Origin: Aquimarina muelleri DSM 19832
GTDB taxonomy: Bacteria; Bacteroidota; Bacteroidia; Flavobacteriales; Flavobacteriaceae
Assembly: GCF_000430665.1 (NCBI RefSeq)
Contig: NZ_AUML01000009.1
Location: 62,001-126,000 of the forward strand
Direction: 5' to 3'
Length of the DNA stretch: 64,000 nt
Under the pieces are notes generated by a model that saw nothing but the letters and a program-made list of their open reading frames with translations, did no database searches and was not told where the DNA came from. The position numbers and the translations under genes were made by a program. This document shows, in pieces, positions 1 through 64,000 of the stretch; position 1 is the stretch's first letter, and every line of letters starts with the position of its first letter.

Positions 1-482
1 TCGTCTACTATTGTTTTTTCTTTTGGACTTAATTCTTCTAGTTTTTCAAGTATGTCGGATTGTAATGTACCGTTTTTTACCCCTGGATGAACTCTTTTGG
101 ATGGTATAGCCAAAACAATAAGTTCATAGATATATTGTTGAACGTTTATTTCATATTCTCCATAAGGAAGTATAAGTAGCTCCTCGTTTTCATCATTATA
201 TTCTTCTCCAAACTTTACTACTAAAAAAATTTCATTTTTAATAGGCAAGTCAAAGGGTTCATTAGTAAGGTCACAGTTTACATTTACAGTTCCTGTTGCT
301 GTAAACTGAAGTTCTAACATCGTTGTTTTTTTGTTAAACTCCAGAGCAACATTTATTGCAGATGCATTAAATTCGTCGTACTCAAAATGTTCAAAGAACG
401 TATTCTCAATTTGAAACTCAAACTGGTGTAATCCTTGCTTCAGCCCAACAAAAGGAATAGTATACTCTTTAAGTTGTTTCAT
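1..482 (-). CDS. DUF177 (YceD) family protein, 3' end cut by window edge
   Basis: This is the first 160 codons of a minus-strand gene running off the left edge. It starts MKQLKEYTIPFVGLK, and an in-frame TAG seven codons upstream of the ATG fixes the start. The middle holds VNCDLTNEPFDLPI, where the family has a cysteine-containing turn, and the visible end is LSPKEKTIVD. YceD/DUF177 proteins are about 170-180 residues, so only some 15-20 are missing. In E. coli YceD lies next to rpmF and is implicated in 23S rRNA handling. In flavobacteria the usual order is pdxA, DUF177, rpmF, fabH, so rpmF is expected just outside the window. A TATCTTTG-type -7 box (528-535, minus strand) lies upstream. 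Confidence 0.85.
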   Translation of the reverse strand, partial: MKQLKEYTIPFVGLKQGLHQFEFQIENTFFEHFEYDEFNASAINVALEFNKKTTMLELQFTATGTVNVNCDLTNEPFDLPIKNEIFLVVKFGEEYNDENEELLILPYGEYEINVQQYIYELIVLAIPSKRVHPGVKNGTLQSDILEKLEELSPKEKTIVD

Positions 483-706
483 TTCATCATCAGTTTCAAG
501 GGCCTATCGATTTGATAAAGGCGGGTGCAAAGATAATAAAATTTTGTTACGAAAGTATTTTTGTAAACAAAATTATATCAGATTGTTAGTTATTTAGTTT
601 GTCTGTTTATTTTTGAATGCTTATGTGTTGTAGGTATTTTTATATTTAAAGAGAAAAGTAACCCTGTTCTATACCTTGTTTATACATATTAATGAGCGTC
701 TATAAT

Positions 707-1774
707 TTACTCTCTTGCACCTTTATTTTGTACTTTTCTGGGTTGTCTTTTCAAGGGGTTTTTAGTTAATTCGAGGTATTCTTGTCTGTTTTTGTAGATT
801 TTTAATGCGGCAAAAACTGCCTCTTTAAAAGAACTGTTATCAGCTTGATTTTTACCTGCGATTTCAAAAGCAGTACCATGATCTGGAGATGTTCTTACCT
901 TGTTTAATCCAGCAGTATAGTTTACTCCTTTGCCAAAAGAGAGTGTCTTAAAAGGGATTAGTCCTTGATCGTGATACGAAGCAACTATGGCATCAAAAGA
1001 CTTATAGTTATTGGATCCAAAAAAGCTATCTGCTGCATATGGGCCATATACTAATTTACCAGATTCATTAATTTTTCGAATGGTTGGTTTTAGAATTTCT
1101 TCATCCTCTTTGCCAATAACTCCATTGTCCCCGCTATGTGGGTTAATGCCTAGTATGGCTATTTTTGGTTTTGATATAGCAAAGTCTTGTTTAAGTGCTT
1201 GGTAAATGGTGTTTATTTTTTGTTCTATTAATTCTGGAGTTATAGTATCTGCAATATCTTTTACAGCAACATGATCGGTAAGTAAGCCTACCTTTAGGTC
1301 TTCTGTGATCATAAACATTAAGCTGTTTCCTTCTAGTTCCTGGTTAAGATAATCTGTGTGTCCAGGAAATTTAAATTCTTCGGATTGGATGCTGTGCTTA
1401 TTAATAGGAGCGGTTACCAATACATCAATTTCGTTGTTTTTTAGAGCTTGAGTCGCAGCGGTAAGAGATTTGATTGCATAGCTTCCTATTTTTTCATCTT
1501 CTTGTCCAAAATTAATATTTACAGCTTCTTTCCACACATTAAGAACATTTACTTTACCGTCCAAAATCTGAGAAGTCTTATCTATGCCATGAAGGTTTGT
1601 AGTGCTTTTGTAATGTTTTTTTAAAAAAGAAAGAATTTTTACTGAGGCAAAAATTACCGGAGTACAGAAATCTAACATTCGCGAATCTTCAAAAGTCTTA
1701 AGCACTACTTCGCTTCCTATGCCATTTAGGTCTCCAATAGAAATTCCTAATCTTATTTTTTCTTCTTTCTTCAT
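707..1774 (-). CDS. pdxA: 4-hydroxythreonine-4-phosphate dehydrogenase
   Basis: PdxA oxidises 4-phosphohydroxy-L-threonine with NAD in the DXP-dependent pyridoxal phosphate pathway; the product condenses with deoxyxylulose phosphate on PdxJ. The protein has the family N-terminus RLGISIGDLNGIGSEVVLK, the metal-site region around FPGHTDYL, the ASYHDQGL motif with a second metal-ligand histidine, and the C-terminal TSPDHGTAFEIAG. The length of 355 residues is normal. The frame is open seven codons further upstream (to 1795), but the ATG at 1774 gives the conserved start and is preferred. A TAAATTTG box (1836-1843, minus strand) could drive it, divergent from ribE. Confidence 0.95.
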   Translation of the reverse strand: MKKEEKIRLGISIGDLNGIGSEVVLKTFEDSRMLDFCTPVIFASVKILSFLKKHYKSTTNLHGIDKTSQILDGKVNVLNVWKEAVNINFGQEDEKIGSYAIKSLTAATQALKNNEIDVLVTAPINKHSIQSEEFKFPGHTDYLNQELEGNSLMFMITEDLKVGLLTDHVAVKDIADTITPELIEQKINTIYQALKQDFAISKPKIAILGINPHSGDNGVIGKEDEEILKPTIRKINESGKLVYGPYAADSFFGSNNYKSFDAIVASYHDQGLIPFKTLSFGKGVNYTAGLNKVRTSPDHGTAFEIAGKNQADNSSFKEAVFAALKIYKNRQEYLELTKNPLKRQPRKVQNKGARE

Positions 1775-1861
1775 TATATAAACTACTTTATCCATATTTT
1801 TGAAATCTAAAATCAGACCTCAAAGGTTATGGCTACAAATTTAACTAAATAATTTGCATTT

Positions 1862-2449
1862 ATGTTTACAGGAATCATCGAAGAATTAGGAACAGTTACT
1901 TCTTTAGTTACTAATAAAGGAAATCTGGATATAACTATACGTGCTAATTTTACTTCAGAATTAAAGATTGATCAAAGTGTAGCACATAATGGAGTTTGTT
2001 TAACAGTGGTGTCTATACATGGGGATACCTATACTGTAACAGCTATTAAAGAAACTTTAGATAAAACAAATCTTAGTGCTCTTACTACTGGTACAGTTGT
2101 AAATCTAGAAAGAGGTATGAAATTAGGGGATCGTCTGGATGGACATATTGTGCAAGGGCATGTGGATCAGACTGCGATATGTACTGCTATCAGCGAGGCT
2201 GACGGTAGTTGGTATTTTACTTTTAGTTATGACCCTACGTTGTATAATATTACTATCGAAAAGGGATCTATAACAGTAAACGGAGTTAGTTTAACAGTGG
2301 TTAATTCTAAAAAAGATTCGTTTAGTGTAGCGATCATTCCTTTTACTTATGCATATACTAATTTTAATACTTTTAAGGAAGGAACAGTGATTAATTTAGA
2401 GTTTGATGTAATCGGTAAATATGTAAAGCGAATTACAGAATTAGCATAA
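1862..2449 (+). CDS. ribE: Riboflavin synthase, alpha chain
   Basis: Riboflavin synthase dismutates two 6,7-dimethyl-8-ribityllumazine molecules into riboflavin and a pyrimidinedione. The 195 residues form two homologous lumazine-binding barrels, about 1-97 and 98-195. Each carries the family signature: MFTGIIEELG and NGVCLTVV in the first, GHIVQGHVD at the junction, and VNGVSLTVV in the second. The start MFTG is the near-invariant one for the family. It is divergent from pdxA with an 87-bp gap. A TTTGC element ends six bases before the ATG, so the message may have a very short leader. The gene converges on a 51-aa gene 16 bp downstream. Confidence 0.96.
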   Translation: MFTGIIEELGTVTSLVTNKGNLDITIRANFTSELKIDQSVAHNGVCLTVVSIHGDTYTVTAIKETLDKTNLSALTTGTVVNLERGMKLGDRLDGHIVQGHVDQTAICTAISEADGSWYFTFSYDPTLYNITIEKGSITVNGVSLTVVNSKKDSFSVAIIPFTYAYTNFNTFKEGTVINLEFDVIGKYVKRITELA

Positions 2450-2465
2450 AAAAGTAGATCGGTAG

Positions 2466-2621
2466 TTATACTAATTCTACTTCATTAAATTTAAAAAGTG
2501 AAACTCTGTTTGTTTCTATTTTTAAAAGAACTCCTCCTAAATCACTTAAAGTAGCGCAGGATTCGAAATCCAATACTTTGCCAAAATATTGGCTTTTTGC
2601 ATCAATTACTTTGTACTGCAT
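2466..2621 (-). CDS. Small hypothetical protein, 51 aa
   Basis: This short minus-strand frame starts at an ATG (2619-2621) with MQYKVIDAKSQYFGKVLDF and ends FNEVELV before a TAA. It converges on ribE with a 16-bp gap. The pattern of short beta strands, a central GG turn (SDLGGVLLKIE) and a compact 51 residues suggests a small folded domain rather than noise. No signal peptide or membrane segment is visible. I do not recognise the family. Flavobacterial genomes often carry a small hypothetical gene at this spot, but I cannot confirm homology from sequence alone. Confidence 0.6.
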   Translation of the reverse strand: MQYKVIDAKSQYFGKVLDFESCATLSDLGGVLLKIETNRVSLFKFNEVELV

Positions 2622-3093
2622 GGTTTTATATTTTGATTTGTTTTCTCTTTTTTATAACAGTGGTTCTTTCCCCAAAAAACATACTATACTTATATCAAAG
2701 ATTAAAGTAAATGTAAGAGTCAAATTTGATATCTAAAAATAAACTTATTATGTTTTATTAACAGATATTGTGTTTTTGTAGTTTTTAAATATCTGTTTTT
2801 TAGTTGATTGTATATGTTTTTGATAATGTGACATGGTAGGTAAGGTGAGTTGTTTTGAAAAAAACAAGAGCATAAATTCTTTAAATATAGTTGGAATTAT
2901 TCCAAATTTTGTATTTTTACAATGGAATATTTCCATATGTCTATTTGTTGATTTATCAAAAATTTAAGTCTTTTTGCTTTTTATTAGGTTTATTTTTTAG
3001 ACTCTTGGCATGTGTTTTGTAAAACCTGAAATAATCTAAAAAAAGCGTATGACTATGGTAATATAAATACCTAATGTAAATGATTCTTATGAT
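2622..3093. other. AT-rich intergenic region without a convincing gene
   Basis: This 470-bp stretch is very AT-rich. A 62-codon minus-strand frame at 2748-2936 is open, but it has low-complexity Lys/Phe-rich composition, no recognisable motif and no clear promoter, so it was not accepted. I see no hairpin terminator or repeat here. Confidence 0.5.
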
Positions 3094-3432
3094 ATGAGTG
3101 GTGTTAATTATGAAATACAAAATAGAAAACTACAATCGTATAAGCATACTTTTGATTATAATTTTTGTAAAAAAAAGTATGATGAATATGCGTGTATGTC
3201 TTTAAAAAAATTCAGAGAATGTTTAAAAGATTCTCAAAAATTGGGGGAGATAGGTCATTTATGCTGTTTTATTTTATGGGTAAAAAACAAAGCAAAGCAT
3301 GAGTATAGGGATAGTCTGGGAGATTATGGTTTAATTCATCTGCTTTTTCATTGTATAGAAGATAAGCATCATGTAGAGGTGCATGCAGAATATATACATA
3401 TGTTGTTTAAAGAGGATATTAAGTTGGTGTAG
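3094..3432 (+). CDS. Hypothetical Cys/His-rich protein
   Basis: The 112-residue protein starts MSGVNYEIQNRKLQSYKH and is not recognised. It has five cysteines and about ten histidines, several clustered (IGHLCCF, LFHCIEDKHHVEVHAEYIH), which could bind a metal. It has no signal peptide or transmembrane segment and is predicted mostly helical. It is isolated by AT-rich DNA on both sides, with no operon partner. Codon use resembles nearby genes, and the reading frame is long for such AT-rich DNA, so it is probably real. It could be a recently acquired or lineage-specific gene. Confidence 0.5.
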   Translation: MSGVNYEIQNRKLQSYKHTFDYNFCKKKYDEYACMSLKKFRECLKDSQKLGEIGHLCCFILWVKNKAKHEYRDSLGDYGLIHLLFHCIEDKHHVEVHAEYIHMLFKEDIKLV

Positions 3433-3610
3433 TTTTTAATAGGGTCTATTAAAGCCTTCAGAGCCCAGTTTAGAGGTGTAAGAAACGTAGGTTTCTTCTT
3501 ATTTAGGCTATCAACTATTTTTGCTTAAGTGCTAAATCCCACAACTTTTGGGCTTGATCCGTAATTAGCTTGCAATATTGAGAACGAATGTATGCAAATC
3601 GTATGCGCAT

Positions 3611-3640
3611 TAAAAAAGCCTTACATCTCTGTAAGGCTTA
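3611..3640 (-). terminator. Rho-independent terminator of the tRNA gene
   Basis: On the minus strand an 8-bp stem (AGCCTTAC / GTAAGGCT) with a 6-nt loop is followed directly by a T-run. It begins about 10 nt after the tRNA 3' end. Confidence 0.85.
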
Positions 3641-3650
3641 TAGTTACTTG

Positions 3651-3724
3651 TGGTCCCACATGGGCTCGAACCATGGACCCCCTGATTATGAGTCAGGTGC
3701 TCTAACCAGCTGAGCTATGGGACC
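3651..3724 (-). tRNA. tRNA with anticodon CAU (elongator Met, or Ile2)
   Basis: The 74-nt minus-strand sequence folds into a full cloverleaf. The acceptor stem pairs GGTCCCA with TGGGACC, the D arm contains AGCTCAGCTGGTTAGAGC, the anticodon loop is CTCATAA (CAU) on a CTGA/TCAG-type stem, and the T arm contains GGTTCGAGCC. The discriminator base is A and CCA is not encoded. It is not an initiator, since the first acceptor base pair is a normal G-C. CAU is used by both elongator tRNA-Met and lysidine-modified tRNA-Ile2, and I cannot separate these with certainty by eye. It is transcribed alone between its own promoter and terminator. Confidence 0.95.
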
Positions 3725-3735
3725 TAAAACGAGCG

Positions 3736-3766
3736 CAAATTTAAACATTTGATATAAACACGCCAA
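3736..3766 (-). promoter_or_regulatory. Promoter of the tRNA(CAU) gene
   Basis: On the minus strand TTG (3764-3766), a 20-bp spacer and TAAATTTG (3736-3743) match the Bacteroidota sigma consensus TTG-N17-23-TAnnTTTG. The box ends about 12 nt before the mature tRNA 5' end. Confidence 0.75.
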
Positions 3767-3827
3767 ACATTTTTTATATAATTTTGAATATCTTTTTTAT
3801 ACCGGTAAGTAAAATCCTGTAGATGCT

Positions 3828-4256
3828 TTAGTTTTCTCCTTGATTTACAGGTTTTTCCTGACATAATTCTATCAAAACCCCATTGGTGCTTTTTGGGTGT
3901 AAAAAGGCAACTAATTTGTTATCGGCACCAGATTTAGGAGTTTTGTTGATTAATTGAAAGCCTTCTTTTTCTAATCGATCCAATTCTATTTCGATATTTT
4001 CTACATCAAAAGCAATATGATGTATACCTTCTCCTTTTTTTGCTATAAATTTTCCGATAGGGCCATCCTCATTGGTGCTTGCCAATAACTCTATCTTACT
4101 GTCGCCTACTTTAAAAAAAGAAGTAAGTACGGCTTCGCTTTCTACAGCCTCTTGTTTATATGGGGGTACTCCCAAAAGTTTTTCATATAGTTTATTTGCT
4201 TGCTCTATATCTTTTACAGCAATGCCTAAGTGTTCTATTTTCTTGATAGGATTCAT
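3828..4256 (-). CDS. mce: Methylmalonyl-CoA epimerase
   Basis: The enzyme interconverts the R and S forms of methylmalonyl-CoA between propionyl-CoA metabolism and the B12 mutase. The 142-residue protein is a single vicinal-oxygen-chelate domain pair. The expected metal ligands are visible: His in IEHLGIAV near the N-terminus, His in GIHHIAFDV at mid-protein, and Glu in GVLIELCQ near the C-terminus. The length is normal. Its neighbour order (mce near rbfA and a LolC/E-type permease) is common in flavobacteria, although here the two flanks are divergent. Confidence 0.93.
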   Translation of the reverse strand: MNPIKKIEHLGIAVKDIEQANKLYEKLLGVPPYKQEAVESEAVLTSFFKVGDSKIELLASTNEDGPIGKFIAKKGEGIHHIAFDVENIEIELDRLEKEGFQLINKTPKSGADNKLVAFLHPKSTNGVLIELCQEKPVNQGEN

Positions 4257-4379
4257 TTTTACTGTTTATAACGTATCCAATAAAAGTACAATTATTCTTG
4301 TTGGTAGCACAAAACTGCATAAAAACATTTTTTTATATCTCTAAACCCAGTATGAACTCATTACATAGCCTATATTTTA

Positions 4380-4417
4380 TAAAAAAAACAACTCCCGAGG
4401 TAACTAATCTCAGGAGT
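4380..4417 (-). terminator. Orphan terminator on the minus strand
   Basis: A 9-bp stem (ACTCCTGAG / CTCGGGAGT, one mismatch) with a 9-nt loop is followed on the minus strand by a run of eight T after TG. No minus-strand coding gene lies upstream of it: the next gene in that direction, rbfA, is on the plus strand. It therefore marks the end of an unannotated minus-strand transcript of up to about 400 nt (see findings). Confidence 0.7.
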
Positions 4418-4818
4418 CTAAATTGAAACATAATTGTATTTACACAAACTCAACTTATACTAATCATGGCAGTTTCAATTGTATTGTTATTTCTACAAAC
4501 TTGTGTTTTTTACTTTAAGTATATTTGTACGTATATAACGTATTACACTTACGGTTACCCTATGCTTTTTAATGATTTTAGCGAATATTTAACATTTTTC
4601 ATTTATTTTAAGTACCGATAAATAAATTCTTTTTTAAAGCTTTAGCTAAAAAATCCTATGAAACAACAAATGCTTTAATTTATTATCTTTTTTGAAAGGC
4701 CTTAATCTATCCCATTTCGAGTGCTTACGACAAAATTCAAACAACAAATGATATAATCTAAGTTTTTAAAAACAAAACCGCTCTATGTCTTAATGATTTT
4801 AATATGTATTTTTGTGCT

Positions 4819-5211
4819 ATGGAAACAAACAGACAGAAAAAAATTGCAGGAGTATTGCAACAAGATGTAGCAGATGTAATACAAATTGCGTTGCGAGAAG
4901 CAGGAGTGCAAGGGATATTGGTTTCTGTAACCAAAGTAACTGTAACAACGGACCTATCTATAGCAAAAGTGTATATGAGTATTTTTCCGCATCAGGAAGG
5001 TGAAAAGGTATTAAAAGAAGTAAATGCGGTAAAATCACAAATAAAACACAAAGTAGCACAGCGCACCAAGCACCAGTTGCGCCGTATGCCAGAGCTATCG
5101 TATTTTATAGACGATTCTTTAGAGTATATTTCTAATATAGAAGAAGCAGTAAAAGGTAAAGACGATCCTATAAATAATCCCGAACTTCTGGAAAGACGTA
5201 AAAAGAAGTGA
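4819..5211 (+). CDS. rbfA: Ribosome-binding factor A
   Basis: RbfA is a small KH-like 30S maturation factor acting on the 5' part of 16S rRNA. The protein is 130 residues from METNRQKKIAGVLQQDVAD. An upstream in-frame ATG at 4804 would add five unconserved residues, so the later ATG was chosen. Recognisable family segments are VSVTKVTVTTDLSIAKVYMSIFP and the C-terminal LRRMPELSYFIDDSLEYISNIEE. Its stop overlaps the GTG start of the following permease gene, so the two are translationally coupled. Confidence 0.95.
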   Translation: METNRQKKIAGVLQQDVADVIQIALREAGVQGILVSVTKVTVTTDLSIAKVYMSIFPHQEGEKVLKEVNAVKSQIKHKVAQRTKHQLRRMPELSYFIDDSLEYISNIEEAVKGKDDPINNPELLERRKKK

Positions 5212-6410
5212 ATTTTTCGTACTACATCGCAAAGCGATATTTATTTTCACCTGGTAGCAGTAATGCCATTAATATCATTACCATTATTGCAGCTACAGGA
5301 GTGGTAATAGGTTCAATGGCTTTGTTTTTGGTACTTTCGGGATTTGCAGGGCTTAAAGATTTTAGTCTTCAGTTTTCTACCTATTTTGATCCCGATCTAA
5401 AGATTTTTCCAGAAAGTGGAAAAACATTTACGTTTACCAAAACCCAAAAAGAAAAACTTACTAAGTTAGATGGTGTTGCCCATTTTTCTGAAATTGTAGA
5501 AGAACGTGTCTTTTTAGACTATCGAAATAAACAAAAAACTACATTTATAAAAGGAGTAGATGTTAATTACCCTAAGGTTATCTATACCGATAGTATTATA
5601 ATGTATGGAGAGTGGTTGACCAATAACGATTTTCAGATAGTTGCAGGTAATAGTATTAGTAGAGAACTTAGTATGGTGCCAGAGCAAACCTATACCAATT
5701 TGCTTAGCATCTACGTTCCTAAACCCGGAAAAGGTATCCCTAGTGATCCATCTAAAGCATTTAGTTCAGAAAAAGCAGTAACCATTGGTATTTATAGTGT
5801 AAACGAGGAGCTGGATAAAAAATATATTTTTGCTACTATAGGTATGGTTCGTAAGTTGCTGGAGTTGTCAGAGAATAAAGTAACCCATATTGAACTTAAA
5901 TTGTCTCCGCAAGCAAATGAAGAGGAGGTTAGGCAAAATTTACAATCCATACTGGATACTAAAGTGATTATAAAAAACAGGATGCAGCTTAATGATACGT
6001 TGTATAAGATGCTAAATACCGAAAATTTGGTTTCCTACCTGGTAATCACCTTGATCGCCGTTATTGCATTGTTTAATGTTGCGGGAGCTATTATAATGAT
6101 GATTATTGATAAAAGAAGTAATGTAAAAACATTATACAATGTTGGAGCATCTTTGGTAAGTATTAGAAAAATATTTTTGTTTCAAGGTTCTCTTATGACT
6201 GTTTTAGGAACTTTACTAGGATTACTTTTAGGATTAATACTCATTGTGTTGCAGCAACAATTTGGGCTATTAATGATCACTCCATCACTGCCATACCCAA
6301 CTCGCATAACCGTTATGAGTTTTATTGTTGTATTTTTTACAATTACTGTAATCGGTTTTATAGCTTCATTATTAGCATCTAGTAGGATTAATCAAAAACT
6401 GGTTAGTTAA
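5208..6410 (+). CDS. LolC/LolE-type ABC transporter permease (FtsX family)
   Basis: The 400-residue inner-membrane protein has the FtsX/MacB architecture: one membrane segment near residues 20-45 (NIITIIAATGVVIGSMAL), a large periplasmic MacB-PCD-like domain, and three membrane segments from about 275 to 395. This is the layout of LolC/LolE, which release lipoproteins from the inner membrane, and that is the probable role. The ATPase partner is not encoded nearby. The start is a GTG overlapping the rbfA stop (GTGA), and rbfA plus this permease is a frequent flavobacterial pair. It could be another MacB-like exporter, so no symbol is given. Confidence 0.85.
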   Translation: MNFSYYIAKRYLFSPGSSNAINIITIIAATGVVIGSMALFLVLSGFAGLKDFSLQFSTYFDPDLKIFPESGKTFTFTKTQKEKLTKLDGVAHFSEIVEERVFLDYRNKQKTTFIKGVDVNYPKVIYTDSIIMYGEWLTNNDFQIVAGNSISRELSMVPEQTYTNLLSIYVPKPGKGIPSDPSKAFSSEKAVTIGIYSVNEELDKKYIFATIGMVRKLLELSENKVTHIELKLSPQANEEEVRQNLQSILDTKVIIKNRMQLNDTLYKMLNTENLVSYLVITLIAVIALFNVAGAIIMMIIDKRSNVKTLYNVGASLVSIRKIFLFQGSLMTVLGTLLGLLLGLILIVLQQQFGLLMITPSLPYPTRITVMSFIVVFFTITVIGFIASLLASSRINQKLVS

Positions 6411-6834
6411 TATTGATATATGTATTTGGGTGTTCGGACGGGCTATCCGTTTTTACTCCTCGATACGTTGCTCCCTCGCCAAGCTTATTCTGATTTTGCC
6501 GAAAGGCTTAGTGTAAATAGTGCTCTGAGGTAACTCGAAGGGCAAGTAAACATTTAACTTTATTATGTTACATTTTCTGGTTTTACATTTTGTCTCCTAA
6601 AATAGATTCCATTCTTCAACGGAATGACAATGACTGTGTATTCTTTATTACTTTTTAGTACAATACATTCAATTTTTTGTCATTCCAGCGTAGGCTGGAA
6701 TCCATTTAGCGTTAGGATTATTAACAATAGATTCCAGCCTACGCTGGAATGACAAAAACCAATAGTGCCCTGAGGTAACTCGAAGGGCAGAATAGTAAAG
6801 TGCTTAGGGAAAGGAAACTGAAAGAGCAATGTTT
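6411..6834. repeat. Intergenic repeat cluster
   Basis: This gap contains no gene but several repeats. Two 29-bp direct copies of a unit containing CTGAGGTAACTCGAAGGGCA (one base different) lie at 6516-6544 and 6761-6789. Between them, two copies of a palindromic unit containing ATTCCAGCGTAGGCTGGAAT lie in opposite orientation at 6678-6705 and 6729-6756, able to form a long hairpin. A third copy is at 52876-52904. The region also separates the permease (plus) from dusB (minus), so it may serve as a bidirectional transcription stop. Confidence 0.8.
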
Positions 6835-7827
6835 CTATACAAATTCGAATCCTTTAAACGTAGATTCTACTTCATCAAAAGCAGCAAATACATCTTCAGG
6901 TAAATCGCTGGTTACCATCTTGGTTCGATGCTCTTTAAAATGCGGAATCCCTTTAAAGTAATTAGTATAATGTCTTCGGGTTTCAAAAACACCTAGTTTT
7001 TCTCCTTTCCAGTCTATTGCCATTTGCAAATGTCTGCGTGCTGCAGAAACACGCTCCTCTATGGTCGGAGGAGATAAGTGCTCGCCTGTCTTAAAGTAGT
7101 GTTTAACTTCTTTAAAAAACCAAGGATAACCAATGCTTGCCCTACCGATCATAGCACCATCTAAGCCATATTGATCCCTCATTTCCATAGCGCGTTCTGG
7201 AGTATCCACATCACCATTGCCAAATACAGGAATATGCATTCTAGGGTTATTTTTTACATCGGCAATAGGCCGCCAATCCGCATTACCTTTATACATCTGC
7301 GCTCTGGTTCGACCATGTATGGCGATTGCTTTGGCTCCTACATCTTGTAATCGTTCTGCTACTTCTATAATTTTTATAGAATCATGATCCCATCCCAATC
7401 GGGTCTTTACCGTTATTGGTAATTTAGTGTGTTCTACCATCGCTTTGGTAAGCGATACCATAAGATCTATGTCTTTAAGTATCCCCGCTCCAGCACCTTT
7501 ACTGACCACTTTTTTTACAGGGCATCCAAAATTAATGTCAATAATATCTGGTCCAGAAGCTTCTACAATCTCTACAGATTTTAACATCGAATCTAGATTG
7601 GCACCAAAAATCTGAATTCCCACAGGACGTTCTTTTTCATAAATATCCAGTTTCATTACACTTTTTGCCGCATCTCGAATCAGCCCTTCGCTGGATATAA
7701 ATTCGGTGTATACCACATCAGCACCTTGCTCTTTGCATAATGCGCGAAAAGGTGGGTCGCTTACATCCTCCATTGGTGCTAGCAACAAAGGGAATTCTCC
7801 TACATCTATGTCTCCTATTTTGGCCAC
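6835..7827 (-). CDS. dusB: tRNA-dihydrouridine synthase, DusB type
   Basis: This FMN enzyme reduces specific uridines in tRNA D-loops. Visible motifs are PLLLAPMEDVSDPPFR for FMN binding, DINFGCPVKKVVSKGAGAG with the catalytic cysteine, VKTRLGWD, HGRTRAQMYKG and NGDVDTPERA. The frame is open to an ATG at 7872, but the extra 15 residues are unlike the family and partly encoded by a 33-bp palindromic repeat. A TACTTTTG promoter box (7845-7852) also lies inside that extension. The GTG at 7827 (VAKIGDIDVGEFPLLLAP) gives the normal family start, 330 residues, and is preferred. Confidence 0.92.
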   Translation of the reverse strand: MAKIGDIDVGEFPLLLAPMEDVSDPPFRALCKEQGADVVYTEFISSEGLIRDAAKSVMKLDIYEKERPVGIQIFGANLDSMLKSVEIVEASGPDIIDINFGCPVKKVVSKGAGAGILKDIDLMVSLTKAMVEHTKLPITVKTRLGWDHDSIKIIEVAERLQDVGAKAIAIHGRTRAQMYKGNADWRPIADVKNNPRMHIPVFGNGDVDTPERAMEMRDQYGLDGAMIGRASIGYPWFFKEVKHYFKTGEHLSPPTIEERVSAARRHLQMAIDWKGEKLGVFETRRHYTNYFKGIPHFKEHRTKMVTSDLPEDVFAAFDEVESTFKGFEFV

Positions 7828-7844
7828 GGGATTTGTTTTTTTGG

Positions 7845-7852
7845 CAAAAGTA
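7845..7852 (-). promoter_or_regulatory. -7 box upstream of dusB
   Basis: The minus-strand sequence TACTTTTG matches the TAnnTTTG consensus and lies 17 bases before the proposed GTG start. No well-spaced TTG -33 element is evident: the nearest is about 27 bp away. Confidence 0.5.
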
Positions 7853-7863
7853 CAAATTCTTTC

Positions 7864-7896
7864 AGACCTCACAGGTCTTCAAGACCTGTGAGGTCT
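7864..7896. repeat. 33-bp palindromic intergenic repeat
   Basis: A perfect 16-bp inverted repeat (AGACCTCACAGGTCTT and its complement) is separated by a single C. It lies between the divergent dusB and lepA promoters and has no T-run on either side, so it is not a classical terminator. From memory, similar AGACCTCACAGG palindromes are scattered in other flavobacterial genomes; this was not checked. Confidence 0.85.
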
Positions 7897-7937
7897 AAAA
7901 ATATAGTAGGAGATAGTATAAACCTTCTAAAATCGAT

Positions 7938-7945
7938 TATATTTG
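7938..7945 (+). promoter_or_regulatory. -7 box of the lepA leader transcript
   Basis: TATATTTG followed by C matches TAnnTTTG. Transcription from here would give a leader of about 205 nt before lepA that contains the structured element at 7971-8045. No clear TTG lies at the expected distance upstream. Confidence 0.4.
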
Positions 7946-7970
7946 CAAGTCATTAAGAGCGTGAATACTG

Positions 7971-8045
7971 CGTGAGGGATAGAAGCAAGCTACCATGTAG
8001 CGCGTATAGCCCGACCTGTAATGCAATGTAAGGTCATGCCCTTAA
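7971..8045 (+). ncRNA. Structured leader / candidate small RNA upstream of lepA
   Basis: The segment can fold as a three-stem junction. The closing stem pairs GAGGG with CCCTT, a hairpin is formed by GCTAC-CAT-GTAGC, and another by GACCT with AGGTC around an AT-rich loop. The unpaired-looking stretches GATAGAAGC and ATAGCCC resemble an intergenic motif I recall as recurrent in Flavobacteriia; whether it is the Rfam Flavo-1 motif was not checked. It could be a cis-acting leader of lepA or a separate RNA. Confidence 0.4.
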
Positions 8046-8156
8046 TTATTTTGAAAAAAGATGAATTACCTTTAAACAGGTACTTAAATTAGGATTAGCA
8101 TACCAAACGAAACGATTATGTAGAGTAGATGGTATATAAGACAAGAGAAACCATAC

Positions 8157-9953
8157 ATGAAAAACATTAGAAATTTTTGCATTATAGCACATATCGACCA
8201 CGGTAAAAGTACGTTGGCAGATCGATTATTGGATTTTACAGGTTCTGTAACTGCTCGCGAAGCACAAGCACAACTTTTGGATAGTATGGATCTGGAACGG
8301 GAGCGAGGTATTACTATCAAAAGTCATGCGATACAGATGGAGTATATGTATAAAGGTGAAAAATATATTTTAAACCTTATTGATACTCCTGGTCATGTGG
8401 ATTTTTCTTACGAGGTTTCCCGATCTATCGCAGCTTGTGAAGGAGCTTTGCTTATTGTAGATGCTGCACAAAGTATACAAGCACAAACCATTTCTAATTT
8501 ATATCTGGCATTAGAGAATGATCTGGAGATTATACCAGTACTTAATAAAGTAGATTTACCTAGTGCAAATCCAGAAGAGGTAACCGATGATATTGTAGAT
8601 CTATTAGGGTGTGATCCAGAAGATGTAATTCCTGCCAGTGCCAAGACAGGTATTGGGATCGAAGAAATATTAACTGCAGTTATCGAACGAATTCCTGCGC
8701 CAAAAGGAGTAGAAGACGAACCATTACAAGCATTGATTTTTGATTCGGTATACAACCCTTTTAGAGGAGTAGAAACTTATTTTAGAGTAGTAAACGGAGA
8801 AATTAAAAAAGGACAACAGATAAAATTTGTTGCTACAGGGAAGAACTATTTTGCAGATGAGGTTGGAACTTTAAAACTAAATCAGGTTCCTAAACAGGTT
8901 ATCAAAACTGGAGATGTAGGGTATCTTATTACAGGTATTAAAGATGCTCGTGAGGTAAAAGTAGGAGATACTATTACCGATGCTAAAACTCCTACAAAAA
9001 ATGCAATTGCTGGTTTTGAGGATGTAAAACCTATGGTGTTTGCGGGTATATATCCTGTGGATACCGAAGATTATGAAGAACTTCGTAGTTCTATGGAAAA
9101 ACTACAACTTAATGATGCATCTCTGGTATTTGTACCAGAAAGTTCTGCAGCCTTAGGTTTTGGTTTTAGATGTGGGTTTTTAGGAATGTTACACATGGAG
9201 ATTATTCAGGAACGTCTGGAACGCGAATTTAATATGACCGTTATCACTACGGTACCTAACGTATCCTATCATGCCTTTACTAATAAAGATCCAGACGATA
9301 TAATTATTGTTAATAATCCATCAGATTTACCAGATCCATCTTCGATGAATCGTGTCGAGGAACCTTATATTAAAGCTTCTATTATTACCAAATCTGATTT
9401 TGTGGGTTCTGTAATGTCGTTGTGTATCGAAAAACGGGGAGAGATTACCAATCAAACCTATTTAACTACAGAGCGAGTAGAATTAACTTTTGATATGCCA
9501 TTGGCAGAGATTGTTTTTGATTTTTATGATCGTTTAAAAACTGTGTCCAAGGGGTATGCCTCTTTTGATTATTCTCCTATTGGTCTTAGAGCTTCTAAAT
9601 TGGTAAAAGTAGATATCTTGCTTAATGGTAATATTGTAGATGCATTATCTGCATTATTACATAAAGACAATGCCTATGATATTGGTAAAAAGATATGCGA
9701 AAAGTTAAAAGAATTAATCCCTCGTCAACAATTTGATATCCCTATACAAGCAGCGATCGGAGCTAAGTTTATTGCTCGTGAAACGGTAAAAGCCCTGCGT
9801 AAGGATGTAACGGCAAAATGTTATGGAGGAGATATTTCTCGTAAGCGTAAATTATTAGAAAAGCAGAAAAAAGGAAAAAAACGTATGCGTCAAGTAGGTA
9901 ACGTAGAAATCCCTCAAGAAGCATTTATGGCAGTCCTTAAGCTTAACGATTAA
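8157..9953 (+). CDS. lepA: Elongation factor 4 (ribosomal back-translocase)
   Basis: LepA is a translational GTPase that acts on stalled or misassembled ribosomes. The 598-residue protein starts [25 protein letters not shown]-type, with the G1 motif AHIDHGKST, the switch I RERGITI, G3 DTPGHVDF and G4 NKVD. The LepA-specific C-terminal domain is complete, including KAKCYGG-like [19 protein letters not shown] near the end. The length equals that of E. coli LepA. The long leader upstream carries a structured RNA-like element. It is not in an obvious operon with the following deaminase gene, which has its own promoter-like box. Confidence 0.98.
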
Positions 9954-10037
9954 ACTATAAATACACACCGTAGTAGATCGTTTTTAATCTGTATTGGAAT
10001 TATAATTTCATAAAGGTTACATTCAAAAATCAAAATA

Positions 10038-10045
10038 TATTTTTG
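10038..10045 (+). promoter_or_regulatory. -7 box upstream of the guanine deaminase gene
   Basis: TATTTTTG followed by CAA fits TAnnTTTG and lies 103 bp before the ATG. No TTG is found at the ideal distance, so the assignment is tentative. Confidence 0.35.
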
Positions 10046-10148
10046 CAAGAACATTATGTGGTCTTGCAATAAATCAGGATAGGGATTACTATAAGCATAT
10101 ACAAAATCCTTAAAAATAGGAATTGGTTTTTATCCAAACTAAAGATAC

Positions 10149-10625
10149 ATGACAGAAAGAGATAAATATTTTATGGGTAGAGCTATTGCGGTAGCCGAAC
10201 AAGGAATGAATTCTAATACAGGAGGCCCTTTTGGAGCTGTAGTTGTAAAGGATGATCAAATAATAGCAGAGGGATGTAATAGTGTTACCTCTACCAATGA
10301 TCCTACTGCTCATGCCGAAGTGGTTGCTATACGAGAAGCGTGTAGAAAATTAAAAACATTTCAGTTAGAGGATTGCATCATTTATACTTCGTGCGAACCT
10401 TGCCCGATGTGCCTTGGTGCAATTTATTGGGCAAGACCCCAAAAAGTGTTTTATGGTTGTACAAAAGAAGATGCAGCGGCTATTGATTTTGACGATCAGT
10501 TTATTTATGATGAATTAGATAAAGGAATAGATAACCGACAAATCAATTTTATTGGGTTAATGCGCGAAGAAGCTGTTGCAGTCTTTAAACAATGGGAAGA
10601 AAAAATGGATAAAACCGCATATTAG
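10149..10625 (+). CDS. guaD: Guanine deaminase (cytidine deaminase-like fold)
   Basis: The 158-residue protein closely follows the B. subtilis GuaD pattern. It has GGPFGAVVVKD, then TAHAEVVAIR with the zinc-ligand histidine and catalytic glutamate, TSCEPCPMCLGAIYWARP with the two zinc-ligand cysteines, and AAAIDFDDQFIY near the C-terminus. GuaD hydrolyses guanine to xanthine plus ammonia for purine salvage. The DFDD and ARP segments favour GuaD over TadA, which would lack this C-terminal region. It starts MTERDKYFMGRAIAVAEQG and stands alone between lepA and a convergent HAD gene. Confidence 0.9.
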   Translation: MTERDKYFMGRAIAVAEQGMNSNTGGPFGAVVVKDDQIIAEGCNSVTSTNDPTAHAEVVAIREACRKLKTFQLEDCIIYTSCEPCPMCLGAIYWARPQKVFYGCTKEDAAAIDFDDQFIYDELDKGIDNRQINFIGLMREEAVAVFKQWEEKMDKTAY

Positions 10626-10661
10626 TATATGTTAATATGCAGTTTTTTGATTAAAAATAAT

Positions 10662-11483
10662 TTATATATTAATCAAAGCTTTTTTGGCTAGAATCATTTT
10701 TTCTAACATATATTCTACCCCATTTTCATTATTACTTTTTGTAGTGTAGTTGGCAATAGCTTTAACATTGGGATGTGCATTTTCCATTGCAAAACTGTAT
10801 GTAGCTCTGGTCATCATCTCTATATCATTATTATAATCTCCAAATACCATAGTTTCTTCTGGGGATATATTATAACTTTCTTGTAGTTGTTGTAATGCAT
10901 AACCTTTATTGGCAAGATTGTGAGAAAGATCTAGCCAAATCTCTCCAGACACCTTTACTTTTAAACTATTTTCGAGATGTTTAAAAGCTGGATACAGATA
11001 TTCTTCTGCTCCTTTTTGATTACAAATAGCAATTTTAAGGTATTGATCATCGGTGATATCTGCAAGATTTTCAACTATTTGATAGCGATCATAAAACTCG
11101 CTAAACATATCTATAAAACTTTGTTCATGGTTATCGACGTACCCGCATTTTCGCCCACATAAAACAACTTGTGAGCCTTTTAGAGTTTTAATAATCTCTA
11201 ATAATTCCAGATACGTTTGGCGATCAATCTCTGTAGTTTGCAATTCATTATCTTGTCGCATAGTTAATGCACCATTTTCTGCAATAACATAAATATCATC
11301 TTTAATAGGTTTTAGCTTATTGATAATACTATAATATTGTCTACCGCTAGCAGCAACAAAAGTTACCCCAAGGCTACGTAATTCTTCAAAGAGTTCAAAG
11401 AAATGTTGACTTACTTCTCCTTTACTATTAAGAAGTGTGCCGTCCATATCTGTAGCAACCATTTTAATCTTAGCTAAATCCAT
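10662..11483 (-). CDS. HAD-superfamily phosphatase, Cof/YidA type
   Basis: The 273-residue protein has the Cof-type type-IIB HAD layout. Motif I is ATDMDGTLLNSKG near the N-terminus with the nucleophile and acid aspartates, motif II is the VAASGR segment, and motif IV is MVFGDYNNDIEMM. A large cap domain lies between. Such enzymes dephosphorylate small sugar phosphates, FMN or PLP with broad specificity, so the substrate cannot be told. It is transcribed alone, with a TACCTTTG box (11507-11514) 23 bp upstream of the start, and it converges on guaD. Confidence 0.9.
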   Translation of the reverse strand: MDLAKIKMVATDMDGTLLNSKGEVSQHFFELFEELRSLGVTFVAASGRQYYSIINKLKPIKDDIYVIAENGALTMRQDNELQTTEIDRQTYLELLEIIKTLKGSQVVLCGRKCGYVDNHEQSFIDMFSEFYDRYQIVENLADITDDQYLKIAICNQKGAEEYLYPAFKHLENSLKVKVSGEIWLDLSHNLANKGYALQQLQESYNISPEETMVFGDYNNDIEMMTRATYSFAMENAHPNVKAIANYTTKSNNENGVEYMLEKMILAKKALINI

Positions 11484-11788
11484 ATTGATTTATAATTTAT
11501 AAGATGCAAAGGTATGTAGTTACCATAAATAGAATATGGTGGCACTGTGAAATTTGTATTAAATTAGCAAAAACTTATAAAATATTATCTTTTATTGAAA
11601 ATTCTACAATTTGAATAGGTTTTTAAGCCTAATACAATTTGTGAAGTAGTATGTTTTTTTGTTTTTAAGATAGATATATTTATCAATATGTATTTTATAC
11701 TCACTTAAATTTGGAAATCTTGCAATAATAAACGGTACAGATTCTAAGGGAATAAGAAATACGATAATTTAAAAAATAAAAATAGGAA
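11484..11788. other. Divergent intergenic region between HAD and yjbQ genes
   Basis: This 305-bp AT-rich gap holds the HAD -7 box and, on the plus strand, a TAAATTTG box at 11706-11713 that could serve yjbQ with a leader of about 70 nt. An AGGAA-type ribosome site precedes the yjbQ ATG. No other gene or repeat is seen. Confidence 0.5.
11507..11514 (-). promoter_or_regulatory. -7 box upstream of the HAD phosphatase gene
   Basis: The minus-strand TACCTTTG followed by C fits TAnnTTTG and lies 23 bp before the ATG, a normal distance. No TTG is well placed. Confidence 0.45.
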
Positions 11789-12214
11789 ATGAAATTTTTT
11801 CAGAAAGAGATCCAATTCTCTCCTTATCCAAGGGGATTTCACCTTATAACCAAACAGGTAGTTACAGAAATTACTGAAATCAAAGATATTAAAATAGGCC
11901 AATTACAGGTGTTTATTAAACACACTTCTGCCAGTATTACTATAAACGAAAATGCAGATGCTACAGTACGTGAGGATTTTGAAAGCCATATGAATATCAT
12001 GGTTCCTGAGGGAGCACCTTATTATAAACATACCTACGAAGGGCCTGATGATATGCCAGCTCATATTAAAGCTTCATTACTAGGAGCTTCGGTTCTTATA
12101 CCAATTACGAATGGGAGATTAAATATGGGAGTTTGGCAAGGTATTTATTTGTGTGAGCATAGAGATTATGCAGAAGGCAGAAGTTTAATTTTAACTGCTT
12201 ATGGAATGGGGTAA
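11789..12214 (+). CDS. YjbQ/UPF0047 family protein
   Basis: The 141-residue protein has the three signature regions of the family: HTSASITINENAD, HIKASLLGAS and a C-terminal GRLNMGVWQGIYLCEHRD. Conserved histidines in these segments form a probable metal site. E. coli YjbQ shows weak thiamine-phosphate synthase activity, but the true role is unsettled. It starts MKFFQKEIQFSPYPRGFHLIT, which agrees with homologues. It stands alone and converges on the next gene. Confidence 0.9.
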   Translation: MKFFQKEIQFSPYPRGFHLITKQVVTEITEIKDIKIGQLQVFIKHTSASITINENADATVREDFESHMNIMVPEGAPYYKHTYEGPDDMPAHIKASLLGASVLIPITNGRLNMGVWQGIYLCEHRDYAEGRSLILTAYGMG

Positions 12215-12233
12215 TTTGTTTCGAAAGCCTAAA

Positions 12234-12275
12234 AAACCCTTCACAAATCACAATTTTGAGCGTTCTGAAGGGTTT
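12234..12275 (-). terminator. Terminator of the 12312 membrane-protein gene
   Basis: A 10-bp stem (AAACCCTTCA / TGAAGGGTTT) with a 22-nt loop is followed on the minus strand by TTTTTT. It lies between convergent genes and may also act weakly on yjbQ. Confidence 0.75.
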
Positions 12276-12311
12276 AATGTTATACTTGATTTCAAGATAT
12301 ATGTTACTATT

Positions 12312-12752
12312 TTAAAACCAATTTGCCCAAGGAATTCTGGATAGCATAAGAATCCATGCAATAGTATAAAAAATAGCTAATATTTTAAATTTTGGTGTAG
12401 AGGTAAGCTTTTTCTTGTGTTTAGAATATCCCATAGTGATAAAAACAATAGTTAAAATCATTACCATAGGATGCTCTACATTATATAATCGTAGAGTAGC
12501 ATCTTTCATGATTTCGCCTACTTTATGAGTTCCTGAGAACCAGACAACAAGGGGGGATACAAAGAAAATAATAATACCTATTAAAAGTTGAATATGCGTT
12601 ACAATAAGCGCAAATAAAGAAATTCTAAAATCTTTTGGGCCATATTCTTTTTTGGTAAAGAACCCAATAAGTGCATTGATTGTAGCTAAGGTAACAACAA
12701 GAACAACAAGATAAGCCCAATAAGAGTGAACGATTTGAATAGCTTCGTACAT
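12312..12752 (-). CDS. Four-helix integral membrane protein, unknown function
   Basis: The 146-residue protein has four hydrophobic segments, at about 13-32, 47-66, 95-110 and 122-140, joined by short charged loops. Histidines sit at or near membrane edges (HSYWAY, THIQLLIG, VEHPMVM), a pattern that could bind haem. Homologues in Bacteroidota are often loosely labelled cytochrome b, but nothing here proves it. The next gene upstream on this strand encodes a c-type cytochrome peroxidase, which would suit a redox role, although the 140-bp gap argues against tight coupling. Confidence 0.7.
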   Translation of the reverse strand: MYEAIQIVHSYWAYLVVLVVTLATINALIGFFTKKEYGPKDFRISLFALIVTHIQLLIGIIIFFVSPLVVWFSGTHKVGEIMKDATLRLYNVEHPMVMILTIVFITMGYSKHKKKLTSTPKFKILAIFYTIAWILMLSRIPWANWF

Positions 12753-12894
12753 AATGAGGTGTTTAGTTTATTCAAAGGTACATATAATGCATAAAAAAAC
12801 CTCGTTTTTAAAAAAACAAAGAATTATGATTATTATGTATTTCTCACAAAACAAAAAGATCTTTTATTGGACTAAAACTATAAACAGATGCTTC

Positions 12895-13944
12895 TTACTC
12901 TAGTGCTTCTTGTGGGACTTCTCCTGTTAAGGTTTGTAAAAACAAATGAATCTCATTTACTTGTTGTGAACTCAATTTTTGGTTTAATTGCGTCTCTCCC
13001 ATAATAGCAATGGCTTTTCTAAGATTTTGGACACTACCATCATGAAAGTAAGGTGCGGTTTTTTCAATATTACGTAATGATGGAACTTTAAATACATATT
13101 TATCTGCTTCATTTTTGGTAAGATCAAATTTACCATTATCAATATTTTTGCTTTTTGTGTGATCCCAATAATTTACGGTAAGTCCAAATTTTTGGTACAT
13201 ATCCCCTCCTAATAATGCTCCAGAATGACAAGTGGTACAGCCAACACTTATAAAGGTTTCCATACCTTGTTTTTCGTATTTATTTAATGCAGAATTTTCG
13301 CCTGCTATATAAGTATCAAATTTAGATGGGGTAATTAGTTTTCGCTCAAAAGCGCCAATGGCTTTTTCTATATTTTTATAGGTTATAGGTTGTTTTTCCT
13401 TGGGGAACGCTTTGCCAAAAAGCTCGATGTATTCGTCAATTTTAGATATTCGATCTACCACTACTTTTTCGCTGGGCATTGCCATTTCTATAGGGTTTAA
13501 GATTGGGCCTCCTGCCTGTGCTTCTACATCGGGTTCGCGTCCATCCCAAAATTGGGATATATGTAGTGCAGCATTAAGAGTTGTAGGAGAGTTGCGTCCT
13601 CCTGGCTTACCATCATTACCTATCGAAAAAGATAGGTTGTCTACCCCATACGTTTTTAAATTATGACAGGTATTACAACTTTGTGTATTGTCCTTAGAGA
13701 GTCTTTTTTCATAATACAATTTTTTACCAAGAACTACTTTTTCATGAAAAATGGGATTGTTTTTATTTTCGGCTATCTTGGGCAATGCTCCAAAGGTTTT
13801 CCGAGCTTTTTTGTCGATTTCTGATGTTGTCTCTGATTTAGTTCCAATAGAAACCGGAACATAGTCTTTGTCTTTTTGTTTGGAATCCTTTTTGCATCCT
13901 ATGCACAGTGCAAGGATAAGAACCCATTGAAATACGTTTTTCAT
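12895..13944 (-). CDS. Dihaem cytochrome c peroxidase lipoprotein (MauG/CcpA family)
   Basis: The protein starts with a lipoprotein signal peptide ending in LALCIGC, so it is probably anchored in the periplasm by Cys16. Two CxxCH haem-attachment motifs are present, CNTCH near residue 92 and CTTCH near residue 238, each in one cytochrome-c-like domain. The family reduces hydrogen peroxide to water with electrons from small cytochromes; some relatives oxidise other substrates. The arrangement NPIEMAMPSEKVV after the first haem is typical of CcpA/MauG. The length of 349 residues is normal. Confidence 0.92.
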   Translation of the reverse strand: MKNVFQWVLILALCIGCKKDSKQKDKDYVPVSIGTKSETTSEIDKKARKTFGALPKIAENKNNPIFHEKVVLGKKLYYEKRLSKDNTQSCNTCHNLKTYGVDNLSFSIGNDGKPGGRNSPTTLNAALHISQFWDGREPDVEAQAGGPILNPIEMAMPSEKVVVDRISKIDEYIELFGKAFPKEKQPITYKNIEKAIGAFERKLITPSKFDTYIAGENSALNKYEKQGMETFISVGCTTCHSGALLGGDMYQKFGLTVNYWDHTKSKNIDNGKFDLTKNEADKYVFKVPSLRNIEKTAPYFHDGSVQNLRKAIAIMGETQLNQKLSSQQVNEIHLFLQTLTGEVPQEALE

Positions 13945-14194
13945 GTTGTTAATTTTGTGTTAGATATATATGTCAAAGTTGGTTTTCTTACTGTCGTTAT
14001 ACTATAGTAATGCTTACAAAATAATTGCTGTTTTTTTAGAAAAAATATAAATGCTTAAAAAGTAAAGCCTCAAACGATTTTGAAGTAGTTTATTTCTTTT
14101 GGTTAAAAAAGAATAATGAGGATTAGAAATTAAAGTATAAAAATGCTATTTTTTTAAGTAGCAATTGGGGGTAGGGGGATAAATAAAAAGCAAA

Positions 14195-14425
14195 GGAAAC
14201 AAGCTCGAAGTACTGAGAAACAACCCCAGAGGGCGAAGAAACATACTCGGAGTGTTAGGAAACCTTACAGGAGAGCCAGGAAACATGCTCGGAGTATCAG
14301 GAAATATTACAGGAGAGCTAGGAAACATCCTCGGTGTGTTAGGAAATAAGGTCGGAGTCCTGAGAAACTTCTTCGGAGAGTCAAGAAATAACCTCAGAGT
14401 CCTAAGATATAAGGTTTAAGTATCA
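14195..14425. repeat. 21-bp minisatellite, 11 degenerate units
   Basis: GGAAAC-, AGAAAC- or GGAAAT-like starts recur exactly every 21 bp from 14195 to 14405, giving 11 units with no length change. Units differ at several positions but keep a GGAAACnTnCTCGGAGTnT-like core. Because 21 is a multiple of three, the frame starting at 14183 on the plus strand stays open through ten units and reads a heptapeptide like GNxLGVL alternating with GNxTGEx. It stops in unit 11, and no ATG precedes unit 5. The minus strand is also open over much of it. No gene can be assigned with confidence. Confidence 0.85.
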
Positions 14426-14560
14426 GAAAATATACCGAAACGTTTAAAAAAAATGTAAAAAAGATGGGGTAAAAACACAAAGTTCCGAAAAATGAAACTA
14501 ATATATTTTAATATTGTGCTGTTAAACATAAAATAATAACTTTTAAAATTTACTTTATTT

Positions 14561-15202
14561 ATGAAACAGACACAAATCAATCGGTTAGAAATGGCTCAAG
14601 CAACCGATAACCATCTAAATTTGCATACAGCTATATGGAACACTATTCCTGTTTTTGGAGAAACCAAAAATAGATTAGCACAGCTTATTTCTGAAATCAA
14701 AGAAACGGCCAAAGATCAAAATGAAGCTCAGGTATTTATAGGAAGTTCACAGCGTGAAATTAAAAAAACAATTGCAGATAAAATGGATATTATCGATGAT
14801 GCAATCCAATCGTATGCCGAAGATACCGAAAACGCAGAGTTACTATCCCGATCCAGTAATACCGCTTCCGATTATTTTAAGTTACCTAACGAAGACTTCG
14901 AAACCAAAGTGCTTGCTATGATTCAACTTTCTGAAGATACTTTGCCAGCAATGCAAGAGTATGGAGCGACACAAGAAGAGATCGAAGATGTAAAAATCTT
15001 GGCAAATAATTTTCTGGAAAAAAGACAAAAACCAAGAGCTTTTCAAATAGCTTCTAAAGTAGCTACCTTAAGCTTGGACGATCAATTTAAAGAAATAACA
15101 CAAATCTTAAAAAGACTGGATAGGTTAATGAAACGATTTAAATCCTCTCACCCTACATTTTATATAGGATATAATTCTTCTAGATTAGTGGTAGATAAGT
15201 GA
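14561..15202 (+). CDS. Hypothetical helical protein, 213 aa
   Basis: The protein starts MKQTQINRLEMAQATDNHLNL and is rich in charged helical sequence with heptad-like spacing. It has no signal peptide, membrane segment or recognisable catalytic motif. The centre contains FIGSSQREIKKTIADKMDIIDD and the end is an RLDRLMKRFKSSHPTFYIGYN-like basic segment. I do not recognise the family; the composition suggests a small cytoplasmic helical bundle. It follows the minisatellite by 135 bp and ends before a strong terminator shared with the convergent TonB receptor gene. Confidence 0.7.
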   Translation: MKQTQINRLEMAQATDNHLNLHTAIWNTIPVFGETKNRLAQLISEIKETAKDQNEAQVFIGSSQREIKKTIADKMDIIDDAIQSYAEDTENAELLSRSSNTASDYFKLPNEDFETKVLAMIQLSEDTLPAMQEYGATQEEIEDVKILANNFLEKRQKPRAFQIASKVATLSLDDQFKEITQILKRLDRLMKRFKSSHPTFYIGYNSSRLVVDK

Positions 15203-15223
15203 TATCCAAAGGGGTATAAAAGC

Positions 15224-15260
15224 AAAAAACCTCGTTCGATTATCGAACGAGGTTTTTTTT
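15224..15260. terminator. Bidirectional terminator
   Basis: A stem of CCTCGTTCGAT and its complement, flanked by A6 and T8, serves the plus-strand hypothetical gene and the minus-strand TonB receptor gene that converge here. Confidence 0.9.
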
Positions 15261-15279
15261 TAAATATAATTTTTATATC

Positions 15280-17826
15280 TTAGAAGTTGTAACGTAAACT
15301 TACATTCCAAGTCCGACCATAACCAAAACGACCATTGTTTGAAGTATTAACACCTTTATAATTCTCTTCGATATTTGAAGAAGCTTCTTCATTACCAAAA
15401 ACAGATTCTAAATATACTTCATCAAATACATTATTTAAATTAAAACGAAATTGTATGGAATTTTTATCTTCCTTTCCAACTAAAACTTTGTATGACAAGC
15501 CAGTGTCAACAGTGTTATATGAAGGTAATGCTAATGATTTTTTAGTTAAAGATCCTTGAGAATATAGATCATTGTACCAATTCCAATTGGCATCTATTAC
15601 AAATCTTGGGGCTATTATGTATTTTGAAGAGATTCCAGCAGTAACCTGAGCTGCTCCTCCAACTTTAAAGCCATCAATTTTAATTTCTTCTTTTTCTCCT
15701 TTTTCAGTTCCATTTCCATCAAAAGTTCTTTGACTCGCATTTCCATCATATACCCAATCTCCTATAGAAATGAATCCATTTAATCGAAGGTTTTCAAAAG
15801 GACTTGTCAGTACCTCTAATTCAACGCCTTTATGTATTTGTTTTACACCTTGAGTTTGGTAAGACTCATATTCCGTGGTTTCTTGATCTTCACCGTTGTT
15901 ATCTAATACGGTTCTGTTATCCCAGATTGTGTGATAAGCATTTAAGTTTGCAGAGATTTTTTCTCCTTTAAATTGATATCCTACCTCAAGTCCAGTAATA
16001 GTCTGGTTGTCAACAGCAGGGTTTATTAAATTTACAGATTCTCTAATATTATCAAATAAATCATCATGAAATGGTTGACGAGAATAATATCCTGCATTAG
16101 CAAATACTTTATGGGCATCAGATATTATATAGGCCGCACCTCCTTTTATATTATACCCTATATTAGATACTTTATCGGATTTTGTTTCTTTTTCATAGTT
16201 AAAAGAGTCTGTTACTTGATGATCCTGATTAGATATAGATCCTTGAAAAAAAGCAGAGAATGAATCTTTCGAATATTCTAATTGCCCAAATGTACCATAA
16301 TAGGTTATTATCTCTTCATAGTTATATCCAAAACGTTGGTTATTATCTTTATTTGGGTTAAATACCATATTCCAAGGGTTAATACCTCCATAAGAATTTG
16401 TTAGAGAATACTCACCTAAGAGTTCGCTGTTTGCATCGACAGATTGAACCCCGATGAATTCAGTTACCCCTCTAAAGTGGATACCATTATAAGTTCTTAC
16501 ATCTGCACCAAAATTAAATTCAAGATTATCACTTAATTGTCTATTATAATTAGATATAACACCATACCAGTTGTGATTGTTATAAGAACCTCTAGCATAT
16601 TGAAGTTCCCCTGTATCACGATCTGTTATAGCAGAAGCAAATGCTCCTCTCCCTAATGAACCATATAGTACTGTAGATAAAGAAGATTGTTCATCTATAG
16701 TCCAATCCCAAGCTAAGTTTGAAACAGGTTTGTGATATATATTTCTACCACCTGGATATAGTCCTCCTTCAATTTTATTTGGACTTCCAGCAGCATTGAA
16801 ATTCCATGAATTATATTTTCTGCCATTTTCTAAAAATTCAGCTATGCTGCCTCTACCAGCTGAAGCATGCCATTGAGGAGCTCCAGTAAGAAGAAAGTTA
16901 ATAGAATGATTTTCATTTGGTTGATATCCTACCGAAAAAAAGTAAGTTTGCCCTTGTCCCGAAGTAAAGTCAACATAACCATCTCCTTGCCAGTGACCAA
17001 ATAAAGCAGAAAAAGACCATCCTTTTTCATTAACTCCAGTTGAGTAATATGCTGTAGATTTAGTATAGTTATCATTACCTACCATTTGCTGTATAAATCC
17101 TCCTTCTTTATTATCAATAGTCTTAGTAACAATGTTCACAGTACCTCCTACTGATGAAATAGCTAATTTAGAAGATCCTAATCCACGCTGAACCTGTACA
17201 GCATTTGCTACATCTAGAACTCCAGACCAGTTAGACCAATACATTTTACCATCTTCCATTCCATTTATAGGTTGACCGTTCAATAAGAAAGCAGTATTTG
17301 TTTGATCAAAACCTCTTAAAAACATACTTCCGTCACCAAATCCTCCTCCTTTTATGTTTTGAACAGATGGTGTAGATTTTAGAATTTCAGGAAGATCAAA
17401 ATTCCCGGTTTTTTCTTGAATTTCAGAAGCTTTGATGGTAGAAACTGCAATTGGTGTTTTTCTGTCTTCTGCTAAATCAACTATGCCAGATCCTACAATC
17501 ACAATTTCTTCTAAAGAATTGTCAAGGTCTAAACTAATAGTTCCAAGATCCTGATTTCCGTTAGTTACATCAAAAGTGATGTTTTTAGACTTAAACCCTA
17601 CATAAGAAATATTAATTGTTCCTGTTGGATTGTTTACTTTAATAGAAAATTTTCCATCAAAGTCTGCTGTAGTTCCATTAGAAGTTCTTGCTTCTAAAAT
17701 ATTTGCTCCTGGTAGTGGAGCATTTGATTCGGCGTCAAATACCGTTCCTGTTACTACCCCCTGTGCAAACGTCTCCCCAACGATTGCCATAAGGATTACA
17801 ACTAATAAAAATGTAATCTTTTTCAT
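15280..17826 (-). CDS. TonB-dependent receptor with carboxypeptidase-like regulatory domain
   Basis: The 848-residue outer-membrane protein has a Sec signal peptide (MKKITFLLVVILMAIVGETFAQ). A CarboxypepD_reg-like beta-sandwich follows at about 22-105 (GTVFDAESNAPLPGANI), then the plug domain at about 125-235 (FLLNGQPINGMEDGKMYWSN; SSVGGTVNIVTKT) and a 22-strand barrel ending in the aromatic LRYNF. It imports a large ligand such as a siderophore, cobalamin or oligosaccharide with energy from TonB. No SusD partner is nearby, so iron-complex or metabolite uptake is more likely than polysaccharide use, but the ligand is unknown. It is transcribed alone. Confidence 0.95.
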   Translation of the reverse strand: MKKITFLLVVILMAIVGETFAQGVVTGTVFDAESNAPLPGANILEARTSNGTTADFDGKFSIKVNNPTGTINISYVGFKSKNITFDVTNGNQDLGTISLDLDNSLEEIVIVGSGIVDLAEDRKTPIAVSTIKASEIQEKTGNFDLPEILKSTPSVQNIKGGGFGDGSMFLRGFDQTNTAFLLNGQPINGMEDGKMYWSNWSGVLDVANAVQVQRGLGSSKLAISSVGGTVNIVTKTIDNKEGGFIQQMVGNDNYTKSTAYYSTGVNEKGWSFSALFGHWQGDGYVDFTSGQGQTYFFSVGYQPNENHSINFLLTGAPQWHASAGRGSIAEFLENGRKYNSWNFNAAGSPNKIEGGLYPGGRNIYHKPVSNLAWDWTIDEQSSLSTVLYGSLGRGAFASAITDRDTGELQYARGSYNNHNWYGVISNYNRQLSDNLEFNFGADVRTYNGIHFRGVTEFIGVQSVDANSELLGEYSLTNSYGGINPWNMVFNPNKDNNQRFGYNYEEIITYYGTFGQLEYSKDSFSAFFQGSISNQDHQVTDSFNYEKETKSDKVSNIGYNIKGGAAYIISDAHKVFANAGYYSRQPFHDDLFDNIRESVNLINPAVDNQTITGLEVGYQFKGEKISANLNAYHTIWDNRTVLDNNGEDQETTEYESYQTQGVKQIHKGVELEVLTSPFENLRLNGFISIGDWVYDGNASQRTFDGNGTEKGEKEEIKIDGFKVGGAAQVTAGISSKYIIAPRFVIDANWNWYNDLYSQGSLTKKSLALPSYNTVDTGLSYKVLVGKEDKNSIQFRFNLNNVFDEVYLESVFGNEEASSNIEENYKGVNTSNNGRFGYGRTWNVSLRYNF

Positions 17827-18290
17827 GAGTGTTGTTTAATTGTTTGTTTTTTAACTTTTAATAAAAAATAACATAATACTACGTACTTCAAAAATTGTTT
17901 AGATCGTACCCAGTTTTATGCTAATTTATAAGATGAATACTCTTTGCAAAAAAACGAATCTTTATGCGCGCATAGTTTATCTTAATGTTAAGTTTTTAAC
18001 GGATTTTTATTAAGGTTTTCGAGTTGATTTTTGCGCATATAATGTTGGCTTTTAGCAAATTAAAAGTAGTAAAAAGTTATCGTTCAAAAAAATATTAACT
18101 AATATTTGATGAATTTTTGCAACAATTATAAAAAAAGGGAGTTAGAGGGTTTTGATTAATCTTCCTTATGTGTTGTAAAGGGTATTAATGACAGCCTCCT
18201 TATATACAATATCCTTTGTTAACTATCGAGTTCTTAGATTTATTTTACTCAGTAGTATTAACTAGATATAGAAAGAGTATATCATAAAAA
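17827..18290. other. Upstream region of the TonB receptor gene
   Basis: This 464-bp AT-rich gap separates the pgi stop from the receptor start. I found no clear riboswitch, Fur-like box or terminator. A short palindrome ATGCGCGCAT lies near 17963 and a related GCGCATAT near 18034. Regulation of the receptor probably resides here but is not readable by eye. Confidence 0.4.
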
Positions 18291-19940
18291 TTATCTATTA
18301 CTTTTTTTCATATATCTTTCTAAAAGTGCATTGGTCGAAGAGTCGTGACTTCCAATTTTTTTACTGCTGATTTCAGATAATATAGAAGTAGCTAATTGCT
18401 TACCTAGTTCTACTCCCCATTGATCATAGCTAAAGATGTTCCATACTATTCCTTGTACAAAAATACGCTGTTCATACATCGATATTAATGCTCCTAGATT
18501 TTTAGGAGTAAGGGTGTCGATTAAAATGGTAGTAGTGGGTTTGTTGCCTGTAAAAACTTTAAATGGGATTAATTGTTTTAATTTTTCTGGAGATAAGTTT
18601 TTGGATACTAAATCGCCTACGACTTCTTTTTCTGTTTTACCATACATCAAGGCTTCTGTTTGTGCAAAAAAATTAGCCATTAACTTATCTTGATGTTCTT
18701 GATCTTCAAATAAAGAGTTTTTAAAACCTATAAATTCTGAAGGAATTAGTTTAGTGCCTTGGTGAATTAATTGAAAAAAAGCATGTTGTGCATTTGTTCC
18801 GGGTTCTCCCCAGATAATAGTTCCTGTTTGATAAGAGATAGGTTTTCCATTACGATCTACGCTCTTTCCGTTACTTTCCATAATACCTTGTTGTAGATAT
18901 GCTGGTAGCCTATGTAAGTATTGGGAGTACGGTATTATAGCTTCACTTTCTATATTAAAAAAGTTGTTATACCATATACTTAACATCGCTAGTAATACAG
19001 GAATGTTTTCTTCAAAAGGAGTGTTCTTAAAATGTTCATCCATTTCATAAGCTCCTTGTAATAGGGATTCAAAATTTTCAAAACCTACCGATAGACTTAT
19101 GGATAATCCAACCGCACTCCATAAAGAAAAGCGACCGCCTACCCAATCCCATAGAGGAAAGATATTTTCTTGAGTTATTCCAAAGTTGGTGACATTAGGG
19201 ATGTTGCTCGATACGGCTACAAAGTGTTTGCTGACAGCATCTTTTGGAGCATTTTTGGTAAACCAGTTTCTTGCTGTAGTAGCATTAGATAAAGTTTCTT
19301 GTGTAGAAAAAGTTTTGGATACTACTACAAATAAAGTGGTTTCTGGGTTTAGTTTTTTTAGATTTTGATGTACATGATCCCCATCTACATTAGAGATAAA
19401 ATGTATGTTAAGATGGTTTTTGTAAAAAGCTAAGGACTCGGTGATCATTGCAGGACCAAGATCGGAGCCTCCAATACCGATATTTACAATATCGGTAAAA
19501 GGTTTATTGGTATATCCTTTGCGATCCCCCAAAATGATTTGATTGCTAAAGGTTTTTATTTTTTCTTTTACTTCAGTGATTTCTGGAACTACATTTTTAC
19601 CATCAATTTTTATAGAATTGGTAGAAGGGGCTCTAAGTGCGGTATGCATAACCGCCCGGCCTTCGGTTTCATTAACAATACTTCCATTAAAATAAAGCTG
19701 TATGGCTTCATCAAGTTTTACTTCTTTGGCAAGATCTACTAGTAGCTTTTTGGTAGTAGAGTCTATTCTGTTTTTGGAATAATCTACATAAAAATCTTTC
19801 CATATAATCGAAAAATCTTGCGCGCGACTAGGGTCTTGTTTAAAAAAATCTTTGAGATGGGTGTTTTTTATTTTTTGATAATGTGTTTTTAGTGCTTCCC
19901 AAGATTTTGTGGTGGTAGGGTTAATAGTTGGTAAAGTCAT
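18291..19940 (-). CDS. pgi: Glucose-6-phosphate isomerase
   Basis: Pgi interconverts glucose 6-phosphate and fructose 6-phosphate in glycolysis and gluconeogenesis. The 549-residue protein carries both family signatures, [17 protein letters not shown] and [16 protein letters not shown]. It also has [12 protein letters not shown] in the phosphate-binding region and the catalytic Glu within [11 protein letters not shown]. The length matches E. coli Pgi. It begins six bases after the stop of the M23 peptidase gene, so it is the last gene of the DUF3108-tryptophan dioxygenase-M23-pgi operon. Confidence 0.98.
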
Positions 19941-19946
19941 AATGGA

Positions 19947-21200
19947 TTATAAAATTTCTTTTGGTTTAAAAATAATGTTGTCTAACTCTACTTTTAAAGG
20001 TTCAATATGTTTGTAAAATGCTGGTCTAAGACTATCGGCTAATGGTTTTGACGCAGGAAGATCTTCTCTAAATGGGTCTACTTCTTTACCATTTTTCCAG
20101 AATCTATAACAGACATGAGGGCCTCCAGTATTACCGGTCATACCTATGTATCCTATAACATCTCCTTGTTTAACAAATTGACCTACTTTTACTGCTTGTC
20201 TGCTCATATGCAGGTATTGTGTGTCATAGGTAGCATTATGTCTTATTTTTACATATTTACCATTACCACCTTTGCGTTCGGATTTGGTTACAATTCCATC
20301 TGAAGTTGCTAATATAGGGGTGCCAATAGGAGCGGCAAAATCGGTTCCTCTATGCGGTCTTACTTTATTGCCATAATATTTTATTCTACGTTTAAGGTTA
20401 TAGCGAGAAGAAATTCTACTAAATTTTACTGGAGCAGTAAGGAATGCTCTCCGTAAATTATTTGCCTGGTCATCAAAATAATCGAATACTTTATGAATCG
20501 AATCATTCATAAATCTAAAGGCATAAATTGGTTTACCTCTATGTTCAAAATAGGATGCTTTGATTTTATCAACTCCAGCAGGAATGGTATCGTCAATAAA
20601 TTTTTCGGTATATACTACTTTAAATCTATCTCCCGCCTGTAATCTTGTAAAATCTATAGTCCAAGCATAAATATCTGCCATATTATAGGCAACCAAAAAA
20701 TTAAGATCCATATCGTCAAATGTTTGCATCAAACTACTATTTATAGTTCCAGAGGCAGTTTTTTCTACGAGTTTTATAGGTTTTTTTCTTTTTTTGGCAA
20801 TAATACTATCTCTAAAATCAATTACGGTATATTCTATTTTATTATTTTGATATACAAACACTTGGGCTTTTTGTGTAGTGTCTTTGGTTTTAAGAAGCAT
20901 ATAGGGTTTTCCTGCTTGGATTCTGGCGACGTTAAATGTATCTTTAATGGCATTAGTAATTTGAAAAACTTTTGCTCTGCTTATCCCATGAGTATCTAGG
21001 ATTTCACCAAAGCTATCCCCTGGTTCTATGGTGTCTTTTACAACATTGAAATCATCTAGGATATAACCAAATTCTTTTATTACAGGAGGTTTTTTTTTTG
21101 CCTTAGTAATTTCGGGAACTATAGTTTTTTTTTCTTTTTTTTCTGTATTACATGAAAATAATACTACCATTATAAGTAGTAGGTGACCAAATTGCTTCAA
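19947..21200 (-). CDS. M23-family peptidoglycan metallopeptidase, lipoprotein
   Basis: The protein has a lipoprotein signal peptide (LLLIMVVLFSC, Cys17), a middle region resembling the LysM/OapA-like domains found before M23, and a C-terminal LytM barrel from about residue 285. Zinc-site motifs are PHRGTDFAAP (HxxxD) and YLHMSR. The last motif reads GPHVCYRFW, so the usual HxH is HxC, with Cys in place of the third zinc ligand. Such enzymes cut peptide cross-links in peptidoglycan; cleavage by this variant is inferred. It is 12 bp downstream of the dioxygenase gene and 6 bp upstream of pgi. Confidence 0.9.
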   Translation of the reverse strand: MKQFGHLLLIMVVLFSCNTEKKEKKTIVPEITKAKKKPPVIKEFGYILDDFNVVKDTIEPGDSFGEILDTHGISRAKVFQITNAIKDTFNVARIQAGKPYMLLKTKDTTQKAQVFVYQNNKIEYTVIDFRDSIIAKKRKKPIKLVEKTASGTINSSLMQTFDDMDLNFLVAYNMADIYAWTIDFTRLQAGDRFKVVYTEKFIDDTIPAGVDKIKASYFEHRGKPIYAFRFMNDSIHKVFDYFDDQANNLRRAFLTAPVKFSRISSRYNLKRRIKYYGNKVRPHRGTDFAAPIGTPILATSDGIVTKSERKGGNGKYVKIRHNATYDTQYLHMSRQAVKVGQFVKQGDVIGYIGMTGNTGGPHVCYRFWKNGKEVDPFREDLPASKPLADSLRPAFYKHIEPLKVELDNIIFKPKEIL

Positions 21201-21212
21201 CTGACGACTGTT

Positions 21213-22178
21213 TTATTTTGTGGTATTAAATTGATGGGTAACCCATTGCTGGCCCCAGTTTTCTTTTTCTTCCACACTCCAAAGTGTAGGAAAAAATTGT
21301 ATTTTTTGAAAACTGGGAGGTAAGAATTTTTTCCAATTTGTTCCTCCTGTAGCCAAAACTTCTCCTTTCTCTTTATTGAGATACCTAAAGGCGGCACCCA
21401 TGTGCATTAATAACCAATTAATATTCACATTAGTGTCAAAAGTACGTAATGCTTCGATAAGGTGCACATTATTTTGCTCTTTTTCTGGTAGTTCAAGGTA
21501 TTTATGATAAATAGTACTACTTTTTACTTGATGAGCAATACGCATCATTCTTGGAGTGTATCGGTATTCAAACTGTTTTAGAGTGAGTGTTTTTTCTCCA
21601 GTTTCTTTATCGGTAGCGCCAGATTTCCAGTATAAATGTTCAAAGATATCTTCTAGAGACTTATTTTCTGAAAACAGTTCTCTTTCTTTAGTATTTACAA
21701 GATTAGCTAGTGGAGTAGAATAAATTTCGATTAGTCTAAATTGTACAGATTGAAAACCACTAGCAGGTAGGAGAGACATTCTGTATTTAAGAAACTGTTC
21801 TTTATCCATCCCTTTAATCATAACATCAAAAGAATTTATGAGTACTTTAAAATAGCGATTTATTCTATGGATCTTTGTAGTAAAAAATTCTGCAGTTTGT
21901 AATTTATCATCCACAATTTGTTTTAGTTCGTGGATAATTAATTTAAAATAGAGTTCTGTAATTTGATGATAGGTAATAAATATTTCTTCGTCAGGAAAAT
22001 GTGTTTTTGGTATTTGTAAACTTAACAAAGTATCTAAATGAATATAATCCCAATAGGTTAAATATCTATCATGAAGTAATCCATCTAGATATGACCCTAG
22101 ATCCTGGCCAGAATTTTGAAATTTTTTTTCTAGTTGCTTTATCTTTTCAGCAATCTCAGGTTTTATAATATCATTCAT
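21213..22178 (-). CDS. Tryptophan 2,3-dioxygenase family protein
   Basis: The haem enzyme opens the indole ring of tryptophan to N-formylkynurenine, the first kynurenine-pathway step. Key regions are FITYHQITELYFKLIIHEL (substrate and haem pocket), ASGFQSVQFRLIE, a late LLMHMGAAFRYL with the probable proximal haem histidine, and ATGGTNWKKFLPP where the classical family has TGGSSG. The 321 residues and divergent C-terminus are typical of the Bacteroidota branch. Its ATG overlaps the DUF3108 stop (TAATG). Kynureninase and kynurenine monooxygenase genes are not in the window. Confidence 0.9.
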   Translation of the reverse strand: MNDIIKPEIAEKIKQLEKKFQNSGQDLGSYLDGLLHDRYLTYWDYIHLDTLLSLQIPKTHFPDEEIFITYHQITELYFKLIIHELKQIVDDKLQTAEFFTTKIHRINRYFKVLINSFDVMIKGMDKEQFLKYRMSLLPASGFQSVQFRLIEIYSTPLANLVNTKERELFSENKSLEDIFEHLYWKSGATDKETGEKTLTLKQFEYRYTPRMMRIAHQVKSSTIYHKYLELPEKEQNNVHLIEALRTFDTNVNINWLLMHMGAAFRYLNKEKGEVLATGGTNWKKFLPPSFQKIQFFPTLWSVEEKENWGQQWVTHQFNTTK

Positions 22179-22957
22179 TAATCTACTACAATTTTAAATG
22201 GATGCTTAAGCCCTTTAAAGGCGTCTAAATCTGCTTTTATAGAACCTACTAATATATCTGCTTTTATTCTTACTGGCATACGATTATCATCATCACTTAT
22301 CCATACGGTCATACTTTCTTCTTCTTTAAAAACCCTATCTGCCTGAACGTATGGTCTAAATTTTAAACAAGCAATTTTACCCATTTTTGTTTTAATAATT
22401 TCTCTACCCAAGAATTTTAACTTAAAAGGATAATTTTCGTTATCAAAAAACATATTTACATATTGTTCATCTCCTTTTTTTAAGGAGGATGTATTGATCT
22501 TATTTCTCAAGTAATAAAATGAGGACATCATGTCTTGCACACCTGGTTTTATAGAGAAATATTTTTTGGTATTATGTTTTTTGTTAAATACTAAAGCTTC
22601 ATTTTTTTGATGATTAAAGTTGATTTCTATGTCTTTAGTATGTCCTCCTTCATTTATTTTTCGAATAAATCGGTATGGTTTGACCAGGTTTTTATCGATA
22701 TAAGTTTCGTAATAATCTTCTACTTTAAAAAAGACACTTAAAAAGCCAGAGGACTTACCTATACCAACTATATGATGTACAGGAACTCCATTAAGTTTTT
22801 CATCTTTAATTTCAAGTGTAGCATAACTTGCGGTAAATAATCCGTAGTGAATCCTGAATCTAAACCATTCGCCAGAATCAAATGCTTTATGGTTTTCTTG
22901 TGCTATAGCAGAAATTGAACTTATTACTAAAAGTAATATTAGGATATACTTTTTCAT
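22178..22957 (-). CDS. DUF3108 domain-containing exported protein
   Basis: The 259-residue protein has a signal peptide (MKKYILILLLVISSISAIAQ) and a beta-rich DUF3108 fold covering most of the rest, with FRIHYGLFTASYATLEI near the start and MTVWISDDDNRMPVRI near the end. These proteins resemble LolA/OmpA-assembly-like beta barrels in the periplasm, but their function is unknown. It is translationally coupled (1-bp overlap) to tryptophan dioxygenase and heads the operon that continues to M23 and pgi. This order is one I recall as frequent in flavobacteria. Confidence 0.85.
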   Translation of the reverse strand: MKKYILILLLVISSISAIAQENHKAFDSGEWFRFRIHYGLFTASYATLEIKDEKLNGVPVHHIVGIGKSSGFLSVFFKVEDYYETYIDKNLVKPYRFIRKINEGGHTKDIEINFNHQKNEALVFNKKHNTKKYFSIKPGVQDMMSSFYYLRNKINTSSLKKGDEQYVNMFFDNENYPFKLKFLGREIIKTKMGKIACLKFRPYVQADRVFKEEESMTVWISDDDNRMPVRIKADILVGSIKADLDAFKGLKHPFKIVVD

Positions 22958-23085
22958 AGTTTAGGGCATTATTATAATTTAACATACATATAATTAATTA
23001 TGTAATTACAATATCCATTCCAAAAGTACTATTTAATGTGAAGAGATAAAAATGAATATTGTTATCAAATCTAAAAATATAAACA

Positions 23086-23114
23086 AAAAGAGAGCCACCA
23101 CAGCTCTCTTTTTT
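23086..23114. terminator. Terminator between fahA and DUF3108 genes
   Basis: An 11-bp stem (AAAAAGAGAGC / GCTCTCTTTTT) with a 7-nt loop has T-runs on both strands. It lies 232 bp beyond the fahA stop on the minus strand and separates fahA transcription from the DUF3108 operon. Confidence 0.75.
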
Positions 23115-23283
23115 ACTTTTATTAACCAACTAAAAACTTAAATTATGAGAATAATTATTGTTTTAGATATAGGTAGTAACCACTCCACCTACATTTGCAA
23201 ATGTGAACTTTTTTTGCATAATTATCAAACGAAAACGTTTTTTTATTATTGATTTTAACAAAAAATTATATTGATTGCTTTAA

Positions 23284-23322
23284 AAATTACATTTTTCTCA
23301 AATTTTGAGAAAAATGTAATTT
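23284..23322. repeat. 39-bp inverted repeat downstream of fahA
   Basis: Two 19-nt arms (AAATTACATTTTTCTCAAA and its exact complement) flank a single base. The hairpin lies 24 bp past the fahA stop and ends in TTTT on the minus strand, so it may protect or end the fahA message. Confidence 0.75.
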
Positions 23323-23345
23323 AAGTAAAGAGAGATTTTTGTTAT

Positions 23346-24338
23346 TTAGGACATAGGTTTGTATGATTTTACTGTTTGATCTATTTTTCCAAAAATAGAA
23401 TTACCTGTTTCATTTTTCATTTCGATTTCGATACGATCTCCAAAACTCATAAAAGGAGTAGAGGCTTTACCATTTTTTATGATTTCTAAACAACGAACTT
23501 CTGCTAAGCAACTAGACCCATTAGGGCTACCTTGGTTTGCTACGGTGCCAGATCCTATTATGGATCCCGCCATTAGGGATCTTGTTTTGGCTGCATGAGC
23601 AATTAATTGTGCGAAATTAAATGTCATATCAATTCCAGCATTAGGAGAGCCTATGATTTTAGAATTTAATGTAGATATTAATGGTAAATGTACTTTGGTA
23701 TCACTCCAGGAGTTACCAAGTTCGTCTGGGGTAACTACTACAGGTGCAAATGAAGTCCAAGGTTTTGATTGATAAAACCCAAATTGTTTAGATAGCTCGT
23801 TAGGGATTAGATTTCTTAAAGAAACATCATTAATAATTGCTATAAGTTTGATGTGTTTTTGGGCATTTTTTACACTTACTCCTGCGGGAACATCGTCTGT
23901 GATTACTGCTACTTCAGACTCAAAATCTATTCCCCAATCTTCATTTTCGATTTTAATGTCATCATTTGCACCAATAAATGCATCTGAAGCTCCCATATAT
24001 ATTAATGGATCTGTCCAAAACGTCTCTGGTAATTCTGCATTTCTGGCTTTTCTTACTAACTCAACATGAGTTACATAAGCACTACCATCTGCCCAATGAT
24101 ATGCTCTTGGAATTGCAGCCATTGCCTGTGTAGGATCAAAATCAAAAGTGTTGGATGCTGTTCCGTTTTGTAATTGTTGATAGATTTTTTCTAGCTTAGG
24201 AGCGATAGTATCCCAATTATCTATTGCTTCTTGTAATGTTTTAGAAACCTCAGAAACTCTTATAGCTTTGGTTAAATCTCTATTTACTACTACTAATTGT
24301 CCGTCTCGGGTGTCGTTTTTTATTGTTGCTAATTTCAT
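23346..24338 (-). CDS. fahA: Fumarylacetoacetate hydrolase family protein (fumarylacetoacetase)
   Basis: The enzyme cleaves fumarylacetoacetate to fumarate and acetoacetate, the last step of tyrosine breakdown. The 330-residue protein is the compact FAH type. An N-terminal part with YHWADGSAYVTHVELVRKAR precedes the FAH catalytic domain, which has WGIDFESEVAVITDD (acidic metal ligands), IAIINDVSLRNLIP and GSIIGSGTVANQGS. It follows hppD and hmgA on the same strand, which fixes the pathway. The 152-bp gap to hppD contains a palindrome, so it may be transcribed both with hppD and separately. Confidence 0.9.
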   Translation of the reverse strand: MKLATIKNDTRDGQLVVVNRDLTKAIRVSEVSKTLQEAIDNWDTIAPKLEKIYQQLQNGTASNTFDFDPTQAMAAIPRAYHWADGSAYVTHVELVRKARNAELPETFWTDPLIYMGASDAFIGANDDIKIENEDWGIDFESEVAVITDDVPAGVSVKNAQKHIKLIAIINDVSLRNLIPNELSKQFGFYQSKPWTSFAPVVVTPDELGNSWSDTKVHLPLISTLNSKIIGSPNAGIDMTFNFAQLIAHAAKTRSLMAGSIIGSGTVANQGSPNGSSCLAEVRCLEIIKNGKASTPFMSFGDRIEIEMKNETGNSIFGKIDQTVKSYKPMS

Positions 24339-24433
24339 TTTAATATTTTTTTTGGAAAGAGATTACCTGTTGTATACCGTTATTAAGTAATTTATTTTAC
24401 AGAAAATCTTATGTTTTTTTAAATAAATACAGA

Positions 24434-24472
24434 TTTCTTGTTTGTCAATTATTATAATTGACAAACAAGAAA
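24434..24472. repeat. 39-bp inverted repeat downstream of hppD
   Basis: Two 18-nt perfect arms starting TTTCTTGTTTGTC surround TTA. The hairpin begins 18 bp past the hppD stop. It lacks a long T-run on the minus strand, so it may stabilise the hppD 3' end rather than act as a strong terminator. Confidence 0.7.
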
Positions 24473-24490
24473 GAGTAAAAAATAAGGTAT

Positions 24491-25630
24491 TTATAGAGTG
24501 CCTCTTTGTTGCTGTTCTCTTTCGATAGCTTCAAACAAGGCTTTAAAATTACCTTTTCCAAAGGATTGCGCTCCTTTGCGTTGTATGATTTCGAAAAACA
24601 TGGTTGGCCTGTCTAGAATAGGCTTTGTAAAAATCTGAAGTAAATAGCCTTCGTCATCACGATCAATTAGAATACCTAATTCTTTAAGGGGAGCAAGGTC
24701 TTCATCTATTTCACCTACTCGATCCAAAACAGTTTCATAATAACTGGCAGGTACGGTAAGAAATTCTATTCCTCGATTTTGAAGTATTGAAACAGTTTCT
24801 ATAATATTATCTGTAGCCAAAGCCATATGTTGTACTCCTGCTCCGTTATAGAAATCTATATATTCTTCGATTTGAGATTTTTTTCGTCCTTCTGCGGGTT
24901 CATTGATGGGGAATTTGATTCGCCCGTTGCCATTACTCATCACCTTACTCATTAAGGCAGTATATTCTGTAGAGATATCTTTATCATCAAAAGATACTAA
25001 TTGGGCAAATCCCATTACTTTGGCATAGAACTCACACCATTTGTTCATTTCGTTCCAACCGACATTACCGACCATATGATCTATAAATTTTAAACCAGTA
25101 GGCTCTGTTTTGTATGGTTTGTTTACTGGCATATATCCAGGTAAAAAAGAACCGTTATAATTTTTTCTTTCTACAAATATGTGAACAGTTTCTCCATAAG
25201 TGTGAATTCCTGAAAAAATAACGCTACCATTTTTGTCTTTTTCAACCTTAGGTTCTAAATAAGATTTAGCACCTCGTTTAATAGTTTCTTCATAGCTTTT
25301 AGTAGCATCATCTACCCAAAGGGCTATTACTTTTACACCATCTCCATGGGCATTTATATGATCATTAATATCCCCATCGGGTTGTAAAGGAGAGGTAAGA
25401 ACCAATCGTATCTTATCTTGTTGCATTACATAAGACACACTATCCTTACGTCCTGTTTCTAGACCGGCATAAGCTACTATTTGGAAACCCCAGGCTGTTT
25501 GGTAGTAATAGGCGGCTTGTTTTGCGTTACCTACATAAAGTTCTACATAATCTGTTCCTAAAAGAGGCAAAAAATCTTCTGCTTCAGGAATGATTTTTTC
25601 TAAGTTTTGAGGTGGTATATTAGTGGACAT
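24491..25630 (-). CDS. hppD: 4-hydroxyphenylpyruvate dioxygenase
   Basis: The Fe(II) enzyme turns 4-hydroxyphenylpyruvate into homogentisate. The 379-residue protein has two vicinal-oxygen-chelate domains. The three iron ligands are visible as His in FIDHMVGNVG, His in GVQHMALATDNI and Glu in MFFEIIQRKGAQSFGKGNFKALF. The length and the C-terminal GKGNFKALFEAIE motif are normal. It lies between hmgA and fahA, consistent with one tyrosine catabolic unit. Confidence 0.97.
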   Translation of the reverse strand: MSTNIPPQNLEKIIPEAEDFLPLLGTDYVELYVGNAKQAAYYYQTAWGFQIVAYAGLETGRKDSVSYVMQQDKIRLVLTSPLQPDGDINDHINAHGDGVKVIALWVDDATKSYEETIKRGAKSYLEPKVEKDKNGSVIFSGIHTYGETVHIFVERKNYNGSFLPGYMPVNKPYKTEPTGLKFIDHMVGNVGWNEMNKWCEFYAKVMGFAQLVSFDDKDISTEYTALMSKVMSNGNGRIKFPINEPAEGRKKSQIEEYIDFYNGAGVQHMALATDNIIETVSILQNRGIEFLTVPASYYETVLDRVGEIDEDLAPLKELGILIDRDDEGYLLQIFTKPILDRPTMFFEIIQRKGAQSFGKGNFKALFEAIEREQQQRGTL

Positions 25631-25650
25631 ATTATTTTGTTTTTAATGGT

Positions 25651-25752
25651 TTAATCCCTCACAGAGGGTTTTTAATTGTTCGAGGATTTTCTCGAAAACA
25701 AAATGTGTTTTTGAAAACATACCTCAGAGTTTGTTCTGAGATCGTTGATTAA
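25651..25752. repeat. Palindromic intergenic repeat, diverged copy (CTCGAAAACAAAAT family)
   Basis: Between hmgA and hppD lies a roughly 100-bp unit with TTTAATTGTTCGAGG, then CTCGAAAACAAAATGTGTTT, then AACATACCTCAGAGTTTGTT and a closing GATCGTTGATT. The same order of blocks occurs at 52941-53040, with partial copies at 35603, 56901 and 59871. It is a dispersed repeat with internal palindromes and no coding capacity. Confidence 0.7.
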
Positions 25753-25882
25753 AAAAATGCGATAGATTTTGTTATGAATAATTAGATTCAATACAACTTA
25801 CCACATAGCTCTTAAGTGTGCAGTAATATCTTTTCTATAATTTAGCATAATAAATATTTTTAGTTAAAATATTTTACGTTTA

Positions 25883-27040
25883 TCATTCCAACCAAGATTT
25901 ATGATATTCTTCATCTGCTATCTTCATAGCTTCATCGGTAATCATAAGTGGCTTAAAGGTGTCTACCATAACAGCTAATTCATCTGTTTTGGTTTTACCA
26001 ATGCTTCGTTCTACTGCTCCTGGATGTGGCCCATGTGGGATACCTGCAGGATGTAAAGAAATATGGCCTGAATCAATGTCATTTCTGCTCATAAAATCTC
26101 CATCTACATAATACAATACTTCGTCACTATCAATATTACTATGATTATATGGAGCGGGAATGCTATCTGGATGATAGTCATATAATCTAGGAACAAAAGA
26201 GCATACTACAAAAGCATCTGTTTCAAAAGTTTGATGGACAGGAGGTGGCTGGTGTATTCTGCCAGTGATAGGCTCAAAATCATGTATAGAAAATGCATAA
26301 GGAAAATTAAATCCATCATACCCAACTACATCAAAAGGATGTGTGGCATAGATCATGTCAAAAATTTCATCCTGTTTCTTTACTTTGATTAAAAAATCTC
26401 CTTTTTTATCATTGGTTTCTAACTCATATGGTGCTCTAAGATCTCTTTCGCAATATGGAGAATGTTCTAATAATTGACCAAACCAATTGCGATATCTTTT
26501 TGGAGTATAAATAGGTCTTCTTGATTCTACAATAAAAAATCGATTATCTGTAGTGTCAAAATCGAGTTTATAAATAGTTCCTCTAGGAATAAGTATATAG
26601 TCTCCGTATTTAAAGTCGAGATTACCTAGATGACTTCGGAATTTTCCACTGCCTCGATGCACAAAAATTAGCTCATCTGCATCGGTATTTTTATAAAAGT
26701 AATCCGACGTAGATTCTTGAGGTGCAGATAAAATAATGCTAACATCACTATTAGTCAATATATTTTTTCGACTTTGTAAGTAATCTTTTTCTGGAGATAC
26801 TTTAAAGCCATGGAGTCTATATGATTTAATATTGTTTTTAATAGCTAATTTTGGAGCTATATTATAGCTCCCTTTAATTTCTTTTACCTGTGTTGGTCTA
26901 TGACAGTGATATAGATTCGTAGACATCCCGTCAAAACCTATTGTGCCAAATAATTGTTCGTAATATAGGTTGCCATCTGGTTTTTTAAAGATGGTATGGC
27001 GCTTGGGTGGTATTTTTCCTAGAGAGTGATAAAAGGGCAT
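25883..27040 (-). CDS. hmgA: Homogentisate 1,2-dioxygenase
   Basis: This non-haem iron enzyme opens the ring of homogentisate to maleylacetoacetate. The 385-residue protein has the HgmA cupin layout: an N-terminal MPFYHSLGKIPPKRHTIF, the middle ADELIFVHRGSGKFRSHLG, and the C-terminal iron-site block DEVLYYVDGDF and LHPAGIPHGPHPGAVE, whose His and Glu residues bind the metal. It is the first gene of the hmgA-hppD-fahA set. A maleylacetoacetate isomerase gene is not seen in the window. Confidence 0.95.
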   Translation of the reverse strand: MPFYHSLGKIPPKRHTIFKKPDGNLYYEQLFGTIGFDGMSTNLYHCHRPTQVKEIKGSYNIAPKLAIKNNIKSYRLHGFKVSPEKDYLQSRKNILTNSDVSIILSAPQESTSDYFYKNTDADELIFVHRGSGKFRSHLGNLDFKYGDYILIPRGTIYKLDFDTTDNRFFIVESRRPIYTPKRYRNWFGQLLEHSPYCERDLRAPYELETNDKKGDFLIKVKKQDEIFDMIYATHPFDVVGYDGFNFPYAFSIHDFEPITGRIHQPPPVHQTFETDAFVVCSFVPRLYDYHPDSIPAPYNHSNIDSDEVLYYVDGDFMSRNDIDSGHISLHPAGIPHGPHPGAVERSIGKTKTDELAVMVDTFKPLMITDEAMKIADEEYHKSWLE

Positions 27041-27217
27041 GTTGTTGTAAATTTAAGGTATTAACTACTTTTTTTTATAAGACAAATACATAACAATTTT
27101 ATCTTATTCAGTGTTTTCGTTTAATAAAGTAATGTAATAATAGTAAATCCTGCCAGAACAAGTTGATAGCATTACAAATGTCGTAAATTTTTCTCTTCTT
27201 TTAAGGATATACTTGTT

Positions 27218-29506
27218 TTAAAACCAAAAACCTATACTGAAAAACCAGTTACTTTCATCTAGTTCTGGAGAAAAAGAATATTTGACTTGTATCGGTCCTG
27301 CAAAAGTTTCTAAACCATAACCAAGGGCATATCCAGAAAACTCTGCACTTTCAAGCCATTTGCCTGTGCTAAACAATTTATTGCCTACATTGGCAAAGTT
27401 AGCAGATAGGTTTATATGATTATTTTTAAACATTTCATAGTCTAACGATATTAAGCTTTTAGCAAAGCTTTGCCCTGTGATGGCTAAAAAATCGTATCCA
27501 TAAAAAGGAATAAAATTGTTAATTGTTTTTGCTCCAAAACCTCCCAAAAGAAAATCAAGGGAGTTTAGAGAAGCATCACCAATTTTTGTACCTGCTTCTA
27601 AGCTGATATTCATTGCAAGATTACCAAATAATGGTGTAGCATATCCAAATTCTGCTTTGGCAATAGAAAATTCATTAAAATTATTAGTAAAATCAGTCGA
27701 AAAAAGATAAGTATGTATGTCTCCTTCGAATAAAAATCCGTTTTTAGGAAAATATTTATTATCGTAGGTATCTAATTTAATATATCCAAAGGCACTCCAG
27801 TAATCACTATCATCAAATATAGTTCTTGGAATTTGATTTTCATCTTCCCCAAATGTTTCAGAAATAATGCTAAGACGTTTGTATTCTGCTCCTAAACCAA
27901 CAGAGAAATTTTGTTGTAATAATGTTTCTGCATAAGCTTGAGCATTAAGGTTACTGTATTCTATATCTATGGTGTTTATATTTAAATCGGGTATTTCTCT
28001 AAATCTTCCGATAAAATCGAAATCAATTGCTTTATTAAATTTAGTATAGCTAGCTTTTAATCCAGTACTCCAATAAAAACCTTTATCTACATAATAATCC
28101 AAGTTATATCTTATGTTGTCTCCCAGAACGATATCAGCAGAAAGCACATCGTTATCTACAAACAAACTTTTTCGAGTTACATTTACTAAAGCAGCTGTTT
28201 GGTATAGATCATCATAATGAAGTGCAAATCGTAATAACATTTTGCTTTCACTTTCTTTTACGTTAAGAATAAGTTCTTTACCTTGTTTTGTGTCTATTAA
28301 TCTATGATTTACGCGATCAAAATTTCCTGTAGCGGATAAATTATTGACTCCTTCATTTAATTTTTCATAAGTTGTAATGCTAGGTGTTTTTAGTTTTAAT
28401 TTTCCTTTAATATATGCTCTTGTATATCTTTCGTTTCCTAAAATAACTAAGCTATTCACGAGTATGCTTTTTGAGCTTTTAGGAATAGTATTTTTTTTTG
28501 GATTTGATTTTTGTTGCATTGCAATTTTTTTTAAATCCTCATACTTTGCAAAAGCTGCTTTTTCTCCGTTAGCAATGATTTTGTCGATTTGATCAAAGGA
28601 TAGTACTGAAAAATCTGCTATCGAAGGTTTGATATATAGGTCTGTTTCAGAAATTTTAGCTCTCATAGCATCATAGGTCTTAAAATTGCTAATTTGTAGC
28701 ATGATATTAGTTACAGAGTTTAATTGTTCTTTAGACATCAAGCTATCTTGCACATCAATTCCTATTACTATTTCAGCTCCTTTTTCTCTAATTTCTTTTA
28801 TGGGGTAGTTGTTGGCTACACCTCCATCGGTCATTAAAATATTATTTAATTCGACAGGGTTAAAAACAGAAGGCAAAGCACCACTTGCTGCAACTGCTTC
28901 TGGTAAATATCCTTTGTCTAAAAGAACTTGTTTTCCTGTTTCAATATTTGTAGACATACAAAAAAAAGGAATCGGCAAGTCGTTAAAATCTTCTATATCG
29001 TTTACATGAGCTGTAAATCTTGAAAATTGGTTATAAAAATTTTGCCCTTTAGATAACCCTTTGGGCAAGTCAATTTTAAATTTATCAAAAGGTAGGCTTA
29101 CCACGTATTTTTCTGAATCTTCTCGTTCATAAAAAGTTTTTGCGGCTCTTGGTAATTCATCTTGTATAAAAGCGTTAAAATCGACGGCTTTGAATATAGA
29201 ATCTAATTCTGCGGCATTGTATCCAGATGCATAAAGGGCTCCTACTATTGCTCCCATACTTGTGCCTCCGATATAATCAATACGTACCCCAGATTCTTCT
29301 ATTATTTTTAAAGCACCAATATGTGCAAGCCCTTTTGCTCCACCACCACTCAATACCAAGCCTACTTTTATGTCTTTTATAGAGGATACATCATGAATTT
29401 TTTCTTCATGAATTTCTTTTTCTTGTGACCAAATTATATTTGGAATAAGTAATACTATACATGTTATGAGGCTTAGAAATAATCTTGAGATATTGTGAAT
29501 GACCAC
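27218..29506 (-). CDS. Patatin-like phospholipase fused to a POTRA and outer-membrane barrel
   Basis: The 762-residue protein is a PlpD-like (type Vd) exported phospholipase. A signal peptide ends near residue 28. The patatin domain (about 45-310) has the oxyanion loop SGGGAKGLAHIGAL, the nucleophile elbow GGTSMGA and the dyad Asp in MTDGGVANNYP. A POTRA-like segment follows (about 345-420), then a BamA/Omp85-type barrel ending in FSIGFWF. It probably hydrolyses phospholipids at or outside the outer membrane. Its start lies 2 bp beyond the uvrC stop, so it is co-transcribed with uvrC. Confidence 0.93.
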   Translation of the reverse strand: MVIHNISRLFLSLITCIVLLIPNIIWSQEKEIHEEKIHDVSSIKDIKVGLVLSGGGAKGLAHIGALKIIEESGVRIDYIGGTSMGAIVGALYASGYNAAELDSIFKAVDFNAFIQDELPRAAKTFYEREDSEKYVVSLPFDKFKIDLPKGLSKGQNFYNQFSRFTAHVNDIEDFNDLPIPFFCMSTNIETGKQVLLDKGYLPEAVAASGALPSVFNPVELNNILMTDGGVANNYPIKEIREKGAEIVIGIDVQDSLMSKEQLNSVTNIMLQISNFKTYDAMRAKISETDLYIKPSIADFSVLSFDQIDKIIANGEKAAFAKYEDLKKIAMQQKSNPKKNTIPKSSKSILVNSLVILGNERYTRAYIKGKLKLKTPSITTYEKLNEGVNNLSATGNFDRVNHRLIDTKQGKELILNVKESESKMLLRFALHYDDLYQTAALVNVTRKSLFVDNDVLSADIVLGDNIRYNLDYYVDKGFYWSTGLKASYTKFNKAIDFDFIGRFREIPDLNINTIDIEYSNLNAQAYAETLLQQNFSVGLGAEYKRLSIISETFGEDENQIPRTIFDDSDYWSAFGYIKLDTYDNKYFPKNGFLFEGDIHTYLFSTDFTNNFNEFSIAKAEFGYATPLFGNLAMNISLEAGTKIGDASLNSLDFLLGGFGAKTINNFIPFYGYDFLAITGQSFAKSLISLDYEMFKNNHINLSANFANVGNKLFSTGKWLESAEFSGYALGYGLETFAGPIQVKYSFSPELDESNWFFSIGFWF

Positions 29507-29508
29507 TT

Positions 29509-31308
29509 TTATTCTTTTTTAGAAAGATAATAATTATATACTTTGGTTGCTCTAGAATCGCCAATTACTTCGGCTAATTCTTGCTTAGAAACCTCACTTA
29601 TTCTTTTTACAGATCTAAAGTGTTTTAATAACTCTATTACTGTTTTTTCTCCTATTCCTGGTATTGTATCTAATTCTGTATCTAAAGCAGCTTTACTCCT
29701 TTTTTGTCTATGAAAAGTTATTCCAAATCTATGTGCTTCATTACGTAGATGCTGTATGACTTTTAGGGATTCTGATTTTTTATCGAGATATAAAGGTATG
29801 GAGTCTCCTGGATAATAAATTTCTTCCAACCGTTTTGCAATACCTATAATAGTTATTTTACCCCTTAATCCTAATTCATCCAAAGCCTTTAATCCAGAAG
29901 AGAGTTGTCCTTTTCCTCCGTCTACAATTACGAGTTGTGGCAGTGGTTGTTCTTCTTCGGTTAAACGTTTGTATCTGCGGTACACAACCTCTTCCATCGA
30001 AGCAAAATCATTGGCTCCTTCTACAGTTTTGATATTAAATTTTCTATATTCTTTTTTGCTTGGTTTTCCATTTTTAAAAACCACACATGCAGCAACTGGA
30101 TTGGTTCCTTGGATATTAGAATTGTCAAAACACTCAATATGTCTAGGTTCTTCAGGTAACCTTAAGTCTTTTTTCATTTGTGCCATCAATCGATTTGTAT
30201 GTCGATCGGGATCAATAATTTTGATTTGCTTAAAACGTTCTTGTCTGTAGTATTTAGCGTTTCTTATCGATAAATCTAAGATCTTTTTTTTATCTCCTAA
30301 TTGTGGAACAGTAATTTTTAGATTTTCACCAACGGCTACTTTAAAAGGCACATATATTTCTTTGGAGGTACAATCAAAACGTTGTCGAAGCTCGATAATA
30401 GCAAGTTCTAAAAGCTCTTTGTCAGATTCTTCTAGCTTTTTTTTGATTTCTGTAGTATGGGATCTAATAATTGAACCATATGATAATTGAAGGAAATTAA
30501 TGTATCCATAAGACTCATCTGATATAATAGAAAAAACATCTACATTACTTATTTTAGGATTGACTACCGTTGATTTTGCTTGATAATTTTCAAGTATTTG
30601 TATCTTTTCTTTAATTCGTTGCGCATCTTCAAACTCCATTTTTTCAGCATGAGCAGTCATTTGATCTCTAAAACGATTTAGAGAATCTTTGAAATTGCCT
30701 TTTACAATTTGTCGAATAGCTTCCAGGTTTTGAGTATATTCTTTTTCATCCTGCAAATCTTCGCAGGGCCCTTTACAATTTCCTAAATGGTATTCTAGGC
30801 ACACCTTATATTTGTCATTATTTATTTTTTCCTGAGATAGATCATAAGAACATGTTCTAAGAGGATATAGTCCTTTGATAAGATCTAAGAGAATATGTAC
30901 TGTTCTTACAGAGGTATAAGGGCCAAAGTATTCTGATCCATCTTTAATAAGGTTTCGGGTAAGGAATACTCTAGAAAAACGTTCTTTTTTAATGCAGATC
31001 CATGGATACGTTTTATCGTCTTTAAGCATTACATTAAAACGAGGTTGGTGTTTTTTAATTAAATTGTTTTCAAGAAGCAGGGCATCGGTCTCTGTTTCAA
31101 CAACAATATGACGTATATTTTTAATTTTTTTTACAAGAACATTTATTCTATAACTATCATGATTTTTTGTAAAATAAGAAGTTACTCTTTTCTTTAAATT
31201 TTTTGCTTTCCCTACATAAAGTAATTTATCTTCCTTGTCATAATATTGGTATACGCCAGGACTGGTGGGCAATGTTTTAATCTGTATGTCTAAAGTTGCT
31301 TCTTGCAT
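29509..31308 (-). CDS. uvrC: Excinuclease ABC subunit C
   Basis: UvrC makes both incisions around lesions during nucleotide excision repair. The 599-residue protein has the GIY-YIG nuclease at the N-terminus (GVYQYYDKEDKLLYVGKAKNL) and a conserved Cys-rich stretch (CLEYHLGNCKGPCE). The UVR helix hairpin (EKMEFEDAQRIKEKI), the RNase-H-like second nuclease (ECFDNSNIQGTNPVA; VIVDGGKGQL) and the C-terminal helix-hairpin-helix (LDTIPGIGEKTVIELL) follow. The length is standard for Bacteroidota. A patatin gene follows in the same transcript. Confidence 0.98.
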   Translation of the reverse strand: MQEATLDIQIKTLPTSPGVYQYYDKEDKLLYVGKAKNLKKRVTSYFTKNHDSYRINVLVKKIKNIRHIVVETETDALLLENNLIKKHQPRFNVMLKDDKTYPWICIKKERFSRVFLTRNLIKDGSEYFGPYTSVRTVHILLDLIKGLYPLRTCSYDLSQEKINNDKYKVCLEYHLGNCKGPCEDLQDEKEYTQNLEAIRQIVKGNFKDSLNRFRDQMTAHAEKMEFEDAQRIKEKIQILENYQAKSTVVNPKISNVDVFSIISDESYGYINFLQLSYGSIIRSHTTEIKKKLEESDKELLELAIIELRQRFDCTSKEIYVPFKVAVGENLKITVPQLGDKKKILDLSIRNAKYYRQERFKQIKIIDPDRHTNRLMAQMKKDLRLPEEPRHIECFDNSNIQGTNPVAACVVFKNGKPSKKEYRKFNIKTVEGANDFASMEEVVYRRYKRLTEEEQPLPQLVIVDGGKGQLSSGLKALDELGLRGKITIIGIAKRLEEIYYPGDSIPLYLDKKSESLKVIQHLRNEAHRFGITFHRQKRSKAALDTELDTIPGIGEKTVIELLKHFRSVKRISEVSKQELAEVIGDSRATKVYNYYLSKKE

Positions 31309-31838
31309 ATTATGATGGTAAAGTTAAGAGTTTACCTTAATTGAAAGGCAAATATTAAGAGGTTAAATTTTGTTAAATCCATATTAAAAAGCTGTTTTTT
31401 ATTAAAAAGAATGGATGTGTTATAATGCTAATTGATTTTTATTACTTTAGTAGCCTTTATAGGAATTTATTTTTTTGAAAAAAGAAAGTAAAAAAGAGCA
31501 ATAAAACAAAGAGCTATATATTTGGATTGTTTATAATTTTAATATAAGGTAAGTTAACCAATTGTTATATTACCTCTTTTTTGATGTTGTATATAAAAGA
31601 TATAATAGTAAAATATTTATATTTAATAATTATAGAATATAGTGGTAAGAATCAATATAAAAATTAAGAATACTATTAAAAAGAAAACTATTTTTTTTAT
31701 AAAACACTATCTTATAAATCCCACACTATCTCTTTATAAGAGAATTTGTAATCTAATATACTCGGATCATAAATTTTTAAGCAGAAAATTTTTAGTGGAT
31801 TCACAACTATAAAATTAGTCTTATAACCAAAAATCATC
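31309..31838. other. Divergent AT-rich region between uvrC and rimK
   Basis: This 530-bp gap holds no convincing gene. A weak plus-strand hairpin with AGGTAA/TTACCT arms followed by CTTTTTT lies at about 31546-31583. No plus-strand gene precedes it, so it could close an unannotated short transcript, though the AT-rich context makes chance likely. The rimK start at 31839 has no strong ribosome site. Confidence 0.4.
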
Positions 31839-32711
31839 ATGAATATAAAAATATTGTCGCGAAGTGCGAGTTTGTTTTCTACGGATGCACTTGTTCAGGC
31901 AGCAGTAAAACGGCGACATAATGTACAAGTAATTGATCCACTTAGTTGTGATATCGTAATTGAAAAGAAAAAACCCGAAATTTATTATCGAGGTAAAAAG
32001 TTAGAGCATGTAGATGCGGTAATTCCAAGAATTGGTTCTTCTATAACTTTTTATGGTACTGCTGTGGTTAGACAATTTGAAATGATGAATGTCTTTACCA
32101 CAGTCCAATCACAGGCTTTAGTGCAATCTAGGGATAAATTAAGAAGCTTACAAATATTATCTAAAGCAGGTCTAGGATTGCCAAAAACAGTGTTTACTAA
32201 TTATTCTAAAGATGTTTCTGAGGTTATTTCTCATGTAGGGGGAGCTCCATTAATTATCAAGCTTTTAGAAGGAACACAAGGGCTAGGAGTTGTATTGGCA
32301 GAAACAAAAACAGCGGCAGAGTCTGTACTGGAGGCATTTAATGGTTTACAGGCAAGAGTAATCGTTCAAGAGTTTGTGAAAGAAGCTAAAGGAGCAGATG
32401 TTAGAGTGTTGGTAGTTGATGGACAGGTCATAGGAGCTATGAAAAGACAAGGAAGGGAAGGAGAATTTCGATCAAACTTGCATAGAGGAGGGAGCGCATC
32501 TATTATTGCCTTGACTGATGAAGAGGAGAATGCTGCAATAAAAGCAGTTAAAGCTTTAAAATTAGGGGTTGCAGGAGTAGATATGTTGCAAAGTGCAAGA
32601 GGGCCATTGATTCTCGAAGTAAATTCATCTCCTGGCTTAGAAGGCATCCAAACGGCAACAGGAAAAGATATAGCAAAAAGTATTATTCGTTATATAGAAA
32701 GAAGCATATAA
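31839..32711 (+). CDS. rimK: RimK-type ATP-grasp ligase
   Basis: RimK ligases join glutamate or related amino acids to a carboxylate, classically the C-terminus of ribosomal protein S6. The 290-residue protein has the RimK-specific N-terminus and [20 protein letters not shown], then the ATP-grasp fold with [33 protein letters not shown] and the Mg site [16 protein letters not shown]. coli RimK is 300 residues. It is followed 5 bp later by an aspartoacylase-like gene, so the real substrate may be a small N-acyl amino acid or peptide. Confidence 0.92.
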
Positions 32712-32716
32712 ACTAT

Positions 32717-33697
32717 ATGGCAAAGAGAAAAGTAGAAAACATACTTAATATTCTTGGTAAAGAGGTATTGCCAGGAACCAGTACAACAATAAATTTTAAT
32801 ATTGCTAAGCTGTATACATCTACCAAAGTAGAAATACCTATTATTATCGAAAGATCAAAGGTGCCAGGCCCTATAGTGCTTATTACTGCGGGGATTCATG
32901 GAGATGAGATTAATGGAGTCGAAGTGGTAAGGCAAATTATTGCAAAAAAAATCAATAAACCTGTCAAAGGAAGCATTATATGTATTCCTGTACTTAATGT
33001 TTTTGGTTTTTTAAACATGGATCGTTTTTTTCCAGATGGAAGAGATTTAAACAGAGTTTTTCCTGGAACCAAAAAAGGATCTTTAGCAAGCCGTTTTGCG
33101 TATCAGTTTGTTAACGAAATTTTGCCAGTAGCAGATTTTTGTTTGGATTTTCATACAGGAGGCGCCAGCAGATTTAATGCGCCGCATATTAGAGTGGACC
33201 CCAAAAATGAAAGATTGGTAGAGATGGCAAAAAAATTTAATGCCCCTTTTACTCTTTTATCTAAAAATCTAGATGGTTCTTATCGTGCTGCCTGTGCTAA
33301 AAAAGGAAAAGACATATTATTGTTTGAAGGAGGGAAGTCTCAAAACAGTAGTAAGGAAATTGCTATAGAAGGAGTGAAAGGTACAATGCGTATATTACAT
33401 CATTTAGAAATGTTGGATACAAAGTTTGAAGTACCAATAAGAGCTTCAGATAGCATAATAATTAAAAACAGTTTTTGGGTACGTGCAAAATACAGTGGTT
33501 TACTACATATAAAGATACCTATAAGTAAGCATGTAGTAAAAGGAGAGATTTTGGCAACAATCACAGATCCGTATGGTAAACTTAGACATGTAGTTAAATC
33601 TACTAATGATGGATATGTGATTAATCTAAATGAAGCGCCAATTGTATATCAAGGAGATGCTATTTTTCATATAACCAAAGAACTAGTTAATGAATAA
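32717..33697 (+). CDS. Succinylglutamate desuccinylase/aspartoacylase family metallohydrolase
   Basis: The 326-residue protein is an M14-like zinc carboxypeptidase-fold deacylase. The zinc motif HGDE appears in TAGIHGDEINGVEVV, with the third ligand in LDFHTGG, and DGRDLNRVFPG is the substrate-binding block. The C-terminal part (about 245-325) is a biotinyl-lipoyl-like beta domain common in this subfamily. It hydrolyses N-acyl amino acids; the substrate is not predictable. It is coupled to rimK (5-bp gap) and overlaps the following gene by 8 bp. Confidence 0.9.
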   Translation: MAKRKVENILNILGKEVLPGTSTTINFNIAKLYTSTKVEIPIIIERSKVPGPIVLITAGIHGDEINGVEVVRQIIAKKINKPVKGSIICIPVLNVFGFLNMDRFFPDGRDLNRVFPGTKKGSLASRFAYQFVNEILPVADFCLDFHTGGASRFNAPHIRVDPKNERLVEMAKKFNAPFTLLSKNLDGSYRAACAKKGKDILLFEGGKSQNSSKEIAIEGVKGTMRILHHLEMLDTKFEVPIRASDSIIIKNSFWVRAKYSGLLHIKIPISKHVVKGEILATITDPYGKLRHVVKSTNDGYVINLNEAPIVYQGDAIFHITKELVNE

Positions 33698-34262
33698 AAA
33701 ACAATTAAGAGCTAAATATAAAGCTTTAAGATCAGACTTAAGTGATACGCAAATTGAGGATTTAAGTATTGATATAGCTAATCAATTACTAAAATTACCA
33801 ATTTGGGAAAAATCATTTTATCATGTTTTTTTATCAATAGATCAGCATAAAGAAATTAATACAGAGTATATATTAAACATACTTCAAGGAAAGGATAAGA
33901 ATGTAATTATATCTAAAAGTAATTTTGAGGATAATACATTAGCTCATTTTTTACTTTTAGACACAACAGTGTTGAAAAAAAATGAATGGGGAATTCCAGA
34001 ACCAGTAGATGGAATCGAAATCCAGGAAGATAAAATAGAGGTGGTTTTTGTTCCATTATTAGCTTTTGATACTAAAGGAAATAGAGTGGGGTATGGTAAA
34101 GGGTTTTATGATAAATTTTTAGCAAAATGCGGTTCTGAAACTCTTAAAATAGGACTTTCATTTTTTGAAGCTGAAGCCGAAATCAAGGATGTAAACGATA
34201 TAGATATACGTCTTGATTTTTGCATTACACCCTTAAAAACTGTGCGTTTTAATCCGCTATAA
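33690..34262 (+). CDS. 5-formyltetrahydrofolate cyclo-ligase
   Basis: The enzyme uses ATP to convert 5-formyl-THF to 5,10-methenyl-THF. The 190-residue protein has the family signature VFVPLLAFDTKGNRVGYGKGFYD and the N-terminal KKQLRAKYKALR basic helix. It is the 3' gene of the rimK unit and overlaps the deacylase by 8 bp. A repeat-rich 500-bp gap follows. Confidence 0.93.
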   Translation: MNKKQLRAKYKALRSDLSDTQIEDLSIDIANQLLKLPIWEKSFYHVFLSIDQHKEINTEYILNILQGKDKNVIISKSNFEDNTLAHFLLLDTTVLKKNEWGIPEPVDGIEIQEDKIEVVFVPLLAFDTKGNRVGYGKGFYDKFLAKCGSETLKIGLSFFEAEAEIKDVNDIDIRLDFCITPLKTVRFNPL

Positions 34263-34431
34263 GAACTTACTTGTAGATTTTTTTTGAAGGTCTCGAAAAT
34301 AGATTTCAGTACTAAAAATCTATTCTAGATAGCCCTGCTGAGCTTGCCGAAGTATAATTTTCTCCATGTCATCTCAAGCCTTTCGGCAGATTCAAGACAG
34401 GATTTGTCGAGATTTTTATTCGTAAATCGTA
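34263..34431. other. Non-coding repeat-like stretch after the cyclo-ligase gene
   Basis: The sequence contains typical flavobacterial intergenic phrases, such as GAGCTTGCCGAAGTA and CAAGCCTTTCGGCAGATTCA, forming small imperfect palindromes. It has no gene. It leads directly into the foldback element at 34432. Confidence 0.5.
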
Positions 34432-34574
34432 TTAAACCCATTTCATGCAGTAGAACTTCGTAATGAAGCTTGAAGAAGCCATAAATACAGTCATTTTCTT
34501 GAGTTTAGCATCGCATCTGGATTTGTAGCAGCTACAAGATGTAATAGATTTTCTACTGCATAAAATGGGTTAAA
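34432..34574 (+). repeat. Foldback (MITE-like) element, copy 1
   Basis: The 143-bp unit is bounded by terminal inverted repeats of about 24 bp (22 matching), whose inner parts are ATGCAGTAGAA on the left and TTCTACTGCAT on the right. The interior starts CTTCGTAATGAAGCTTGAAG and ends with CTACAAGATGTAATAGATT. It has no coding capacity. Related copies are at 59649-59811 and 63605-63858. Confidence 0.85.
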
Positions 34575-34675
34575 ATAGGCTTACAGTTTTCAAATTAATT
34601 TGAAATGCGCCAATTTAAGACATGCAAATAGTAATCGGAACGGAGGGTAATAATTAGCAACCAATTTTTAAAGTT

Positions 34676-34752
34676 ATACCATTTGTAGTTTGAGTTTACT
34701 TGAGGCGAAAAAAGAACATTTTATTACGGTAAATTCAAATTGTAAATGGTAT
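34676..34752. repeat. 77-bp imperfect inverted repeat
   Basis: A 24-nt left arm beginning ATACCATTTGTAGTTTGA pairs with the right arm ending TCAAATTGTAAATGGTAT at 20 of 24 positions, around a 29-nt loop. It ends 10 bp before the lspA stop codon and probably marks the 3' end of the lspA message. Confidence 0.75.
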
Positions 34753-34762
34753 TAAGCTGGGG

Positions 34763-35365
34763 TTATTGTTTAGGAAAAGCTTTTTTGTTAAAAATAATAA
34801 GTAGAAACACACCTACACTTATTGCAGAATCAGCAATATTAAATACAGGGTCGAAGAAAGAAAAATGTTCACCACCCCAAAAAGGGATCCACTCTGGTAA
34901 AATATCATCATAAAAAGTAAACTGGATCATATCTACAACTTTACCATAAAAAACTCCTTCATATCCTCCTCCTTCAGGTAAAAATGTTGCAACCTCTATA
35001 GCTGTACTTTCACTAAATAGAAGACCATAAAAAATAGAATCAATGATATTTCCGAATGCACCTGCAAAAATTAACGCTATACAAAATGTAAGTATTGGGG
35101 CGCTATTTTTGCGTACAGAATCATAAAGCCAATAGCCGATACCTGTAATTGCAACCAATCTAAACAGAGTAAGGATTAGTTTTCCATAATTTCCAGGAAG
35201 CTCAAACCCCCAAGCCATTCCTTTGTTCTCTACGAATATAATTCTAAACCAATCAAAAACTTCTACATTATCGTGGATGGTAAAATGAGTTTTGATATAA
35301 ACTTTAGAGATTTGATCAATCAGTAACACTAAAATTATAACCAGAATAGATTTCTTTATAGACAT
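34763..35365 (-). CDS. lspA: Lipoprotein signal peptidase (signal peptidase II)
   Basis: LspA cleaves prolipoproteins after Lgt adds diacylglycerol; several lipoproteins in this window would be its substrates. The 200-residue protein has four membrane helices and both catalytic aspartates, in GNIIDSIFYG and VFNIADSAISVGV. It also has VENKGMAWGFELPGN, the usual NxGxAF region. A roughly 45-residue insert between them (EVATFLPEGGGYEGVFYGK) makes it longer than the E. coli enzyme and is common in Bacteroidota. It has its own promoter and lies downstream of the ileS and DksA-like genes. Confidence 0.95.
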   Translation of the reverse strand: MSIKKSILVIILVLLIDQISKVYIKTHFTIHDNVEVFDWFRIIFVENKGMAWGFELPGNYGKLILTLFRLVAITGIGYWLYDSVRKNSAPILTFCIALIFAGAFGNIIDSIFYGLLFSESTAIEVATFLPEGGGYEGVFYGKVVDMIQFTFYDDILPEWIPFWGGEHFSFFDPVFNIADSAISVGVFLLIIFNKKAFPKQ

Positions 35366-35402
35366 AGATACATTAGTTTGCTTGGATACTAAAAGCGACG
35401 GA

Positions 35403-35432
35403 CAAAAATAGTGTTTTATTAGTGAAACTCAA
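35403..35432 (-). promoter_or_regulatory. Promoter of lspA
   Basis: On the minus strand TTG (35430-35432), a 19-bp spacer and TATTTTTG (35403-35410) match the Bacteroidota consensus. The expected leader is about 30 nt. Confidence 0.6.
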
Positions 35433-35602
35433 ATTCAAAATTCTTACAATATAAATAGACTTTAATTTGGTTTAAAATAACAGATAAACAGCATGAATTT
35501 TTCAAAAGGTAAACCTTGTTATATTTACAATATCTTAAGTTTTTGGTTAGTTTCTACTACTAATAATCTGAGTTCGATTCATCTGAAATGTGTCCGTTTT
35601 TA

Positions 35603-35640
35603 ATCCATCTTGTGGAGTTTAATTTTCCGAGGTTATGGAT
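35603..35640. repeat. Palindromic intergenic repeat, partial copy
   Basis: The block TTGTGGAGTTTAATTTTCCG followed by AGG matches the first part of the longer repeat at 52941-53040. It lies in the 460-bp gap between the DksA-like gene and lspA; the rest of that gap shows no gene. Confidence 0.65.
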
Positions 35641-35773
35641 TTTACTAATTCTTTGTAAACAAATATAAAGGAGTGAAATTCTGCTAAGAATTTTGTATCG
35701 AAAATTAGCATTTCAGTGCTAAAAACCTATTTTTTTTAAATCACAGGTTATTTATATTTTGCTATAAGATAAA

Positions 35774-35804
35774 AAGCCTCACAAGTTTTGTACTTGTGAG
35801 GCTT
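35774..35804 (-). terminator. Terminator of the DksA-like gene
   Basis: A 13-bp stem (AAGCCTCACAAGT and complement) with a short loop is followed on the minus strand by TTTTTAT. It lies 24 bp past the stop codon. Confidence 0.85.
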
Positions 35805-35827
35805 AGTGTGTATTATTTTATTAGAAT

Positions 35828-36211
35828 TTATCCCTGCATATTTTTTGCTTCAATACTTAATGTAGCATGCGGAACTAGTTTTAAACGTTCTGGATTGATT
35901 AATTTTCCAGTAACACGGCAAATACCATAGGTTTTATTTTCAATTCTTAGTAGAGCGTTTTTTAAATCACGCACAAATTTTTCTTGTCTAATTGCAAGCT
36001 GTGTATTAGCTTCTTTAGACATTGTTTCACTACCTTCTTCGAATGCCTTAAATGTCGGTGAGGTATCATCCGTACCATTATTCCCATCATTTTTGTAAGC
36101 ACTTCTTAGCAAATCCAAATCTTTTTTAGCTTTTTCTACTTTGTCAAGGATTATTGCCTTGAACATTGCTAAATCAGCGTCGCTGTACCTTACTTTGATA
36201 TCGTCTGCCAT
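35828..36211 (-). CDS. TraR/DksA-family protein without an intact zinc finger
   Basis: The 127-residue protein has the helical coiled-coil half and the C-terminal DksA block YGICRVTGKLINPERLKLVPHATL. Of the four zinc-ligand cysteines of DksA only the first is present (CRVT instead of CxxC), and the second pair is missing. The fold may be kept without zinc, as in the cysteine-poor DksA2 type proteins, though the family form seen here is, as I recall, usual for Bacteroidota. A role as RNA polymerase secondary-channel regulator is inferred. It lies 6 bp downstream of ileS and ends at a strong terminator. Confidence 0.85.
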   Translation of the reverse strand: MADDIKVRYSDADLAMFKAIILDKVEKAKKDLDLLRSAYKNDGNNGTDDTSPTFKAFEEGSETMSKEANTQLAIRQEKFVRDLKNALLRIENKTYGICRVTGKLINPERLKLVPHATLSIEAKNMQG

Positions 36212-36217
36212 ACTTCT

Positions 36218-39200
36218 TTAATGTTTTTTAATTATCAATTGGGTTGCAATGTCGTCAAACGCAATTTCTGTACCATTTATTACATTTGCTACAAATTCAA
36301 TTGTCTCGGTTAAGGTTTCATTTTTAATATAATCCTCATTCGTAGCAATAGCTTCTCGTATAGTTACATTTTCCTGAAATACAATTTGTATTTTATCAGT
36401 TACTTCCAAGCCACTATCTTTACGAATATTTTGAATGCGATTTACAAGTTCTCTGGCAATACCTTCTTTTTTAAGCTCTGGACTTATAGTTACATCTAAT
36501 GCTACTGTTAAAGCACCAGAATTTGCTACTAACCATCCTTCTATATCTTGCGAACTTATCTCTACATCATCGGTACCTAATGTAATAATTTTATCATTAA
36601 TTTTTACATCAAAACGCCCAGTTTGATCAAGAATTTTGATTTCTTCTTGATTAAAAGAACGTATACTATTAGCAATCAGCTTCATGTCTTTTCCAAAACG
36701 AGGGCCTAATGTTTTAAAATTAGGCTTAATTTGTTTTACTAATATTCCAGAAGCATCGTCAATAAGTTCTATTTCTTTGACATTTACTTCGCTTTTTATA
36801 AGGTCAGCTATATCATTGATTTCATTTTTTTCTGCATCGTTCAGTACAGGGATCATGATACGTTGCAGTGGTTGGCGAACTTTTATTTTTTCTTTTTGTC
36901 TTAAAGAAAGGGTTAAGGAGGAGATAGTTTGTGCTTTTTGCATCTTATGCTCCAATAATCTATCTACAAAATTCTCATTATATTCTGGAAAACTTGCCAG
37001 ATGAACACTTTCAAAAGCTTCTTTTTTTGTTCCTGCTATTAGATCTTTGTATAATCGATCCATAAAAAATGGGGCTATTGGCGCTCCAAGTTTAGAAACG
37101 GTGAGCATACAAGTGTATAATGTTTGATAAGCAGAGATTTTATCTTGTTGATAATCTCCTTTCCAAAATCTTCTTCTGCTTAAGCGAACAAACCAATTAC
37201 TTAGGTTTTCCTGCACAAAATCTGAGATTGCTCTTGCTGCTTTTGTGGGTTCGTAATCTTTATAAAAAGAATCTACATTTTTAATTAATGTATGTAGTTC
37301 GCTTAATATCCAACGATCAATTTCTGGGCGTTCTGCTAATGTAATATCTGCTTCGCTGTAAGTAAAATTATCAATATTAGCATAAAGAGTAAAGAACGAA
37401 TATGTATTGTATAGTGTGCCAAAAAATTTACGACGAACTTCAGCAATTCCTTCAGAATCAAATTTTAAATTGTCCCAAGGGTTTGCATTGCTTATCATGT
37501 ACCATCGAGTAGCATCTGGTCCAAACTCTTTTAGGGTTTCAAATGGATCTACAGCATTTCCTAATCGCTTAGACATTTTTTGCCCATTTTTATCTAATAC
37601 CAGACCATTAGATACTACATTTTTGTAAGCAACATCATCAAATATCATGGTTGCAATAGCATGTAAGGTATAAAACCATCCACGAGTTTGATCTACTCCT
37701 TCGGCTATAAAGTCGGCTTTTCTTTCTCCACCTTCAACTTTTTCTTTATTTTCAAAAGGATAATGCCATTGTGCATAAGGCATGGATCCAGAGTCAAACC
37801 ATACATCAATCAAATCACTTTCCCTTTTCATAGGTTTTCCTGATGCAGAAACCAGAGTAATTTGATCTACTACGTTTTTATGAAGATCTATTTTATCATA
37901 GTTTTCTTCACTCATATCTCCTATATTAAAATCTGCAAATATATCTGCTTCTAGAACCCCAGCTTTTATAGCTTTTGTCATTTCAGATTTTAATTCTTCT
38001 ATAGAACCTATAATAAGTTCTTCTTTGCCATCTTCTGTCCTCCATATTGGTAATGGAATTCCCCAAAAGCGAGAACGAGATAAATTCCAATCATTTGCAT
38101 TTGCCAGCCAATTACCAAACCTACCTTCTCCTGTAGCTTTAGGTTTCCAGTTAATACCAAGATTAAGTTCGTGCATTCGATCTTTAAAATCGGTAACTTT
38201 TATAAACCATGAATCTAAGGGGTAGTATAAAATTGGTTTGTCTGTACGCCAGCAATTTGGATAACTGTGCACATATTTTTCAACTTTAAAAGCTTTGTTT
38301 TCTGTCTTAAGCTGTATCGCAATTTCTACATCTACCGATTTCTCAGGAGCTTCTCCTTCATTATAGTATTCATTTTTTACATATTTACCACCAAGATCTC
38401 CCATTTGCTGGATAAACCTTCCTTGTAAATCTACAGTTGGTACCAGGTTATCATTTTCATCCATTACTAACATGGCAGGTACTTCTGGGGTAGCTTGTTT
38501 AGCTACCAAAGCATCATCTGCACCAAAAGTAGGAGAGGTATGTACAATACCGGTTCCGTCTTCTGTAGTAACAAAATCACCAGCAATTACCCTAAATGCA
38601 TTTTCGGGATTATGATATGGTTGTACATAATCGATAAGTTGCTCGTAACGAATGTCTACAAGGTCTGTTCCTTTACATTCTTTTAAAACAAGGTATGGTA
38701 TCTTTTTGTCTCCTTCTTTAAAGGAGTTTACTTCTTCTTCAGTTTCAACAGTACTAAATTTACCAGTAAACTGTTTTCCTACTAAATTTTTAGCAAGAAT
38801 AACATAGATGGGCTCAAAAGTATATTGGTTAACTGTTTTTACAACAACATAATCAATTTTTGAACCTACAGTTAATGCGGTATTCGATGGTAATGTCCAA
38901 GGAGTGGTGGTCCATGCTAAAAGATAAATATCTCCATCTATATCTTGTAAAAAAGATGGTAACGTATCTTTTATGGTTTTAAACTGAGCTACAACAGTAG
39001 TGTCTGTAACATCCTGATAGGTTCCGGGTTGGTTAAGTTCGTGTGAGCTTAATCCAGTACCAGCCTTAGGGGAATATGGTTGTATGGTATATCCTTTGTA
39101 CAATAACCCTTTCTTATAAATTTGAGAAAGTAGCCACCATACACTCTCCATGTATTTAGATTTGTAGGTAATGTATGGATCTTCCATATCTACCCAATAT

Positions 39201-39622
39201 CCTATTTTTTGAGTCAGATCGTTCCAGATATCTGTATAGCGCATTACGGCTTTTTTACAAGCTTCGTTATACTCCTCTACAGTAATTTTTTTACCAATGT
39301 CTTCTTTGGTAATTCCTAATTCTTTTTCTACACCAAGTTCTACAGGAAGCCCATGGGTGTCCCATCCTGCTTTACGTTGTACTTGATATCCTTTTTGAGT
39401 TTTATAGCGGCAAAAAATATCTTTAATTGCACGAGCCATTACATGGTGAATACCAGGTAGTCCATTTGCTGAAGGAGGTCCTTCAAAAAACACAAATGGT
39501 TCTGCTCCATCCCGTTCACTAATACTTTTTTCGAATATATTATTCTGTTGCCAGAAATCTAGTATTTCATTAGCTAATTTAGGTAAGTCAAGTCCTTTGT
39601 ACTCAGGAAACTTCGTGCTCAT
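36218..39622 (-). CDS. ileS: Isoleucyl-tRNA synthetase
   Basis: The class I synthetase charges tRNA-Ile. The 1134-residue protein has the HIGH-equivalent within PPSANGLPGIHHVMARAIKD, the KMSKS-equivalent GQKMSKRLGN, the editing CP1 domain (TTPWTLPSNTAL) and the anticodon-binding C-terminal domain. The frame is open to 39754, but the extra 44 residues are AT-rich and unlike the family. The ATG at 39622 (MSTKFPEYKGLDLPKLA) is the usual start. It is the long Bacteroidota form with a C-terminal extension instead of a zinc finger. Confidence 0.97.
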   Translation of the reverse strand: MSTKFPEYKGLDLPKLANEILDFWQQNNIFEKSISERDGAEPFVFFEGPPSANGLPGIHHVMARAIKDIFCRYKTQKGYQVQRKAGWDTHGLPVELGVEKELGITKEDIGKKITVEEYNEACKKAVMRYTDIWNDLTQKIGYWVDMEDPYITYKSKYMESVWWLLSQIYKKGLLYKGYTIQPYSPKAGTGLSSHELNQPGTYQDVTDTTVVAQFKTIKDTLPSFLQDIDGDIYLLAWTTTPWTLPSNTALTVGSKIDYVVVKTVNQYTFEPIYVILAKNLVGKQFTGKFSTVETEEEVNSFKEGDKKIPYLVLKECKGTDLVDIRYEQLIDYVQPYHNPENAFRVIAGDFVTTEDGTGIVHTSPTFGADDALVAKQATPEVPAMLVMDENDNLVPTVDLQGRFIQQMGDLGGKYVKNEYYNEGEAPEKSVDVEIAIQLKTENKAFKVEKYVHSYPNCWRTDKPILYYPLDSWFIKVTDFKDRMHELNLGINWKPKATGEGRFGNWLANANDWNLSRSRFWGIPLPIWRTEDGKEELIIGSIEELKSEMTKAIKAGVLEADIFADFNIGDMSEENYDKIDLHKNVVDQITLVSASGKPMKRESDLIDVWFDSGSMPYAQWHYPFENKEKVEGGERKADFIAEGVDQTRGWFYTLHAIATMIFDDVAYKNVVSNGLVLDKNGQKMSKRLGNAVDPFETLKEFGPDATRWYMISNANPWDNLKFDSEGIAEVRRKFFGTLYNTYSFFTLYANIDNFTYSEADITLAERPEIDRWILSELHTLIKNVDSFYKDYEPTKAARAISDFVQENLSNWFVRLSRRRFWKGDYQQDKISAYQTLYTCMLTVSKLGAPIAPFFMDRLYKDLIAGTKKEAFESVHLASFPEYNENFVDRLLEHKMQKAQTISSLTLSLRQKEKIKVRQPLQRIMIPVLNDAEKNEINDIADLIKSEVNVKEIELIDDASGILVKQIKPNFKTLGPRFGKDMKLIANSIRSFNQEEIKILDQTGRFDVKINDKIITLGTDDVEISSQDIEGWLVANSGALTVALDVTISPELKKEGIARELVNRIQNIRKDSGLEVTDKIQIVFQENVTIREAIATNEDYIKNETLTETIEFVANVINGTEIAFDDIATQLIIKKH

Positions 39623-39912
39623 TTTGTCGTTCTTTCTATTAAGCTTGCGAAAATAAGGATTTTCTATAAAAAAGAAGACGTAATTTGAATTACGATATAA
39701 AATAATTGTTAGAAGAACATCAACTTTTAACTTTTTGTTGAAAAGAACATTCAAGATATATAAATTAAGCTAGAGATGATTTAAAATATGGATATCTAAT
39801 TAACAACAGGATTTAACTAATTAAAAAAAATATTTTTTAGAGATTAGATTTTAGTATTTTTAAAGATCAATAGTAAAGATGATTAAATGGATATAATATA
39901 GAATAATTATAG

Positions 39913-40695
39913 ATGAAAGAAACTTTAGAAATAGCATTAATTCAATCTCACTTGGCTTGGGAAAATCCAGTGCAGAATCGTGCCGCTTTTACTCAAAAAA
40001 TAAATTCAATTACTCAAAAAATAGATTTGATCATTTTGCCAGAAATGTTTACAACAGGTTTTACTATGAATGTTAATGAAATGGCAGAAACAATGACTGG
40101 AGATACTGTTGATTGGATGAGAAAAATGGCTAAAGAAACAGATTGTGCAATTACAGGAAGTGTTATTATAAAAGAAAAAGAAAATTTTTATAACCGTTTG
40201 GTTTTTATGCTCCCCAATGGTACTTGTGAGATCTATGATAAGCATCAGCTGTTTACCTTAGCCAAAGAACAAGAAGTGTTTACAGCAGGACAGAGGGAGG
40301 TAATTGTGGATTTTAAGGGTTGGAAAATTAAACTTTTAATTTGCTATGATCTTAGATTTCCTGTTTGGGCAAGAAATACTTCGGGCTATGATATGCTGTT
40401 ATACGTAGCTAGTTGGCCAAAACCTCGTATTAATGCTTGGGATGCATTGCTAAAGGCTAGAGCGATAGAAAACATGAGTTATTGTATAGGAGTAAATCGT
40501 ATAGGATTAGATGGTAAAGGGTTTGAATACAATGGGCATTCTAATATTTATGATGTTTTAGGAAACACCATTTTAAAAGAATCTCCTGTAGAAAAAGAAA
40601 CTATTATATACGCCACTTTAGATAAGTTCCATATCAAAAGTAATAGACAAAAATTATCTTTTTTAGAGGATAGAGATGCTTTTCAGTTAATCTAG
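39913..40695 (+). CDS. Nitrilase-family amidohydrolase (omega-amidase-like)
   Basis: The 260-residue protein has the nitrilase Glu-Lys-Cys triad: Glu in LPEMFTTGF, Lys in YDKHQLFT and Cys in LLICYDLRFPVWARN. The sequence pattern (RFPVWARNTSGYDMLLYVASWP) resembles E. coli YafV and mammalian Nit2, which hydrolyse alpha-ketoglutaramate or related amides in methionine salvage and transamination repair. It is divergent from ileS, and its last 9 bp overlap the end of the convergent lipoprotein gene. Confidence 0.9.
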   Translation: MKETLEIALIQSHLAWENPVQNRAAFTQKINSITQKIDLIILPEMFTTGFTMNVNEMAETMTGDTVDWMRKMAKETDCAITGSVIIKEKENFYNRLVFMLPNGTCEIYDKHQLFTLAKEQEVFTAGQREVIVDFKGWKIKLLICYDLRFPVWARNTSGYDMLLYVASWPKPRINAWDALLKARAIENMSYCIGVNRIGLDGKGFEYNGHSNIYDVLGNTILKESPVEKETIIYATLDKFHIKSNRQKLSFLEDRDAFQLI

Positions 40696-42300
40696 AATAA
40701 AAGTTTGTTTTATTTCCCAGTTTGCTCGCACATCAATGGGTTCAGCAAGATAACGAATCTCTTCAGGTTGTACTCCTTTTAAGAAACTACCTGTGTCCCA
40801 TTTTCCGTTGTCATTACTATCAAAAATTACTCTTACATAGTATTTGTTAGGGTCGAGATAATCAAAAACTAGAGTTTCTTGGGTTCGAACTATTTTTTCT
40901 GAGATTACTTCTTCTTTTTCATTAGTAACTTGAACCAGAACAGGGTAGTTTTCTACATTTTGAAGGGTCAAGAAAATAGTGCCATAGTCGGCTACTTTTT
41001 TTGTTCTAAAATTAATGTTTATAGTGTCATTAACATTTCCTATAAAATCTTTAATCGCTTCTGGCAGAAACTGCAATTGATACGCGTTATTTTCTGTTTT
41101 TTCGAAAGTAAGTTCTGCTTCGTTTTTATAGGTGTCTAATACTATAGAAAAAGGAATATCTAAAGTGTCTTTATCGGTTAGAGAAATTAGTTTTTCATTA
41201 ATACTATCCAAAGGAGTATTTGCAGAAAAAATAAAATTTTTATTAGGCGCAAGAATAGATCCTCCAGTAGAGTTAATCAGAAGAGAATCTTTGTACTGAT
41301 CTTTAAACCTAGCGATTAGGGTATCTTTGTAATTTGTAGAATTACTAACCTCAAATAGTAAAGAATCTGCTTTAAAAAATGGTTTAAACCAATAGTGTAA
41401 TGTGTCTTTTTCTTTATCTGGAAATATTCTTGTTTCAAAAGTTTCAGGAGTATTACTTAATAATGCTACTTTCATGCTGTCGCGTATTCCTTCATAAGAA
41501 AACAGGAACTTGTTTTTTGAAACTTGTTTTGGGTTTAATGCTTTAAATTCAAGAGTTTCTTTAAATAGAGTAAGGTTAAAAACTTTAGCAGTATCTTCAG
41601 GAAGAGTAATAATCTCTTCGTAAAATCCTATTTTATCCTGTTTTGGTTCGTATAAATAATTATTAGAAACATCTTTTAGGGCAATTAATTTAAATTTTCC
41701 TTCCTTTAGATTGTGTAGGCTAAAAGCGATACTGTCTAAAGTGTTGGTAATATATCGGGGGACAGTTTTGTATACTAATGAGTCAGAGTATTCTTCGTCG
41801 ATTTCATATAGCGCGACTGTAATGTAAGAATCTGGTTTTTTTTGAGTAGCATCTCCTACAGTGCCTTTTATACTTAGAGAATCCAAAAAATCTCCTGTAG
41901 AGAACACGTATCTAAAAAACGGATTAGCATTTCCTTCGTTATTGTCTACTACGCTTTCTCCAAAATTTATACTATAGGTTGTATTAGGAAGCAAAGTATC
42001 CAGAAATTCTATTTTTATATATTTACTTGCACCTCCAAGAGGGGTAATAGTTGGTTTAGGATCCATGGGTGGAGAAACAATGATTTGTTTCTGAGGATCT
42101 TTTAATTTAATATATTCATCAAAATATATACGGATTTCATTTTTGTTGAAATTTGTAGAAAAATTAGGAGGCAAAGCTTTTATAAAAACCGGAGGTTTTT
42201 CATCTTTAGGACCACCAGATATCGAACCCTTTTTGGCACAGCTAATAACCATTACCAATAAAGTTAAAATAAGGAGTATCGTATTTATTCTTTTACTCAT
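40687..42300 (-). CDS. Ig-like (SbsA-type) domain lipoprotein
   Basis: The 537-residue protein starts at the ATG at 42300 with a lipoprotein signal peptide (LLVMVISC). The frame extends 12 codons further but without a signal-like start. It begins with GSISGGPKDEKPPVFIKALPP-type sequence and an SbsA Ig-like domain (about 35-130: NEIRIYFDEYIKLKDPQKQI). Further beta-sandwich regions follow, then a C-terminal DSNDNGKWDTGSF segment. Such proteins are common uncharacterised Bacteroidota surface or periplasmic lipoproteins. It converges on the amidohydrolase gene with a 9-bp overlap. Confidence 0.85.
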   Translation of the reverse strand: MSKRINTILLILTLLVMVISCAKKGSISGGPKDEKPPVFIKALPPNFSTNFNKNEIRIYFDEYIKLKDPQKQIIVSPPMDPKPTITPLGGASKYIKIEFLDTLLPNTTYSINFGESVVDNNEGNANPFFRYVFSTGDFLDSLSIKGTVGDATQKKPDSYITVALYEIDEEYSDSLVYKTVPRYITNTLDSIAFSLHNLKEGKFKLIALKDVSNNYLYEPKQDKIGFYEEIITLPEDTAKVFNLTLFKETLEFKALNPKQVSKNKFLFSYEGIRDSMKVALLSNTPETFETRIFPDKEKDTLHYWFKPFFKADSLLFEVSNSTNYKDTLIARFKDQYKDSLLINSTGGSILAPNKNFIFSANTPLDSINEKLISLTDKDTLDIPFSIVLDTYKNEAELTFEKTENNAYQLQFLPEAIKDFIGNVNDTININFRTKKVADYGTIFLTLQNVENYPVLVQVTNEKEEVISEKIVRTQETLVFDYLDPNKYYVRVIFDSNDNGKWDTGSFLKGVQPEEIRYLAEPIDVRANWEIKQTFILD

Positions 42301-42464
42301 AATCTCCAGGATAATTTTTAAGACACAAAGAAACAACTATATTTAAAAAACAAAAAACATAATGAAACTCTATTTAGAAACCATATTAAAACAGAAGTAA
42401 TATTTAGTTTATAACAGAATTCTAGATCTTAATATAGCATTATCTTTTGTCTCTAACATATATA

Positions 42465-43145
42465 TTATTCTGTTATTGCCATTGTTGCAATGCTTATTTT
42501 AATGCCAGGTATATGTTTTAATACATTCACACAAGACTCTATAGTTGCACCAGTAGTTACAATATCGTCAACCAAAAGAATGTGTTTATTTATAAGTAAA
42601 GACTCTTTTTGTGTTCCAAATGTTTCAACAGTATTTCTCCATCTATTCTTTAGTTTATGTTTAGATTGTTTTTTATTATAGGAAATTTTTTTCAATACAC
42701 AATTTATGTACTCGGCATTCAGTGTTTTAGCAATTTCAATTCCAAATTTTTCTACTTGATTATACCCTCGTTGTCGCATTCTTCTTTTGTGTAAAGGAAC
42801 AGGAATTACTATGTCAATGTCTTGGTATTTAGTAGATTGTTGTAGTTCTTGTCCTAGCCATTTTCCTAATTCAATCCCTATTTCTTCTTGTCCTCTATAT
42901 TTTAAATTGTGTAATAAGTTTTGAACTAAGCTATCTTTGTAAAAAATAAAAAGAGAAGTGGCATTTTCAATTTTGACACGACCATAAAATACTTTTTCAA
43001 TTTTTTTTGCGTTTACGTTATGAAAATTCCCTAATGGGAGTTGATGTCTGCAAGAAGTGCAAAGCAATTTTTCGTTTTTATATAATGGGCTGTCACATGC
43101 TCCACAACATATAGGAAAGAACAAATAAGCTAAGTCTTTTAGCAT
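42465..43145 (-). CDS. comF: ComF-family phosphoribosyltransferase-like protein
   Basis: The 226-residue protein has the N-terminal four-cysteine zinc region (CCGACDSPLYKNEKLLCTSC), then a PRTase fold with VIPVPLHKRRMRQRGYNQ and the PRPP loop LLVDDIVTTGATI. ComF is needed for DNA uptake in naturally competent bacteria, but in most Bacteroidota its role is unproved. It is divergent from the next coiled-coil gene. The start at 43145 gives the expected first Cys spacing. Confidence 0.9.
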   Translation of the reverse strand: MLKDLAYLFFPICCGACDSPLYKNEKLLCTSCRHQLPLGNFHNVNAKKIEKVFYGRVKIENATSLFIFYKDSLVQNLLHNLKYRGQEEIGIELGKWLGQELQQSTKYQDIDIVIPVPLHKRRMRQRGYNQVEKFGIEIAKTLNAEYINCVLKKISYNKKQSKHKLKNRWRNTVETFGTQKESLLINKHILLVDDIVTTGATIESCVNVLKHIPGIKISIATMAITE

Positions 43146-43218
43146 TTTGATAAGGAGATTAACATTAATTATTATATTTAGCCATTAAAATAACCATCAA
43201 AAATTATAAATTTTAATT

Positions 43219-44100
43219 ATGACAACTCAAAACAATAACTTGACCCTTAAGATTCTAATTGGTGTTTTAGCAGCGCTTTTGCTTATTTTAGGGATATTTA
43301 CGTATAAGTTTTATAACGAAGAGAAGCAAAATAAAGCAATTTTGCAACAAGAAAAAGATCTTATTGAAAGCGAATTAGGAGAATTAATTACAAAGTATGA
43401 CAATGCTATTGCTCTTAATGAAGTAATGGACGACCATTTGCTTAAAGCAAAAGAAAGGATTGTAGTCTTATTAGATAGTGTAAAAGACAATGATGCTAAC
43501 TTAGCATTAATCTCTCGCTACAGAAGAGAAGTTGGTAAACTTAAAAAAGAACGTGAAAGATTATTTAAACTAGCCGATAGTTTAACAGTAGCAAACACTC
43601 AATTGACAACAGATTTAGATAGTACTTCTGTAGCTCTTAATCAAAGAATTATCTTATCAGACTCTTTACAAACGCAAAACAGCAAGTTGGCTGAAATCGT
43701 TGAAAGAGGAGCTGCTCTTACTGCTGCTAATATAAAAGCAGAAGGAGTAAGAGTTCGTAACAACGGTAAAATAACAGATGCTTCTAAAGCTAGCAGAGCA
43801 GAAAAAGTAAGAGTTTGTTTTACGCTTTCTCCTAATAAGTTAACAGAAAAAGGAGATAAAGAACTTTTTGTACAGGTTATTAACCCAGAAAACAATCTTA
43901 TTGGGGATAAAATATCTGTAAATTTTGATGATGCAGTACTTACTTATAGTGGTCGTAATAAAGTGTTTTATGAAAATGAAGCTTTAGACGTTTGTGTATT
44001 AGTAGATGCGGCAGAAGGAGAACTTGTTAAAGGGAACTATGTAGTAAACCTTTTCTCTGGACCAAGAATGATTTCAAATACACAATTTGAATTGAAATAG
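43219..44100 (+). CDS. Membrane-anchored coiled-coil protein, unknown function
   Basis: The 293-residue protein has a short cytoplasmic N-terminus and one membrane helix (about 10-28, ILIGVLAALLLILGIF). A long coiled coil (about 32-165) and a C-terminal beta-rich domain (about 190-293) follow, ending in GNYVVNLFSGPRMISNTQFELK. It is probably an inner-membrane protein with its domain in the periplasm. Homologues between comF and glyS are, as I recall, conserved in flavobacteria but uncharacterised, and are sometimes labelled chromosome-partitioning proteins without evidence. A strong terminator follows. Confidence 0.75.
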   Translation: MTTQNNNLTLKILIGVLAALLLILGIFTYKFYNEEKQNKAILQQEKDLIESELGELITKYDNAIALNEVMDDHLLKAKERIVVLLDSVKDNDANLALISRYRREVGKLKKERERLFKLADSLTVANTQLTTDLDSTSVALNQRIILSDSLQTQNSKLAEIVERGAALTAANIKAEGVRVRNNGKITDASKASRAEKVRVCFTLSPNKLTEKGDKELFVQVINPENNLIGDKISVNFDDAVLTYSGRNKVFYENEALDVCVLVDAAEGELVKGNYVVNLFSGPRMISNTQFELK

Positions 44101-44115
44101 TATTTGTAGAAAAGT

Positions 44116-44158
44116 AAAAAACCGTCATGTTTTATAAAAAAAATATGACGGTTTTTTT
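44116..44158 (+). terminator. Terminator after the coiled-coil gene
   Basis: A stem of ACCGTCAT and ATGACGGT with a 15-nt AT-rich loop, preceded by A-run and followed by T7, lies 16 bp past the stop codon. Confidence 0.85.
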
Positions 44159-44230
44159 ATGCTTTTATCAGAAATTACTTTTAAAGAACATTAATTCTAT
44201 AAATTCATTTTCAATTTATTTTAATTCAGT

Positions 44231-44238
44231 TATTTTTG
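44231..44238 (+). promoter_or_regulatory. -7 box directly before glyS
   Basis: TATTTTTG followed by C matches TAnnTTTG and ends four bases before the glyS ATG, so transcription would start at or within a few bases of the start codon. No TTG is found at the standard distance. Confidence 0.4.
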
Positions 44239-44242
44239 CGGA

Positions 44243-45778
44243 ATGGCACAACAAGAAGATAAATTTAAAAAGGTGATTTCCCATGCTAAAGAGTATGGGT
44301 ATATTTTTGGTTCTAGTGAGATTTATGACGGACTTAGCGCTGTATATGATTACGGGCAAAATGGTGTAGAACTTAAAAAAAATATAAGAGAATATTGGTG
44401 GAAAAGTATGGTGAATATGCACCAAAATATTGTAGGGCTTGATACCGCAATATTTATGCACCCTACAACCTGGAAAGCTTCTGGGCATGTTGATGCTTTT
44501 AATGATCCTCTTATTGATAACAAAGATTCTAAAAAAAGATATAGAGCAGACGTGCTTATTGAGGATTATGCCGAAAAACTATATCAAAAAGCACAAAAAG
44601 AAATCGGTAAAGCCAAAAAACGTTTTGGAGATGATTTTGATGAAGCACAATTTATAACCACAAACCCAAGAGTTGTAAAATATCTTTCACAAAAGGAAGA
44701 AATAATACAACGTATGGCAAAGTCTTTAGAAAACGAAGACCTTGCAGATGTAAAAGCATTGATTGAAGAGTTAGGAATTGCAGATCCAGAAACTGGATCC
44801 AAAAACTGGACAGAAGTGCGTCAATTTAATTTGATGTTTGGTACCAAATTAGGAGCATCTGCAGAATCTGCTACAGACCTATTTTTAAGACCAGAGACAG
44901 CACAAGGTATTTTTGTAAACTTTTTAAACGTGCAGAAAACTGGTCGTATGAAAATACCATTTGGTATAGCACAAACTGGAAAAGCATTTAGAAATGAAAT
45001 TGTAGCAAGACAATTTATTTTTAGAATGCGAGAATTTGAACAAATGGAAATGCAGTTTTTTGTTCGCCCAGGAGAAGAAATGAAATGGTACGAGTACTGG
45101 AAAGAAACTAGATTAAACTGGCATTTATCTTTAGGTCTAGGTAAAGAAAACTATCGTTTTCATGATCACGATAAATTGGCACATTATGCAAATGCAGCAG
45201 CCGATATAGAATTTAACTTTCCGTTTGGATTTAAAGAGTTAGAAGGGATACACTCTAGAACAGATTTTGATCTTAAAGCACATGAAAAGCATTCTGGTAA
45301 AAAACTACAATTTTTTGATCCAGAACTTAAAGAAAGTTATGTTCCTTACGTAGTAGAAACTTCGGTAGGATTAGATAGAATGTTTTTAGCAGTATTGGCT
45401 ACAGCTTTACAAGAAGAAGAATTAGAAGATGGTACTAGTAGAGTAGTATTAAAATTACCAGCAGTTGTTGCGCCAGTAAAAGCAGCAATACTTCCATTGG
45501 TTAAAAAAGATGGCTTACCAGAGATTGCAGATAAAATTGTAGAAGATCTAAAATGGAAATTTAATGTTATCTACGACGAAAAAGATGCAATAGGTCGCCG
45601 ATACAGAAGGCAAGATGCTAATGGTACTCCATTTTGTATTACTGTAGATCACGATACTATAAAAGATAATACAGTTACTATTAGAGATAGAGATACCATG
45701 GAACAGAAACGAGTGCCCATTGCAGATCTAAAAAACATTATTGCAGAAAAAACCGATGTAGAGTATTGGTTAAAATAA
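44243..45778 (+). CDS. glyS: Glycyl-tRNA synthetase, eukaryote/archaeal-type homodimer
   Basis: The class II enzyme charges tRNA-Gly. The 511-residue protein is the alpha-2 type used by Bacteroidota, not the alpha-beta type. Visible blocks are FGSSEIYDGLSAVYDYGQNG at the N-terminus, motif 2-like FRNEIVARQFIFRMREFEQ, FRPETAQGIF-like LRPETAQGIFVNF, motif 3 ETSVGLDRMFLA, and a C-terminal anticodon domain from about residue 390. The start MAQQEDKFKKVISHAKEYG is the family one. A strong terminator follows it. Confidence 0.97.
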   Translation: MAQQEDKFKKVISHAKEYGYIFGSSEIYDGLSAVYDYGQNGVELKKNIREYWWKSMVNMHQNIVGLDTAIFMHPTTWKASGHVDAFNDPLIDNKDSKKRYRADVLIEDYAEKLYQKAQKEIGKAKKRFGDDFDEAQFITTNPRVVKYLSQKEEIIQRMAKSLENEDLADVKALIEELGIADPETGSKNWTEVRQFNLMFGTKLGASAESATDLFLRPETAQGIFVNFLNVQKTGRMKIPFGIAQTGKAFRNEIVARQFIFRMREFEQMEMQFFVRPGEEMKWYEYWKETRLNWHLSLGLGKENYRFHDHDKLAHYANAAADIEFNFPFGFKELEGIHSRTDFDLKAHEKHSGKKLQFFDPELKESYVPYVVETSVGLDRMFLAVLATALQEEELEDGTSRVVLKLPAVVAPVKAAILPLVKKDGLPEIADKIVEDLKWKFNVIYDEKDAIGRRYRRQDANGTPFCITVDHDTIKDNTVTIRDRDTMEQKRVPIADLKNIIAEKTDVEYWLK

Positions 45779-45788
45779 TTTTCAAACT

Positions 45789-45823
45789 AAAAAAAGCTTT
45801 CTTTTAAAAGAAAGCTTTTTTTT
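45789..45823 (+). terminator. Terminator of glyS
   Basis: A stem of AAAGCTTTCTTTT and AAAAGAAAGCTTT with almost no loop, followed by T-run, begins 10 bp past the glyS stop. Confidence 0.88.
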
Positions 45824-45922
45824 AGTAATAACTTGGGATAAAATGTTTTGTAATTATCATATTCTGAAGTTAAGTCGTATTTTAGACGTAATAAAAAAAA
45901 TCAGGTATTAAAATTATCACCT

Positions 45923-48910
45923 ATGTTATTTAAGAAAATTATAGTTGTTTCCTTTCTGTTTTTTGTGACAATAGTTTTTTCACAAGAAAAAAAAATAATG
46001 AAAGCGAGTAAGGTTACTACCGCTACCTATATGAAAGAAGTGCAACCACTGGCAAAAAGAAAATTAATGCCTGCACAGCCAAGAAAAGGAGATATTAATC
46101 CAAGAAGATCAGACGCTAATAAAATTGTTCCTGGTAAAGGATTTCCCAGAGGTACAGATCCATTGCTTGTACGTCAAAAAAATAATCAAAATATAAGAGC
46201 AGGAAAAGCACCATCTCTTACATTTGATGCTACTTCTAGCTCTCGATCACCCACAGATCCTACAGGGGCTATAGGGCCTAATCACTATGTTAGTGCAAGA
46301 AACTCTGCCTTTGCTATACATGATAGAAATGGAAATACAGAAGTTGCTTCTTCCTCATTATCTAATATTTTTTCAGGCGAAATTTTAGGAGATCCTATTG
46401 TCTTTTATGATCATTTTGCAGATCGTTTTGTGATAACACAATTTTCAAATACTCCAGATGGCTTTTTGGTAGCAGTTTGTCAGGGTTCAGATCCAGTAAA
46501 TGATAAATGGTATACCTATAGATTTAACACAGATGCTTTTCCAGATTATCCAAAGTTTTCTATCTGGTCAGATGGATATTATGTGACTACCAATAAAAAT
46601 CAAAATGCAATAGGAGATAATGAGGTAGTGTATGTAATGGAAAGAGATAAAATGCTGATAGGCGACGAAAGTGCTAAAATGATTGGTTTTCCTCTTCCAG
46701 GAGGAAATACAGGTGGTTTTTATAGTACAGCTGCTTTTAATGCCTTAGGAAACGAATTGCCTCCTGATGGAGATGCAAGAGTAGTTTATTTTCAGGATGA
46801 TGAGTGGGAGGATGTAAACCAAGATGCATTAAAATTCTGGAAAATAGATGTTAATTGGTCAGCTCCTCGTCAATCAACCATTATAGAGGCAGAAAATATA
46901 GCAGTTACACCATTTGACTCTGTGTTTGATGGAGGATCGTTTAGTAATATTCCACAACCAGGTGGTACTGGTCAAGATATAGATGTGCTACAAGGAGCAG
47001 TTATGTATGCTACTAATTACAGAAGGTTTTGCGGGTATAACTCTGTAGTGCTTAATTTTGCAATAGATATAGACCCAGTAGCAGATAATATATCAGGGAT
47101 ACGATGGTATGAGTTACGCCAAAATGGGGATGGGCAACCTTGGACTGTTTTTCAAGAAGGAACTTATACCTCTCCAGATGGTAAAAGTGCGTGGTGTGGT
47201 AGTATGGCTATGGATATTTTTGGTAATATAGGTATGGCATATACCACAATGGGTACTATAGCAAACGGAGCAACAGCAGATAGCTTTGTTTCTATTCGAT
47301 ATACAGGCAGATTTGCAGAAGATCCTCTTGGAACAATGACTATTTCAGAGCAAACGATTAAAGAAGGAACTGGAGCTCAGGTTAATGGAGGAGAACGTTA
47401 TGGGGATTATGCACATCTTACGGTAGACCCTTTGGATGACCAAACTTTTTGGCATATTGCAGAATACTTTGAACCTGTAGCAGAGAATGCTAGAAATGTA
47501 GTAGGAGTTTTTAAAGTAGCAGAAGTTGTTACAACAGATGTAGGAGTAGTACGTATGGATACCCCAATAGGAGATGCTAAATTTAGTACAGCAGAAACAA
47601 TTACGGTAACTATTAAAAATTTTGGAACTACTACCCAAAGTGATATTCCAGTTAGTTATTCTGTTAATGGAGCTATAGCGATTAATGAGTTGTTTGCAGG
47701 GCCTCTTAATCCAGGACAAACAGCTTCTTTCTCTTTTGTAGCAACAGCAGATCTTAGTGAAAAAATCACACATACTATCGAAGTGCAGACAAATTTGACT
47801 GGTGATGTTACGCCAGAAAATGATTGTACTACCAAAAAATTAAGAAATTTATTTCCTGTAGATGTAGGAGTATCAGAACTGGTTACACCAACATCAGATA
47901 GTGGGGTTTCGACTGCTCCAGAGCAGGTAACTGTAACTATTTTTAATTACGGTAGTGAATCTCAGTCCAATATTCCTGTATTTTATATTTTGAACAATGG
48001 AGATACTATAAGTGAAGTATTTTCAGGAACTGTACCATCACAAGAGTCTGTAAATTATACTTTTACTGTAGACGCAGATGTAACAGGGATTGGCAGCTTT
48101 GAATTTAGAACAGGAACAGAATTACGAGGCGATCAGGATACATCTAATGATGTTATTACAACAACGATAGAAAGAGTATTTTGCAGACCAACTTCAGATT
48201 GTAATCAATTTGGAGATGGGATTACTTATTTTCAATTATCTAATGTTACGAATGCACCTATTATTTGTAACACTGGGTACGAAGATTTTACTAAAGATAT
48301 AGATTTCAATATTAAGTTAAATCGTTCTGTTGGAGCATATGTGCTAACCATACAAACAGGATTTGCAAATGCAGATGGGGCAGAACGTTTTTCTTTATGG
48401 ATCGATAGTAATGATAATACAGTTTTTGAAGAATCAGAACTACTATTAGATAATATAATTGTAAAAAAAGCAAATACAAATCAAGATATTATACTTTCTC
48501 TTACTAAAGAAATTCCTTTAGGAAAGCATATTCTTAGAATTCGTGCAGGAGATGTCGATACAAATAATGGTGCGCCTTTAAATGAGCCCTGTGGCTCTAT
48601 GCAACAAGGTACAACTCATGATTATGCGGTGACTATAGGAGAGAGTAAAAAGGCAAGTACAGAGGTGTTTGTGGTTAATAATTCAGACAACCAGTTTTTG
48701 ATCACTAAGCAAGATACTGGATTAGAAAAAGAATTACGCGTATATATTTTTAATGTACTAGGGCAAATAATTGCTTCTAATCTGGTTCAAAAAGATGCTA
48801 ATGACAGATTTGCATATAGTATAGATATGTCTTATGCAAAAACAGGAGTTTACTTTGTTAGATATGGGGAAAAGAAAAAAGGATACTCTGCTAAGTTTGT
48901 AGTAGAGTAA
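45923..48910 (+). CDS. Large secreted protein with CARDB-like and GEVED domains and T9SS sorting domain
   Basis: The 995-residue protein has a signal peptide (LFKKIIVVSFLFFVTIVFSQ) and an N-terminal propeller-like region (about 85-540) with DPTGAIGPNHYVSARN. Two CARDB-like repeats follow (about 545-645 and 655-760, VDVGVSELVTP). A GEVED domain (about 765-905; SLWIDSNDNTVFEESELLLD; GTTHDYAVTI) and a C-terminal type A T9SS sorting domain (LRVYIFNVLGQIIASN to SAKFVVE) complete it. It is therefore exported across the outer membrane by the gliding-linked type IX system. The propeller region resembles secreted adhesins or enzymes, and no catalytic motif is seen. Confidence 0.9.
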   Translation: MLFKKIIVVSFLFFVTIVFSQEKKIMKASKVTTATYMKEVQPLAKRKLMPAQPRKGDINPRRSDANKIVPGKGFPRGTDPLLVRQKNNQNIRAGKAPSLTFDATSSSRSPTDPTGAIGPNHYVSARNSAFAIHDRNGNTEVASSSLSNIFSGEILGDPIVFYDHFADRFVITQFSNTPDGFLVAVCQGSDPVNDKWYTYRFNTDAFPDYPKFSIWSDGYYVTTNKNQNAIGDNEVVYVMERDKMLIGDESAKMIGFPLPGGNTGGFYSTAAFNALGNELPPDGDARVVYFQDDEWEDVNQDALKFWKIDVNWSAPRQSTIIEAENIAVTPFDSVFDGGSFSNIPQPGGTGQDIDVLQGAVMYATNYRRFCGYNSVVLNFAIDIDPVADNISGIRWYELRQNGDGQPWTVFQEGTYTSPDGKSAWCGSMAMDIFGNIGMAYTTMGTIANGATADSFVSIRYTGRFAEDPLGTMTISEQTIKEGTGAQVNGGERYGDYAHLTVDPLDDQTFWHIAEYFEPVAENARNVVGVFKVAEVVTTDVGVVRMDTPIGDAKFSTAETITVTIKNFGTTTQSDIPVSYSVNGAIAINELFAGPLNPGQTASFSFVATADLSEKITHTIEVQTNLTGDVTPENDCTTKKLRNLFPVDVGVSELVTPTSDSGVSTAPEQVTVTIFNYGSESQSNIPVFYILNNGDTISEVFSGTVPSQESVNYTFTVDADVTGIGSFEFRTGTELRGDQDTSNDVITTTIERVFCRPTSDCNQFGDGITYFQLSNVTNAPIICNTGYEDFTKDIDFNIKLNRSVGAYVLTIQTGFANADGAERFSLWIDSNDNTVFEESELLLDNIIVKKANTNQDIILSLTKEIPLGKHILRIRAGDVDTNNGAPLNEPCGSMQQGTTHDYAVTIGESKKASTEVFVVNNSDNQFLITKQDTGLEKELRVYIFNVLGQIIASNLVQKDANDRFAYSIDMSYAKTGVYFVRYGEKKKGYSAKFVVE

Positions 48911-48911
48911 T

Positions 48912-49283
48912 TTATTCCTTTCTTTTATGAATTTCTGAAATCGAAACGGGGCGAGCATCATTGCATCTGCTTGGCATTCTAAGGCTGGCAAATTTTATCC
49001 AAACTTGTTCAGGGATTTCGGTTTTAAAAAACTCATTAATATTAATAGGATCAAGATTGTCTTTATACGCTTCTACATTTAGGATATAAGGACAATCTTT
49101 GGATTTATTAACAAGTATAGTTCCTTTTGCAAACCCTTTTTCTTGCATATCTGTAGCATTTTCGTTTTTAGCGATAACAGGAGAGTTACTAGTATTAGCA
49201 GTATCTTTCCCTCCTTTTGAAGGAGCACAATTATAAGTACTAAGCAGCAGTAGTGCACAAGCTATTTTAAGCATATTCTTCAT
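48912..49283 (-). CDS. Hypothetical small lipoprotein
   Basis: The 123-residue protein starts MKNMLKIACALLLLSTYNCAP with a probable lipobox ending at Cys19. A Ser/Asn-rich linker and then a compact domain follow, with KDCPYILNVEAYKDNLDPININEFF and a second cysteine in SLRMPSRCNDARPVSISEI. The two domain cysteines may form a disulphide. The family is not recognised. It converges on the T9SS protein gene one base after its stop. Confidence 0.65.
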   Translation of the reverse strand: MKNMLKIACALLLLSTYNCAPSKGGKDTANTSNSPVIAKNENATDMQEKGFAKGTILVNKSKDCPYILNVEAYKDNLDPININEFFKTEIPEQVWIKFASLRMPSRCNDARPVSISEIHKRKE

Positions 49284-49433
49284 GATTTGTGGTATTATCT
49301 ATAGACTAGAATTATAAAGATCCTAAAAAATAATTAGAATAGAACAGGATTTAGCAGATTAAAAAATATCGATATAGTATTCATTTTCTTTCATAAGTTT
49401 TATTTTTACTAAAAATTAAAATCGAATACTTCC

Positions 49434-50198
49434 ATGAAAATCGCTTCATACAACGTAAACGGAATCCGAGCAGCAATAAACAAAGGTTTTTTAGAATGGT
49501 TACAACAAGCAGATCCAGACGTAATCTGTCTTCAGGAAATAAAAGCCAATAAAGAACAATTAGATCTGGATATGTTTGCAGAGGCAGGATACGCTTATAA
49601 TTATTGGTATAGTGCCCAAAAAAAAGGATATAGTGGTGTCGCTATTCTGTCTAAAAAAGAACCCGATCATGTAGAGTATGGTACCGGGATAGAATATATG
49701 GATTTTGAAGGGCGTAACTTGCGGGCAGATTTTAATGGCGTATCTATAATGAGTCTTTACTTGCCAAGTGGTACCAATATAGATCGCTTAGAACATAAGT
49801 TGCAATACATGGCAGATTTTCAGACCTATATAAACGATCTGAAAAAAGAACGACCTAACCTTGTTATATTAGGAGATTATAATATTTGTCATCAGGCAAT
49901 AGATATACACGATCCGGTGCGTAACAAAAACGTATCTGGGTTTTTACCAGTAGAGCGAGAATGGATAGGAAACTTTATGGATAGTGGTTTTATCGATTCG
50001 TTTCGACATTTTAATACAGAACCAGACCAATATTCCTGGTGGAGCTACAGAGCAAATGCCAGAGCAAATAATAAAGGCTGGCGATTAGATTATGGTATGG
50101 TATCTACGCCATTACAAGATAAGTTAAAAAGAGCCGTTATTTTATCAGAAGCTAAACATAGTGATCACTGCCCTATTGTTGTCGAGTTAGAGGTGTAA
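49434..50198 (+). CDS. xth: Exodeoxyribonuclease III (AP endonuclease)
   Basis: The enzyme repairs abasic sites and 3'-blocked ends. The 254-residue EEP-fold protein has MKIASYNVNGIRAAINKGF with the first metal Asn, CLQEIKA with the metal Glu, GDYNICHQAIDIHDP, and the C-terminal WRLDYGMVS and KHSDHCPIV with the catalytic Asp-His pair. The length is normal. It is probably transcribed alone, followed after 84 bp by an OmpA-family gene. Confidence 0.96.
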   Translation: MKIASYNVNGIRAAINKGFLEWLQQADPDVICLQEIKANKEQLDLDMFAEAGYAYNYWYSAQKKGYSGVAILSKKEPDHVEYGTGIEYMDFEGRNLRADFNGVSIMSLYLPSGTNIDRLEHKLQYMADFQTYINDLKKERPNLVILGDYNICHQAIDIHDPVRNKNVSGFLPVEREWIGNFMDSGFIDSFRHFNTEPDQYSWWSYRANARANNKGWRLDYGMVSTPLQDKLKRAVILSEAKHSDHCPIVVELEV

Positions 50199-50282
50199 TT
50201 TTAATAAACAAAAATAGGTAGTAAAGTAGATATTAAGCTTCTTTATTTTTATAGTAAAAACAACCCCATAAATTAATAAAAA

Positions 50283-51242
50283 ATGATTAAAAAAATTCTA
50301 TGTATGATACTTGTAGGAGCGTTAATGACCTCTTGTGTAAGTACCAAAGTATATAAAGAATTAGAAAGTAAATATGCTCGTCTTAAACGCGAAAATCGCA
50401 AAACTAAAGATCAGTTAGCAGGTTTAGAAAGAACCAGTGAAGCAGATAAAAAAGCACTGGAGCAATTAGATGCTGAATATCAAAAGCTAAAAGCAGAAAG
50501 AGACGATCTGCAAGGAAACTATAATGCTACTTTGGCTAATTATGAAAACCTAAAAGACTCCTATGACGCTTTAGAAAAAAATAGCTCTAATGCCATCGCC
50601 GCCAATAGCAAAAAAAATAGAGAGCTGCTGGCAAGGTTAGAAGAAAAAGAAAGAGCCCTTGCCACAGAGCGTAACCGTTTGGATGCGTTAGAAAAAGAAA
50701 TAGCAGCACGCTCTAAGCGAGTTAACGAGTTAGAAGGACTAATTGCAGCAAAAGATGCCAAAATGCAAGCATTAAAAACCGCGATATCCAAAGCCCTGCG
50801 CAATTTTGAAGGAAAAGGACTAACGGTAGAAGAACGTAATGGTAAAGTATATATCTCTATGGAAAACAAATTACTGTTTGAGTCTGGTAGTTGGGCAGTA
50901 GGGACACAAGGAAAAAAAGCAGTACAGCAATTAGGAGAGGTATTGGCAGAAAACCCCGATATAGCGGTGTTGATAGAAGGGCACACCGATGATGATCCTT
51001 ATATTGGTAACACACAAATAGCAGGCAACTGGGATCTGTCTACCAAACGGGCTACGGCAATTGTAAACATTTTGTTACAAAATAAAGATATAGACCCACA
51101 AAGTCTTACTGCAGCAGGTAGAGGGGAGTTTGCCCCTGTAGCGTCTAATGAGACTACCGATGGTAAAAGTAAAAACAGGCGTATAGAGGTAATCCTAACT
51201 CCAAAACTGGATGAAATTACCAAATTGTTGAATGATATATAG
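50283..51242 (+). CDS. OmpA-family lipoprotein with coiled coil
   Basis: The 319-residue protein has a lipoprotein signal (LCMILVGALMTSC, Cys18) and a long coiled coil (about 25-170). A C-terminal OmpA peptidoglycan-binding domain (about 185-315) follows, with LLFESGSWAVGTQGKKAV, IEGHTDDDPYI and the signature NWDLSTKRATAIVNILL through GKSKNRRIEVILTP. It should tie the outer membrane to peptidoglycan. It ends in a bidirectional terminator before a convergent small exported gene. Confidence 0.93.
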   Translation: MIKKILCMILVGALMTSCVSTKVYKELESKYARLKRENRKTKDQLAGLERTSEADKKALEQLDAEYQKLKAERDDLQGNYNATLANYENLKDSYDALEKNSSNAIAANSKKNRELLARLEEKERALATERNRLDALEKEIAARSKRVNELEGLIAAKDAKMQALKTAISKALRNFEGKGLTVEERNGKVYISMENKLLFESGSWAVGTQGKKAVQQLGEVLAENPDIAVLIEGHTDDDPYIGNTQIAGNWDLSTKRATAIVNILLQNKDIDPQSLTAAGRGEFAPVASNETTDGKSKNRRIEVILTPKLDEITKLLNDI

Positions 51243-51265
51243 TAGACTTAAAAACCTATACATAT

Positions 51266-51297
51266 AAAAACAGCGACCTATTTGGGTCGCTGTTTTT
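51266..51297. terminator. Bidirectional terminator
   Basis: A 13-bp stem (AAAAACAGCGACC and complement, one G-T pair) with a short loop and T-runs on both strands separates the convergent OmpA-family and small exported protein genes. Confidence 0.85.
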
Positions 51298-51314
51298 GTA
51301 TGTAAAGATTTGTT

Positions 51315-51719
51315 TTAGTTAAACAAATCTTTCAATATATTTTCTACATCAGCATCTTGATTTTCTGCCAAAGAATTTTTTAGTTTTAGGAGTTTAGCTT
51401 GAAAAGTTTCAATTACACGTTCAGCATTCATTTTATCTAATAAGATACTTTTTCCAGCTGTAGTTAACAAAAGATATTGGTAATGATTTAAATCCTTAGG
51501 TTTAGATGTGTCTAATTTTTTTTGTACAGATATAGTTCCTTTGCCAGTAATTACAGAAATTACATTACCAGCTGCGACAACTTTATCAGTTTGTTCGCCA
51601 AGATCTGTAGCTAATGAATATACTTGATCAAAAACTGTAGTAAGTACTCTCCAGTCTTCTTGAGCTTGAGAAGTTAATCCTGCGCCTAGCATAAATAGTA
51701 GTAGAAATAATTTTTTCAT
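51315..51719 (-). CDS. Hypothetical exported protein, 134 aa
   Basis: The protein has a clear Sec signal peptide (MKKLFLLLFMLGAGLTSQAQ) and a 114-residue mature part predicted helical at the ends with a short strand region (VISVITGKGTISVQKKL). No catalytic motif or lipobox is visible and the family is not recognised. It is transcribed alone and converges on the OmpA-family gene. The upstream 300 bp are AT-rich without other features. Confidence 0.65.
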   Translation of the reverse strand: MKKLFLLLFMLGAGLTSQAQEDWRVLTTVFDQVYSLATDLGEQTDKVVAAGNVISVITGKGTISVQKKLDTSKPKDLNHYQYLLLTTAGKSILLDKMNAERVIETFQAKLLKLKNSLAENQDADVENILKDLFN

Positions 51720-52016
51720 AATGTTTGGGTGTTTAATGTATTATAAGTTTATAGGTTAATTACACCGGTTATTTAACGAGACAAAATGCTTTTTATTGTT
51801 AAAATAACCTTAAAAATCGACTCAAATTAGGCAATTTATTTCATAAAAACCAAAAAGCATGCCACGAATTTAGTAAACAAAAATAAAATCCTTAATTATG
51901 CATCTAGTAAAAAAACAAACTATTTTTACATAAAAGTTTAAAAATAAGGAAAACAGGTAACAAAAGGACGTTCCCAAACGTTTATTATACCCAATTAATT
52001 TAAAACTATAGAACAA

Positions 52017-52529
52017 ATGAAGAGGCTACCCATTTTTATAATGTTACTAGTATCTGTGATCAAAGGAGTAAGCCAAGAAAGCGAAGAAGGCTATCCAAAT
52101 GAAGAAGAAATACAGAGTGAAGAAGAGGTGCAGGAGGATGAAAAAGAAGAAAATAACTACTTTGACATCTATGAATATTTTAATTTTACCAATGATGAAT
52201 ATTCTAATGCTATGGATAAGGTGAATGATATGGATCCAGAAGATCAAAATACCCTATATGCATTGGTAGTAGAGGTTCAAAAAGATAACGTATTAAAAGA
52301 TCGTTTGTTTGGGGAGTTGATTGCAAAACCCAAAAAAAAGGAGCCTTTCAGTGGTAAAGACAGCCCAGGGTTTACCTGTGTCCTAAAGGGCCTTATAGAA
52401 AACAAAACCATATATAATGAGGTTATTAAGGATGGAGGCTCTGAGGATCAGGCCAGAAATGCCGCAGCCCTCGCCGAAAGAACTGTCCGTAGAAAATGTG
52501 GTATCGCCAAAAAAGTGAATAAGCCATAA
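52017..52529 (+). CDS. Hypothetical exported acidic protein, 170 aa
   Basis: A short signal peptide (RLPIFIMLLVSVIKGVSQ) precedes a very acidic low-complexity stretch (about 20-45, mainly Glu) and then a helical domain with two cysteines (GFTCVLKGL and RRKCGIAKK) that could pair. The end resembles a small helical bundle with AAALAERTVRRKC. The family is not recognised. It is the last gene before a repeat-rich 600-bp gap that leads to the TPR-CHAT gene. Confidence 0.6.
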   Translation: MKRLPIFIMLLVSVIKGVSQESEEGYPNEEEIQSEEEVQEDEKEENNYFDIYEYFNFTNDEYSNAMDKVNDMDPEDQNTLYALVVEVQKDNVLKDRLFGELIAKPKKKEPFSGKDSPGFTCVLKGLIENKTIYNEVIKDGGSEDQARNAAALAERTVRRKCGIAKKVNKP

Positions 52530-52694
52530 CACGAACTGTTTCTATACTCCAGTAAATTTGAGGTCACAGGCGATGTTATATCCATATATTGGCGAAAAGC
52601 ACAACCTCTCCTGCTACTCCAATCCAAGTATAGCTTAAGTTTTGATAAAATATATACGTTTACCACGTGTTGCACACGTTCTTTGGTAGAGGGT

Positions 52695-52724
52695 ATACTC
52701 CATAGTTTTTGAATTTATGTTTAA
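52695..52724 (+). repeat. 30-bp perfect direct repeat, left copy
   Basis: The 30 bp starting ATACTCCATAGTTTTTGAAT are identical to 56511-56540. The pair flanks the TPR-CHAT gene. The unit contains an ATG (in GAATTTATG), which in this copy opens a frame of only eight codons. Confidence 0.9.
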
Positions 52725-52875
52725 ATCAATAATCTCGGAGTAAGCTCAATGTCATTAAATTAAGAGTTTAAATTATTGATTTAAAGTTTGTTAATAGTGG
52801 GTTCCTGCCTTTGGTTTTTCCTGAGCGTAGTCGAAAGGTTAATGACAAAATAACCAAAACACAATGCTTTCTGCT

Positions 52876-52904
52876 TGTCATTCCAGCGTAGGCTGGAATC
52901 CATA
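52876..52904. repeat. Palindromic repeat, ATTCCAGCGTAGGCTGGAAT family
   Basis: It is the third copy of the 28-29 bp palindromic unit seen twice, in opposite orientation, at 6678-6756. Confidence 0.8.
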
Positions 52905-52940
52905 ATGGAAATAAAGAGGTATTTTGCTTTTACAGATGTT

Positions 52941-53040
52941 TAATCCACATTGTGGAGTTTAATTCTCCGAGGCTTGCCTCGAAAACAAAATATATTTCCC
53001 AGAAGCATACCTCGTGAGCTTGCTCCGAGGTTATTGATTC
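52941..53040. repeat. Palindromic intergenic repeat, full copy (CACATTGTGGAG family)
   Basis: This 100-bp unit starts with ATCCACATTGTGGAGTTTAA, continues with a CCGAGGCTTGCCTCG palindrome and AAAACAAAATATATTT, and ends with CCTCGTGAGCTTGCTCCGAG and TTATTGATT. It is the longest version of a family also seen at 25651, 35603, 56901 and 59871. Confidence 0.75.
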
Positions 53041-53177
53041 CTCAAAAAGATACAGCTTAACGTAATGACATTGCCTGAGCCTGTCGAAGCACTAAGGATG
53101 AAAACAGAATTATTTTTAATCTGGTAAGAAATCTGTTGCTCTTTTTTAGTTTCTTTGTTAGTACTTATATATCTCTT

Positions 53178-56100
53178 ATGAAACCTATATTCTCATTTTT
53201 TAATACTTTTTGTTTAGTCGTTGTTTTTTTTATAACCTCCTTACATACTATCAATGCACAAACAGCAAAGGATACGTTATTAGCATACCAATACTATCAA
53301 AAAGCAGATTCTTTATTTGCAGATAGAAAGTTAAATGATGCTATTACATATTATCAAAAAGCATTACCTATATATAAAAAGGCAAAAGCTTGGGAAAGGG
53401 TGGCAAGTTGTTATAATCAGATTTCAGAAAACCAATGGAGAAGTAGGAAGTTGGAAGAATCCTTAACCAACGCTAAAAAAGCTTTAGAGATTAGTACTAC
53501 GTATTTGGCGAAAAATAATATAGAAGCGGCTATTGCAAATAGTAATATGGGATCAACATATTATGAAAAATCCGATTTAAAAACCTCTCTTATATACCAT
53601 CAAAAATCTCTTGCAATAAAACAAAAAATGTTTCCTGTAGACGATAAAGGTATCGCTGTAACATATAGTAATCTAGGGATATTGTATAATGCTATTTCTG
53701 AATATGAAAAAGCGATCAGTTTTCATCAAAAATCTTTAGATATCAATATTAAACTTTTTGGAGAAGAACATACAAGAGTTGGAATTGATTATTATAATCT
53801 TGCTAATACTAGTAGTAATTTAGAAAAACATTCTCAAGCCCTAAATTTTTATCAAAAAAATTTAGATATAACAATTAAAAACAAGGGAAGTAATCATATT
53901 TTAGTAGGCTATAGTTATGTTGGTTTAGCTAGTTATTTTAATGATTTAAAACAATATGATAATTCTTTAAGTTATTATCAAAAAGCATTATCTATTTTTC
54001 AAAAGCACGAAAGTTTATATCCATTATTTGTTTCTTATATAAACATTGGGCTTGTCTTAACCAATAAGGGAGAATATAGTAACGCTTTATTATATCATCA
54101 AAAGGGCTTAAATATTGGATTAAAAATAGTGAATAAAAATCATCCCAGTCTGGGTTTAAGTTATTGGAATATAGGTTTTATTTATGACAAAAAAGAAGAA
54201 AAAGATATTGCTTTAGACTATTATCAAAAAGCGTTGGAAATAAGCAAATATAATTATGGGGAAAATCATGTAGATATTGGAGATTTGTACATAAACATAG
54301 GTAGTAGTTATATGGACAAAAAAGATTATGAAAAATCATTAGCATATTATACGAATGCATTAAATATATATAAGAAAGTTTTTAAAGATGAGAATTCAGA
54401 GCATTCAAAATCATATTTAAGTCTTTCAATACTTTACTTAAAGCAAGATAATTATGAAGAAGCACTGGTAAATGCAAAAAAAAGCTTAAAAATATTAGAA
54501 TATTTATATGGAGAGCAAAACCTTATAGCTGTTGAATCCTTAAATCAAATAGGAACCGTTTATACCAAACTAGAAAATTTTCAAGAAGCAATTGTTTATT
54601 TTGATAAGGCCATATTAGCGAACACCAAAAAAGAGGAACGTATAAACCCTAAAAGTGTTTTTGATCCCAATCGATATTATAATGTAAATCAGTTATTAGA
54701 AACCTTACAAGGAAAAGCCAAAACATTCCAATCCCGATATTTAAAAACCAAAAACATATCCGATCTGGATCAAAGTCTTTCTATTTATGAGCAAGCAGAT
54801 ACAATTATTAATCATATTAGACAATCTTTTCAGGACTATCAAGATAAAATTTCCTTTGGTAACATAGCAAAAGAAGTATATCAAGGAGCGATAGAAGCAC
54901 AAATATTACTCTATAAACACAAGGAAAATCAAAAAGCACTAGAACAAGCGTTTTATTACGCCGAAAAAAGTAAAGCCAATACGCTTATAGATTTGTTAAA
55001 CGATTCTAATGCCAAAAACTATACAGGATTGCCAGCAGACCTCGTAGAATTAGAAAAAAGCCTAAGAGTAGATCGTGCTTTTTATCAATCCAACATTAGT
55101 AAAGAGCAATCCAATACAAATCAAGACACTTCTAAAATACAAGAATACGAAAACAAGCTGTTTGACATTAACAGAAAGCAAGATTCTGTAACCAAAATCT
55201 TAGAAAAAAACTATCCTAAATACTACCAGCTTAAATATCAAAACAATATTGTAAGTGTTAAGCAGATCCAGAAACAATTAGAGGACAACACAACTTTGTT
55301 AGAGTTTTTTACAGCAGATAGTACTACCTATGCATTTACCATATCCAAAAATGATATGGCAGTACACGAGCTGGTTACCCCGCAACTTACCGATAAAGTA
55401 GAAGCACTTCGTGCTAGTGTTATCTCTAAAGACGTAGCAACGTATAAAAAACAGGCACACCTGTTATATACTACTCTTATAGCACCTGTTGCTAATACAT
55501 TAGTAGGCGATAACCTTATCATTATCCCCGATGCCTCTTTATGGCATCTTAATTTTGATCTGTTACTAACAAAAAAGGATGATTCTAATAACCCCGCGCT
55601 TTTATCGTATATGCTGCGGGAGTATGCAATTACATACGCCAATTCTGCAAATCTGTTGTTTCAGGATTTTAAAAACGATCTACAAACAAAAACAAATCCA
55701 GAGTGCCTTGCCTTTTCTTTTTCAGATAGTACACAAATAACGCAGGCGCAAACCATGCGTCTGGCAGCTCTTAGAAATACAGGAGCAGATCTGCCGGGCA
55801 CTCGTAAAGAGATCAAAGCAATATCTAATATTATCGATGGGGAGTATTATTTTGGATCCAATGCCATAGAAGCTAATTTTAAAAAAAATGCAGATAGATA
55901 TGCGATCATACACCTTGCCCTACATGGCGAGGTAGATAACGAACATCCTGAAAACTCAAAGCTGTTTTTTACCAAAACCAAAGACACCCTAGAGGATAAT
56001 AACCTGTATAGCCATGAGCTGTTTGCTTTGGATATACCAGCAGAATTAGCAGTACTTAGTGCATGTAATACAGGAACAGGCAAAATCGCTAAAGGCGAAG

Positions 56101-56453
56101 GTATAATGAGTTTGGGTACAGCTTTTCAATATGCAGGCACCAAAAGCTTGCTACTAACCAGCTGGGAGGTATCGGATAAAACTACTCCAGAGATTATGCA
56201 GTATTTTTATACCAACCTTAAAGCGGGTATGAATAAAGGAAAAGCATTACAGCAAGCCAAATTACAATACCTTACCACAGCAAATATAAACCGTACCTAT
56301 CCTTTTTATTGGGGAGGGTTTTATCTGGTAGGAAATCCAGACCCCATGCATTTTGCAGATAATACGCTTGTATACTGGATCCTTGGATTGGGCATTTTAA
56401 GTATTCTTGTTTTTGTTGGATGGCAGTACAGGCAACGATTAAAAAACAGATAA
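53178..56453 (+). CDS. Exported TPR-CHAT domain protein (caspase-like)
   Basis: The 1091-residue protein starts at ATG 53178, the start that places a signal peptide ending TINAQ near residue 28; an ATG 14 codons upstream is also in frame. About ten TPR repeats of 40-42 residues follow (about 35-480, recurring YYQKALxI), then a linker coiled coil and a CHAT domain (about 680-1050). The caspase-type dyad is His916 in HLALHGEVDN and Cys963 in LSACNTGTG. A C-terminal membrane helix (YWILGLGILSILVFVGW) ends in RQRLKNR. It should be a periplasmic, inner-membrane-anchored protease-like protein. Partner and target are unknown. Confidence 0.9.
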   Translation: MKPIFSFFNTFCLVVVFFITSLHTINAQTAKDTLLAYQYYQKADSLFADRKLNDAITYYQKALPIYKKAKAWERVASCYNQISENQWRSRKLEESLTNAKKALEISTTYLAKNNIEAAIANSNMGSTYYEKSDLKTSLIYHQKSLAIKQKMFPVDDKGIAVTYSNLGILYNAISEYEKAISFHQKSLDINIKLFGEEHTRVGIDYYNLANTSSNLEKHSQALNFYQKNLDITIKNKGSNHILVGYSYVGLASYFNDLKQYDNSLSYYQKALSIFQKHESLYPLFVSYINIGLVLTNKGEYSNALLYHQKGLNIGLKIVNKNHPSLGLSYWNIGFIYDKKEEKDIALDYYQKALEISKYNYGENHVDIGDLYINIGSSYMDKKDYEKSLAYYTNALNIYKKVFKDENSEHSKSYLSLSILYLKQDNYEEALVNAKKSLKILEYLYGEQNLIAVESLNQIGTVYTKLENFQEAIVYFDKAILANTKKEERINPKSVFDPNRYYNVNQLLETLQGKAKTFQSRYLKTKNISDLDQSLSIYEQADTIINHIRQSFQDYQDKISFGNIAKEVYQGAIEAQILLYKHKENQKALEQAFYYAEKSKANTLIDLLNDSNAKNYTGLPADLVELEKSLRVDRAFYQSNISKEQSNTNQDTSKIQEYENKLFDINRKQDSVTKILEKNYPKYYQLKYQNNIVSVKQIQKQLEDNTTLLEFFTADSTTYAFTISKNDMAVHELVTPQLTDKVEALRASVISKDVATYKKQAHLLYTTLIAPVANTLVGDNLIIIPDASLWHLNFDLLLTKKDDSNNPALLSYMLREYAITYANSANLLFQDFKNDLQTKTNPECLAFSFSDSTQITQAQTMRLAALRNTGADLPGTRKEIKAISNIIDGEYYFGSNAIEANFKKNADRYAIIHLALHGEVDNEHPENSKLFFTKTKDTLEDNNLYSHELFALDIPAELAVLSACNTGTGKIAKGEGIMSLGTAFQYAGTKSLLLTSWEVSDKTTPEIMQYFYTNLKAGMNKGKALQQAKLQYLTTANINRTYPFYWGGFYLVGNPDPMHFADNTLVYWILGLGILSILVFVGWQYRQRLKNR

Positions 56454-56510
56454 TTATACTAATTCAAGTTAAATACCTACTTTTGTACCAGTTCTTTGTA
56501 AAAACAAACC

Positions 56511-56540
56511 ATACTCCATAGTTTTTGAATTTATGTTTAA
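56511..56540 (+). repeat. 30-bp perfect direct repeat, right copy
   Basis: It is identical to 52695-52724. It lies 57 bp after the TPR-CHAT stop and overlaps the upstream region of the S24/S26-like gene. Confidence 0.9.
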
Positions 56541-56554
56541 TTTTAAAACTATAT

Positions 56555-56854
56555 ATGATGAATTGGAAAATTCAAAAGCTATTGAATGGCGAGACTATCG
56601 TCTCTAAAGAACCTGGTAATTCGATGTTACCTATTTTGAAATCAAAACAACCTGTACTTTTAGAACCAGTAAATTGGGAAGATTGTGAAGCAGGAGATAT
56701 TGTTTTTTGTAAAGTAAGAGGAAACTGTTTTACGCATTTAGTAAAAGGAAAAAATGTAAAACGAGGACTCCTTATAGGTAATAACCGTGGTCGCCTTAAT
56801 GGCTGGACCAAAAATGTATACGGCAAAGTAATAGAAATATTACCCGTATCCTAA
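56555..56854 (+). CDS. Minimal S24/S26-like peptidase-fold protein
   Basis: The roughly 99-residue protein (starting MMNWKIQKLLNGETI; the ATG at 56558 is equally possible) has the signal-peptidase fold hallmark SxM in EPGNSMLPILKSKQPV, followed by GDIVFCKVRGNCFTHLV and LLIGNNRGRLNGWT. These blocks match the catalytic half of LexA/signal-peptidase clan SF proteins. There is no DNA-binding domain and no membrane anchor. The general-base lysine is not certain: Lys in FCKVRGN is the best candidate. It follows the TPR-CHAT gene by 101 bp and ends at a terminator. Function is unknown. Confidence 0.7.
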   Translation: MMNWKIQKLLNGETIVSKEPGNSMLPILKSKQPVLLEPVNWEDCEAGDIVFCKVRGNCFTHLVKGKNVKRGLLIGNNRGRLNGWTKNVYGKVIEILPVS

Positions 56855-56858
56855 AAGT

Positions 56859-56879
56859 AGCGCGAGGAGCGCTTTTTTT
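56859..56879 (+). terminator. Terminator after the S24/S26-like gene
   Basis: AGCGC and GCGCT arms with a 5-nt loop are followed by T7, beginning 4 bp past the stop codon. Confidence 0.8.
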
Positions 56880-56900
56880 GTTTCTACTAATCCCATTTAA

Positions 56901-56955
56901 TTTTCCACATTGTGGAATTTGATTTTCCTAGTCTTGCCTCGAAAATCACTCCTTG
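56901..56955. repeat. Palindromic intergenic repeat, partial copy
   Basis: TTCCACATTGTGGAATTTGA, then GTCTTGCCTCGAAAAT, matches the first half of the 52941-53040 unit with several substitutions. Confidence 0.65.
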
Positions 56956-57004
56956 ACGGTCTTTAGGGTACATCCAAATATTAATCGAACTCGCGATTAA
57001 TCCT

Positions 57005-57148
57005 ACTTTGTCATCTTAGATTTAAAAATATATCCATCCCAACCTTCCTTCAAAGGAAGGAGTAAAAGCCTCCCTTTGAAGAGAGATTTAGAGGGATGTT
57101 AATGGTACATATAAAAATCAAATAAAAGCAGATATAAGATGACAAATT
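57005..57148. repeat. Foldback element with TTTGTCATCTTA ends
   Basis: TTTGTCATCTTA (57007-57018) and its exact complement (57135-57146) bound a 140-bp unit; matches continue imperfectly outside and inside. Within it, CATCCC pairs with GGGATG and CCTTCCTTTGAAGG-type arms form a second hairpin. It has no coding capacity. Confidence 0.7.
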
Positions 57149-57210
57149 AGGGTTGATAGCGTGCTCAATACCAGTGTCTTGAATTTTGAAAAACATAACA
57201 TTTTAGTTCT

Positions 57211-57258
57211 TTTACCCCATACCTGCAAGGGGGTACCCCCTTGCAGGTATGGGGTAAA
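57211..57258. repeat. Perfect 48-bp palindrome
   Basis: Two exact 24-nt arms (left TTTACCCCATACCTGCAAGG, then GGGT) meet at GT|AC with no spacer. The core is much richer in G+C than the surrounding DNA. It directly precedes the nested stem at 57259-57446. Confidence 0.95.
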
Positions 57259-57446
57259 GCCCACCCAGAGGTGGTTCGAGCCGATAATTTATCGCTTCGA
57301 AGGGTCATTGTGCCCCCCTTTGGCCCATAAACAGACCCTTATAAGGGATAATTTTTGGGCTAAAGGGCTTACCAGAAGGGGTAAAAGCGATATATTTTGG
57401 GGTTAGAGCCCGCTCCAAGGTACTTCGAACTACCTCTGGATGGGCT
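57259..57446 (+). other. Nested inverted-repeat island, candidate structured RNA or foldback element
   Basis: The outer arms (57259-57280 and 57425-57446) pair over 22 positions with one mismatch and two G-U pairs if read as plus-strand RNA. Inside, AATTTATCGCTT pairs with AAGCGATATATT, then CCCTTTGGCCCATAAA with TTTTTGGGCTAAAGGG, again with one G-U. The apex is the perfect CCCTTATAAGGG. An alternative pairing links AAGGTACTTCGAA (57417-57429) with TTCGAAGAACCTT (57466-57478). Frames open across it on both strands look like by-products. Nothing recognisable is encoded. Confidence 0.7.
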
Positions 57447-57852
57447 AGAAGTACTTCGGTGACCTTTCGAAGAACCTTGACAATCATTACTACCTTAGTT
57501 GGGTATAAGAAATTGAAATAAAAAACCGTTAGATTGAGCAATTCTCTGTCAAAACAAGGTTTCCCTAATTCAAAATAACCGTTCCCTCATTCGATATTTT
57601 ATAAAAAAGGTTTGATTGTTACTTTTGAGTAAACCAATGAATATATGCACACTTTGCTCTAATGCATGACTTTAGAAAAAAGGAATTTCAAATAAAGTAA
57701 AGGGATAAGATAAAATTGTAGTAGGTGCAAATAGAGTAAAATTTACATAGATTCTCTAAAATTTATAGGATGGATGTTGGAGGAAATAATTTTAGGTTAG
57801 TTAGTTGAAAAGAAACGAATGGGGCAATGGGGTAGTCCTGTTCGTTTTGATC

Positions 57853-57888
57853 AAAAAGAGCTTCTTTAAGTAGAAGCTCTTTTTTTTA
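57853..57888. terminator. Terminator between convergent or orphan transcripts
   Basis: AAAAAGAGCTTCT and AGAAGCTCTTTTTTTT form a strong stem with T-runs on both strands. On the minus strand it ends the 105-aa exported protein gene (stop at 57931); on the plus strand it would stop any transcript from the 57211-57850 region, which holds no accepted gene. Confidence 0.85.
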
Positions 57889-57930
57889 GGTTATAAGTGT
57901 AATGAAAAAAACATGTGATAATGGATATGT

Positions 57931-58248
57931 TTATTTTTTAGGAGTAAACCATTCTCCTCTAGAGTTGGTGTATGCCGTTTTTGTACTGTTATCCATTGTC
58001 AAAACCAATTTATAATTACCAGTTTTGTCGGTATAAGCTTCAGAAATAGTTGCCCCCGGAAAATCTTTTTCTACAGCAGCTTTAATAATTTCAGAAAGTT
58101 TATCTGTAGGAAATTCTTCATAATCTTCTTGGTTGGTAGTGGCTTCTGTTTTTGTGATAGGCAAAACTTCTTCTGCTTGTTGTGCAGATGTAATTGTAGA
58201 GGATAACGATATAGCGCATATAGCTAAAAGAACAGGTATCTTTTTCAT
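57931..58248 (-). CDS. Small exported PepSY-like protein
   Basis: The 105-residue protein has a signal peptide (IPVLLAICAISLSSTITSAQ), an acidic linker, and a mature C-terminal domain of about 60 residues. Its sequence pattern (LSEIIKAAVEKDFPGATISEAYTD, then KLVLTMDNSTKTAYTNSRGEW) resembles the helix-strand-strand PepSY-like fold of small periplasmic Bacteroidota proteins. The function is unknown. It is isolated between the terminator at 57853 and the divergent reductase gene. Confidence 0.7.
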   Translation of the reverse strand: MKKIPVLLAICAISLSSTITSAQQAEEVLPITKTEATTNQEDYEEFPTDKLSEIIKAAVEKDFPGATISEAYTDKTGNYKLVLTMDNSTKTAYTNSRGEWFTPKK

Positions 58249-58510
58249 AGTATATTAATTAAGTTATTTATTCAGATACTACTACTATAGAAATTATCAT
58301 TCCAGAATATATAGACAGTTATATCGTGCTTCTAAGTGATTTATATATAGCATATTGAAATCATATGTCAATTTCTAGATATTTTTAGACTGTTGATTTT
58401 TCGATGTAAATTGTAGAGATATTCCACAGATAATTTCAATTCAGAAATGGTGTAAAAACAAATAAAACAGAGGAGTATTTATTTTGCTTCTTGTAGTATT
58501 ATGATAATTT
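58249..58510. other. Divergent AT-rich region
   Basis: The gap between the small exported protein gene and the reductase gene is AT-rich. Apart from the reductase promoter (58511-58544), I see no gene or repeat in it. Confidence 0.5.
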
Positions 58511-58544
58511 TTGCAATAGTTTACTTCGATAGTTTCTACTTTTG
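58511..58544 (+). promoter_or_regulatory. Promoter of the aldo/keto reductase gene
   Basis: TTG (58511-58513), a 23-bp spacer and TACTTTTG (58537-58544) match the Bacteroidota consensus; the start codon is 71 bp further on. Confidence 0.5.
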
Positions 58545-58615
58545 AAAATAAAATAGCAATACTTCAAATTAGATATTCCACTTCAATTGGATATTAACGT
58601 AAAGAAAAGAGAAAA

Positions 58616-59647
58616 ATGAAATATACTACATTACCTGATACCGATATAAAAGTTAGTAAAATATGTTTGGGTAGTATGACTTGGGGAGAGCAAAATACAG
58701 AAGCAGAAGGACATGAACAATTAGATTATGCTATCGATCAAGGGATTAATTTTATAGATACAGCAGAGCTGTATTCGGTACCCGCAAATAAAGATACACA
58801 AGGTAGCACCGAAAAAATTATTGGCTCCTGGCTGCATAAAACTGGTAAACGAAAAGAATTAGTTATTGCTACTAAGATTGTAGGACCAAGAGATTTTGTA
58901 GAACATATTCGTACAGGTGGTTTTACCAAAGATGAATTTACGGATGCTATAGATAAAAGTTTAAAACGCCTGCAAACCGATTATATCGATTTATACCAGT
59001 TACATTGGCCAGAAAGAAACACCAACTTTTTTGGAGTAAGAGGATATGTGCATGACGAAGAAGAACGGTGGAACGATAACTTTAAGGAAGTACTGGGGTA
59101 TTTACAAGATTTTATAAAAGCAGGAAAAATAAGACATATAGGGCTCTCTAACGAAACCCCTTATGGAGTTATGCGATATGCTGAAGAAGCTCGAAATGGA
59201 ATGCCAAAAATGATTACCGTTCAAAATCCATATAGTTTATTAAATCGAAAAGATGAGGTTGGACTTACCGAGGTTTTACATCGCGAAAACATAGGGCATC
59301 TACCATATTCTCCTCTTGGGTTTGGACAACTTACAGGAAAATATCTGGACGAAACTCCAAAAAATGCAAGGGTAACCTTATTTCCTCAGTTTTCTAGATA
59401 TCATAATGAAAAATCATTTGAAGCTACCCGAGCATATAACCAAATAGCCAAAAATCATGGAATTAGTTTAGCACAAATGGCATTGGCATTTGTAAATCAA
59501 CAACCTTTTGTAACCAGTACTATAATAGGAGCAACATCTATAAAACAGCTAAAAGAAAACATTGGTAGTATAGATATAACTCTTTCTGATGCTATTATAA
59601 AAGAGATAGAAGCAGTACATGAAAATAATCCAAATCCTGCACCGTAG
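58616..59647 (+). CDS. NADP(H)-dependent aldo/keto reductase, Tas-like
   Basis: The 343-residue TIM-barrel protein has the family tetrad: Asp and Tyr in FIDTAELYSV, Lys in VIATKIVG and His in YQLHWPER. The C-terminal cofactor block is TSTIIGATSIKQLKENI. The long N-terminal loop ANKDTQGSTEKIIGSWL and the segment NTNFFGVRGYVHDEEE are typical of E. coli Tas and its relatives. Its carbonyl substrate is unknown. Its stop codon is one base away from the start of a foldback element. Confidence 0.92.
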   Translation: MKYTTLPDTDIKVSKICLGSMTWGEQNTEAEGHEQLDYAIDQGINFIDTAELYSVPANKDTQGSTEKIIGSWLHKTGKRKELVIATKIVGPRDFVEHIRTGGFTKDEFTDAIDKSLKRLQTDYIDLYQLHWPERNTNFFGVRGYVHDEEERWNDNFKEVLGYLQDFIKAGKIRHIGLSNETPYGVMRYAEEARNGMPKMITVQNPYSLLNRKDEVGLTEVLHRENIGHLPYSPLGFGQLTGKYLDETPKNARVTLFPQFSRYHNEKSFEATRAYNQIAKNHGISLAQMALAFVNQQPFVTSTIIGATSIKQLKENIGSIDITLSDAIIKEIEAVHENNPNPAP

Positions 59648-59648
59648 G

Positions 59649-59811
59649 TAAACCAGAATTATGCAGTAGAATTTCGTAATAAATCTTGAAGATGCCATAA
59701 AATACAGTCGTTTTCTTGATTTTAGCATCGCATCGCTAAACGAAGCAAAGCATCTGTATTTGCAGTAACGCTACAAGATGTAATGGATTTTCTACTGCAT
59801 AAATAGGTTTA
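59649..59811 (+). repeat. Foldback (MITE-like) element, copy 2
   Basis: The 163-bp copy shares ATTATGCAGTAGAA at the left end, TTCGTAAT..TCTTGAAGATGCCATAA inside, CTACAAGATGTAATGGATTT and TTCTACTGCATAAAT at the right end. Compared with copy 1 it carries an extra GCTAAACGAAGCAAAGC-like stretch. It begins immediately after the reductase stop codon. Confidence 0.85.
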
Positions 59812-59870
59812 AGGCGCTTCTTTCTTCAGTAACAATAGATAGTATAATAGATAATATTTAGGCAATGTGG

Positions 59871-59915
59871 TTAATCCACATTGTGGAGTTTAATTGTCCG
59901 AGGGTATTGATTTAC
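59871..59915. repeat. Palindromic intergenic repeat, partial copy
   Basis: TTAATCCACATTGTGGAGTT followed by TAATTGTCCGAGG is nearly identical to the start of the 52941-53040 unit. It ends just before the stop codon of the GT39 gene. Confidence 0.75.
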
Positions 59916-59921
59916 TTTCTA

Positions 59922-61601
59922 TTATTTTGGAAGGTATTTTAAAAGAAAGGCTTTTTCTAAAACCCCATCTCTTGTATTTGGGTTAATAAAAGATGCTGAT
60001 ACTCTTGTAATTCTAAAGTGATTGATCTCATATTTTTCACTCCAAGAAATGGTGTCTTCTGGGATATCTTTTAATTGATAATCATATAAAAATAACCAAT
60101 CTCCATTTTTTAGTGTTTTAGTAATCTCATTAATAGTAACAACTGGTGTAATTCTATTGGTATAAAAATCTAAAGACCAACTTGGTTTTCCTGCAAGTAT
60201 AAAAACGCTCTCTGGATTAATATTTTCGGTTTTAATAATATTGGCAGCATTGTTTCCTGCTTGATACAACAATAGTTTTGGGTAAAATTGTGTGTTTAAA
60301 CAAAAATTAATCAACACCATAAAATAAACAGAAATCAATACTAATTTTCTATACACATTCATCTGTTTTGTAACAACATAACACAATCCGGTAATTAAAA
60401 ACAGATAACATAAAATAATACCGATATCGGGCATAGTAAAACCCCAAAAGATCAAAAACAGAACCAGTATGCTTCCGGATGTTAAAACAAAGTATTGTAT
60501 ACCAAGAATAATTTTTGCTATATTTTTCTTACCTATTTCAAATAATTGCACCATATATCCAGCAACCAATACCGATATCACAGGCAATAAACTATTAAGA
60601 TAGTGTGGTAATTTAAATTTTGAAAAACTAATAACAATCATTACTAACAAAAATCCAATAGATGTTAGAATTTCAACTCCTTTTATATACCTAAATCTTG
60701 TTATAAATACGAGTTTTAATTTTGCAAAAAGCGCCATATATGTTATTAGTGACCAAGGTAAAAATGCCCATAATAAGGTATGGAAGAAAAAAAAATAATC
60801 CGAACTTGTTTTCTCAAATCCACTTGCTGTAAGCCTATTAAAGCTTTGATCCCATAAAATAAACCATATTCCCGAAACATTAGATTGCCCATGGATGACT
60901 TTTTCTGGATGTAAATCAAACTGAATATAATATGCATATAAAACGGGAGAGATCGAAATCAAAAAGGCAAAAAAAGCGGCACCTATTTTCCAAGACCATA
61001 ACACCCTCCATTTTCTATTATATGCTAAATAGCTTAGTATACAAACCCCAGAAATAAAAACGCCTAATTGTCCTTTTGTAGAAAAAGCTATCGCTACACC
61101 AATAGCACCCAGTATGGAATGTAATAGTTTCTTATTGTTTATATATAATACAAACTGCCAAATGCCAAAAATAGTTGCCCCGGTAAGAACTGCATCTGTT
61201 CGTACATCGTGATTAGACAAAAAAATTGCCTGTCCAGATAAAAATACTAAAGATGCTATGTGCGCTGCCTTGTTGCCATAAAACTCTTTTGCTAATCGAT
61301 TGCATGAATATGCTCCTAAAATAGTAAACAAAAGTGCTGGAACTCGATACGCCCATTGTGATATCCCAAAAACCTTAAAGGATAATGCTGCTAGCCAAAA
61401 ATGCATATGGGGTTTATCTAAATAATCATTTCCTCCTTTGTAGATATTAATAAAATCATTTTCAAGATACATTCGCATTGCCATAGTTGCATGTTGTGCA
61501 GAGTCGTTCTCCATTAACGGAATCCACATTCCTGAAACATAAACAATGGCTAATAATACATATAATAGTATATAATCTCTTTTTAATAAAATGGTATTCA
61601 T
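59922..61601 (-). CDS. GT39/ArnT-like polytopic glycosyltransferase
   Basis: The 559-residue protein is a GT-C membrane enzyme with about 11-12 membrane helices. The first periplasmic loop holds the catalytic-type acidic site in MENDSAQHATMAMRM and the DYLDKPHMHFW motif, both typical of ArnT and protein O-mannosyltransferases. It should transfer a sugar from a polyprenyl phosphate donor to lipid A or another envelope acceptor. The start is ATG 61601 (MNTILLKRDYILLYVL); eleven upstream codons are open but unlike the family. It is divergent from a GT2 gene likely to make its donor. Confidence 0.88.
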   Translation of the reverse strand: MNTILLKRDYILLYVLLAIVYVSGMWIPLMENDSAQHATMAMRMYLENDFINIYKGGNDYLDKPHMHFWLAALSFKVFGISQWAYRVPALLFTILGAYSCNRLAKEFYGNKAAHIASLVFLSGQAIFLSNHDVRTDAVLTGATIFGIWQFVLYINNKKLLHSILGAIGVAIAFSTKGQLGVFISGVCILSYLAYNRKWRVLWSWKIGAAFFAFLISISPVLYAYYIQFDLHPEKVIHGQSNVSGIWFILWDQSFNRLTASGFEKTSSDYFFFFHTLLWAFLPWSLITYMALFAKLKLVFITRFRYIKGVEILTSIGFLLVMIVISFSKFKLPHYLNSLLPVISVLVAGYMVQLFEIGKKNIAKIILGIQYFVLTSGSILVLFLIFWGFTMPDIGIILCYLFLITGLCYVVTKQMNVYRKLVLISVYFMVLINFCLNTQFYPKLLLYQAGNNAANIIKTENINPESVFILAGKPSWSLDFYTNRITPVVTINEITKTLKNGDWLFLYDYQLKDIPEDTISWSEKYEINHFRITRVSASFINPNTRDGVLEKAFLLKYLPK

Positions 61602-61755
61602 ATAGGATTTAAAAAATTCTTGCAATTCGACCAAAAGTAATTTAAGAATAGCATATAAAGTGTTTGAAAATCGGCTCTTAACAATTTTATAATCCTAGAA
61701 GTATTCCTTATCAATTTGTTATCAATTACCAAATATTAAATTGATGTGTTACTTC

Positions 61756-61763
61756 TATTTTTG
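61756..61763 (+). promoter_or_regulatory. -7 box upstream of the GT2 gene
   Basis: TATTTTTG followed by CAA fits TAnnTTTG and lies 21 bp before the ATG at 61785. The nearest TTG is too close (12-bp spacer). Confidence 0.4.
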
Positions 61764-61784
61764 CAAATTAATACAAGGTACAGT

Positions 61785-62759
61785 ATGCGTATTTCTCCAT
61801 TTTTATCCATAGTAATTCCAGTATATAACGAGCAAGGAAACACCAGCTTATTAACAGAGGCTATTGAAAAAGCATTACACGATTATAAATATGAAATAAT
61901 ATATGTAGACGACTTTTCTACAGATAATACAAGACAAGAAATTAAAGCGTTAAAAAATCCGAATGTAGCTCTTATTGAGCTTAAAAGAAATTATGGACAA
62001 AGTTCTGCTTTGGCTGCCGGAATAGAATATGCAAGAGGAAATTATATTGTTACCTTAGATGGGGATATGCAAAATGATCCGTCTGATATTCCTAGAATGT
62101 TAGAAATAGCGATTCGCGAAGAGTGGGATCTAGTAACAGGAATACGACAAAAAAGAAAAGATAATTTTGTTAGAACACTACCTTCAAAAATAGCAAATTA
62201 TATTATTAGAAAAGCAACCAAATTTCATATTACAGATGCCGGATGTGCTTTAAAAGTAATGACTGCAGAAACAGCAAAAGGGATTCCACTTTATGGCGAA
62301 ATGCATCGATTTATTGCATTAAACGCCCACATAGATGGCGCACTTATTACTGAGGTTCCTGTAAGGCATCATCCCAGAAAATTTGGAGTATCTAAATATG
62401 GATTAGGGAGAACTTTTAAAGTAATGAATGATCTTTTGCTTATTCTTTTTCAACGTAAGTACCTACAAAAACCGTTATATTTATTCGGCAATATAGGAAT
62501 GTTGTTTTTTGGGACAGGAATGTTAATCAATATATACCTTATTATAGTTAAACTAATGGGTAATGATATAGGAACAAGGCCTTTACTGCTACTAGGTATT
62601 TTATTGATATTAGTAGGAATTCAATTTTTTACTATTGGGATCGTCACCGATCTTTTAATGAGAACCTATTATGAATCTCAAAATAAAACACCTTATAATA
62701 TAAGAAAAATCACCACTTTTGAAAACAAAGAAAAAAAAACTGCTCTCCACGTTTTTTAA
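61785..62759 (+). CDS. GT2-family polyprenyl-phosphate glycosyltransferase (DPM1/GtrB-like)
   Basis: The 324-residue protein has an N-terminal GT-A domain with SIVIPVYNEQGN, YVDDFSTDNT and the DxD-type TLDGDMQNDPSDIP. Two C-terminal membrane helices follow (about 225-250 and 262-290). This layout belongs to enzymes that load a sugar onto undecaprenyl phosphate on the cytoplasmic side. The start at ATG 61785 (MRISPFLSIVIPVYNE) is preferred over a frame extending 13 codons further. Its end overlaps the next gene by 41 bp, so the two are coupled. Confidence 0.9.
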   Translation: MRISPFLSIVIPVYNEQGNTSLLTEAIEKALHDYKYEIIYVDDFSTDNTRQEIKALKNPNVALIELKRNYGQSSALAAGIEYARGNYIVTLDGDMQNDPSDIPRMLEIAIREEWDLVTGIRQKRKDNFVRTLPSKIANYIIRKATKFHITDAGCALKVMTAETAKGIPLYGEMHRFIALNAHIDGALITEVPVRHHPRKFGVSKYGLGRTFKVMNDLLLILFQRKYLQKPLYLFGNIGMLFFGTGMLINIYLIIVKLMGNDIGTRPLLLLGILLILVGIQFFTIGIVTDLLMRTYYESQNKTPYNIRKITTFENKEKKTALHVF

Positions 62760-63627
62760 AATTGGGGTAACCGTTTTACTACTATATATTATTTTTACTA
62801 AAATCCCATTTGATGAGGTATGGAGTACTATTAAAAAATCAAACACTTTATATCTTAGCCTTGCTATACTTTGCTTTATTTTATCACAATGGATTTCTGC
62901 CAAAAGATTATTAGTTCTTTTTAAAGCAGTACATTTTTATCTATCTGCTAGAAGTAATTATATTCTATATCTAATAGGAATGTTTTATAATTTTTTTATT
63001 CCTGGAGGAATAGGGGGTGATGCGTATAAGGTATATATCCTAAACAAAAAATTTAAATGGTCTATAAAAAAACTATCTGCTGCTGTTTTATTAGATAGAT
63101 TTATAGGGTTAACTGCTATTGGTATTCTACTTATTATCCTATTAGCATGTGTTCCTTTAGTTATAAAACTAAATCTAATTTGGGCGGCTCCTTTTGTTTT
63201 AATACTTGGGGTATTGGGGTCTTACCTCTTTACTAAACAAATGTTTCCTTCCTTTTTATCTGTATATCCAAAAACATTACTATTATCTGTTTGTATACAA
63301 TTATTACAATGTATTTGCCTTGTATTTATTGTTAAGAGTATTTCTCCCGTAGAAACAGATCAATATATTACTTATGTTATTGTGTTTTTAATTTCTTCGG
63401 TTTTATCGGTTTTCTCCTTTTCTGGTATTGGAGTAAGAGAAATGATTTTTTATCAGGCATCTTCTCTGTTTATATTTAATAGTACTACAGCAGTTACTAT
63501 AGGTGTTTTATTTTCTATTATTACAGCTTTTATTTCTCTATTTGGTTTTATTTTTCATGTCAAAAAACCAGAATTAAAATGTATAAACACAAATTATATT
63601 ACCAGTTTAACTCGCTTTGTGCAGTAG
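62719..63627 (+). CDS. Lysylphosphatidylglycerol synthase TM-region (UPF0104/AglD2-type) protein
   Basis: The 302-residue protein has about eight membrane helices and the family pattern of this flippase-like superfamily: QWISAKRLLVLFKA, FYNFFIPGGIGGDAYKVYIL and FSGIGVREMIFYQ. Members translocate or modify lipid-linked substrates. Here it probably moves the GT2 product to the periplasm for the GT39 enzyme. The proposed start is TTG 62719 (first residues MKTKKKKLLSTFF), overlapping the GT2 gene; no suitable ATG exists. The last residues (TSLTRFVQ) and the stop are encoded within the left end of a foldback element. Confidence 0.82.
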   Translation: MKTKKKKLLSTFFKIGVTVLLLYIIFTKIPFDEVWSTIKKSNTLYLSLAILCFILSQWISAKRLLVLFKAVHFYLSARSNYILYLIGMFYNFFIPGGIGGDAYKVYILNKKFKWSIKKLSAAVLLDRFIGLTAIGILLIILLACVPLVIKLNLIWAAPFVLILGVLGSYLFTKQMFPSFLSVYPKTLLLSVCIQLLQCICLVFIVKSISPVETDQYITYVIVFLISSVLSVFSFSGIGVREMIFYQASSLFIFNSTTAVTIGVLFSIITAFISLFGFIFHVKKPELKCINTNYITSLTRFVQ

Positions 63628-63858
63628 AACTTCGTAATGAAGCTTGAAGATGCTATAATACGATTTATGAATAAAAATCTCGCATATAATCGCATTCTTT
63701 TTCTACTATATTTTCTTCATAAAATGAAACAATAGGCTATGACTATTCTTTAATTTGATTCATCAATCTAGCGAAAAACCTTTGCAATTACTTATACGCA
63801 ATTCTCATCCGTAAATCGTATAAGATGTAGTAGGTTTTCTACTGCATAAAATGGGGGC
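63605..63858 (+). repeat. Foldback (MITE-like) element, copy 3
   Basis: The 254-bp copy starts within the 3' end of the flippase-like gene at TTTAACTCGC and GTGCAGTAGAACTTCGTAAT and ends TTTTCTACTGCATAAAATGG. The left interior GAAGCTTGAAGATGCTATAA matches copies 1 and 2. The middle is about 100 bp longer, with an AATCGCATTCTTTTTCTACT-like stretch. Confidence 0.8.
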
Positions 63859-63931
63859 AATGGTATAGTCTATACTCTGGAAATTGATAAGGGGTTAAAA
63901 ATAATTATACCTAGCCAAAATTTATACCAAA

Positions 63932-63967
63932 AAAAACCCTTGTTAATGGCCATTAACAAGGGTTTTT
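63932..63967. terminator. Perfect palindromic terminator near the right edge
   Basis: A 36-bp perfect palindrome (AAAAACCCTTGTTAATGG and complement) with A and T runs works in both directions. On the minus strand it may end a gene starting outside the window; the last 12 bases read Leu-Ala-Asp-stop in that direction, which is suggestive only. Confidence 0.85.
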
Positions 63968-64000
63968 AATGATAATTATTTAGAAAACTTAGTCTGCTAG

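Follow-up and report, generated by a model that had tools for sequence, protein, structure and literature searches.

The GC-rich, self-complementary island described here, which lies in a window of 64,000 nucleotides from the Aquimarina muelleri DSM 19832 genome (the window being the whole stretch of DNA analysed), is a stray, orphan array, noncoding and made up of about 13 degenerate 21-bp units, and is probably not a stand-alone RNA gene. The array belongs to a kind that occurs throughout the phylum and accompanies the genes of two unrelated families of helical proteins, termed here A and B; it lies 3′ of the gene in family A and 5′ of it in family B. In this genome and in the genus, the home position of the array is downstream of the family-A gene, the genome's own copy of which is carried by contig C1. 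Since arrays of this type are so often found beside genes of one family or the other, they point to an undescribed gene-plus-array module. The favoured account taken as a whole, i.e., an orphan of the gene-linked type of array that acts as a scaffold at the level of DNA, has in our judgement an even chance of being right. A preliminary description of this DNA, made from the letters alone, had drawn attention to the island; the 21-bp periodicity, five further copies and a second 21-bp array at about 14190–14430 go beyond it.

The element (57212–57486, without strand, ends accurate to about 15 bp on either side) is composed of about 13 degenerate units of 20–22 bp, with a mode of 21 bp, many of which begin with TTCGAR or TAAAAG according to a unit list that was read by eye. 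One end of the array is formed by the perfect 48-bp palindrome that the preliminary description had reported (57211–57258, core GGGGGTACCCCC), in which 24 of 24 pairs are complementary. Next to it lies the left arm of an outer stem (57259–57279), which pairs with the right arm at 57425–57445 through 19 Watson-Crick pairs, one G-U and one A-C among 21; the palindrome and both arms are strandless features. The stem had been placed at 57259–57280 and 57425–57446, so it does exist, but in a register shifted by one base, as only 5 of 22 positions pair in the original placement. The competing pairing proposed between 57417–57429 and 57466–57478 is present as well (12 of 13 Watson-Crick pairs), and so is the difference in composition, the island having 50% GC against 35% in the left flank, 30% in the right flank and 33% in the whole window. 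The anatomy as a whole, including its place among the gene-linked arrays, can be regarded as highly secure.

When folded on both strands, as had been suggested, and compared with 200 dinucleotide shuffles, the island reaches −143.5 kcal/mol on the plus strand (z −11.1, with 9 G-U pairs in total in the optimal fold) and −134.7 kcal/mol on the minus strand (z −8.9), the plus strand being somewhat stronger. It folds on both strands because it is built of inverted 21-bp units. The earlier argument for a folded RNA was that the imperfections of the stem are G-U pairs only on the plus strand; one plus-strand wobble is indeed found in the outer stem, but there is one minus-strand wobble too, so the argument holds only in part. 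The terminator announced at 57853 corresponds to a terminator-like inverted repeat (57853–57884) that adjoins the 3′ end of a neighbouring minus-strand gene (57931–58248). It is not counted with the element; relatives without the island also conserve this region, so the repeat is not necessarily part of an RNA gene. A scan of the window against Rfam at gathering thresholds gave no match at the island, the sole match being a tRNA elsewhere in the window, and a permissive scan returned only matches under the gathering scores. With no Rfam match, wobbles that overall favour neither strand and a terminator region that is present without the island, the idea of an RNA gene on the plus strand, folded and equipped with a terminator of its own, is unsupported, whereas the wider statement, that the element is noncoding, self-complementary and of unexplained nature, was correct.

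The Aquimarina muelleri DSM 19832 genome (4.9 Mb, 100 contigs) contains six copies of the element by sequence search, and the same six are retrieved by the palindrome core with at most one mismatch; according to ORF listings, all of them sit between larger ORFs. The five other copies are 81–90% identical to the window copy over the matched part. Two copies, C2 and C53, are 97% identical to each other across 279 bp and have unrelated flanks. The palindrome arms vary among the six copies yet stay complementary, with only 3 of 120 pairs failing within 20 positions of the centre, and at one palindrome pair C2 and C53 differ by a compensated double change (A to G plus T to C), which could result from selection or from hairpin-templated correction of DNA. 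One of the six copies is located about 380 bp downstream of the genome's own family-A gene on contig C1. One copy is interrupted near a contig end by a foreign ORF, which we take to be an IS982-type transposase; Pfam gave no family for this ORF fragment. Neither terminal inverted repeats nor a target duplication were recognised in the alignment of C2 with C53 or in that of the six copies. Orphan arrays would spread as whole units of about 280 bp. Exact-pattern scans of viral and genome collections with the sequence of these copies returned nothing, and a match of GGGGGTACTCCC at position 4162 of the window was taken as chance because it falls inside an ORF.

The window copy lies in a segment peculiar to this genome (56887–57548, without strand): homology to relatives breaks at 56886 and resumes at 57549, exactly so in five of the eight relatives compared. 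In L231 and L241, where the intervals were read, the corresponding site is occupied by about 787 bp with a DUF434/DUF5616-type gene (in L231 Pfam DUF434 2e-17, DUF5616 1e-54), and the same spacing of the interval in other relatives suggests that they, too, have such a gene there; in L238 only about 510 bp separates the flanking genes. No array was found at this site in any of the nine relatives that have both flanking genes (score >6), which makes the window copy a derived orphan. Here, then, about 787 bp was replaced by 662 bp that holds the element and another hairpin region. The latter, a separate imperfect inverted-repeat region (56984–57169, without strand; 38 nt at 79% and 29 nt at 76%), is situated directly left of the element within the same replaced segment and may be another dispersed repeat. 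The earlier suspicion of a transposon-type foldback is borne out to the extent that there are six copies and that relatives lack the element at this site. In five relatives (L231, L232, L233, L234 and L236) an array is seen upstream of the orthologue of window gene 53136–56453, in four of them between the orthologues of 53136–56453 and 52017–52529, at a distance of about 4–8 kb from the window-type site where both are on one contig. The presence of an array on the far side of this large neighbouring gene makes local movement near the window locus possible but unproven. Neither of the genes on the two sides of the element was assigned to a family by Pfam; the gene labels S24-like, PepSY-like, CHAT, HAD and IS982 are presumptive readings on our part.

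All 19 copies tested, which come from several genomes, show a 21-bp lag that is the strongest or nearly the strongest (z 3.6–8.1), usually accompanied by lags 42 and 63; for the window element, lag 21 has a z of 5.6 and lag 42 a z of 5.0 (200 dinucleotide shuffles). When lags 5–69 were scanned in these 19 copies, 21, 42 and 63 were prominent and 36 was not among the six top lags listed. Tandem Repeats Finder likewise gives periods of 21 and 42 for the arrays, and their units alternate in a 42-bp super-period. In a scan of the whole window the stretch at about 14190–14430 scores 8.5 and the element 6.9, with other periods of 12–31 reaching at most 5.9. The sequences of the units differ widely among clades and the period is constant. 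Across 26 home-clade arrays, TTCGAA was observed 58 times against 2.6 expected; outside this clade TTCN{0,1}GAA is near chance (2 of 9 arrays with 1.7 expected, 5 of 16 with 3.8 expected) and the total of palindromes barely exceeds expectation (194 vs. 179, 306 vs. 298), with single clade-specific palindromes being enriched. No palindrome common to the whole phylum emerged. By eye, G-rich motifs of the GGGGTAC type often lie within or at the end of arrays (L288 and L296 in Kordia; L176, L179 and L173 in other genera), and in Kordia a palindrome of this type seems to mark the centre at which two inverted half-arrays meet.

Within the genus, relatives of the element were often located next to one gene, that of a helical protein of about 160 aa (family A), with the array directly 3′. 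This linkage was scored by the period alone, in 600 bp on each side of the gene, with a threshold of 6.5 and no use of the element sequence. Under these terms a 21-bp array is present 3′ in 34 of 50 family-A loci of the genus and 5′ in 0 of 45; in the phylum, 15 of 29 loci carry it 3′ and 1 of 29 carries it 5′. Fourteen other periods between 15 and 29, searched downstream of family A as a control, gave when combined 3 matches in the genus and 2 in the phylum. The genus set, which consists of 30 loci returned by the search and 20 more divergent, hand-picked ones, is partly circular, because some of those loci are where the link first came to light; this does not apply to the phylum set (29 of 30 fetched loci, the own locus being removed) or to family B in other genera. 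Sixteen of the 50 genus loci and 14 of the 29 phylum loci fall below the threshold; one of them, the phylum locus L162, has a stronger 26-bp period (10.2). Among named genomes, mostly Aquimarina together with Kordia, Galbibacter, Chryseobacterium, Riemerella and others, the array is 3′ of family A in 42 of 60 loci vs. 5′ in 0 of 55; of 63 loci three were too short to be used, the species overlap partly with the other family-A set, and three Chryseobacterium and two Galbibacter loci are under the threshold. Family A is present in 31 of 395 genomes sampled across the phylum, and several paralogous modules occur per chromosome.

The family-A model is all-helical with long helices (pLDDT 87, pTM 0.69) and the proteins are acidic, with a pI below 6 in 41 of 49. 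No assignment was obtained for the family in Pfam, NCBIfam, PHROGs and PADLOC, which gave weak matches only, and Nop is absent from the Pfam matches of three members at E up to 1. The model has no match in the PDB by Foldseek at E 0.001; the best VIA-align Z of 4.5 reflects a likeness of arrangement only, with no match worth naming, though a remote structural likeness may exist. No relatives of family A were found in plasmid, phage and viral-contig collections. In several family-A loci a terminator-like hairpin can be seen by eye between gene and array. A universal third neighbour besides families A and B was looked for among the ORFs that lie up to 1.4 kb 3′ of the family-A gene, and none was found. 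In some clades small ORFs that read as HTH-like lie beside family-A arrays (7 + 3 of 143 loci). One kind is located 3′ of the array (L140, L146, L148 and L155–L158; Pfam HTH_11 5e-4, below the cut-off) and the other between gene and array (L268, L288 and L296; Pfam no family); these recurrent ORFs are candidate DNA-binding partners.

Family B is represented in the window itself. The second array (14190–14430, plus strand), which is the best periodic stretch of the window for periods 12–31, has a 42-bp super-period (Tandem Repeats Finder: 14238–14348, period 42) and is directly followed by a family-B gene (14561–15202, plus strand) encoding a protein of 213 aa with a pI of 5.4, whose model is all-helical with long helices (pLDDT 90, pTM 0.61). 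All 22 family-B loci were located by coordinates, the relatives having E values from 3e-12 to 9e-4, and the array is 5′ in 16 of the 22 (the own locus included) and 3′ in 0 of 21. Neither Pfam nor NCBIfam assigns the family, the best weak match being DUF4404 (E 7e-4, below the cut-off). That A and B could be one family was rejected, as their profile comparison gave a probability of 1.1.

The arrays are noncoding. None of nine array pairs shows codon-position bias, whereas mismatches in the adjacent gene peak at the third position in all nine. As the period is divisible by three and some arrays keep a long open frame (up to 142 codons among 13 loci), the repeats might be thought to descend from coding heptads, seven codons of a coiled coil making up 21 bp; this is largely refuted by the absence of codon-position bias, in none of the 13 loci does a frame stay open across all 500 bp, and the arrays lie after a stop codon or before a start, so that hardly any credence is left for it. 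The arrays are mostly conserved islands: in 9 of 13 pairs (one practically tied) they are more alike than the remaining 3′ DNA, with an identity of typically 0.8–0.9 vs. 0.4–0.6, e.g., 0.89 vs. 0.41. The four exceptions are from one clade in which the flank holds another ORF and the array is less conserved than the flank. Units within one array are very unlike each other, yet each is kept between close species, and orthologous arrays align unit by unit with gaps of 0–2.6% in five of eight groups (about 9%, with identity of 43–67%, in the other three), so a CRISPR-like turnover of units between close relatives was rejected. The ratio of indels to substitutions is 0.033 in arrays vs. 0.035 in flanks; no extra protection of the phase is thus seen, and suppression of indels was dropped as a proposal.

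Paired positions vary less than unpaired ones (18% vs. 38% in five orthologous arrays). At the inverted-repeat pairs of three alignments 25 G-U and 19 A-C wobble changes were counted, i.e., 7 vs. 1 in the genome's own five copies, which leans to the plus strand, and 6 vs. 8 and 12 vs. 10 in relatives; the five orthologous arrays have 4 vs. 8 types. That G-U and A-C changes are overall about equal is expected of the symmetry of double-stranded DNA and not of an RNA folded from one strand. Compensatory stem changes, which the preliminary description had expected in homologues of an RNA, are few: among the consensus pairs, two-sided changes affect 4 of 66, 2 of 37 and 4 of 39, and in the orthologous arrays 1 of 55. 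In 31 of 38 gene-linked arrays the better fold is that of the strand antisense to the gene.

How, then, might such arrays work? The period of two turns, the strand-neutral symmetry, the noncoding conservation and the terminator-like hairpin between gene and array, seen by eye at several loci, favour an array that operates at the level of DNA. It would act as double-stranded DNA, in which units of two helical turns (2 × 10.5 bp) would bring a site that is specific to the clade, and often palindromic, to the same face of the helix each time, allowing a protein complex to assemble along the array in phase. This complex would include the adjacent helical protein, either by itself or together with a partner that binds DNA; orphan arrays would provide additional places of assembly or be remnants. 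A mechanism of this kind, with the array phased at two helical turns, is put forward tentatively, at somewhat less than even confidence, and several points count against it: there is no universal palindrome, compensatory changes are few, indel protection is not measurable, the wobbles of the own copies lean to plus and the antisense strand mostly folds better. The acidity of the proteins in both families counts against direct binding of DNA. In a more general form, which we put just short of an even chance, the phylum would possess a two-part system in which a small acidic helical protein and a 21-bp array provide a programmable or self-specific nucleic-acid scaffold, whose reach is extended by orphans; the scaffold could consist either of DNA with its sites in phase every two turns or of 42-nt guide RNAs that each comprise two units.

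The main rival of the DNA scaffold is an array that is transcribed, its units of 21 or 42 nt being bound or processed as RNA by the helical protein, in the manner of a TIGR-like guide array or of a type III toxin-antitoxin-like pair, with the window element used in trans. The tight linkage to one helical protein gene would fit it, as would the 42-bp alternation and units that differ within an array but each have their counterpart in close species, as separate guides should; the strong folds, with the preference for antisense, and the one-sided wobbles of the own copies speak in the same direction, and acidic proteins are no argument against a larger RNP. It is opposed by wobble changes without overall strand preference, by the lack of an Rfam match and of an assigned RNA-binding or nuclease domain (for family B by Pfam and NCBIfam only), and by the terminator-like hairpin that can be made out by eye between gene and array in several loci. 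On balance we consider it rather unlikely, though to be taken seriously. Less probable still, and in our view improbable, is a plain non-autonomous mobile or foldback (MITE-like) element, whose window copy would have no role and whose hairpins would be transposase sites. Six copies with unrelated flanks, the near-identical pair C2 and C53, the derived state of the window site and the copy interrupted by a presumed IS982-type transposase agree with mobility. However, neither terminal inverted repeats nor a target duplication were recognised in the aligned copies, the window copy replaced a gene instead of inserting cleanly, the Y1 transposase family, which was searched, is absent from three carriers (G004, G027 and G032), and the gene-linked arrays across the phylum would be left unexplained. 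The DNA scaffold remains the preferred reading.

If the linkage reflects function, there is, across a whole phylum, a system of gene plus array that has no name in the libraries searched, which were Pfam, NCBIfam, PHROGs and PADLOC for family A and Pfam and NCBIfam for family B. Searches of open-access PMC papers, judged by titles and abstract beginnings, turned up none that describes such genes with 21-bp arrays next to them. The side on which the array lies (3′ of A, 5′ of B), its exact period and the clade-specific units provide concrete, testable predictions, and an odd GC-rich island becomes a member of a class that is recognisable, and can be searched for, by its period alone. Should the two-part system be real, orphan arrays such as the window copy would extend its reach across the genome.

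Several known systems share features with these arrays. Iteron and centromere (parS-like) arrays also consist of tandem sites about two helical turns apart beside the gene of a partner protein; unlike them, family A has no match on plasmids, several paralogous modules are found per chromosome, and the partners are acidic and without a known DNA-binding domain. In type III toxin-antitoxin systems, as here, a small protein gene lies beside a tandem-repeat array, but the protein models are all-helical here, the units are strongly diverged and the array is 3′ in family A. Bacterial interspersed mosaic elements are mosaics of inverted units, like the present arrays. Enterobacterial MITE-like intergenic units are reportedly small, noncoding and dispersed between genes (PMC2759123), and the six copies at unrelated sites agree with a MITE or foldback element; the 21-bp period and the fixed partner gene distinguish the arrays from such units and from the mosaic elements alike. 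With REP/REPIN sequences and their RAYT transposases the arrays share extragenic palindromic repeats in several genomic copies, but there are only six copies here, as arrays of about 280 bp vs. units of 20–40 bp (PMC3733652, PMC3116915, PMC8266576), and they are linked to genes that do not encode transposases. Identity with REP/RAYT was rejected, since the Y1 (TnpA-REP) transposase has 0 Y1_Tnp matches in the same three carrier genomes (G032 carrying the element weakly); there are 8 in the own genome, where such a transposase may have played a part, and Y1 transposases in 60 of 66 genomes of the genus. The rival RNA reading has a parallel in TIGR-Tas, in which a tandem array of mostly 5 to 15 units lies up- or downstream of a single protein gene, and repeats alternate, their sequence being constant within a locus and different between loci (PMC12045711). 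The unit here is 21 (42) bp instead of the 36 given there, and no 36-nt unit with two spacers was found, either among the six top lags listed for any of the 19 copies (lags 5–69) or by Tandem Repeats Finder. Moreover, no Nop domain was found (for family B by Pfam and NCBIfam alone), fixed repeats and free spacers are not seen separated, and the arrays are on Bacteroidota chromosomes, family A having no match in phage, plasmid and viral-contig collections. What the two have in common is an array beside one protein gene, locus-specific repeats and their alternation (PMC12045711), and by this analogy the arrays, although not members by unit length, may work like TIGR arrays, as the main rival to a DNA scaffold would have it.
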